Below, piece after piece: positions 1-30,647 of a stretch of 30,647 bases of DNA (within the stretch, counting starts at the first letter, position 1; each line of letters begins with the position of its first letter). This DNA is from a virus: IMG/VR virus record IMGVR_UViG_3300048065_000444, positions 1 through 30,647 of that record. One strand, written 5' to 3'. A program made the position numbers and the translations under genes. The notes beneath the pieces are model-generated. The model did not search any database. It saw only the letters and a program-made list of their open reading frames with translations, and had not been told where the DNA came from.

Positions 1-72
1 TGCTTGACAAACCTTTTTTCGTGTGAGTTCCAATCGCTCCAATTCGGAGTTGAAATATGTGTTAAATTCCAT
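1..72 (-). CDS. HTH protein, N-terminal 24 codons (partial, window edge)
   Basis: The ATG at 70-72 opens a reading frame identical to the first 24 codons of the complete 61-residue HTH gene at 30268-30453. It runs off the left edge of the window. It is the repeated end of the same gene, not a second gene, if the genome is circular. Confidence 0.8.
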   Translation of the reverse strand, partial: MEFNTYFNSELERLELTRKKVCQA

Positions 73-93
73 AATTGAAAAAATTTATTTTCG

Positions 94-121
94 CTAATAT
101 AGAAAAAATTCTTTCTAAAAA
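94..121 (-). promoter_or_regulatory. Left copy of HTH-gene promoter with palindromic element
   Basis: The minus strand reads GAAAGAATTTTTTC (102-115) directly followed by TATATTAG (94-101), one base off the Bacteroidota -7 consensus TAnnTTTG. The 14-mer is a near palindrome and occurs identically upstream of two other transcription units (13763-13776 and 22148-22161). This is the same site as 30475-30502 at the right end. Confidence 0.55.
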
Positions 122-156
122 GAAACCCCAAGCAAAAAAAATTCACTCGAGGTTTC
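117..156 (-). terminator. Hairpin terminator after tail-tip gene
   Basis: On the minus strand an 11-bp stem (146-156 with 122-132, two G-T wobbles) encloses a T-rich loop of 13 bases and is followed by five T. It lies 25 bases downstream of the tail-tip stop codon at 182 and just upstream of the HTH-gene promoter. The right-end copy (30498-30538) has base changes in the stem but still pairs throughout. The long loop and short T tract make it a weaker terminator than the others in this genome. Confidence 0.6.
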
Positions 157-181
157 GGCAAACAAGGGAAAAGGAAAGTGT

Positions 182-2320
182 TTAATTTTGGCGCAATTGG
201 CTTGTGATTGTTACATCAGGATCGTTGTTTGGAGTGTGTGCCACAAACTCCGCTTCATTCCTTCGGAGGTTGTATTTTAAAGTATCAACCATTGCGGATT
301 GATCATCCTTGAAATTATCAAAATTCATGTACAACTTATTCATTGGAGTTAATGGTTTTGTTTTTAATCCATATCCAGTGCCTTCATATCGTGGCACATA
401 AGTTCTGTAATCATTCAAAATTTGTTGCGCTGCATTTGTATCATCATCAATATCAAGATTAGTTGTAAAAATACCATCAAAAAATGCATTGCAAATTTCC
501 TCATTTGAAATTGTTTCCCGCTCATAAACCCCTTTATTTTCAGTAATTGTTGATGTGAGTGTTTGTTCGTTTCTTTCCAAATCAGTATCAAACACCGATA
601 TATTATCCAAATACATTGCTGAATATCCCGTTCCGCTTGTTAGTACGGGTTGATAAAATGTGATGCTCACGCTCATAAAATATGCACCATTAAAAGTATC
701 AGGAAATGATCCTGATTCTTTTTGCCATCTTCCTAATTCATCAGCATCTTGAAAAATAATTTCATTGTAAACCAATGATGTACTCACTGAATTGTTTGCC
801 TTGTCATAATATCTTGTTGTGCCAAGTGCAGTTGAAATTCCAAAATCAATTTTTACTGAATAATAAAGTTTGTAATTTACACCCGTTGCAGTTGAATCAA
901 AAAGGTATTCAAATTTATATTCCACATTATCTGCGGGAACATAGTTTCCAATTTTTGTGCGCCCGAATTGATTCAATGCGGTGATTCGTGATCCTGCACT
1001 TGTTGTGAAATTTGTGAGTTTGTACGATTGATTATTGGATGCAACGAAATCGTGCGTTGTTGCAACTGATCCGTATGTTAGCGAATATCCTCCACTGCCA
1101 AATGGAAAACCTTGTCCCACGCTCATTCTACCTAAAATCACACCCTCTTGTTTGATATCGGATTCGGTGCGAATTTTATTCAATGGTGAAAGGTATTCAA
1201 TAGATAAATCATTTCCTAATGGTTGCAAATCATCTTTAATTCGCTTTGTGACATTTCGAGTTGCATTGCCTTCAAAAGTTCTACTATCACCAATTCCAAA
1301 TGCTTGAAATTCAATGATTTCATTTTGTCCATTTGAAAGTGCATCTTTAAATACACTGCGATCATAGTATTGCCCAGAAAAAACTTCATCCAAATAAATT
1401 GAGTTTGGCACAACATACCAATCACCAAATGCGTGAAATATCCTTGAATTTGATTTTCGCAAAATGTTTTCCAAAACTTCCTTTTCAGTGAGATAATTTA
1501 TATCTGAATCAAGGTTTGAATATGTACTCCAAGGTCGTGCGGGAATATCACCAAACAATCCCGTTGTACCTGTCCATTGTTCAATCACGCCACAATACAA
1601 ATACCTTTCAACTGCGCTTGCATCCTTATTAAATTCCTGCAACATTTCAGCAATGTAATACCATTCACCATAATTTGAATCCTCTGTTAATGGATTCACA
1701 AATGCATTCAATGCCCTTGAATCGTTTACATCAAGCAATCCCAAGCCATCCAATGCGGTGATGGATATTTCATAGGGAGTTGTTGCAAGTGCCTCCGAAT
1801 AAGTATCTAAATACAAAAACCCCTCCCAAAGTGTTTGCCAATCGTATGTTTTAGAATTGGTGATTGATTTTGCAATGCAACTTTCATTGTCTATTGTGCC
1901 ACCATCATTCAAAACCCTTTTTGTGAAATCACTTTGAATTGTGTTTCCTTGTGTGAGTTCATTTTCAATACATTCAGGCGATTCAATGCGCCCTGCATTT
2001 GTGGCAAATGCCTCAACACGATCTTGAAAAACATCCGATTGATTCCTATCATAATAAACCTGCACACGATATTCCTCCTCATTTCCCTTGAAAAAATTAT
2101 CATAGGTAACATCATCCGTTACTAATAGATTGATTGTGCAACTTGATCCGACAATGGGTTGATAAAAATCATCATCACCCTCCCATTCGATTTGTACGGG
2201 ATCACCCGTTCCAATCATTGGCAAAACTTCACCAGTATATCCATCTTGCAAAATTTCAACCTTTTTTCCGTTGCCCAATATATCGGAAAAAATCAATCTA
2301 TACTTAACCCCGTATGCCAT
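182..2320 (-). CDS. Large tail-tip / baseplate-like protein with inserted NDGGT modules
   Basis: This 712-residue protein is encoded right after the tape measure gene, the usual place for distal tail or tail-tip proteins in siphoviruses. It probably forms part of the tail tip and may contact the host surface. Residues about 10-92 and 165-400 look like the baseplate/tail protein type seen in Bacteroidota phages. Residues about 410-590 are Gly/Ser/Thr/aromatic rich and resemble a carbohydrate-binding jelly roll. Residues about 93-160 look like an insertion between the strands YRVQVYYD and LWEGFLYLD. They carry two copies of a short motif (RIESPEC at 111-117 and NDGGTIDNESC at 138-148), also found once in the tail-tube protein at 6003-6494. 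It begins 4 bases after the tape measure stop. The final 25 codons recur in diverged form at 30565-30647. Tail role is confident; exact position in the tail is inferred. Confidence 0.7.
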   Translation of the reverse strand: MAYGVKYRLIFSDILGNGKKVEILQDGYTGEVLPMIGTGDPVQIEWEGDDDFYQPIVGSSCTINLLVTDDVTYDNFFKGNEEEYRVQVYYDRNQSDVFQDRVEAFATNAGRIESPECIENELTQGNTIQSDFTKRVLNDGGTIDNESCIAKSITNSKTYDWQTLWEGFLYLDTYSEALATTPYEISITALDGLGLLDVNDSRALNAFVNPLTEDSNYGEWYYIAEMLQEFNKDASAVERYLYCGVIEQWTGTTGLFGDIPARPWSTYSNLDSDINYLTEKEVLENILRKSNSRIFHAFGDWYVVPNSIYLDEVFSGQYYDRSVFKDALSNGQNEIIEFQAFGIGDSRTFEGNATRNVTKRIKDDLQPLGNDLSIEYLSPLNKIRTESDIKQEGVILGRMSVGQGFPFGSGGYSLTYGSVATTHDFVASNNQSYKLTNFTTSAGSRITALNQFGRTKIGNYVPADNVEYKFEYLFDSTATGVNYKLYYSVKIDFGISTALGTTRYYDKANNSVSTSLVYNEIIFQDADELGRWQKESGSFPDTFNGAYFMSVSITFYQPVLTSGTGYSAMYLDNISVFDTDLERNEQTLTSTITENKGVYERETISNEEICNAFFDGIFTTNLDIDDDTNAAQQILNDYRTYVPRYEGTGYGLKTKPLTPMNKLYMNFDNFKDDQSAMVDTLKYNLRRNEAEFVAHTPNNDPDVTITSQLRQN
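1841..2044 (-). other. Inserted double NDGGT-type module in tail-tip protein
   Basis: Codons about 93-160 of the tail-tip gene encode two related short units with the pattern [TN]-[ND]-[AG]-G-[RT]-[IL]-[DE]-x3-C-[IV]. Bases 1896-1917 are identical over 22 bases to 6397-6418 in the tail-tube gene, although the two genes are otherwise unrelated. Confidence 0.7.
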
Positions 2321-2324
2321 TTTT

Positions 2325-4736
2325 TTATTTTAATCGTGAGCGATTGCGTTCCGCACGTTGCAGTGCAACCACCAAATCTTGCCCTTGAATTCTAAATTCA
2401 CCGCCAACATTAACTTGTTGCGCTTGTTTCCCGCCAATCATTGCCTCCAATTTGTTCAATGGTGCAATCACCTCTGGATTTTGTTTTGCGCCCGTATATT
2501 CACCCATTACACCCAACGTTGTGCCTGAAACAATACCACCATCAGCAAACTTTGGAATTGCAGCAAATGCAGCCATTACACCACCCACCGCAGTTGCAAT
2601 GAATGCGGGAGTTGTGAAAATCGCAGCTGGTCCAGTTGCAGCACCCGATGCAGTTGCACCCGCAATCGCATTTGAAATCGATTGTGCCAACATCATTGCA
2701 ATTAAATCCAATACAACTTGAATCATCCCTTTCACAAAACCTTGAAATCCATTTTCAGCCAACCCAAGTGAATTCAACAATCCTGCGCTCATATTGCTAA
2801 AAGCACCCGCAACTTCATTTCCAACAAGGGATGCAGTTTCCTGAACTTGCTCCATTGTCATTCCCATTTTTAAAAGTGCCTCACGAATTTTGTTCACCTT
2901 TTCAATTTGTGGCTCTGCGGGAGGTAAATCAACCCCACCAATAAAACCGTGAGTTGGCTGCAATGTAGTTGCGCCACCACCACCACCCGATGTGCCTTTT
3001 GCGGGTGCAGCTCCTGCGCCACCACCAACATCACCAATCAATCCCGAAACAAATCCAGAAACTTGATCTTTCACATTTGTGAGTGCGCCTTGCACTTGCT
3101 CAACAGTTTTCTTTTCAAGTGTTGATCCAACTGCATCACTCATTGCATCGGTAAAATTATCACCAATTTCCTCACCCGCACTTTTCACAATATCAACAGA
3201 TTCATCAAACCCATCTGATAAAATTTGCTTAAATGATCCTTTGAAACCCTTTTCGGAAAACTCCTTGATGAGTTTCCACATTGTTGAAAATGAATTGATT
3301 ACTAACATCACTTGCGTTTTTGCAAATGTGAAAACTGTTTGAAATGCTGCCTTGAGGAAATATATCACTTTACGAAGTGCCTCCGATCCATTGTACAAAT
3401 CCACAAATTGATTGTATAAACCAACCACAACTGGCAACACTTCACCCCAATTTTTATATATGATAAAAGCAACACCCGCCAATGCAGCTGCAACCAATCC
3501 AACAGGTGAAAGTAAAAAGCCAATTGCGCTAACTAAACCACCAACCAACGTGATAATTGTTGGCAATACAATTGCGAATGCACCCAATCCCAAAATGAGT
3601 TTTTGAGTGCCTTCATCCAAATTGAAAAATGCTTTAAATACGTTTTGAATTACGGTTGAAACTTGTTGGAATATTGGCAAAAATCCAGTGAGTAAAGTTG
3701 CGCCAAGTTGTGCAAATGATTCCTTTGATGAATTCATTGCCTTGCGCAATCTAAATTCAGCGGATTGAGCGGTTGCATCAAATGCGGTTTGTGTCATTCC
3801 CATTGTTGAGTTCATTCGCTCAAATATGCCACGATTCACCTCAACACCTGATCCCAATAAATCCAACACCCCTTTCAATGCCCGAATGTTTGGGAATACA
3901 ACTTGCGCTGCATCTGCATTGGAATCAAATGCGGTTTTTAATGTGTTTAATGTAGCCAACAAACCTTCATCCTTGATTTGTTGTTTTAACCCTGCGGATG
4001 ATAATCCCATTGCATTCAATGCTTGTTCCGCTTGTTCAGTTGGTTTGAGTAATCCCGAAAGTATTGCAGTTAATTGAGTTGCACCAACCCTTGCATCAGT
4101 TCCAGTTCGGCTCATTGCTGCGAATGCTGCACCAACTTCATTGAATGAAACACCCATATTTGATGCCACTGGCAATACTGCACCCATAGCACCCGCCAAT
4201 TCGTTTGCCTCCAATTTACCTTCACGCACCGCAGCGGTCAATATATCCGTTGCATCTGATGCACCAAGTGTATCCGATCCGTATGCGTTCATTGCGGAGG
4301 TTGCTAAATCTGCAATCGTTGCAGTTTCACCCAATCCAACCGCTGATGCTTTCAAAGATGCCTCCAATGTTTGCATTGCCTCATCACCACGCAATCCCGC
4401 TGATGTAATAAAAAACAATGCTTCAGCTGCCTTTGCTGATGAAACACCAAATTCCTTTGCCATTGTTTTAGCGGTTGCACCCATACGATCAACCTCATCA
4501 CCTGCAATTCCCACAAGCGATTTAACCTTTGTCATTGACTTATCGAAATCCGTTGCCATTTTGATTGCAGCACCACCCGCCAATGCCAATGGCAATGCTA
4601 ATCTTGTTTGAAGTGATTTGCCAACTGCGGTTGTGCTTTTACCAAATGATTTCAACCGCCCTGATGCGGTTTTGAGTGTTGCATTCAGTTTCGATGCATC
4701 ACCCAATAAAGTAACTTTCAATTGATTATTTGCCAT
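2325..4736 (-). CDS. Phage tail tape measure protein (TP901 type)
   Basis: This 803-residue protein would set tail length and help DNA pass into the cell. Residues about 55-280 match the TP901-type tape measure core: a start like FDKSMTKVKSLVG, followed by Ala-rich helices and the stretch EAMQTLEASLKASAVG. A hydrophobic block at about 378-427 could form two or three membrane helices. A Gly/Ala linker lies near 570-590, and a second hydrophobic Ala-rich block lies at about 660-730. Length and position after the two chaperone frames and before the tail-tip gene fit the family. By the usual rule of about 1.5 angstrom per residue the tail would be near 120 nm. There is no lysozyme or peptidase domain that I can see. 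Confidence 0.93.
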   Translation of the reverse strand: MANNQLKVTLLGDASKLNATLKTASGRLKSFGKSTTAVGKSLQTRLALPLALAGGAAIKMATDFDKSMTKVKSLVGIAGDEVDRMGATAKTMAKEFGVSSAKAAEALFFITSAGLRGDEAMQTLEASLKASAVGLGETATIADLATSAMNAYGSDTLGASDATDILTAAVREGKLEANELAGAMGAVLPVASNMGVSFNEVGAAFAAMSRTGTDARVGATQLTAILSGLLKPTEQAEQALNAMGLSSAGLKQQIKDEGLLATLNTLKTAFDSNADAAQVVFPNIRALKGVLDLLGSGVEVNRGIFERMNSTMGMTQTAFDATAQSAEFRLRKAMNSSKESFAQLGATLLTGFLPIFQQVSTVIQNVFKAFFNLDEGTQKLILGLGAFAIVLPTIITLVGGLVSAIGFLLSPVGLVAAALAGVAFIIYKNWGEVLPVVVGLYNQFVDLYNGSEALRKVIYFLKAAFQTVFTFAKTQVMLVINSFSTMWKLIKEFSEKGFKGSFKQILSDGFDESVDIVKSAGEEIGDNFTDAMSDAVGSTLEKKTVEQVQGALTNVKDQVSGFVSGLIGDVGGGAGAAPAKGTSGGGGGATTLQPTHGFIGGVDLPPAEPQIEKVNKIREALLKMGMTMEQVQETASLVGNEVAGAFSNMSAGLLNSLGLAENGFQGFVKGMIQVVLDLIAMMLAQSISNAIAGATASGAATGPAAIFTTPAFIATAVGGVMAAFAAIPKFADGGIVSGTTLGVMGEYTGAKQNPEVIAPLNKLEAMIGGKQAQQVNVGGEFRIQGQDLVVALQRAERNRSRLK

Positions 4737-4768
4737 CCGTAGAATTTAGATGTAAAAATACAAAAATC

Positions 4769-5131
4769 CTACATCTTTAATTTTTTATCAAATGTCGCTG
4801 ATTTGACTTTGTCTAAAAATGAATTGTATTTGTCCTTTGTGGATTTTGGTCGATTCTTTTCCATTTTGGCATATATATCTTGAGGCAATGAAAACAACTT
4901 TTCAGGATCAATCATTTGTGAACGTTTTTGAGCATTCACATTGTACACCATTGCTGCCAAATATCGGATGCGTTCCCACTCCTTATTGTTGGCAATGTAA
5001 TATGATTCACCCAAAAGGTGATTTTCCTTCCAAGTGTGTTTCCAAAATTTATCAGGATCAATCCCTACTTGACCGATGAAATAATCCATCAAATCATCCC
5101 AAGTGAGTTTTTCGGGAGTTAAGGTTTCGTT
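4769..5131 (-). CDS. Tail assembly chaperone, GT-type frameshift extension
   Basis: This frame is open from the slippery site at 5130-5138 to a stop at 4769 and encodes 120 residues beginning NETLTPEKLTWDDLMDYF. It has no convincing ATG at its upstream end; the first possible starts, TTG/ATG near 5092, lie inside the conserved-looking part. It is therefore best read as the -1 extension of the upstream chaperone (5119-5502), giving a fusion of about 244 residues, as with lambda G/GT. Such chaperones coat the tape measure during tail assembly, and the tape measure gene follows 32 bases downstream. An independent 107-residue product started near 5092 is the alternative. Confidence 0.75.
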   Translation of the reverse strand, partial: NETLTPEKLTWDDLMDYFIGQVGIDPDKFWKHTWKENHLLGESYYIANNKEWERIRYLAAMVYNVNAQKRSQMIDPEKLFSLPQDIYAKMEKNRPKSTKDKYNSFLDKVKSATFDKKLKM

Positions 5132-5502
5132 TTTTTTTCTGTTGATTTCACAACATTGCGCTTCACACCTTGATTCAAATCATTGCCAAGCACTCTGGAT
5201 TCCATCATTGCATTCACAATGTCCTCAAGTTTTTCCGCTTGTAAATCCTCAAGCCACATTCCAACTTTAAATTCGTTGTAATCAATTTCATTTCCCTCCT
5301 CTTGATCATTAGCAAGGATTGCGGAATAAATAAGCGCACGAATTGTGCCAAGTGAAATTCCTTCACCAAATATATCACCAATCTTATCAAGTGAAATGCC
5401 TAATGTATCAGTGAAGTTTGCCCAAAAGTTCATTGAAAAATGCAATTTACGCACCTTTCCGCCAAGTTTAATGGAATAGTATCCCCGTTGTTTGTTTGCC
5501 AT
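5119..5502 (-). CDS. Tail assembly chaperone, G-type
   Basis: This 127-residue protein lies between the tail-tube genes and the tape measure, the standard place for the first tail chaperone. It starts MANKQRGYYSIKLGGKVRKL and is mostly helical after residue 40. Its last codons run over nine A (minus strand), GAA-AAA-AAA-ACG, four codons before the TAA. That matches the slippery heptamer A-AAA-AAA for -1 frameshifting into the frame at 4769-5131. A strong terminator (5506-5541) ends just before its start, so transcription must restart or read through here. Family assignment rests on context and architecture rather than on a recognised domain. Confidence 0.72.
   Translation of the reverse strand: MANKQRGYYSIKLGGKVRKLHFSMNFWANFTDTLGISLDKIGDIFGEGISLGTIRALIYSAILANDQEEGNEIDYNEFKVGMWLEDLQAEKLEDIVNAMMESRVLGNDLNQGVKRNVVKSTEKKTKP
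5130..5138 (-). promoter_or_regulatory. Programmed -1 frameshift slippery site
   Basis: Nine consecutive A on the minus strand place A-AAA-AAA in the zero frame of the G-type chaperone, directly before its stop codon. The -1 frame stays open for 120 codons afterwards. Re-pairing of both AAA codons is perfect, as expected for efficient slippage. No obvious stimulatory stem was identified. Confidence 0.75.
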
Positions 5503-5505
5503 AGT

Positions 5506-5541
5506 AAAAAAATAAAAAGCGCAATCCCCTCAAATTGCGCT
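5506..5541 (-). terminator. Rho-independent terminator after tail-tube genes
   Basis: On the minus strand a perfect 8-bp stem AGCGCAAT/ATTGCGCT with an 8-base loop is followed by TTTTATTTTTTT. It lies between the second tail-tube gene (stop at 5549) and the tail chaperone start (5502), separating very abundant tail-tube synthesis from tape measure and tip synthesis. Confidence 0.88.
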
Positions 5542-5548
5542 CAATTCA

Positions 5549-5959
5549 TTATGATTTATCTGATGCAGTGATTGTGCCAGTCAATGTGATTGATCCTGAA
5601 TATGAAACAGGTGATTCCATTTCCGCACTTTGCTCAAGTGATGAAAGGAAACCCTCTGCGGTGAAAATACGATCACCAGTTGTTTCAGTTCCAAACACAC
5701 AAGTCAATTGTGTACGTGCCAAAAGAAAATCAGCAAGTTCAGTTACGTTTGATGTATCATCATAAGTGACTAATCCATCAAATGAAACTTCACCGCTCAT
5801 CACACCTGCGATAACCTCTTGAAATCCGCTTGAATCTTTTGTTGTTGCCTCTGGCAAATCAGTTGATAATGTTAATGAGCAAGATGTTGTATGCCCAAGA
5901 TTTGTTCCTTCTACTGAAAGCAAAAGGTTTGTTCCGTTAAATACACCCGTTGTTGGCAT
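5549..5959 (-). CDS. Major tail (tube) protein paralogue, 136 aa
   Basis: The protein is a clear paralogue of the next gene upstream (6003-6494). Both start ..NGTN(L/F)LL and share LPE(A/S)TTKDS.GF.EVIAGV.SGE and the ending AEME..VSYS..I.LTG. They look like TP901-1-type major tail proteins, which form the hexameric tube around the tape measure. This copy lacks the ~35-residue insertion at residues 14-48 of its neighbour. A promoter-like site with TATATTTG lies 26 bases upstream (5985-6012), and a strong terminator follows, so this copy may be expressed at high level as its own unit. I infer that it is the main tube subunit and that the longer copy is a decorated or terminal variant. Confidence 0.8.
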   Translation of the reverse strand: MPTTGVFNGTNLLLSVEGTNLGHTTSCSLTLSTDLPEATTKDSSGFQEVIAGVMSGEVSFDGLVTYDDTSNVTELADFLLARTQLTCVFGTETTGDRIFTAEGFLSSLEQSAEMESPVSYSGSITLTGTITASDKS

Positions 5960-5984
5960 AGCTTTTTAATTTTTTAATTCTATA

Positions 5985-6012
5985 CAAATATACTATATTT
6001 TTTTAATTCAAT
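5985..6012 (-). promoter_or_regulatory. Bacteroidota-type promoter for tail-tube gene
   Basis: The minus strand has TTG at 6009-6011, a 16-base AT-rich spacer and TATATTTG at 5985-5992, a full match to the -7 consensus TAnnTTTG. It lies in the short gap before the 136-residue tail-tube gene. Confidence 0.6.
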
Positions 6013-6494
6013 GTCATCAATCCAGTGAGTGAAATTCCAACTGAATATGAAACCGAGTTTTCCATTTCTGCAATTTGCTCAACGGATTCAATATATCCCT
6101 GACCATTAAAAATATACAATGAACTTGTGGAATCCTCAAAATAGAATTCCGCCTTTTGTTTTGTGAGCATCATTGTTGCCAATTCGTTGAAGTTTAATGT
6201 ATCACCATAATCAACCAAACCATCAACTGCAATTTCACCTGATCTAACACCTGCAATCACTTCACGAAAACCATTGGAATCCTTTGTTGTGGATTCTGGC
6301 AAATCAACGTTCAATGAAACCGTTGTTGATGTGGAATGCCCAAGCACAATTTTTTCATCCTCAAACGCATCACGAACACAATTCAATGATTCAAGAGTGC
6401 CACCATCATTCAAAACCCGCCCTTGAAATTGGGCAACCTTTGGATCGATATCACTCTTGTACAAAAGAAAATTTGTACCATTGATAACTCCCAT
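6003..6494 (-). CDS. Major tail (tube) protein paralogue with inserted module, 163 aa
   Basis: This is the longer paralogue of the tail-tube gene at 5549-5959, alignable along almost its whole length. The main difference is an insertion at residues about 14-48, containing FQGRVLNDGGTLESLNC, between NGTNFLLYK and IVLGH. The same module occurs twice in the tail-tip protein. It is encoded with an exact 22-base match to that gene, so the insertion looks mobile or recently copied. The protein is expected to assemble into or onto the tail tube; an exposed loop insertion would decorate the tube surface. The start ATG at 6494 is 5 bases from the preceding stop at 6500. Confidence 0.8.
   Translation of the reverse strand: MGVINGTNFLLYKSDIDPKVAQFQGRVLNDGGTLESLNCVRDAFEDEKIVLGHSTSTTVSLNVDLPESTTKDSNGFREVIAGVRSGEIAVDGLVDYGDTLNFNELATMMLTKQKAEFYFEDSTSSLYIFNGQGYIESVEQIAEMENSVSYSVGISLTGLMTLN
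6351..6455 (-). other. Inserted NDGGT-type module in tail-tube protein
   Basis: Codons about 14-48 of the long tail-tube gene are absent from its paralogue and contain N-D-G-G-T-L-E-S-x2-C-V. The DNA at 6397-6418 is identical to 1896-1917 in the tail-tip gene. Confidence 0.72.
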
Positions 6495-6499
6495 TTTTT

Positions 6500-6826
6500 T
6501 TATATATAATCAATCCCAAAAAAGGAATGAACTCCATTGTCACTTAATGTGATTTCGTATTGCTCCCAATCATCTGGTTGCGCTTCAATACCTTGCCAAA
6601 GTACATCAACGGAAAAGTTTTCCGCCAATATTGAATCGGTTTCGATATTGCCCTCATCATCATAAACGGGTTGCTCCACGATTGGATGATGTAATTTCAC
6701 GATTACGTGGTTGTGATCAGGATGTGTTTCATCCAATTCCTCATCATATTGTGATGGCAACGCATCAATCAATGAATCCGCAGTTGCTTCATCAGGAAAT
6801 TCATATTTTTTAAATATATGGCTCAT
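6500..6826 (-). CDS. Conserved-looking acidic tail-region protein, unknown
   Basis: A 108-residue acidic protein, rich in Asp and Glu with a His-rich stretch (HPDHNHVIVKLHHP, about residues 35-48). It starts MSHIFKKYEFPDEATADSLI and lies between the LamG-like genes and the tail-tube genes, with gaps of 5 and 12 bases. Small proteins of this kind often sit beside fibre or adhesin genes, but I recognise no domain. It could be an adhesin chaperone or a small tail-side structural protein. No membrane segment or signal peptide is visible. Confidence 0.6.
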   Translation of the reverse strand: MSHIFKKYEFPDEATADSLIDALPSQYDEELDETHPDHNHVIVKLHHPIVEQPVYDDEGNIETDSILAENFSVDVLWQGIEAQPDDWEQYEITLSDNGVHSFFGIDYI

Positions 6827-6838
6827 TTTATTTTTATT

Positions 6839-8074
6839 TTAACTTGTTAATTCAACTAATTCAGCATTTGACAATGCGGAATCAAAATATCTTGCATCAT
6901 AGATGTTCCCATTCCATTTGTTTCCTCCATCTTTATTTGAAAATTTAAAACTTTCCAATGTTGTGGATGGAGTGTAACTTCCAGTTGCTGTTGTTGCAGC
7001 ATTGCCATCATAACTGATTCTCAATTCGGTTGATGAATATGCAATTGCAACTTTTATTCTTTGATTTGCGGTAACGCCCACAATTGTTCTGTTCACATTC
7101 CCTGCTGATGAAAGCATCAACGCTCTCCAATTTCCTGCATAATTGTCAAAAATTATTCTATCTGTTGATGCGTTTTGATCACTCAAAACAATACGTTCAA
7201 AACTTCCAGTTGATGAAACTCGTGGCACATCCACCTCAAAAAACAATGTACCCTCACTTGTATTCAAAATGTTTTGCAAACCACTTGCAATGAAAGTAAA
7301 ATCAACCACCCTCGTAACCGCACCGCCTGATGTTGGGATGATGCTTGTTGGATGGCTTCCAACTTCTATCTGCGCACCCCAAAAATAAGCGAATTTTCCT
7401 GATGATGACAAACGTGAATTATCAGATGATGCAAATCCGAAATCTATAAGGTTATTTGAAATGCTGCTTGTGGTTGTGTATTTTATAATGCATCTGTACC
7501 AACCATTGTTGTGTGATTCTATTTCCGCAGTCAATCCAGAATTTACTGTTCCTAATGTACCCGTACTTAAATTGAAACTTGCAATTGGTTGGCTTGATAA
7601 AGCCAATGCCCTTATGTATAAATAATCTTCATCGCCTTTTTTAACAAAAATAGATACTGCATAAGCTGTTGAAGTTGAATGTGTGAAACTTACCCTTGCA
7701 TAAGGGGTAGTTCCTGTACTTGTAATTTTATCAGCGTTATCTGTGCCATCGGGTGCAGTTGCATTATTTGTTGTAATTGATGCATTGTTTTTGTTCCAAC
7801 TGCCATCACTAAAATCCTCACTGTGTGTGATAGAATTCGTTCTTTGTGGCTCAAGCAATAAACCACCTTTTGTGTTGTTTAAAAAATCAACTCGTGGCTC
7901 ATTGGATGCAGCGGATTGTATCAATCCATTGCGCCCTACATAAGTTCCGCCCGATATACGTTCAACTTGAAATGGCAAACTTTTGAAATTGCCACCCTCA
8001 TCATTGTATGCCAACAAACTTTTTTGCTTTGTTGCCCAAATATCATTCCCGAGTTTTAGTTTTGGATCTGCCAT
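6839..8074 (-). CDS. LamG/concanavalin-like putative receptor-binding protein (second copy)
   Basis: This 411-residue protein begins with a short conserved head of the type found on phage spikes and fibres (SNEPRVDFLNNTKGGLLLEPQRTN). It continues with a beta-rich region, about 80-245, containing a WYR...F motif and a GAQIE-like strand, and ends in a LamG/concanavalin-like region at about 255-400 with W-rich strands and SNAELVELTS. It is distantly related over its whole length to the adjacent 422-residue protein. Such proteins are often tail-side adhesins binding host glycans; that is an inference from fold and context. It starts 2 bases after the neighbouring stop codon. Confidence 0.65.
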   Translation of the reverse strand: MADPKLKLGNDIWATKQKSLLAYNDEGGNFKSLPFQVERISGGTYVGRNGLIQSAASNEPRVDFLNNTKGGLLLEPQRTNSITHSEDFSDGSWNKNNASITTNNATAPDGTDNADKITSTGTTPYARVSFTHSTSTAYAVSIFVKKGDEDYLYIRALALSSQPIASFNLSTGTLGTVNSGLTAEIESHNNGWYRCIIKYTTTSSISNNLIDFGFASSDNSRLSSSGKFAYFWGAQIEVGSHPTSIIPTSGGAVTRVVDFTFIASGLQNILNTSEGTLFFEVDVPRVSSTGSFERIVLSDQNASTDRIIFDNYAGNWRALMLSSAGNVNRTIVGVTANQRIKVAIAYSSTELRISYDGNAATTATGSYTPSTTLESFKFSNKDGGNKWNGNIYDARYFDSALSNAELVELTS

Positions 8075-8076
8075 TT

Positions 8077-9345
8077 TTATTGTATTGTATATTGTTGATT
8101 ATTAGCCATTTCCGCAAATGTATCATAAGATGTAACATCAACCATTTCCGCATCGGTGAGTGCTTTGTTCCACACGAATAATTCATCACAAGTATTTCGA
8201 AATCCAGTATCCGAAACAATACGAGTTGTTCCAATTACAACAGAATTGAAATCCCAAGATAAATTTGTTCCGCTTGATTCATTGCGAACTTCAATTCCAT
8301 CAATGTACAATTTATATGATGTTGCGCTTGTGAATTTAATCGCAACTTTTTTGACTTCACCAACAATAACTGAATAAGTTTGTGAATCAACATCTTGTGT
8401 TGTGCGCCTCCTTTCAACTTGAACGAATGATGCATTTGCCCAAGAAAATCTTAAATAATCAACCGCACTTCCGTTTTTGTAAATACTGAAAATTGTTTGG
8501 TTTGTGCTTATTGCATCAACAGTTCCTTTCCAATAAACAGTGATTGGATAATCACTTGTCAAATCCCCGAATGGTTGATTGTATGCGGAATCCTTGTTGC
8601 GTGTGATTGCTCCAGATGTTGTGTTGATTAAACTTGTTGCTCCACTTCCTTGTTCAATTTGCCCACCATATAAATAGATGTTTTCACCTGATGAATAACT
8701 TCCATTGAAATATAAAGCAAACTGCAAATTTGTACTTGATGATGTGAAATCAAAAGAAACTCGATACCAATCATTTGGGTATTTTTCAACATTTAAGTTT
8801 GATGAATTTGAGTTTGCGACTATATTGCCATTTGATAAATTTACATCTATATTTGATGCTGAAAAACCTTCTTGCAATCTAACTTGATTGTACGTTCCTG
8901 CTTTTACGAATGCAGATATATTGTGCGTTACACCTGATGTTCCCGTAAATCCTTTGAAAACAACCGCAGTTCCTGATGTGGTTGCCTGTACTTTTGCGCC
9001 CTCATTTGTTCCGTTTGGAGCAATAGTATCATTGTTTGTAGTTGATACACCAATTGTTGAATACCCCGTTAATGAGTTATTTGGAAACACTTTGTTTTGC
9101 CTTGATTCCTCCAAAAGCAATTCAGGGCATCCCTTTGGGTTTCCATCAGCATCCAAACGATAATTCAAACGAGGCACGTTTTCCGCCATTGTTTCAATGT
9201 ATCCGCCCTTGTTGATGCGTGTGCCTGATCCAGTGCGTGTGAATGTGAAATCCCCATCACCATCAGATGGCAAAACGGAATAAACTTTGTCCTCCGCATA
9301 CGCTGCGGGAATCATCGCTAAATTTGCAGTATCCTTAACTCCCAT
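8077..9345 (-). CDS. LamG/concanavalin-like putative receptor-binding protein (first copy)
   Basis: This 422-residue protein has the same plan as its neighbour: an N-terminal head with TFTRTGSGTRINKGGYIE and the sequence NVPRLNY...CPELLLEESRQN, a jelly-roll-like middle (about 90-245, with NDWYRVSFDF and YLYGGQIEQG), and a C-terminal LamG-like domain (about 265-405). It probably binds cell-surface carbohydrate and may form part of a tail spike or fibre. Tandem related adhesins could widen host range or make a mixed spike. It follows the holin gene directly, and its ATG abuts the holin stop. Confidence 0.66.
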   Translation of the reverse strand: MGVKDTANLAMIPAAYAEDKVYSVLPSDGDGDFTFTRTGSGTRINKGGYIETMAENVPRLNYRLDADGNPKGCPELLLEESRQNKVFPNNSLTGYSTIGVSTTNNDTIAPNGTNEGAKVQATTSGTAVVFKGFTGTSGVTHNISAFVKAGTYNQVRLQEGFSASNIDVNLSNGNIVANSNSSNLNVEKYPNDWYRVSFDFTSSSTNLQFALYFNGSYSSGENIYLYGGQIEQGSGATSLINTTSGAITRNKDSAYNQPFGDLTSDYPITVYWKGTVDAISTNQTIFSIYKNGSAVDYLRFSWANASFVQVERRRTTQDVDSQTYSVIVGEVKKVAIKFTSATSYKLYIDGIEVRNESSGTNLSWDFNSVVIGTTRIVSDTGFRNTCDELFVWNKALTDAEMVDVTSYDTFAEMANNQQYTIQ

Positions 9346-9732
9346 TTATTTGGTTTTATCTTTTATTTTTTCAAAGGTACGCAATCCACCCAAACCAAGC
9401 ATCCCCAATAGTATGGTAATGAGTTGATCCATCTGAATTGCAGGAGGCATCACATCAGGTGAAACCCAAGCAATTAAATCACGAATGATGAAGTTGTAAG
9501 CAAGTGCAATCCCACAAATCCATCCAATAAAAGGACGCCAACCCGCAACAAATATGCTCCGATGTTGTGCCTCCATTTTGTTGATTTCACTTTGTACCTT
9601 AACAAGTTCCATCATTTTATCAGGATCAATTTCTTTGCCTTTGATTGCTTCACGCAAATCCTTTGCAAATTCACCAAGTGATGATTTGCCACTATTATTC
9701 AATCCTAATAATTTTGCAAACAGTGTTTTCAT
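9346..9732 (-). CDS. Holin, 3TM (gene-transfer-agent holin) type
   Basis: A 128-residue membrane protein. Residues 1-60 are charged and helical (KDLREAIKGKEIDPDKMMELVKVQ). The sequence WRPFIGWICGIALAYNFIIRDLIAW (about 66-90) is typical of the 3TM holin family, followed by a Pro-containing turn and a second hydrophobic helix (LITILLGMLGLGGLRTFEK, about 103-122). It would permeabilise the inner membrane at lysis. It sits directly after the M15 peptidase gene, forming a two-gene lysis cassette. A 7-bp hairpin (9741-9759) lies 8 bases before the start codon and could influence its translation. Confidence 0.85.
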   Translation of the reverse strand: MKTLFAKLLGLNNSGKSSLGEFAKDLREAIKGKEIDPDKMMELVKVQSEINKMEAQHRSIFVAGWRPFIGWICGIALAYNFIIRDLIAWVSPDVMPPAIQMDQLITILLGMLGLGGLRTFEKIKDKTK

Positions 9733-9740
9733 TTTTTTTG

Positions 9741-9759
9741 ATTAACACTTAATGTTAAT
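9741..9759 (-). promoter_or_regulatory. Inverted repeat just upstream of holin start
   Basis: ATTAACA and TGTTAAT are separated by 5 bases, in the gap between the M15 peptidase stop (9768) and the holin ATG (9732). On the minus strand it is followed by an A tract rather than a T tract, so it is not a terminator for the lysis genes. It could be an operator or an RNA hairpin near the ribosome entry region. Confidence 0.4.
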
Positions 9760-9767
9760 TATTTTTT

Positions 9768-10124
9768 TCAATATACCCAAATTACATTTTTACTTTTATC
9801 GGGATCATTATCAACGTGAATAAACGTTTTGGCAATCCCTAATCTATTGAAACCAACAAGCATCAAAATTTCAACCAAACGGAATCTATCCGCTGAATTG
9901 TCGCAACTCACATCAATTGCATATCCTTTCAAATGGCTTGATGATTTTGATCCACCAACCTTTTCATTGTGAGCAACTGAACGCACCCCCGAATTTATTC
10001 GTATCGGTTTGCCAAACAATTCACGTGCCTGATCAATCATTTGCAGCACTTCGGAATCCATACGATTTCCGCTCCCAATTTCATCAGGTGAATCAAATTC
10101 GCTTATTTTAAAATGTTTTAGCAT
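9768..10124 (-). CDS. M15-family peptidase endolysin
   Basis: This 118-residue protein is a single peptidase M15 domain (D-Ala-D-Ala carboxypeptidase-like fold), used by many phages to cut peptidoglycan cross-links. It shows FGKPIRINSGVRS, the zinc-site segment HLKGYAIDVS (His and Asp ligands) and the final FIHVDND (His ligand). The length is at the short end of the family, with no separate binding domain. An in-frame GTG at 10133 would add three residues; ATG at 10124 is preferred. It is followed by the holin, 35 bases downstream. Confidence 0.88.
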   Translation of the reverse strand: MLKHFKISEFDSPDEIGSGNRMDSEVLQMIDQARELFGKPIRINSGVRSVAHNEKVGGSKSSSHLKGYAIDVSCDNSADRFRLVEILMLVGFNRLGIAKTFIHVDNDPDKSKNVIWVY

Positions 10125-10187
10125 AAACCGCACTCAATACAAAATACACATTCATTCATTTTTTTATTATTTTTAATTTATTAAGTT

Positions 10188-10781
10188 TTAAAAACTTAAA
10201 ATTGTGATTTGAAAATCCTCAACCCTTGCAGTTGAATTATTTTTATCAACTTTAACTTGTATTTTCACACCGCTTGTTTTGATTGCGCTTGTGACAAAGA
10301 ATTGAGTTGTGCGGGAATATCGCACTTCATCCCCTGATGATGAAATCAAATCGTGAGCAAATTCAACGCTTTTCGTTGTATCAGGAAAATATAATCTTGA
10401 ATCCATTCGTGTATTTGCTGATCCTGTTGTGATATCATAATCATTGCGCACCAAAATAACTTTTCCAACTGGCACTTCACTCAAATCAATTGTGTTGGTT
10501 GCTGAATCCCACAAATCACCAGTGATGTACGTTGGCTTGTATGTTGTTTCAGTTCCCGATCCCGCTTTGTTGTTTGTTAAATCTGTCCAAGTGTCTGATG
10601 CTAAATTGATGGGAGTTGCAGTTGTTGCAGTATCCTCATAAAAAGCAAACCCGCCAAGTGTATCATAAAGCGAATTTGTGCTTGTTTTGATTTCATTCAC
10701 ATTGGCTGCGGTAACTTTGTAAATTTCCGCCAATGCTGATGTTTGATTATCCGTTTTATTTGTAAAAGTAATTTTTGCCAT
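10188..10781 (-). CDS. Putative tail or head fibre protein, jelly-roll-like
   Basis: This 197-residue protein begins MAKITFTNKTDNQTSALAEI, followed by a short helical segment, then a Thr/Asn/Asp-rich beta region. The pattern FAFYEDTATTATPINLASDT followed by PVGKVILVRNDYDI and TRMDSRLYF suggests a trimerising jelly roll of the C1q/TNF type often found at fibre tips. It lies between the tail terminator gene (sharing one base) and the lysis genes. Function is inferred; it could be a head fibre, a tail fibre or a decoration protein. Confidence 0.55.
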   Translation of the reverse strand: MAKITFTNKTDNQTSALAEIYKVTAANVNEIKTSTNSLYDTLGGFAFYEDTATTATPINLASDTWTDLTNNKAGSGTETTYKPTYITGDLWDSATNTIDLSEVPVGKVILVRNDYDITTGSANTRMDSRLYFPDTTKSVEFAHDLISSSGDEVRYSRTTQFFVTSAIKTSGVKIQVKVDKNNSTARVEDFQITILSF

Positions 10782-11266
10782 TATGATTGTAATTCAATTT
10801 GTAATTCGTTTTGTAATCCGCCCGATGGAGGAATTTGTTCCACACGATTGGAAAGTTCAATGATTGCCCTGAAATATGTGTGATCACTCAAATCTTGCTC
10901 AATATACTGAATGCCCTCATTTTGTGATGTGTACACATTAAATCCTTGTGCGCTCAAATCAAAATAGTTTGCAGATCGTGTGCGCAACAAAGATAAACAT
11001 TCATCAACAATTAGGTTGCAATCCAATTCCCCTCCATTGTCCGATTCAAATCTTGTAACCACTTCAATCCTTGTAATCACTTCGGAATTGAACGTTGTTT
11101 GATTTTGATCAACTTCATTGTTTGTAAGGGAATAAACCCGTACAAATGGATACGTTGCATCTGATGGCACTCTGCCATAAATTCGCACGATATTGCCACG
11201 CAATGAAACTTCGTTTGTTAAACGGTCAATGATGGCTTTTCTTATGCGGTGAATCACTTCTTTCAT
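10781..11266 (-). CDS. Tail terminator / completion protein
   Basis: This 161-residue protein has the look of the tail completion family (lambda U / SPP1 gp17 type): an N-terminal helix KEVIHRIRKAIIDRL, then IYGRVPSDATYPFVRVYSLTNNEV, a strand set with ITRIEVVTRFESDNGG and a C-terminal region with FRAIIELS. It caps the finished tail tube and joins it to the head. It overlaps the preceding HK97 gp10-like gene by 4 bases (ATGA type), consistent with the ordered connector block from 12574 to 10781. Confidence 0.78.
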   Translation of the reverse strand: MKEVIHRIRKAIIDRLTNEVSLRGNIVRIYGRVPSDATYPFVRVYSLTNNEVDQNQTTFNSEVITRIEVVTRFESDNGGELDCNLIVDECLSLLRTRSANYFDLSAQGFNVYTSQNEGIQYIEQDLSDHTYFRAIIELSNRVEQIPPSGGLQNELQIELQS

Positions 11267-11703
11267 AATAATTTTTTAAGTTTTTTATCCACTCGTTTGA
11301 GCATATTATTGAAACCAACTCTTGCGGATGAAAAGAAAAATGGTCGTGCGGGTAAATTAACCTCACGAATTCCCTTTCCTTTGAATTGTGCTGCATAACC
11401 ATCAGGGATGCCAAGTTCTTTCATATCAGTCAAACTCACTTTTGTTCCCGTTCCAAACTCAACATAAGGCGCATATTCAGCATCAGCAATAACCGCAACA
11501 CCTTTTCCAGATGCCTGTGAACTTATGCTCCCACGCAAGTCACCATTATCATATTTAGCATCTTGTTTTGCCCTTCCGACAATTTCCTGCGCACCCCTTC
11601 CAATTTCATTTGAAAGTTCCTGTTTTGAAAACTTTTGTAATTGTGCAAGTTTTTTATTCAACTTTGCCAAATCCGATTGGTTGATTTTTATTCCCGCTTT
11701 CAT
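11263..11703 (-). CDS. HK97 gp10-like head-tail joining protein
   Basis: This 146-residue protein matches the HK97 gp10 family pattern: an N-terminal helix (LAKLNKKLAQLQKFSKQELSN), the segment YDNGDLRGSISS, then DAEYAPYVEFGTG and, near the end, LPARPFFFSSAR. It takes part in head-tail joining. The overlap with its neighbours on both sides (4 bases each) shows tight translational coupling within the connector block. Confidence 0.88.
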   Translation of the reverse strand: MKAGIKINQSDLAKLNKKLAQLQKFSKQELSNEIGRGAQEIVGRAKQDAKYDNGDLRGSISSQASGKGVAVIADAEYAPYVEFGTGTKVSLTDMKELGIPDGYAAQFKGKGIREVNLPARPFFFSSARVGFNNMLKRVDKKLKKLL

Positions 11704-12062
11704 ATTCCCACCGCTTTGATTGTTGTGAAATAATCCTCCGCATTGCTACCTGATGCACCTGACTTAAATCTTTGATACAATCCATCAAACATATCCACAA
11801 TTCGAAATTTTTCATCCGATGCCTCCAATTGTAGCACATCGCTCAACAGGATTTGATTTCCCGCCTTTTGGCGCATTATCAATTCAATTTCAGTACGTTG
11901 TTCCCGAATTCCGTTTTCCTGCGATATTTCGCCTCTATTCGTTTTTTTGGCACACCAAAATGTATGAACAATGGTTTCGGAACTTGTAAACCCACCGAAT
12001 CCATCTGCGGTTTTTGTCAATCGCAGTACCTTCACCCTTTTATTCAATCGCCCTGCATCCAT
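11700..12062 (-). CDS. Head-tail adaptor (SPP1 gp16-like head closure)
   Basis: The 120-residue protein starts MDAGRLNKRVKVLR, the typical opening of the head-closure/adaptor family, followed by DGFGGFTSSETIVHTFWCAKK and a region ending FRIVDMFDG. These proteins close the portal channel after packaging and receive the tail. It shares one base with the connector upstream and 4 bases with the gp10-like gene downstream. Confidence 0.85.
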   Translation of the reverse strand: MDAGRLNKRVKVLRLTKTADGFGGFTSSETIVHTFWCAKKTNRGEISQENGIREQRTEIELIMRQKAGNQILLSDVLQLEASDEKFRIVDMFDGLYQRFKSGASGSNAEDYFTTIKAVGI

Positions 12063-12574
12063 TACACAAACATTGATTTGTAAGATGTGAGTATTGTTTT
12101 GGCATCAGTTGGAATCAAATGCACGTTTGCACCTTGAACAAAATCCGCACGATTGTCATAATACGTTGAAATTGTTTGGAGCATTGCTTGTTTCATAAGC
12201 GCATTATTGATGCCACTTGTGATGTAGGTGATTTTCACCTTTTCCGCAGGACCGCCATCCAATTCAATGGTTTCATTGTCCAAACCGAGTATTGTGTACG
12301 TTGCAGCAATATCATTGATTGTAACGCTTGAAATGGATGCCACTGGTGAAAATGGAATATCAATCAATCCCGTTTCCGTTATGTCCACATAGTACGTGCG
12401 ATTTTTTGCCACAATATCCCTTGAAATATAGTTCTCACACCATATTCGTGCGGTTTCAATCATCAACCCGATAAGTGTGTCATCCGCTGATGTATCAATA
12501 CGTGCATAATCCTTCACATCCTGAATGGTGATAATTTCATTTCCAGTTGTGGAATTTATTTTGATTTGCCTCAT
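12062..12574 (-). CDS. Head-tail connector (gp6-like)
   Basis: The start is placed at the ATG at 12574, giving 170 residues beginning MRQIKINSTTGNEIITIQDV. Upstream in-frame codons would read through the terminator at 12597-12626, so the longer reading is unlikely. The sequence IQDVKDYARIDTSADDTLIGLMIETARIWCENYISRDI is typical of gp6/gp15-type connectors that bind below the portal. The beta region PFSPVASISSVTIND and the C-terminal helical segment with TYYDNRADF also fit the family. It opens the connector-to-lysis block right after the terminator, so a promoter should lie between 12575 and 12596; the sequence TAACTTTA there is a weak -7 candidate. Confidence 0.85.
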   Translation of the reverse strand: MRQIKINSTTGNEIITIQDVKDYARIDTSADDTLIGLMIETARIWCENYISRDIVAKNRTYYVDITETGLIDIPFSPVASISSVTINDIAATYTILGLDNETIELDGGPAEKVKITYITSGINNALMKQAMLQTISTYYDNRADFVQGANVHLIPTDAKTILTSYKSMFV

Positions 12575-12596
12575 TGCTTTTAATTTGTGTAAAGTT

Positions 12597-12626
12597 AAAA
12601 AAAAAGAGGCACATTGATTGTGCCTC
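12597..12626 (-). terminator. Rho-independent terminator after endonuclease gene
   Basis: On the minus strand a perfect 8-bp stem GAGGCACA/TGTGCCTC with a 5-base loop is followed by nine T. It lies between the endonuclease gene (stop 12657) and the connector gene (start 12574). Confidence 0.92.
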
Positions 12627-12656
12627 CTTTTAAGTTGAAACAGAAAAAACTCCCCT

Positions 12657-13034
12657 TTACAGGATTGATGCAAAGTTATTGAAATTTTCTTTGTAAATAC
12701 CCGTTGTTGATAACCTGATTGCTTTTTGCCCTTTATTCTTGATAATATAAAATCCACAATCACGCTCAACGTAAATTGCGAAATAATCAACCATATTTTC
12801 AGGATAAGATTTTGAATCCCTTCTCAATACACATTGCACATCATCACGATTTTCCTTGATTGTACGTGCCTCCGAAATTGATTTGATTTGTATTTTATTT
12901 AGAATGCCATCCTTTTCCACAATAGCATCGTATGCTGATGCATCAAGTAATGGCATTGAAACATTGAAACCCCATTCCATTGCACGAATGGCAAATCGAT
13001 ATTCCGCAAAGCATCCGAATTGATTAGCGTTCAC
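12657..13034 (-). CDS. PD-(D/E)XK endonuclease, group I intron-associated type
   Basis: The protein resembles the PD-(D/E)XK endonuclease family first linked to group I introns: NQFGCFAEYRFAIRAMEWGFNVSMPLLDASAYDAIVEKDG followed by KIQIKS. The likely active-site residues are the Glu in AEY, the Asp in YDAIV and the Glu/Gln-x-Lys of QIK. Length is 125 residues from GTG at 13034. A longer frame from TTG at 13085 would translate a terminator hairpin and is not favoured. The gene is enclosed by terminators (13049-13077 upstream, 12597-12626 downstream), inserted between capsid and connector genes. This is a homing-endonuclease or moron-like position; no intron is visible around it. Function as DNA cleavage is inferred. 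Confidence 0.68.
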   Translation of the reverse strand: MNANQFGCFAEYRFAIRAMEWGFNVSMPLLDASAYDAIVEKDGILNKIQIKSISEARTIKENRDDVQCVLRRDSKSYPENMVDYFAIYVERDCGFYIIKNKGQKAIRLSTTGIYKENFNNFASIL

Positions 13035-13048
13035 GAAATTAAAAGTAC

Positions 13049-13077
13049 AAAAAAAAAGGCAACCAAAAATGATTGCC
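13049..13077 (-). terminator. Rho-independent terminator after small-gene cassette
   Basis: On the minus strand GGCAATC and GGTTGCC form a 7-bp stem (one G-T pair) around a 6-base loop, followed by nine T. It closes the cassette of four tiny genes that begins at 13725. Confidence 0.85.
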
Positions 13078-13110
13078 CTTTTCAACTAAAACAAACTATG
13101 AAAATATGCC

Positions 13111-13251
13111 CTAAGATTGAGCAATTTTTTCCTCGAGTTCCCCGAGTTCCTTCAATACCATCAATTGTTTTGATAATGGCAACTTACTGAATTCCTTTGC
13201 ATCCAATAATTCCAAATATCTTTTGTAATCTGCGCTCAAATGTTTCATCAT
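13111..13251 (-). CDS. 46-residue helical protein, unknown
   Basis: The frame encodes MMKHLSADYKRYLELLDAKE and continues with FSKLPLSKQLMVLKELGELE to a TAG. It is almost entirely amphipathic helix with no membrane segment. Its ATG overlaps the stop of the preceding 50-residue gene as ATGA, which supports real translation. It is the last gene of the cassette and ends 34 bases before the terminator. I do not recognise it. Confidence 0.6.
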   Translation of the reverse strand: MMKHLSADYKRYLELLDAKEFSKLPLSKQLMVLKELGELEEKIAQS

Positions 13252-13400
13252 TCCCCTCTGTTTAGCATCATTGTAAATCCAATGAGGATCAAAAAAATCC
13301 CCGTAAAAGTATCATTGAAAAGGTAAATTGTACGTGCGCCAACTAAAAAGAATAACCACCCCAACAATCCCTTGTTTACTTTCACCTCTTTCCTTTTCAT
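13248..13400 (-). CDS. 50-residue membrane protein, two hydrophobic helices
   Basis: The frame starts MKRKEVKVNKGLLGWLFFLV and continues with a short loop and IFLILIGFTMMLNRGE. It has a basic N-terminus followed by two hydrophobic segments (about 11-28 and 32-45), so it is probably an inner-membrane hairpin. It overlaps both neighbours by ATGA junctions. Function unknown; small membrane proteins in independent phage cassettes often act on the host envelope or on superinfecting phages, which is only a suggestion here. Confidence 0.6.
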   Translation of the reverse strand: MKRKEVKVNKGLLGWLFFLVGARTIYLFNDTFTGIFLILIGFTMMLNRGE

Positions 13401-13513
13401 AACCCCATCCATTTATCAGCCAATGCACATAAGTACACAAACCCAGTCATCAATCCAAATGCTGCAAAATATATGATGCAGTCAAAAATAAAGTTTTCAA
13501 TTTTCCGTTTCAT
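13397..13513 (-). CDS. 38-residue single-pass membrane protein
   Basis: The frame starts MKRKIENFIFDCIIYFAAFG and continues LMTGFVYLCALADKWMGL. A single hydrophobic helix spans about residues 8-31 after a basic N-terminus. Its TGA overlaps the next ATG (ATGA). It shares the MKRK opening with the downstream 50-residue protein. Function unknown. Confidence 0.58.
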   Translation of the reverse strand: MKRKIENFIFDCIIYFAAFGLMTGFVYLCALADKWMGL

Positions 13514-13524
13514 TGTTTCAAGTT

Positions 13525-13725
13525 TTATGCGTTCATAGCTAAAATTGCACTCACTTTATGCATACAAGCCAACATACAATCATCCTCATTATCAAAAGAT
13601 ATTTGTTCGTGTACCATATCCAACTCACCATCCTCATATCTTGCAATCCTCCAAACATTTAAAGAATTTTGAAAAAATGGTTTGTAAGTGATTTGATTTC
13701 CGCTCCAGTTTGTAAATGATGTCAT
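13525..13725 (-). CDS. 66-residue soluble protein, unknown, first gene of cassette
   Basis: The protein starts MTSFTNWSGNQITYKPFFQN and ends with a helical, Cys-containing segment (DDCMLACMHKVSAILAMNA). No known domain is recognised. A complete Bacteroidota promoter (13754-13784), containing a palindrome shared with two other promoters, lies 29 bases upstream. It leads a cassette of four tiny genes that ends at a terminator, placed between the capsid and connector blocks. Confidence 0.65.
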   Translation of the reverse strand: MTSFTNWSGNQITYKPFFQNSLNVWRIARYEDGELDMVHEQISFDNEDDCMLACMHKVSAILAMNA

Positions 13726-13753
13726 AATTTTAAATTTTAATGTTTCAACACCA

Positions 13754-13784
13754 CAAATATAGGAAAAAATTCTTTCCCTCCAAA
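13754..13784 (-). promoter_or_regulatory. Bacteroidota promoter with 14-base near-palindrome
   Basis: The minus strand has TTTG at 13781-13784, a 19-base spacer and TATATTTG at 13754-13761, a textbook Bacteroidota promoter. The spacer contains GAAAGAATTTTTTC (13763-13776), identical at two other promoters. A second TATATTTG overlaps the -33 box at 13781-13788. It lies between the capsid terminator and the small-gene cassette. Confidence 0.8.
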
Positions 13785-13793
13785 TATATATGC

Positions 13794-13825
13794 AAAAAAA
13801 AGAGGTGAACGAATATGCTCACCCC
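13794..13825 (-). terminator. Rho-independent terminator after major capsid gene
   Basis: On the minus strand GGGGTGAGC and GTTCACCTC pair over 9 bp (two G-T wobbles) with a 6-base loop, followed by eight T. It starts 27 bases after the capsid stop codon. Confidence 0.88.
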
Positions 13826-13851
13826 TTTTGTTGGTTGTGTTGCCCTATTGA

Positions 13852-15045
13852 TTAGGGAGTTTCAAGTGCAGCTTTTGCAGTTGAGAATGTACCATTAACG
13901 AATGCATTTGGCAAATAGTTTGTCAATGCAATACGTTCAGATACACGTACAGTTACGAATCCATCACGTACGTTTGTGCCATCTTCTCTGAAGAATTCAA
14001 CACCAACGTTGTCACGCACCCAAAGTTGAGTACCAACACCGAAGTTTCCACATAGGAAAGTTCCCGCAGTGATTGCAGTATTCACCACAACTGGCACACC
14101 CATAAATGCAGGTTGTAATCCAGCGTAAACCTGATCTTTCAAATAGCTGTTGTTGCTATCTTTCAATAATAGGATTTTGTGGAAATCTGTTGGATGTAGC
14201 ATAATGTAATCCGCATCATAATTGCCCAATGCCAATTGGTTTAGAGCAGCTATAAGAACATCGAATTCATTCGCTGCCTCAACTGATTGATAAAATGCAC
14301 CACCTGAAGTTGTATCAAAATCAGCTGCATCAGTTATGATTCCGCTCAAGTTTGGAGCAGATCCATTTCCTGAAAGGATTTGTGTATCCTCAACTGAAAG
14401 TAGTTTTTCAGGCGCACGAGCAGAAAGATAAGATGTCAATTGTGGAGTATCCGCTAACATTTCCTCACTGATGCGGAAATACGTTGCAATCTTGCGAACG
14501 TTTGCATCAGATGCAGTGAAATCGAAATCAGATTGACCAATGGTCGCTCCTTCAGCTGCGGTTGCAGCACCATTTGAATATCCAGATTCTTTTACAAAAC
14601 GTACAACATCAGATGAAGTTGATCCTTGTGGAATCAAGTTTCTTATGTGAGTTGAACGTGTTGGATCGAATTTGTATCCTGCAACTCTGTCCGCAGGAAT
14701 CACCTCACCAGTGAAATCGGATGCGATAGTCATATCCGCCTTCACCTCAAATGATGCAGATCTTGCGTTTCCTTTTGCGATTGCTTCAATAGCACCATCA
14801 TTGATGGCATTTGTTAAAGCACCTTTGAAAGATACGTTGTTGCTAACTTCAAACGATTTTTTGTTTGCAACTTCCATTGCATCCATACGCTCGTTGAATT
14901 GTGTTGTTAGGTTGCTGATTTCGCTTTTTAGCATTTCATCAGCTTTCCCAGTAGCGGATTCAACCGCTTGTCCTTGCGCCTTTTCAAGTTTGGCATCGAT
15001 TAAATCACCAAGTTGATCAAGTTGCGCTTTTGTATTTTCATTCAT
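13852..15045 (-). CDS. Major capsid protein, HK97 fold
   Basis: This 397-residue protein has the order typical of HK97-like capsid proteins. An N-terminal coiled-coil delta domain (about 1-75, MNENTKAQLDQLGDLIDAKL onwards) acts as scaffold and is normally removed by the prohead protease, probably near residues 95-110. The coat domain follows, with the E-loop region near IPQGSTSSDVVRFVKESGY, then ISEEMLADTPQLTSYLSA, the helix DVLIAALNQL, and MLHPTDFHKILLLKDSNNSYL. It ends with the P-domain strands FFREDGTNVRDGFVTVRVSERIALTNYLP. It lies 21 bases after the protease gene and is followed by a strong terminator, as expected for a very highly expressed gene. Confidence 0.95.
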   Translation of the reverse strand: MNENTKAQLDQLGDLIDAKLEKAQGQAVESATGKADEMLKSEISNLTTQFNERMDAMEVANKKSFEVSNNVSFKGALTNAINDGAIEAIAKGNARSASFEVKADMTIASDFTGEVIPADRVAGYKFDPTRSTHIRNLIPQGSTSSDVVRFVKESGYSNGAATAAEGATIGQSDFDFTASDANVRKIATYFRISEEMLADTPQLTSYLSARAPEKLLSVEDTQILSGNGSAPNLSGIITDAADFDTTSGGAFYQSVEAANEFDVLIAALNQLALGNYDADYIMLHPTDFHKILLLKDSNNSYLKDQVYAGLQPAFMGVPVVVNTAITAGTFLCGNFGVGTQLWVRDNVGVEFFREDGTNVRDGFVTVRVSERIALTNYLPNAFVNGTFSTAKAALETP

Positions 15046-15066
15046 TTTTGAAAATTTTAAAGGTTG

Positions 15067-15741
15067 TTAATTAAATTTATTTGATAAGTATGCGAACACA
15101 TCAACATCATTCGTTTCTTTCGGCAAAGTGACTTCATCAGTCGGCTTTGTGAAATCAATGAAAAGCGATTTCAGTTTTAGCAGTTCAGATTCAATTGCGT
15201 ATCCCATATCATCGGAAATATTACCCTTGCGGATAAGTTTTGCCAATGCATCGAAACGCTTGAATTCGTTTTCAATATCCACTTTTCCTTTCACATCAAG
15301 GATCTTTGCTTGATCATTGGCTGCCAAAGTAACTGCGGATATTTCATAAAGTTTGACTTCCGTAATTTCACGATAATCATCCTTCATTTGTTTTTGTATT
15401 GGCAAAATGCCAACTGAATTTTCAGTGACAATTCCCGCTTTCATAAGTTCAAGCGCATCATTGCCAAGTGTTGTTTTTGGTATTTCGGCAACAAACATCA
15501 ATCCTTTGTCATCCTCATACATTTCTTTTATTTTTCCAATGGGTTTATCCATTTTGTGTTGCCATAAGTAACGCACACGCTCACCATTTTCCTGAATGGT
15601 TTTTTGATACGCTCCTTTTGCAATCACATCCCCATCGGAATCCTTATTGCCAAAATAAGATCCGTATCCTTTAACGATTCCCATTTTTTCATCGATGTCA
15701 GCAATTTCACCCATTGGTGAAGCTTTATAAATCATTGCCAT
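15067..15741 (-). CDS. Prohead protease, HK97 type
   Basis: The 224-residue protein fits the HK97-type prohead protease (peptidase U35, herpesvirus-like fold). It shows GYGSYFGNKDSDGDVIAKGAY, the catalytic His in RYLWQHKMDKPIGK, the catalytic Ser in VTENSVG, and YEISAVTLAANDQA. It matures the capsid by cutting delta domains. A promoter-like site (15759-15785) lies just upstream and may boost expression of protease and capsid. Confidence 0.93.
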   Translation of the reverse strand: MAMIYKASPMGEIADIDEKMGIVKGYGSYFGNKDSDGDVIAKGAYQKTIQENGERVRYLWQHKMDKPIGKIKEMYEDDKGLMFVAEIPKTTLGNDALELMKAGIVTENSVGILPIQKQMKDDYREITEVKLYEISAVTLAANDQAKILDVKGKVDIENEFKRFDALAKLIRKGNISDDMGYAIESELLKLKSLFIDFTKPTDEVTLPKETNDVDVFAYLSNKFN

Positions 15742-15758
15742 ATTAAGTCAATTTTGTA

Positions 15759-15785
15759 CAAATATAGTTATTATTCATCATTCAA
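15759..15785 (-). promoter_or_regulatory. Bacteroidota-type promoter before protease/capsid genes
   Basis: The minus strand has TTG at 15783-15785, a 16-base spacer and TATATTTG at 15759-15766, the same arrangement as the tail-tube promoter at 5985-6012. It straddles the end of the MuF-like gene and lies 17 bases before the protease start. Confidence 0.6.
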
Positions 15786-16670
15786 GATTTGTTGTACCGC
15801 AGCACCGCTCAAACCAAATCCAATACTTTCAAACTCACCAATTGCTTGTGCCTCATCCATTGGGAATGGAAACACGCTGCATCTACAATTCACAACATTT
15901 CCCGCTGATGCACCCAATGATGAATCCGCAGGATGTCGCATTTGTTGCCCTTGAACGCTGAATGTTTCCTCAAATTTTACTTGCACACCATTCATCACAA
16001 CGTGATCAAAATCATTTGGAGGAATGGAGCGTGTCCGCCCATCATTGCCCGAAACCCATTCTTTCATCATTTGTTGTGCGGGAAATATAGTTGTTGCGGA
16101 TTGCAATGTGCCATAATTAGCAGCATTGGTTGTTTCAGTACGCACCAATCGGAGTGCTTGATTCCTTGAATATAGATTTGTTTGGCGCAATATCACATTA
16201 CGCTTTTGCCTTGCTCCGAGTGCTGCAAATGCAGAATCTTGCATATTGGCACGTAATATCCGCTGCATTGTTTTCTTTGCAGTTCCTTGCACAAGTACAA
16301 TCTTTGCACCTGCATTTTGTTGAGCGTATTGTCCGAATAGGTTTTGCCATTCCGATTGAAATTGATTTGGGTTAATTCCTTTTTTTAAAAAACGATCAAA
16401 GTTCCTTGCATACCAATTGGCAAACCTCATTCCAGTTTGCACATAAAGTTGCTGATATATTTTTTTGAAACCCTCCGCTTTGAATATCCCTTGCACATCA
16501 ATTGTGCCTTGTTGCAGAAAAGCATCAACACCCTTTTCATATTCCGATTGATAAAACCTTTGCACCGATCCGATGATTGCCTTTTCCGCTTTGCGCATTT
16601 CGTTTTCAAATGCACCTTGCCAATTGGCTTTCACTTGTTTTGAAAGGATGCCATTCTTTTGTGTTGGCAT
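15771..16670 (-). CDS. MuF-like minor head / morphogenesis protein
   Basis: The 299-residue protein matches the Mu F / SPP1 gp7 family. It has long N-terminal helices and then the family core RLVRTETTNAANYGTL at about residues 175-190, followed by KEWVSGNDGRTR and MNGVQVKFEETF. The sequence MRHPADSSLGASAGNVVNCRCSV carries the conserved N-C-R-C end of the domain. It is a minor capsid protein bound to the portal during head assembly. The start codon lies 2 bases past the upstream gene's stop. No toxin or ADP-ribosyltransferase domain is attached. Confidence 0.92.
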   Translation of the reverse strand: MPTQKNGILSKQVKANWQGAFENEMRKAEKAIIGSVQRFYQSEYEKGVDAFLQQGTIDVQGIFKAEGFKKIYQQLYVQTGMRFANWYARNFDRFLKKGINPNQFQSEWQNLFGQYAQQNAGAKIVLVQGTAKKTMQRILRANMQDSAFAALGARQKRNVILRQTNLYSRNQALRLVRTETTNAANYGTLQSATTIFPAQQMMKEWVSGNDGRTRSIPPNDFDHVVMNGVQVKFEETFSVQGQQMRHPADSSLGASAGNVVNCRCSVFPFPMDEAQAIGEFESIGFGLSGAAVQQILNDE

Positions 16671-16672
16671 TA

Positions 16673-17002
16673 CTATCTTATTGAGTTAATTGTTTTTTGT
16701 ATTTCATTCAAATCAACTTCCAACTTGAATGACAAATCCGCACTCCATTGCCTCACTGGTTTGTTGCCATTATATATCACAACAATTGGAACGGTTTGAA
16801 TTTCTTTTTTAAGCGATTGAGGTTGATCCTCAAGCCAAGCAAATTGAACTTTGCAACCAATCAAATTTTTAAGATTGATGTTGTTTTGTTTATTCCACTT
16901 TGCATTGATTTGCATAACTGTAATACTTTTATTTTCAACTGGATTTGGATTCACGCTTGATGGTGAAAACAACAAAGCCAATATCAAAATAAAAGTTCTC
17001 AT
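16673..17002 (-). CDS. Thioredoxin-fold protein with signal peptide, no CxxC
   Basis: The 109-residue protein begins with a hydrophobic signal-like segment (MRTFILILALLFSPSSVNPN). It then shows the thioredoxin-like strand/helix order, with ITVMQINAKWNKQNN where WCxxC would be, and a cis-Pro-like TVPIVVIYNG, followed by VRQWSADLSF. The redox CxxC is absent: only one Cys remains, in NLIGCKVQFAW. It could therefore be a structural or substrate-binding thioredoxin-like domain in the envelope. It lies between the membrane coiled-coil gene and the MuF gene in the packaging block, 1 and 2 bases from its neighbours. Fold assignment is by eye. Confidence 0.6.
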   Translation of the reverse strand: MRTFILILALLFSPSSVNPNPVENKSITVMQINAKWNKQNNINLKNLIGCKVQFAWLEDQPQSLKKEIQTVPIVVIYNGNKPVRQWSADLSFKLEVDLNEIQKTINSIR

Positions 17003-17003
17003 T

Positions 17004-17282
17004 TTAATTTGTTTTCAATTCGTACAATCTTGCTTCAATGGTTTCAAGTTTTTCAAAATTCTTTTCAATGAGTTGTCGGTTGCTCATTATTTCGCTGCGG
17101 ATGGCATTATCTTTCAAATCATATTCAGCACGTGAAATCACTGGAGCGGGTTGTTCCATCGCTTCTTTGACTTGTGCTTTTAAATCAAAGTAAAATGCAG
17201 TTGCAGTGAATAATGAAACCGCCAATGCAATGATTGTTTCAATTGACAATGTGAATTTCGTTTGTTTAGATATTTCAGTCAT
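17004..17282 (-). CDS. Single-pass membrane protein with C-terminal coiled coil
   Basis: The 92-residue protein has a short N-terminus, one transmembrane helix (about 13-33, IETIIALAVSLFTATAFYF) and a long charged helix with heptad-like spacing (about 50-90, DNAIRSEIMSNRQLIEKNFE onwards). A spanin-like or scaffold-like role is possible, but it sits in the packaging genes rather than the lysis genes, so neither can be assigned. It overlaps nothing and follows the Lys-rich gene by 2 bases. Confidence 0.65.
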   Translation of the reverse strand: MTEISKQTKFTLSIETIIALAVSLFTATAFYFDLKAQVKEAMEQPAPVISRAEYDLKDNAIRSEIMSNRQLIEKNFEKLETIEARLYELKTN

Positions 17283-17284
17283 TA

Positions 17285-17419
17285 CTATCTTTTTTTACCT
17301 TGACCACGTTTCTTTTTTTTGTACCCTTTTTGCCCTTTGGATGCGTTCTTTGAATGCACTCCTTTGCGTTTCTTTTTTGGTTTTTCAATAACCAATTCAA
17401 TCATTCTCAATTTAGCCAT
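17285..17419 (-). CDS. 44-residue Lys/Arg-rich basic protein
   Basis: The frame starts MAKLRMIELVIEKPKKKRKG and continues VHSKNASKGQKGYKKKKRGQ to GKKR and TAG. About 40 percent of residues are Lys or Arg. It starts inside the last codons of the portal gene (8-base overlap) and is followed 2 bases later by the membrane protein gene, so translation is likely coupled. The charge suggests binding to DNA or RNA, for example as a packaged or portal-associated peptide. Small basic proteins of this style beside the portal are something I associate with Bacteroidota phages, which I cannot verify here. Confidence 0.65.
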   Translation of the reverse strand: MAKLRMIELVIEKPKKKRKGVHSKNASKGQKGYKKKKRGQGKKR

Positions 17420-19640
17420 TGCGTAACTCCTCCATTTTTTTGATTGCCCAATCTACACCCGCAGTGCCACCCCATAAGTTCCAAGCAACGAATCCACGAT
17501 CTTTCCACGGTTCATCCTTGTACTCATCAGCAATGGTTGCATTGTCACGATGCCTGTTGAATTGTGCCATCCTTGAAATCACATCCACACTGATCGGTTT
17601 TCTCGCTGCCAACATCGATGCTCTGCGCCAACCGATTTCAGTGCCTCCCTTAACTTCATCACGCCCATACTTTTCCCGCCACTCAATCATTCGCTTTGCG
17701 TTGTTGGTTGCGGTTTGAGGATAATCATCATACATTTCCGCTTTGCTTTCCTCCTTGCTTGATAGCGGATGCCCTTCGGGAAATAAATCCGTATCGTGTT
17801 TGCCTGATTTGAAACGCTCATTGCGCATTGCATAAAGGAATGAATTCACTCTTGCGTATGCCCATTGATCGGATGATGTTACTGATGGGCGCACTGATGA
17901 TGGATTTGTATTGTAAGCACCAACACCACGCTCAAACACTTTCACAAGCATTCCAAGTGTGACACGCTTTTTTGGATTATCACCATATTCCTCGTTGTGT
18001 TCATCAACTTTTTTTTGCAATCCCTTTTCCACTGCATCGGAAACATCCTTTTGTTCCTCTATTGATGCAATGGCATCCTCATATTCCTGATGCGTTGCAA
18101 ATGGCATATATACAACCTCACCATCAAATTCGTGTTCGTGGTATCCATCACCACCCAATTCATTGGCACGTGCAATGGCTTCATCAATAGTTGTGTACAC
18201 ATCCGCCATTCCCTGCACCTCCGCTTTCACTTCGATATTCCAAAGTGCCTGTTTGATTAGTTGCTTTTCCTCCTCAATATCAATTTCATCAATCGGATCT
18301 GGAATTGGCATTTCGTTTGTTTCAATTGGCAAAAGGTTTGCAGGAATGTAATAATTATCAAGCGCATAGTTTTCCTCATCAACACCATAATTCATCACCC
18401 TTCTTTTTTCGTTTGGAGTTACCCACCACGCTTTTGAAAGTTGATCAACAACCTTTTCATTTTCCTCTTGCAATTCTGGTATTGCGGAATAATCAAAATC
18501 AATGAATAATTTATCACCATACATTGGTGCTAACCATCGATTCAATTCATCACGTATCTTGTTGAGTTCAGGAATAACCGCATTTTGATACAATGCTTTT
18601 TTTGCCTCCTTCATATTGTTGTAGGTTGCAGATTCCGTATTGTTCAACAATTGTACTGGTACTGAATAGATGTTGCACAAATCCTTGATGGATGCATTGT
18701 ATTGCTCAATGAGTGAAACATCCGCAGCATTCAATCCAAAGTTCACCCACGATAATTTTTTAGGAGTGATAATAACATCCCCTGCATTATCAGCACCTTG
18801 AAAGTTTTTGCGGAACTTATCTTTCAATTGTTGCGCTTGAACTTCATTCAAATCCCCTTCATCACTTGTAAGGATACCACGTGCAGTTTGATTTTGTAAG
18901 TATTTCACACCTGTTTGCACCGCTTCATTGTTGGTTGTTAGGGAACGCAATCCCGCCCTCAATGGTGATTGGCCATACAAATGCGATCCCGTTCCATCAT
19001 AGTAAGGATTGAAATCCTTGATGTGGCATATATCCTCCGCAGGGATATCATAAGCACCTTGATATTCAATGCGATATTTTTGCACTGGTTGCATAATGCC
19101 TCCAGAAACGATTTCCATAATTTGTGACGGCATCACATAAAGTTCTTTGTATTTGCCCTTGTTCATTCCCGTTTCAGGTGCAATGCCATAAATATATCTG
19201 TTACCTGTTAGTTTACCAAAGGCAATGAGTTCACTGATCCAACTTGAATATGATTGCGCTGCATTTGGTCGCTCCAATAGCTGATGAAGTTCAGTGCCTT
19301 CCAATTCAACCATTGCATTTTTGCGAATGAGATTTGCTTTCAATAGCGATTGCGCATCGACTGATCCGCTTGTGAGCGACTTATATCGCTTCACTTCGTT
19401 TTCGTTTACCTTTTCATATATCTGAAATGGAATTGTTGTTGCAGCATTTGTGATGAGGTTTACAAGCGAATAGATAGTTGCATTCCTGCGATATCCATCC
19501 CGAATGTAAGTATCATCATTTTCGGGATTCCAAACAATGGATTCACCCAAAAATTGATAAATTGCTTTGTTATATTCCGCTGCGGTTTGTTGTGCGTTTT
19601 TGGTAATAAGATTCCTAAATCGATCCAGTACTGATGCCAT
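17412..19640 (-). CDS. Portal protein, HK97 type, with ~310-residue C-terminal extension
   Basis: The ATG at 19640 is preferred over the TTG three bases upstream, giving 742 residues. Residues about 1-430 are an HK97-type portal: YSLVNLITNAATTIPFQIYE, SYSSWISELIAFGKLTGNRY, the YGQSPLRAGLRSL segment, YGDKLFIDFDYSAIPELQEE and the helix TPNEKRRVMNYG. Portals in this family usually end soon after, near 400-450 residues. Here three further segments follow: a small GDGYHEHEFDGEVVYMPFATH unit (about 500-525), a block with RGVGAYNTNPSSVRP and WAYARVNSFLYAMRNERFK (about 570-625), and a terminal block with RRASMLAARKPISVD, FNRHRDNA and PWKDRGFVAWNLWGG (about 675-735). I associate such blocks with tails of various phage structural proteins; their role is unknown. 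It forms the packaging vertex. Confidence 0.88.
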   Translation of the reverse strand: MASVLDRFRNLITKNAQQTAAEYNKAIYQFLGESIVWNPENDDTYIRDGYRRNATIYSLVNLITNAATTIPFQIYEKVNENEVKRYKSLTSGSVDAQSLLKANLIRKNAMVELEGTELHQLLERPNAAQSYSSWISELIAFGKLTGNRYIYGIAPETGMNKGKYKELYVMPSQIMEIVSGGIMQPVQKYRIEYQGAYDIPAEDICHIKDFNPYYDGTGSHLYGQSPLRAGLRSLTTNNEAVQTGVKYLQNQTARGILTSDEGDLNEVQAQQLKDKFRKNFQGADNAGDVIITPKKLSWVNFGLNAADVSLIEQYNASIKDLCNIYSVPVQLLNNTESATYNNMKEAKKALYQNAVIPELNKIRDELNRWLAPMYGDKLFIDFDYSAIPELQEENEKVVDQLSKAWWVTPNEKRRVMNYGVDEENYALDNYYIPANLLPIETNEMPIPDPIDEIDIEEEKQLIKQALWNIEVKAEVQGMADVYTTIDEAIARANELGGDGYHEHEFDGEVVYMPFATHQEYEDAIASIEEQKDVSDAVEKGLQKKVDEHNEEYGDNPKKRVTLGMLVKVFERGVGAYNTNPSSVRPSVTSSDQWAYARVNSFLYAMRNERFKSGKHDTDLFPEGHPLSSKEESKAEMYDDYPQTATNNAKRMIEWREKYGRDEVKGGTEIGWRRASMLAARKPISVDVISRMAQFNRHRDNATIADEYKDEPWKDRGFVAWNLWGGTAGVDWAIKKMEELRNG

Positions 19641-19670
19641 CAATCAAAATTTTATCCAAAAATACAAATT

Positions 19671-20849
19671 TTAAATCACAAAGAAATCATTGCGATTTTT
19701 ATAACGTGAATACGTTGCGTATCTTAATGCATCCATAAGGTGATTGTACTTATCAATTGGCTTGTTGATGATTGTGCCATCCTTTAATTCCTCCCAAAAA
19801 TACATCTGTTGCTCCTTTTGCAGATTCTTTGATTCGCTTGAAACAATCACATCAAACTCCTTGATCAAACTTATTCCCGCATTGATTGATCCTGCGCCTT
19901 TGATTGCTGACTTTGCCAACACATCCATTTGGCGCAATTCCTCAATTGATTTTGGCTCCGCACTATCGCAATACATCAGCATTTGATTTTTGCCCTCACG
20001 TTTCAAGAATTCAGCAATGTCACGATTTGTCATTCCTTTGGAATACAACAACTCGTGAACATAAAGTTTCTCATTCTTTTTTGCCACCAAAAGGATCGCA
20101 GTTTGGTCGTTGGAAAATCCGAAGTCACATCCCAGATGCCAATCCAATTCGGGAAACTCCTTGAGCGGAATATATTCCCAATTTTGAAATATTTGCCTAT
20201 TGGAAAACACCGCACGTTGCCCTTCACCATACACCCTCCAATAATCGGGATCACGATCCTTGATGCGCTCAATTTCATTCACCAATTCAGATGGCAAAAA
20301 TTGGTTATCCTTGTAAGTTGTAACCGAAAGGAAACAATCATCACGCTCAATGATTTCATCATATATCCAATGCACTGGATCGGATGGATTGAAGTCAATT
20401 AGTATTTCCTCTGTTGTACGCATATTCAGCTGATTGAAATCCTCCCAATGCAATTCATTGCCCTCATTCAAAAAACAATGCGTTCTTTTGCGCCCTCTTA
20501 TCTTTTGGCTATCATCAACGCTCAAGAATTCAACCAAATGATTTTTGTATTGGAATGTGTTTTCTGATTTGTTGTGATTGCCTTGATAATACAAACCCAA
20601 GTTTTCAAGCAGCAATATGAAGTCACGTTGCACCGATCCTTTCAATGCAGGGAGTGTTTTACGCACAATAGAAATCACCAATGGATCTTTGCGTGTTGTT
20701 AGCAAATAGATGAGGTATTGGCACAAGGCATACGTTTTCCCGCTCCTTGTTCCGCCTTGAAATACTTTGATCCGTTCCTTTGCCTCAATGGCTTGATAAA
20801 ACTGGATGTTGCAATATTCCTTTACTTTTCTTTTTTCGATGGATGCCAT
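19671..20849 (-). CDS. terL: Terminase large subunit
   Basis: The 392-residue protein is a complete packaging ATPase-nuclease. The Walker A motif is GGTRSGKT (about 32-39) and the Walker B region is THCFLNEGNEL (about 122-132). The nuclease domain has the acidic residues in GCDFGF (about 245), MYCDSAEPKS (about 295) and NHLMDALRYA near the end. It belongs to the PBSX/Terminase_3-like group. Its start overlaps the small subunit gene by 28 bases. It cuts and pumps DNA into the prohead together with the small subunit and portal. Confidence 0.95.
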   Translation of the reverse strand: MASIEKRKVKEYCNIQFYQAIEAKERIKVFQGGTRSGKTYALCQYLIYLLTTRKDPLVISIVRKTLPALKGSVQRDFILLLENLGLYYQGNHNKSENTFQYKNHLVEFLSVDDSQKIRGRKRTHCFLNEGNELHWEDFNQLNMRTTEEILIDFNPSDPVHWIYDEIIERDDCFLSVTTYKDNQFLPSELVNEIERIKDRDPDYWRVYGEGQRAVFSNRQIFQNWEYIPLKEFPELDWHLGCDFGFSNDQTAILLVAKKNEKLYVHELLYSKGMTNRDIAEFLKREGKNQMLMYCDSAEPKSIEELRQMDVLAKSAIKGAGSINAGISLIKEFDVIVSSESKNLQKEQQMYFWEELKDGTIINKPIDKYNHLMDALRYATYSRYKNRNDFFVI

Positions 20850-21178
20850 TCAATGATTTTGCTTTCAACTTCACCATCAACCTTGATTTCACTGCGCTCA
20901 ATGTATCCACGCTTTTTGCCTTTGGTTTTCAATAGGAAAATTGTTGCGGTTGTATTGCCATCCTTGATTTGCTTGTGGAGTTGTGATTCCGCAAAGTCAA
21001 GTGTGATATCTTGCAGATCCTCAACCATTTGTTTGTACTTTTCATCTGCCTTTAACCAATTGTAATGCGTTTGCCTATCAATGCCAACTGTTTTACAAGC
21101 GGTTGTTACAACGCAAAGGGATTTTTCCAATGCAGCAATCATTGCTTTTTTTAGTGTCGAATTTTGCTTATTTGCCAT
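20822..21178 (-). CDS. terS: Terminase small subunit
   Basis: The start is placed at ATG 21178 (118 residues, MANKQNSTLKKAMIAALEKS); a longer frame to 21208 would run into the terminator. It has a helix-turn-helix of the terminase small subunit type (SLCVVTTACKTVGIDRQTHYNWLKAD), then a helical oligomerisation region and a C-terminal TIFLLKTKGKKRGYIE motif typical of the family. It recognises the packaging site, which is commonly in or near this gene. Confidence 0.9.
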   Translation of the reverse strand: MANKQNSTLKKAMIAALEKSLCVVTTACKTVGIDRQTHYNWLKADEKYKQMVEDLQDITLDFAESQLHKQIKDGNTTATIFLLKTKGKKRGYIERSEIKVDGEVESKIIEWHPSKKEK

Positions 21179-21182
21179 ATTA

Positions 21183-21207
21183 CAAAAATATAAAAAAAAA
21201 GCCATCA
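21183..21207 (-). promoter_or_regulatory. Possible promoter for the packaging/head operon
   Basis: The minus strand has TATTTTTG at 21183-21190, a match to TAnnTTTG, just after the terminator stem and 4 bases before the small terminase ATG. The upstream TTTG-like bases are only 15 away, so the -33 part is weak. Confidence 0.35.
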
Positions 21208-21218
21208 AATAGATGGCT
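21192..21218 (-). terminator. Rho-independent terminator overlapping methyltransferase stop
   Basis: On the minus strand AGCCATC/GATGGCT form a perfect 7-bp stem with a 5-base loop, followed by nine T. The stem sequence is close to that of the terminator at 21853-21878 on the other side of the methyltransferase gene. Confidence 0.9.
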
Positions 21219-21841
21219 CAACTTTTCAATACTTCAATACATAATTTTTCAGGGATTTTGCTCCTATCATAATTCCCTTTTAATCCTTGCGTTCCCGTTC
21301 TACTGCCACGAGGTGCGGATTCGTGATGGCAATTTTTATTTCCATTATGGCATTCGGGTTTTGGTTGCCAACCATCAGGATTCAAAAGTGAACGGAGGTT
21401 GTTAGTCCAAATATCCGTTGGCTTTGCACGTTTATCACCATAGGTGCAATACCAAACAGTTGCACGAGGTAAACCAATCATGAAGGGTTGTTTCCTTAAT
21501 AATCCACGAGGATTTTCAATGTACCATTTTTTTGGTTTCAATTCCTTTATGATTTCAATTGTTTTCATCACAATCAAATCACTTTTTTTGGCAAAATCTG
21601 AAAGTTCTTTTCCAGTTGGTCGATGATGTGATATTGCTGCAATGGAATAAGTTGTGCAAGGAGGTGATGCCCAAATGATATCAGGTTGAAAAGGAACTTT
21701 GGAAATATCAAAATCCAATATATCAACAACATAATCGATACCATCAAAATCATTGATATCACTACTAAAAACATTGAAACCTAATTTTTCAGATGCTTTT
21801 CCAACACTTCGACTTCCTGCAAATAATTCAAGTACATTCAT
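21218..21841 (-). CDS. DNA (cytosine-5) methyltransferase-like protein, short form
   Basis: The 207-residue protein has the core C5-methyltransferase motifs: motif I as LELFAGSRSVGKASEKLGF (SAM binding), motif IV as IIWASPPCTTYS with the catalytic Cys, motif VI-like KKWYIENPRG, and motif VIII-like CTYGDKRAKPTDIWTN. It ends with SAPRGSRTGTQG. It is shorter than classical enzymes of 300 or more residues, mainly in the target recognition region, so specificity may be short or relaxed. It may protect phage DNA from restriction or mark it for packaging, which is inference. It lies between two terminators with related stems, so it looks like an exchangeable cassette. Confidence 0.85.
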   Translation of the reverse strand: MNVLELFAGSRSVGKASEKLGFNVFSSDINDFDGIDYVVDILDFDISKVPFQPDIIWASPPCTTYSIAAISHHRPTGKELSDFAKKSDLIVMKTIEIIKELKPKKWYIENPRGLLRKQPFMIGLPRATVWYCTYGDKRAKPTDIWTNNLRSLLNPDGWQPKPECHNGNKNCHHESAPRGSRTGTQGLKGNYDRSKIPEKLCIEVLKS

Positions 21842-21852
21842 ATTTTATAGTT

Positions 21853-21878
21853 AAAAAAAGCCACCCGATTGGATGGCT
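21853..21878 (-). terminator. Rho-independent terminator after the 71-residue gene
   Basis: On the minus strand AGCCATCC and GGGTGGCT pair over 8 bp (one G-T) with a 4-base loop, followed by seven T. It ends the one-gene unit that begins at the promoter 22137-22168. Confidence 0.88.
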
Positions 21879-21899
21879 AATGTTTTGAGTTGGTTTTGG

Positions 21900-22115
21900 T
21901 TATGCTAAACACCATCTATTGAATCCATCTGTTAAACTTTTATTTTCAACAAATGTATTGTGCAATTCAATTCTTTCAAGGAAATTAGTTTCCAAACCTC
22001 TTGCATAAAGGTATTTTTTTGTTGCTCCCAAAACTTTATATTTTGTGTTAGGGTTTGCCATATCAACGTATTGAATTGTTTGTCCGAATTTTAAATCTGT
22101 TGCTTGAAGTTTCAT
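21900..22115 (-). CDS. 71-residue protein in single-gene cassette, unknown
   Basis: The ATG at 22115 gives MKLQATDLKFGQTIQYVDMA, followed by beta-rich sequence (TKYKVLGATKKYLYARGLET) and FNRWCLA at the end. The opening FGQTIQYVD...KYKVLG suggests a small beta barrel, but I recognise no family. An upstream TTG frame to 22139 would start inside the promoter and is rejected. It has its own promoter (with the shared 14-base palindrome) and its own terminator, so it is an independent transcription unit between the early and late blocks. A regulatory or anti-host role is possible. Confidence 0.65.
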   Translation of the reverse strand: MKLQATDLKFGQTIQYVDMANPNTKYKVLGATKKYLYARGLETNFLERIELHNTFVENKSLTDGFNRWCLA

Positions 22116-22136
22116 ATCTGTTTGTTTTTGTTGATA

Positions 22137-22168
22137 CAAATATATGAGAAAAAATTCTTTCCCACAAG
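22137..22168 (-). promoter_or_regulatory. Bacteroidota promoter with 14-base near-palindrome
   Basis: The minus strand has TTG at 22165-22167, a 20-base spacer and TATATTTG at 22137-22144. The spacer contains GAAAGAATTTTTTC (22148-22161), identical to the copies at 13763-13776 and 30483-30496. It drives the 71-residue gene, whose ATG is 22 bases downstream. Confidence 0.78.
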
Positions 22169-22184
22169 AAAAAAGTAAAAAAAA

Positions 22185-22352
22185 TTAAACTTTTTTAATC
22201 CATAAGATAAAAAACCCTATTGCAGCGATGGTGAAATGGTATTCATCATTTGCAAAAAATGTGTTTTTCTTAATGAATGTTTGGTGATGTTTGTTGAATC
22301 CAAAGATGAAAGTTCCAATTTTGGTTTCGTTTGTTTCAAAGTATGTTTTCAT
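22185..22352 (-). CDS. 55-residue protein with C-terminal membrane helix
   Basis: The frame starts MKTYFETNETKIGTFIFGFN and ends with a hydrophobic segment FTIAAIGFFILWIKKV (about 40-55). Its ATG overlaps the TGA of the ParB-like gene as ATGA, arguing for translation. It is the last gene of the long replication/modification operon. Probably a small tail-anchored membrane protein; function unknown. Confidence 0.55.
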   Translation of the reverse strand: MKTYFETNETKIGTFIFGFNKHHQTFIKKNTFFANDEYHFTIAAIGFFILWIKKV

Positions 22353-22789
22353 TTTCCGCAGTATTCACAAAATTCTTTTGGCTCGTTTTCTTTTGGTGAA
22401 TCATCCTGATCATCATTTTGTGGAGGATCTTGCCATACATCCAAACCCCAATCATCGAGTTCATTGGGATTCCATTCGTTTGCAACCACATCCCAATCCC
22501 ATTCCCCAAAGCCAACATTGTCCTTGATGATGAATTCTTTTTTCTTTTCATCACTCCATCCAATTGCCTTATCAATCCACACTTCGAACAATCCTGCACT
22601 TTTACACGCTTTAAGGCGCATATTGCCACCCAATACAACCATATTTTCATCAACAACAATTGGTCGCTTTTCAAGCATTTCAGGGAATGCCTTAATCGAT
22701 TTGACAAGTTTCTTAAATTTAGATTTGGAAATGAATCGTGGATTGTCGGGATTAGGTTTGATTGATGCGATGTTTACTTTACGCTTCAT
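22349..22789 (-). CDS. ParB-like nuclease-domain protein
   Basis: This 146-residue protein starts MKRKVNIASIKPNPDNPRFI, the typical opening of a ParB/Srx-type domain, and continues FKKLVKSIKAFPEML, RPIVVDENMVVLGGNMRLKA and a GWSDEKKKEFIIKDNVGFGE region. GGNMRLKA corresponds to the phosphate-binding GxxR motif of the fold. The C-terminus has WDWDVVANEWNPNELDDWGL and a final C-x2-C (FCEYCGK). In many phages this domain forms the N-terminal half of ParB-methyltransferase proteins; here it stands alone, with no adenine methylase after it. It could be a nuclease, CTP-binding or DNA-modification partner. It overlaps both neighbours. Confidence 0.8.
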   Translation of the reverse strand: MKRKVNIASIKPNPDNPRFISKSKFKKLVKSIKAFPEMLEKRPIVVDENMVVLGGNMRLKACKSAGLFEVWIDKAIGWSDEKKKEFIIKDNVGFGEWDWDVVANEWNPNELDDWGLDVWQDPPQNDDQDDSPKENEPKEFCEYCGK

Positions 22790-22949
22790 AAGAATACCAA
22801 ATTATATTAAAACCAAACACAAGCAAAAGGATTTGAATAACGTGTTCCCGCATTCCATCAGTGCGCTCAACATCTTGAAGTTCATTATCAATATAGTTGA
22901 TGCCAAGTGTTAAGCCATATATCGGAAAAAAAGTGATTGCAAGATTCAT
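22779..22949 (-). CDS. 56-residue membrane protein
   Basis: ATG at 22949 gives MNLAITFFPIYGLTLGINYI, then a charged middle (DNELQDVERTDGMREH) and a second hydrophobic segment VIQILLLVFGFNIIWYSYEA. The two hydrophobic stretches suggest a membrane hairpin or peripheral plus spanning helix. The ATG overlaps the preceding stop as ATGA and the 3' end overlaps the ParB-like gene by 11 bases. Function unknown. Confidence 0.58.
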   Translation of the reverse strand: MNLAITFFPIYGLTLGINYIDNELQDVERTDGMREHVIQILLLVFGFNIIWYSYEA

Positions 22950-23170
22950 CCCTTGTGTTTTTGGTAAAAGTACAAATATATTTCCCAAATCTTTTGATGC
23001 GCTTCATCAATTTTTGCGTATGCTTTTGGTGAATTGCGTTTGTTTCCTTTGTGATCAAGCACAATCCAGAATTCGTTTTTGCGTGGCACAACGTATTGTT
23101 TGATGCTATTTTTAAAGCACCACCCCATTGCGGATTGCATTTCTTTACTAGGAGCAAATTTGAATCGCAT
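22946..23170 (-). CDS. 74-residue basic protein, unknown
   Basis: The protein starts MRFKFAPSKEMQSAMGWCFK and continues with beta-type sequence FWIVLDHKGNKRN and a C-terminal helix KIDEAHQKIWEIYLYFYQKHK. It is basic and soluble. It lies between two tiny membrane-protein genes and overlaps both. No family recognised. Confidence 0.6.
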   Translation of the reverse strand: MRFKFAPSKEMQSAMGWCFKNSIKQYVVPRKNEFWIVLDHKGNKRNSPKAYAKIDEAHQKIWEIYLYFYQKHKG

Positions 23171-23267
23171 AATAAAAAATTGTTATTACATTGTAAGCAC
23201 ATACCCACACCCCAATTGTGATTGCTGCAATGATTGCCCACGTGATTGCTTTCAAATATCTTTTCAT
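23148..23267 (-). CDS. 39-residue single-pass membrane protein
   Basis: The frame starts MKRYLKAITWAIIAAITIGV and ends WVCAYNVITIFYYAIQICS. A basic N-terminus precedes one long hydrophobic helix. It starts 11 bases after the PP-loop protein's stop codon and overlaps the following gene by 23 bases. Function unknown. Confidence 0.55.
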   Translation of the reverse strand: MKRYLKAITWAIIAAITIGVWVCAYNVITIFYYAIQICS

Positions 23268-23278
23268 TTTTCTAATTT

Positions 23279-24124
23279 TTAAATTCCACAATACCCAGAA
23301 TCACAATCATTGAAATCATCATCAAACAATTCAAATTGCATTTTGTGTTTTTTTATTTTTTCATAAGTGATTCCCGTTTTCCAAGTTCCTTTTCCATTCC
23401 TTCCAATTTCCTGATCTGCAAACCATTGCATTTTGTTTGTATTTTTATCAAACATTTTTTTCAAAAGCATTTCGTTGCGGTGAAAACACCCAACACAATT
23501 ATTCATCCAAGCAAACCGAATCGGTTTGTTTTTCCAAAATTCCTCAATTTTATCTTTTCTTATATTGTCATCAATTAAAGGGAAAGATGGTTTTTGCCAT
23601 TCAAAAATTTGCCATTTGTTTCTGCCATTGGGATGCTTTGAAACTGTTGCCTTTATTTCTAACAATCCATTTTTATTCAATTTATCATTCATCCTAATTG
23701 CCCGTTTTAATTCATTTGCCCGATATCCAATGCGCATTTCAACTGGATCGTTTATATTTTTATACCACCATTCAAAAATTGGAATCAATTTCAAATTTGT
23801 TGTACAATATCTGTGTAGTTTGTTTGGAAGCCATCCTCCTTTTTTTTCAACAACCTCATCAAATGTAATCCCTGAAACCCAATTTATTTTTTTCCCAATG
23901 AATTGTTCAAGATCAAGCATTGTGTATATTATTGCATCCTCTTCCAATGTACCAATGAATTCCTTTCCAATTTTATCCGATACAATTTGCCTGATTTTTT
24001 TATCAGGAAACAAACAATTTGTGTCATCAGTTCTAACCAATGAAAAAACATTGTAATCCGCAGGATAATTTGCTGCAATAAAACTTGAGGTTTTGCCTCC
24101 CGATAAACTATTAACTTTTTTCAA
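23279..24124 (-). CDS. PAPS-reductase-like PP-loop ATPase
   Basis: The 281-residue protein belongs to the PP-loop family related to PAPS reductase: SLSGGKTSSFIAANYPAD at the N-terminus is the PP-loop (SGGKTSS), and LHRYCTTNLKLIPIFEWW matches the second conserved motif. A C-terminal Cys cluster (NNCVGCFHRNEML, then CDSGYCGI) could bind metal or carry out sulfur chemistry. Such phage proteins are common but their substrates are mostly unknown; nucleic-acid thiolation (DndC-like) or nucleotide modification are candidates. The start must be TTG at 24124: it overlaps the primase stop as TTGA, and no ATG exists before the PP-loop. It sits upstream of the ParB-like gene in the same operon. Confidence 0.82.
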   Translation of the reverse strand: MKKVNSLSGGKTSSFIAANYPADYNVFSLVRTDDTNCLFPDKKIRQIVSDKIGKEFIGTLEEDAIIYTMLDLEQFIGKKINWVSGITFDEVVEKKGGWLPNKLHRYCTTNLKLIPIFEWWYKNINDPVEMRIGYRANELKRAIRMNDKLNKNGLLEIKATVSKHPNGRNKWQIFEWQKPSFPLIDDNIRKDKIEEFWKNKPIRFAWMNNCVGCFHRNEMLLKKMFDKNTNKMQWFADQEIGRNGKGTWKTGITYEKIKKHKMQFELFDDDFNDCDSGYCGI

Positions 24125-25797
24125 AATGGAACGTTTGTATCTTTTATCACTTCAAATTTTTTGTTTTCCGCCTCAAGCGGTTTGTACACCCCCCCATTTA
24201 TGAAATCGGGAGCAACTTCAAAATCACCCAATTGACCGTTTTCCTTGCGTTTTACCTTTTCAATGTACAATCGCACTGCATCGGATTTGTATTTGGTTTT
24301 TTGCCCAATGCACCGATATACAACAACACCATTGTATGCCTTATTGAAAAAATCAGCACTCCCAGAAATATCGTATAAAGTTGGTTTTTTATATACACCC
24401 TCCACAGATTCAATTTTTCGTGGATGTGCCACCAGAAACAAATGCGTGTTGGTTTGTTGGCAAAATTGCGTTATTTCGGAAAGCACTCTCCCAATGTAGC
24501 TGAAATCCCTTTGCGCTGAATGGTCGAGCATATTCCAAGGATCAATCACGCACACATTGATTCCCTTTTGAAATACCAATTCCCGAAACGCATCCAATAT
24601 GCCTTTCAATGTGAGGTTTTCAAGGTCAATTTTTATCCAAAAAAAATGATCCTCAATGAAATCCTTTGTGTTGTTTAAGTCATCCGAGTTGCACATTTTG
24701 CCATTGAGTTTATTGGCAATCCTTTTGATGTGTCCTTCATAGGGAAATGATTCGGGTGAAAACATTGCGCATCTAAAATCATATTTCGTGGCCAAGTTGC
24801 AAAGCACCTGATCCACAACATCCGATTTTCCCGAATTCGGAATTCCAGTCACAACGCTCCATTCACCCATTGCGATTTTGAAATACGAATCCGATTCACC
24901 CATTCCAAGCGAATAGTTTTTGATGCCCTTTTCATTGTAGGATAAAACATTATCCCAAATGTTGTTGATATTCAATACACCCTCCAATGGGAAATTTTTT
25001 GCCTCCTTGATGATGTTTCGCAAAGTTTCAGCACCTTTTGAAATCAACACCTCATTCGCATCCTTGTATTCACCAAACTCCACGTATTTGCAACGATATG
25101 CGCCAAACCGCCTTGATAATTCATTGCGCAGCTGCAATCCCGCATCATCATTATCAGTGCAAAGAATGATTTCCTTTTTGTTTTTAAAGTATTCAAAGCA
25201 ATTATCTAAATACTCAAGTTTTTGATTGCCCTTTGATGCACCATTTGGAACGGAGCAAACCGAGTACAATCCCGCTTCATGCAATGAAAGTGCATCCATT
25301 TCACCTTCCACGATGTAGCAACGTTCAACTTCCTTCAAATTATCAATGCCATAAAAAATCAATTCAGCACCCGAAACGAGTTTGAAATTCTTTTCAGCAT
25401 CACGATATTTCACATTGATAAGTTCCTTGTTGCGAAAATAATTGAAGTTGATGCACCGCCTTTTCTTTTGCACTTGTGGCATATATTCAAGGGATTCACC
25501 GATTTTCCAGTGCGCAATCGTTGGCTCGGTGATGCCTCTGGATGCAAACCATTCAATCACACGATCATTCAAATCAACACTCACTTTTGGAGGTTTGATG
25601 AATTCTTTTTTGCGCTCAAACTTTACGCTCCCACTCCAACCGCAGTTGTGGCAATTGTACACACCCTCATCAATAGTGACCGATAAACAAGGATCATTTT
25701 TCTTTTTGCGTGTATGTGAGCATTTTGGACAAGTTGTTTTTTCGTATCCTGATTGTTTTTTCAGGATAATTCCGAGATTTTCAAGTTTCTGTTTCAT
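24121..25797 (-). CDS. Primase-helicase, T7 gp4 / Twinkle-like
   Basis: The 558-residue protein joins three parts. An N-terminal zinc ribbon (CPKCSH and CHNCGW, about 20-55) for template recognition. A TOPRIM primase core (about 150-260) with VEGEMDALSLHEAG and CTDNDDAG as the acidic motifs. A DnaB-type helicase domain (about 290-540) with Walker A GIPNSGKSD, Walker B VCVIDPWNM and FLVAHPRK. It unwinds and primes at the phage fork. Its size fits T7 gp4 (566 residues). It starts 4 bases after a tiny membrane gene and overlaps the PP-loop gene by 4 bases. Confidence 0.93.
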   Translation of the reverse strand: MKQKLENLGIILKKQSGYEKTTCPKCSHTRKKKNDPCLSVTIDEGVYNCHNCGWSGSVKFERKKEFIKPPKVSVDLNDRVIEWFASRGITEPTIAHWKIGESLEYMPQVQKKRRCINFNYFRNKELINVKYRDAEKNFKLVSGAELIFYGIDNLKEVERCYIVEGEMDALSLHEAGLYSVCSVPNGASKGNQKLEYLDNCFEYFKNKKEIILCTDNDDAGLQLRNELSRRFGAYRCKYVEFGEYKDANEVLISKGAETLRNIIKEAKNFPLEGVLNINNIWDNVLSYNEKGIKNYSLGMGESDSYFKIAMGEWSVVTGIPNSGKSDVVDQVLCNLATKYDFRCAMFSPESFPYEGHIKRIANKLNGKMCNSDDLNNTKDFIEDHFFWIKIDLENLTLKGILDAFRELVFQKGINVCVIDPWNMLDHSAQRDFSYIGRVLSEITQFCQQTNTHLFLVAHPRKIESVEGVYKKPTLYDISGSADFFNKAYNGVVVYRCIGQKTKYKSDAVRLYIEKVKRKENGQLGDFEVAPDFINGGVYKPLEAENKKFEVIKDTNVPF

Positions 25798-25801
25798 TTT
25801 G

Positions 25802-25915
25802 CTAACTTAAAAAATAATTCAATCCGATTATCAACATTTCAACTGTTATTACATAAATGATGGCAAAATACATTCCCGCCTTTAATGTGAATTTTTGGTT
25901 TCTGTTTAGTTTCAT
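25802..25915 (-). CDS. 37-residue single-pass membrane protein
   Basis: The frame starts MKLNRNQKFTLKAGMYFAII and ends YVITVEMLIIGLNYFLS. A basic N-terminus is followed by one hydrophobic helix (about 14-36). Its ATG overlaps the preceding TGA (ATGA) and the primase ATG follows 4 bases after its stop. Function unknown. Confidence 0.55.
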   Translation of the reverse strand: MKLNRNQKFTLKAGMYFAIIYVITVEMLIIGLNYFLS

Positions 25916-26427
25916 ATTTTAGTTTTTAAGAATATTAGTTCATCCATTGTGAGCATTTTGTGTGGCTCAAGCACATAGGAAAGCACACGAGTGTGCCTCA
26001 AGTTCTTTTCATTAAATACCATCCCATTGGTTGCAAACCCTCTGAATTGGAATGTTTTTTCATCACCTTGAAAGAATGCAAATATATCAACATCGCATTT
26101 TGAATACTCTGGAATCATCATTGGGTTTCGGATATTGCGTGAACACTTTACATCAACGCTCCATCCATTCCACGTGGCATCGTATTTATCAGTACCTTTA
26201 ATCTTTGAAGTGTTGCCAACACTAAAATCAGGCATCAAATTCATTTCCCTACAAAAAATGTATTCAGTAGCAAAACCCACATAATTGAGTTCTAATCCAC
26301 TTTTTTCGTTTACAGTACCCAAACCATCAATGCCACTGCGTTCCTTGTTTATTTGCCTTTGTTTTGCGTGAAAACGTATCAAATCGCTTTCCCACTCATC
26401 CAAAAAATAGAATTTATTGTTTTCCAT
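25912..26427 (-). CDS. Putative PD-(D/E)XK nuclease-like protein
   Basis: ATG at 26427 gives 171 residues starting MENNKFYFLDEWESDLIRFH. The middle reads NYVGFATEYIFCREMNLMPDF, then KGTDKYDATWNGWSVDVKCSR. This spacing of Glu, Asp and D-V-K resembles the E...D-x(n)-DxK core of restriction-like nucleases. The second half has DIFAFFQGDEKTFQFRGFAT. It lies inside the replication operon between the initiator-like gene and the primase, overlapping both neighbours. It could act as a recombination or host-DNA nuclease; family not recognised with certainty. Confidence 0.55.
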   Translation of the reverse strand: MENNKFYFLDEWESDLIRFHAKQRQINKERSGIDGLGTVNEKSGLELNYVGFATEYIFCREMNLMPDFSVGNTSKIKGTDKYDATWNGWSVDVKCSRNIRNPMMIPEYSKCDVDIFAFFQGDEKTFQFRGFATNGMVFNEKNLRHTRVLSYVLEPHKMLTMDELIFLKTKI

Positions 26428-27343
26428 CAAGATATTTTTTTAAATTTTCATACTCTTGTGTACCAAGTTTGTACACCAATGCGAAATCATCCAACTCCGC
26501 TCCTTTTGTAATTGCACCAATCATTGGTTTTCCCGCAGGATCATTGTATTTGTAAAACTTGATAAGGTTTGGAATCATCTTGTATGCTTGTGGTTTTCCT
26601 GATTTTTGCATACTCATAAACCGATCAACCCAAAGAATGCCATTTTTATCCTTATTGCGCAATTTTAGTATTGAAAGGAAATTGCCACTCCAGAATTGAT
26701 CCTCACGTAATTTCTTTGCCATTTTGTAAACTTCACGCAAATCGTATCCATCAATACGCTCAACACGCTCAAGGCATTGCGCCCACTTTAATTTTTGCGC
26801 ATCGGTTGTTGGTTGATACTTTTTAGGGAACAATGAAATGAAGTGTTCCAGTGCGGATTTTACATTTTGAGGAATATTATATGTTTTATTATGATATTGT
26901 ACATTGTCTTGTACAAGTGTTTGTACATTATCTTGTACATTATCTTGTATATTGTCTTGTATATTATTATTATATATATTATTATATATATTACTTTGGT
27001 GCGGATTTACCGCAGCGGTTTTTCCCGCAACGGTTTTTTCCGCAATGGTTGGCACAATCAACCGAAAATTGTATCCTGAAAACTTTCCATTTGAGCGCAC
27101 TTCCTCACGATTCAAAAAGCCAAATGATTCCAATTCTTTTATTTTTGAAGTGATGGCATCTTTCCCATCCTTGAAATGCCCTTGAATGAATGCCATTGTC
27201 ATTTTTTGTTTGGCATCGTGTGAAAATAGCCAACAATACAATCCAGATGCAGCCATTGTTATTCCCTTTTTTCTGAATATATCGGTCGGGATAACCGCAA
27301 ACCGATCAAGATGATCAGGTTTGTAAATTCTATTTACTACCAT
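26414..27343 (-). CDS. Replication initiator-like protein with internal iterons
   Basis: The 309-residue protein has an N-terminal winged-helix region (about 10-100: GITMAASGLYCWLFSHDAKQ, TSKIKELESFGFLNREEV) typical of phage replication initiators or replisome organisers. A low-complexity linker at about 117-152 contains six 4-residue repeats of the form N-(I/V)-Q-D. The C-terminal domain (about 158-260) is helical, with LFPKKYQPTTDAQKLKWAQC and REDQFWSGNFLSILKLRNKD, as in DnaD/O-like proteins. The linker is encoded by tandem 12-bp repeats next to an AT-only tract, the layout of an origin inside an initiator gene, as in lambda O. It lies upstream of the primase-helicase. Confidence 0.78.
   Translation of the reverse strand: MVVNRIYKPDHLDRFAVIPTDIFRKKGITMAASGLYCWLFSHDAKQKMTMAFIQGHFKDGKDAITSKIKELESFGFLNREEVRSNGKFSGYNFRLIVPTIAEKTVAGKTAAVNPHQSNIYNNIYNNNIQDNIQDNVQDNVQTLVQDNVQYHNKTYNIPQNVKSALEHFISLFPKKYQPTTDAQKLKWAQCLERVERIDGYDLREVYKMAKKLREDQFWSGNFLSILKLRNKDKNGILWVDRFMSMQKSGKPQAYKMIPNLIKFYKYNDPAGKPMIGAITKGAELDDFALVYKLGTQEYENLKKYLDGKQ
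26893..26964. repeat. Six tandem 12-bp iterons inside initiator gene
   Basis: The plus strand shows six 12-base units in perfect phase ending TTGTACAT or TTGTATAT (26893, 26905, 26917, 26929, 26941, 26953). Core TTGTA is present in every unit. They are likely binding sites for the protein encoded here, by analogy with lambda O and plasmid iterons. Confidence 0.75.
26960..26993. other. AT-only tract beside iterons, candidate replication origin
   Basis: Thirty-four consecutive A/T bases directly follow the iterons and could be a DNA-unwinding element. Together, 26893-26993 is the best origin candidate in the genome. Confidence 0.6.
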
Positions 27344-27363
27344 TTTTTTCTGTTTCTAAATTA

Positions 27364-27606
27364 TCAACTCGTGATCCGTTTCAATTGATCACAAAATGTG
27401 CGAAGATCACCAAAAATTTTGGCAAACTCCAAAAAAGTAATGTTATTATCACCATACAATTCCCACAATACCTCAACAAGCAAATCCATTTCAACCCTTG
27501 ACATTGTGCCAAGATATTCGTAATTGACATCAATATCATCAGTTGCGTTCATTGTCCAACGCACCTTTTGATTTTCCTCATCGAAATAAACTTTCCTATA
27601 TTTCAT
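27364..27606 (-). CDS. 80-residue acidic protein, unknown
   Basis: ATG at 27606 gives MKYRKVYFDEENQKVRWTMN, followed by DDIDVNYEYLGTMSRVEMDL and helical sequence to TS. It overlaps the end of the VRR-NUC gene by 11 bases. It is an acidic soluble protein in the replication operon, without a recognised domain. Confidence 0.6.
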   Translation of the reverse strand: MKYRKVYFDEENQKVRWTMNATDDIDVNYEYLGTMSRVEMDLLVEVLWELYGDNNITFLEFAKIFGDLRTFCDQLKRITS

Positions 27607-28003
27607 TGCTAAAGTATTTTTTGATTGTATCTGAAACAACATCAAAATCATTGAGGCAATATGTTGCCCAACCTTTTTTGCTTAATCGCTCAAGCCATTT
27701 CAATTGGTTTGGAGTTGCCTTATTTTTCCCCGCCTTGAGTTCAATTGCCAATCCATTGAATGAATCATTGCAATCAAAAATCAATACATCAGGAACTCCC
27801 GATTTGCCACCAAGATATTTGAATTTGAAACGCTCAAAAGGAGTGCGCCTTCCTTCATTTGGAACGTGCGCACATAAAGCATCTGGATATTGCAACTCAA
27901 TGAAACTCATCACTTGATGTTGCAACTTATCCTCATTCCCAAGATACTTATAAAACCCCTTTGACATTGTTACACTTTTAACAAAATTACACAAAAAACT
28001 CAT
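27596..28003 (-). CDS. VRR-NUC domain nuclease
   Basis: The protein (135 residues from ATG at 28003, or 123 from ATG at 27967) is one VRR-NUC domain, a PD-(D/E)XK nuclease type found in phages and in FAN1. It shows LQHQVMSFIELQYPDALCAH with VPNEGRR, then KSGVPDVLIFDCN (catalytic Asp) and AIELKAGKNKATPNQLKWLE (E-x-K, then Q). It likely cuts branched or flap DNA during phage replication or recombination. The start at 28003 overlaps the previous stop as ATGA, like many genes here. Confidence 0.9.
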   Translation of the reverse strand: MSFLCNFVKSVTMSKGFYKYLGNEDKLQHQVMSFIELQYPDALCAHVPNEGRRTPFERFKFKYLGGKSGVPDVLIFDCNDSFNGLAIELKAGKNKATPNQLKWLERLSKKGWATYCLNDFDVVSDTIKKYFSNEI

Positions 28004-28452
28004 TGAATTTGCATTTTTAGCATTTCCATTCTCAAATCATCAATTTCATTTTCAAGTTCACCAATGATTTTTAATGCATCAGCAAGTTGATGTGAAAGTG
28101 ATTTTCCGCTCATTGATGGTGACACTTTTCTGGAGGATCTGAAATCAACAATTGTTTTCAATGATTCAAAATTTTCCCTGAAATTTACATCAACCTCACA
28201 AAGTATTTTAAAGCGTTTTGTGCCATGCAACACAGTTGCGTGATCCTTTCCCACCGATTGCCCGATTTCATTCAAACTCATCCTCCGCATTCGGCAAATT
28301 TCATAATACATATATCTTGCCTCCACAACTTCACGTTTCCTTGTGCGCCTTTCAATATCAATTTTGAAAAAATCCCAAATTGATTTTTTTGCAACATTGC
28401 GAATGTTTGCATTTGATATTTGTTTTTTAGATAATAATGCTCCCATCCTCAT
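28000..28452 (-). CDS. DnaA domain IV-like DNA-binding protein
   Basis: The start is placed at ATG 28452 (150 residues; ATG 28446 equally possible); an upstream frame would lie deeply inside the exonuclease gene. Residues about 30-85 resemble the DNA-binding domain IV of DnaA: YEICRMRRMSLNEIGQSVGK followed by the signature-like DHATVLHGTKRF, including the Asp-His-x-Thr-Val-Leu-His core. There is no AAA+ ATPase part. The C-terminus is a coiled coil (LADALKIIGELENEIDDLRM). It could bind DnaA-box-like sites to help phage initiation or to compete with host DnaA. Confidence 0.75.
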   Translation of the reverse strand: MRMGALLSKKQISNANIRNVAKKSIWDFFKIDIERRTRKREVVEARYMYYEICRMRRMSLNEIGQSVGKDHATVLHGTKRFKILCEVDVNFRENFESLKTIVDFRSSRKVSPSMSGKSLSHQLADALKIIGELENEIDDLRMEMLKMQIQ

Positions 28453-29206
28453 TTCGGTTTGTTGATTCGTATCCCAATGCAACATCGGTTTCCTTATAAA
28501 ATTTCCAATTGTCCAATGCTTGTTTGTATCCCATTTTCCATTTGTTTCCATTGCGCCCAAGTTCAATCAAATCATCACTCAAGCCGTACACCTCAATTGA
28601 ATAAGGATAATTGGTTTCAACCGCAATGAAACGGAAATCCTTTGGATTATATCCAAGCGCATCACAGTAAAATGTTGCTTGTAAATCGTAACGGAATTTT
28701 AAAATGTCAATGCGGAATTTTTCAGGTGAATTATCTTGACACGTTTTAACATCTGAAATCCATCCTGCAATTGAATTTTTGCAATCAGGTCGCACACGAA
28801 TATCAACACCATCCATTGTGCCATAATGTGAAACCTCGATTTCACCCTTGCAAAACTTTTGCGCCAATTCATTTTTTTTCAAGTTTTCCATAATGGCTTT
28901 GATGCGGTTATGATCCGCCTCATCCAATACGATTTTTCCTTTTGCCTTTTCGATGTGTTCCGCCTTGAGTGCTTTGCCCTCCTTTGTGCGCCCATCAACC
29001 TTTGGCATTATGTAATAATCATCATAAAATTTATCGCTTTCAAGCATTGCAGTATGCACCGCAGTTCCAAATTTCATTGCATCGGTTTCATTGAATTTCC
29101 TATCAAGGAAATGTTTTACCGATTTTTTGGCAATCATTTTCAAACCTGATGCACTGATGGAATCCTTTGAATGATATTCCTCATTTGTATCTTGTATCTG
29201 TTTCAT
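28427..29206 (-). CDS. RecE/lambda-exo-like exonuclease (DUF3799 type)
   Basis: The 259-residue protein starts with EEYHSKDSISASGLKMIAKK and FGTAVHTAMLE, typical of the DUF3799 / PD-(D/E)XK exonuclease group. The active site shows IRVRPDCKN (Asp) and WISDVKTCQD (D-x-K), then FRYDLQATFYCDAL (Tyr/Gln). It should degrade one strand of duplex DNA and cooperate with the ERF-type annealing protein two genes upstream. It overlaps the preceding gene by ATGA. Confidence 0.9.
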   Translation of the reverse strand: MKQIQDTNEEYHSKDSISASGLKMIAKKSVKHFLDRKFNETDAMKFGTAVHTAMLESDKFYDDYYIMPKVDGRTKEGKALKAEHIEKAKGKIVLDEADHNRIKAIMENLKKNELAQKFCKGEIEVSHYGTMDGVDIRVRPDCKNSIAGWISDVKTCQDNSPEKFRIDILKFRYDLQATFYCDALGYNPKDFRFIAVETNYPYSIEVYGLSDDLIELGRNGNKWKMGYKQALDNWKFYKETDVALGYESTNRNEDGSIII

Positions 29207-29454
29207 TTTTCTTTAATTTTTAAAATTTTATCATTTTCGTTTGTTGTTGTTTCAGTGAAAATTTTATGCAGTTTATCATAAAGATTGTAATTAAAAATTG
29301 AAAGTTCAATCCATTGAAAAACCTCATTAGGATTTTCAGTATCTTTTAACATTTCAACGTGATCCCAAAACATTTCCATTGACATTTCCTTTTCAGTTTC
29401 CACTGTTTGAATCAAACTCATGAATTCATCATTTGATATTTTAATCTGTTTCAT
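29203..29454 (-). CDS. 83-residue acidic protein, unknown
   Basis: ATG at 29454 gives MKQIKISNDEFMSLIQTVET followed by Glu/Asp-rich helical sequence and a Lys-rich end. Upstream in-frame codons would enter the terminator and are rejected. It is the first gene of the long operon after the terminator at 29472-29502 and overlaps the exonuclease start by ATGA. No domain recognised. Confidence 0.62.
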   Translation of the reverse strand: MKQIKISNDEFMSLIQTVETEKEMSMEMFWDHVEMLKDTENPNEVFQWIELSIFNYNLYDKLHKIFTETTTNENDKILKIKEK

Positions 29455-29471
29455 TTTTTCTGTTTTTAAAT

Positions 29472-29502
29472 AAAAAAAAGGGAGCAGCAAAATGCCACTC
29501 CC
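29472..29502 (-). terminator. Rho-independent terminator after SSB-like gene
   Basis: On the minus strand GGGAGTGGC and GCTGCTCCC pair over 9 bp (two G-T wobbles) with a 5-base loop, followed by eight T. It closes the HTH-ERF-SSB unit. Confidence 0.88.
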
Positions 29503-29511
29503 ATTGCTTGA

Positions 29512-29766
29512 CTACCAAGGCAAGTCACTTTCCCCTTGTGCCACTTTTTGCACTTTGCCATCTGGCTGCCAAGTGTTTAGTTCAGCGTACATTTTACCGC
29601 TTTGAGCGGTTTTCACATCAAGATTCACCCATCCGTTTTTTGAGTTTGCTTTCACAAACTTTCCGAATTCATCAACCTTGATTGATACATTTGCCACCAC
29701 AAAATCGGGTGCGTTTTCTCTACGTTTCACAATGAAACCATCTGCAAAAATTTTATCCTCTGCCAT
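29512..29766 (-). CDS. Single-stranded DNA-binding-like protein
   Basis: The 84-residue protein looks like a compact OB-fold ssDNA binder: FADGFIVKRRENAPDFVVAN, SKNGWVNLDVKTAQSGKMYA, then a short tail ending ESDLPW, reminiscent of the acidic-aromatic tails of SSB proteins. It directly follows the ERF gene (TAATG overlap) and precedes the terminator. It would protect ssDNA and recruit replication proteins. It is shorter than bacterial SSB, so assignment is by context and pattern. Confidence 0.68.
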   Translation of the reverse strand: MAEDKIFADGFIVKRRENAPDFVVANVSIKVDEFGKFVKANSKNGWVNLDVKTAQSGKMYAELNTWQPDGKVQKVAQGESDLPW

Positions 29767-30263
29767 TATATATTGAATTTAGATTTTAATTTACTTAATT
29801 GAGTTGCGGACAATTCCGCTTTTTTAATTGCCTTTAAAGCAGTTTGTCGATCTGATTTCATCACAACTTCAAATTGCTCATTTGTCAATTTTGGCTTCAT
29901 TCCTGATGCCATATTACCATCATCATCCTCCGCTTGTAACGAAAGCAATGATTGTAATGTGTACCGCCTGAAATACGTTATTGCTGATCCGAGTTTCTGC
30001 GGATCATTTATTTCAGGAAGTTTCACTCCACTTTCAATGGAGTTTTCACCATCACTTATCACACTGCAAACTTCACCATCCTTGATGGGTTGCAAAAGTG
30101 TGAGTTTGTGTTTGTTGAGTATTGGCAACACCTCCCGAATCAATACATTGATGTCAAAGTATTTTGATTTGAAAAAAGGATTTGTTGCTGATTTTGAAAT
30201 CGCTCCGATTTCGTTTTGCACTTTCAAAAGTTTTTCGTGCAAATTGTTTTCTGTTTCTGCCAT
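29766..30263 (-). CDS. erf: ERF-family single-strand annealing protein
   Basis: The 165-residue protein matches the ERF superfamily: KVQNEIGAISKSATNPFFKS with KYFDINVLIREVLPILNKHKL, then the core KLGSAITYFRRYTLQSLLSL and AEDDDGN. It anneals complementary ssDNA during phage recombination and is probably paired with the exonuclease at 28427-29206. The C-terminal residues are Lys/Ala-rich helices. It starts 4 bases after the HTH gene. Confidence 0.93.
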   Translation of the reverse strand: MAETENNLHEKLLKVQNEIGAISKSATNPFFKSKYFDINVLIREVLPILNKHKLTLLQPIKDGEVCSVISDGENSIESGVKLPEINDPQKLGSAITYFRRYTLQSLLSLQAEDDDGNMASGMKPKLTNEQFEVVMKSDRQTALKAIKKAELSATQLSKLKSKFNI

Positions 30264-30267
30264 TGTT

Positions 30268-30453
30268 TTAAATTAAACGATTAAGATCAAACCCCAACGA
30301 TTGGAGTTTTTTGATTTCATCCACTTGAAATGTACCGCAATTGTTCACCCTTGAACGAAGTGTTGGGATTGTCATTCCAAGTGCTTGACAAACCTTTTTT
30401 CGTGTGAGTTCCAATCGCTCCAATTCGGAGTTGAAATATGTGTTAAATTCCAT
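30268..30453 (-). CDS. Small HTH DNA-binding protein
   Basis: The 61-residue protein (MEFNTYFNSELERLELTRKK onwards) contains a XRE/Cro-like helix-turn-helix: LTRKKVCQALGMTIPTLRSR followed by a third helix region VDEIKKLQSLGF. It is the first gene of the putative early unit, and its promoter carries a near-palindrome repeated at two other promoters, so it is the natural candidate for the factor that binds them. It may be an activator, repressor or replication-timing regulator. Alone it is too small for a CI-type repressor with a dimerisation domain. Confidence 0.8.
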   Translation of the reverse strand: MEFNTYFNSELERLELTRKKVCQALGMTIPTLRSRVNNCGTFQVDEIKKLQSLGFDLNRLI

Positions 30454-30474
30454 AATTGAAAAAATTTATTTTCG

Positions 30475-30502
30475 CTAATATAGAAAAAATTCTTTCTAAA
30501 AA
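30475..30502 (-). promoter_or_regulatory. HTH-gene promoter with 14-base near-palindrome
   Basis: On the minus strand GAAAGAATTTTTTC (30483-30496) is followed at once by TATATTAG (30475-30482), a one-mismatch -7 box; no clear TTG lies at the -33 position. The ATG of the HTH gene is 21 bases downstream. The missing -33 box may mean that an activator is needed. Confidence 0.55.
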
Positions 30503-30538
30503 GAAACCTCAAGCAAAAAAAATTTCACTCAAGGTTTC
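30498..30538 (-). terminator. Right copy of tail-tip hairpin terminator
   Basis: The 11-bp stem (30528-30538 with 30503-30513) pairs throughout, with different wobble positions from the left copy at 117-156, followed by five T. Confidence 0.58.
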
Positions 30539-30564
30539 TGGCAAACAAGGGAAAAGGAATGTTT

Positions 30565-30647
30565 TTAGTTTTGGCGCAGCTGATGTGTGACCGTAACATC
30601 AGGATCATTGTTTGGAACGTGTGAAATTATTCCAAATTCGTTTTGTC
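30565..30647 (-). CDS. Tail-tip protein C-terminus, diverged copy (partial)
   Basis: The frame ends at TAA 30565-30567 and encodes NEFGIISHVPNNDPDVTVTH then QLRQN, aligned without gaps to the last 25 residues of the tail-tip protein at 182-2320 (17 of 25 identical). It runs off the right edge. It is either the same gene in a sister strain captured at the assembly end, or a true second copy beyond the window. Confidence 0.8.
   Translation of the reverse strand, partial: QNEFGIISHVPNNDPDVTVTHQLRQN

Follow-up and report, generated by a model that had tools for sequence, protein, structure and literature searches.

A 14-base near-palindrome, GAAAGAATTTTTTC, lies at three promoters of an uncultured marine bacterial virus. 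We consider it probable (roughly 0.7) that this element is the operator of a phage regulator, most likely a 61-aa helix-turn-helix (HTH) protein, which would repress the three promoters, here called A, B, and C. The window, meaning the whole 30,647-nucleotide stretch analyzed (IMG/VR record IMGVR_UViG_3300048065_000444), is a circularly read tailed-phage genome with a unit of about 30,381 bp (~30.38 kb); positions 1–143 match positions 30382–30524 with 99% identity, and beyond them the two sequences diverge as strain variants. All genes in the window are encoded on the minus strand, as are the promoter elements and terminators given below. Read along that strand, the genome starts with the HTH protein, an ERF recombinase, an exonuclease VIII-like protein, replication proteins, a primase/helicase, and a ParB-like protein, and continues with terminase, portal, protease, HK97-type capsid, connector, and tail genes.

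Exact copies of GAAAGAATTTTTTC were found on the minus strand at 102–115, 13763–13776, 22148–22161, and 30483–30496, precisely where an initial annotation, made from the sequence alone, had placed them. Because positions 1–143 repeat 30382–30524, the first and last copies are a single site, and the circular genome holds three distinct ones: operator A (30483–30496, or 102–115 at the other contig end), operator B (22148–22161), and operator C (13763–13776). The element is indeed near-palindromic, with pairing about the centre in 12 of 14 bases, and is the sole 14-mer with at least three copies in the genome unit. An order-3 model predicts 0.0027 exact copies by chance, and only 4 of 100 simulated genomes held any non-low-complexity 14-mer at three or more copies. 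When up to two mismatches were allowed, one further match appeared in the window, at 14396. The initial annotation had considered that its proposal would fail if the motif lay in coding regions or lacked conservation in relatives; the predicted genes contain none of the three sites, and the motif is conserved, as described below.

Each site stands immediately before one of the −7 boxes that had been named for it. At promoter A, the box TATATTAG (30475–30482) abuts the operator (gap 0), and only a poor −33 element (TTTC) is present. Promoter B reads TTG-N20-TATATTTG (TTG at 22165–22167, box at 22137–22144) and promoter C reads TTTG-N19-TATATTTG (TTTG at 13781–13784, box at 13754–13761), with operator-to-box gaps of 3 and 1 bp, respectively; the elements of both are near-consensus. 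The earlier statement that the 14-mer sits between the −33 and −7 elements holds for B and C. The view that each unit is closed by a terminator was borne out: a terminator-like hairpin at 29480–29502 follows the HTH, ERF, and 84-aa genes of unit A, a conserved terminator (AGCCATCCAATCGGGTGGCT followed by a T run, 21859–21878) closes the gene after operator B, and a hairpin at 12601–12631 closes the cassette after operator C. Similar hairpins end two further operons: that of the head genes, at 13798–13829 shortly before promoter C, and that of the tail genes, at 122–156, where the T tail of the hairpin abuts operator A. A scan for sigma-70-type promoters gave no more matches than in shuffled sequences and is uninformative for promoters of the Bacteroidota type. 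Promoter A is followed, just past its −7 box, by GAAAATAAATTTTTTC (30450–30475, minus strand), which is kept in relatives and is possibly a second, weaker operator.

To examine conservation, we searched IMG/VR with a pattern combining the 14-mer and the box, and obtained 45 stretches that sort into A, B, or C contexts. The three sites, and hardly any others, recur in five relatives (G002, G004, G005, G025, and G027) with capsid identities of 89–92%, each at a fixed position in the gene order and, as in the window, at the head of a transcription unit, while their flanks diverge. G005 is a closed circle, G027 carries site B at 14866, and G002 has all three positions, with two strain variants representing C. 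Matches to the consensus GAAA[AG]WWWNTTTTC number three in each of the window, G005, G025, and G027, and four in G004, where the extra match (2288) has no −7 box; shuffled genomes gave means of 0.12–0.27. Among 24 distinct class C sequences, identity was 95% in the motif versus 60–77% in the flanks, and the variants include the perfect palindrome GAAAAAATTTTTTC. In this class the operator slides by 0–1 bp while TTTG-N19-TATATTTG stays fixed, and therefore operator and promoter are separate signals. A single phage regulon, as the initial annotation had proposed, is well supported, and so is an operator that overlaps promoters of the host type.

In sister clades, whose capsid and HTH proteins are about 83% and about 50% identical to those of the window, respectively, AAAWAATTCTTT recurs at promoters, with a core that matches that of the window motif when the latter is read on the opposite strand; a related A/T palindrome is kept in these clades at the equivalent promoters. 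AAAWAATTCTTT either abuts the −7 box or lies 17–18 bp upstream of it, in which case another, imperfect copy adjoins the box. Such tandem operators, 17–18 bp apart, are seen for example in G010 (6291, 13971, and 20767), versus a single copy in the window clade.

The regulator most likely to bind the 14-mer is the XRE-type HTH protein encoded by the first gene of unit A (30268–30453), a candidate repressor. A single-sequence model was poor (pLDDT 73), and we used an alignment-based AlphaFold model instead, which gave a confident four-helix HTH (mean pLDDT 90). Its fold neighbors are XRE, HTH, and CI-type proteins of viruses and, at a weaker level, Stl, C.BclI, SinR, and the 434 repressor. Pfam at its cut-off misses the protein (HTH_3 appears below cut-off in 2 of 27 members, E 0.017), and comparison with named phages gave only weak matches in Clostridioides (E 0.1). 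The best match in a PDB sequence search, 5y69 (E 0.044), whose aligned sequence we take to be AcrIIA1, was too weak to use.

Orthologs with 40–100% identity are present in dozens of contigs, with an A/T-rich palindrome and a −7 box just upstream in nearly all of them; down to about 50% identity, a palindrome with a related core lies just before the box. Operators of HTH proteins with arginine at position 33 of the recognition helix have G:C at both ends, and lysine, alanine, or glutamine at this position is accompanied by A:T at one end or both, a pattern that is only suggestive, as it amounts essentially to one clade split in the tree. Counted against the HTH protein as the binder, the genome also encodes a protein like DnaA domain IV and an HTH-domain replication initiator. 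We infer the link between protein and operator from association: co-conservation with the site across sister clades makes the HTH protein the best candidate, and favors the earlier suggestion that it is autoregulated. It is probably a Cro/Aca-like repressor that would block host RNA polymerase. The remainder of unit A comprises an ERF-family single-stranded DNA-annealing protein (29766–30263) and a conserved 84-aa gene without family match (29512–29766).

By contrast with the core genes that flank them, which are conserved, the first genes after operators B and C are hypervariable. In the window, operator B is followed by a 71-aa gene (21900–22115), in place of which relatives carry unrelated genes: 12 distinct loci hold 11 of them, encoding 54–183 aa, behind promoters that are nearly identical. 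Downstream of this slot, B loci share a conserved region that carries the terminator AGCCATCCAATCGGGTGGCTTTTTT, beyond which there is mostly an TATTTTTG box, a few bases ahead of the ATG of the terminase small subunit (TerS); in some relatives a methyltransferase gene comes first. In the window this box (21183–21190) has no operator and is a candidate late promoter. Sister clades have equivalents, and the boxes in G007, G008, G010, G011, and G014 likewise follow a terminator and lie a few bases before the TerS ATG, and the element is likely a leaderless late promoter.

After operator C, a 66-aa variable gene (13525–13725) precedes conserved small genes of 38 aa (family F3, 13397–13513), 54 aa (F0, 13248–13412), and 46 aa (F1, 13111–13251) and a conserved PD-(D/E)XK endonuclease-like gene (F2, 12657–12980). 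Among 21 C loci, the first gene belongs to 12 families under near-identical promoters and is mostly followed by these same conserved genes. The sister clade has 15 first-gene families in 29 C loci, many under an identical 42-bp promoter. Four C-slot families are common to both clades, indicating exchange between equivalent positions. Altogether, 39 slot representatives fall into 34 unrelated families of small genes, and searches of the 39 proteins against Pfam, PHROGs, and NCBIfam gave no family match of credible function. We rejected the idea that the slot genes are noise of ORF calling, because the B genes fill their slot from 40–53 nt past the operator start to the conserved terminator stretch after the stop codon, and because the four C-slot families recur across clades.

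These results modify the picture of a co-regulated set of accessory genes given in the initial annotation. For B and C the claim is stronger than could be known from one sequence, because the first gene is hypervariable, but it does not apply to A, which heads the core HTH and ERF recombinase genes. The supposed four-gene accessory cassette at C consists of one variable gene followed by conserved small genes including the endonuclease-like one. Other variable places exist, namely a PAPS-reductase-like gene, a methyltransferase, genes that resemble tail fibres, and a pair located between the portal and the morphogenesis genes, and the operators thus mark two of several. The PAPS-reductase-like gene (23279–24124, minus strand) is missing in the five close relatives compared and is found in G014, G022, and G026.

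In the most economical model, the HTH and slot genes would be expressed immediately early and then shut off by the HTH protein. As soon as the phage enters the cell, the host RNA polymerase would start from promoters A, B, and C, which are of the Bacteroidota type; A would yield HTH and ERF, and B and C would yield short terminator-bounded transcripts encoding small variable proteins, which would act on the host. As the HTH protein accumulates, its dimers would bind the operator that fills the gap between −33 and −7 and shut all three promoters, including its own. Transcription of the structural genes would from then on depend on read-through or on promoters without an operator, for which the boxes before TerS, a tail gene, and others are separate late candidates. 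Binding, repression, timing, and the action of slot proteins on the host are steps that we infer. The initial annotation had left open whether a bound protein blocks or remodels polymerase. Since the gap between operator and −7 box is 0, 1, or 3 bp (A, C, and B, respectively) and the operator slides relative to the fixed TTTG-N19-TATATTTG, occlusion fits better, and remodeling is disfavored. MerR-type activators keep their operator in fixed phase with both promoter elements across an over-long spacer; here the gap varies and the spacers at B and C are 19–20 bp, and MerR-like remodeling was set aside.

Might the motif instead be an A/T-rich promoter spacer preferred by the primary sigma factor of Bacteroidota, kept for promoter strength? 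Promoters of F. johnsoniae have AT-rich motifs centered at −18 and −28 (PMC6847099), so that the G/C-free sites of the sister clades, which lack the G/C ends, could partly be generic promoter sequence. We nevertheless regard this explanation as unlikely, as three promoters that otherwise differ share exactly the same 14 bases with G...C ends, these bases are better conserved than their flanks, their distance to the −7 box varies by 0–3 bp, and the operator-less candidate promoters of the window genome, including the TerS one (21190) and that of a tail gene (5992), do without them.

One protein can both activate and repress, as does p4 of phage phi29, and late gene blocks adjoin B and C; the HTH protein might therefore bind the motif yet activate B and C, or switch between the two roles, so that these promoters fire later than A. 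This is quite improbable in our judgment, because the near-consensus −33 and −7 elements of B and C should not need an activator, a dimer centered near −20 would exclude polymerase, and the variable phasing speaks against remodeling. Palindromic sites overlapping phage promoters can also be host LexA sites, a precedent for a motif bound by a host regulator such as the SOS repressor, through which the phage would sense the state of its host. We give this very little weight, since the known Bacteroidota SOS motifs, CTAA-N5-TTAG and GGA-N5-TCC (PMC8565304), differ from the 14-mer in sequence and spacing, and the site is co-conserved with an adjacent phage gene.

Repression by the HTH protein, our preferred reading, would make the arrangement work like two described systems. 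Aca proteins associated with anti-CRISPRs are small HTH proteins of a single domain that average 60–65 aa, their inverted repeat is always within the core promoter, and they repress small, exchangeable anti-host genes (PMC9410906, PMC9765179). Similarly, the HTH protein here has 61 aa and a four-helix model (Aca criterion, about 60–80 aa), the near-palindrome lies between −33 and −7 (B and C) or abuts −7 (A), and the proposed early expression followed by shut-off would resemble Aca control (PMC9410906). Unlike in Aca systems, the HTH gene heads an operon of recombination and core early genes, among them ERF, the variable genes lie about 8 and 17 kb away and would be controlled in trans at two distant promoters, and the slot genes match no family of known function. 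We did not file the protein as an Aca, because it does not share an operon with the small genes and none of the slot genes is an established anti-CRISPR. In archaeal viruses with Aca8, one virus-specific regulatory sequence precedes the regulator and scattered small early anti-defense genes, mostly single and of no known family (PMC11065993). In the window, too, a single such sequence precedes the regulator and several small orphan genes, but theirs are archaeal promoters with more copies per genome, whereas this Bacteroidota-type phage has exactly three.

Similar to lambda and 434 Cro, the HTH protein is small, has XRE-type fold neighbors, would use a 14-bp two-fold site between promoter elements, and is encoded by the first gene of an early operon, where self-repression would be expected. 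However, no CI-like protein or integrase was found among the proteins scanned, all genes lie on one strand without a divergent promoter, and the operators are spread over three separate regions. Mycobacteriophage stoperators also pair one regulator with several copies of a short site around the genome; they are asymmetric and numerous and terminate elongation (PMC9283540, PMC6550527), whereas the present sites are three near-palindromes inside promoters, and the stoperator reading was set aside.

Going further, we tentatively propose, at somewhat less than even odds, that the operator tags two fixed-position exchange slots for anti-defense or host-takeover genes, which the HTH protein, in addition to controlling the recombination genes, would shut in trans; the 14-base switch may thus point to genes used against host cells. 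To our knowledge, phage anti-defense genes have almost no mutual sequence similarity and are found mainly by association, and few are known in Bacteroidota phages. If the proposal is true, a conserved operator with a bounded slot would offer a sequence-only handle on such genes in these phages, and could gather dozens of new anti-defense families without similarity to known ones across a large group of marine phages that are uncultured and probably infect Bacteroidota. The arrangement also offers a simple candidate for how timing is set genome-wide in a phage of 30 kb, with one 61-aa repressor and three promoters.

A Bacteroidota host is suggested by the TTTG/TANNTTTG promoters (PMC6847099) and by the terminase, whose relatives belong to Bacteroides, Phocaeicola, Parabacteroides, and Flavobacterium phages (at most about 40% identity); a search of the phage collection found no close cultured relative. 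Against genome contigs, the capsid gave a single 65% match, in phage contig L173 (PBPJ01000031.1) of a Woesearchaeota-labeled MAG. The label is likely a binning error, and this match was set aside as a host clue. The DnaA-like protein noted above is encoded at 28000–28566 (minus strand); its DNA-binding part resembles domain IV of DnaA (PF08299, E 8e-11), it has no AAA+ domain, and it may bind DnaA boxes for phage replication. Finally, the neighboring tail genes at 5549–5959 and 6003–6494 (minus strand) are paralogs that share a 129-nt repeat with 73% identity.
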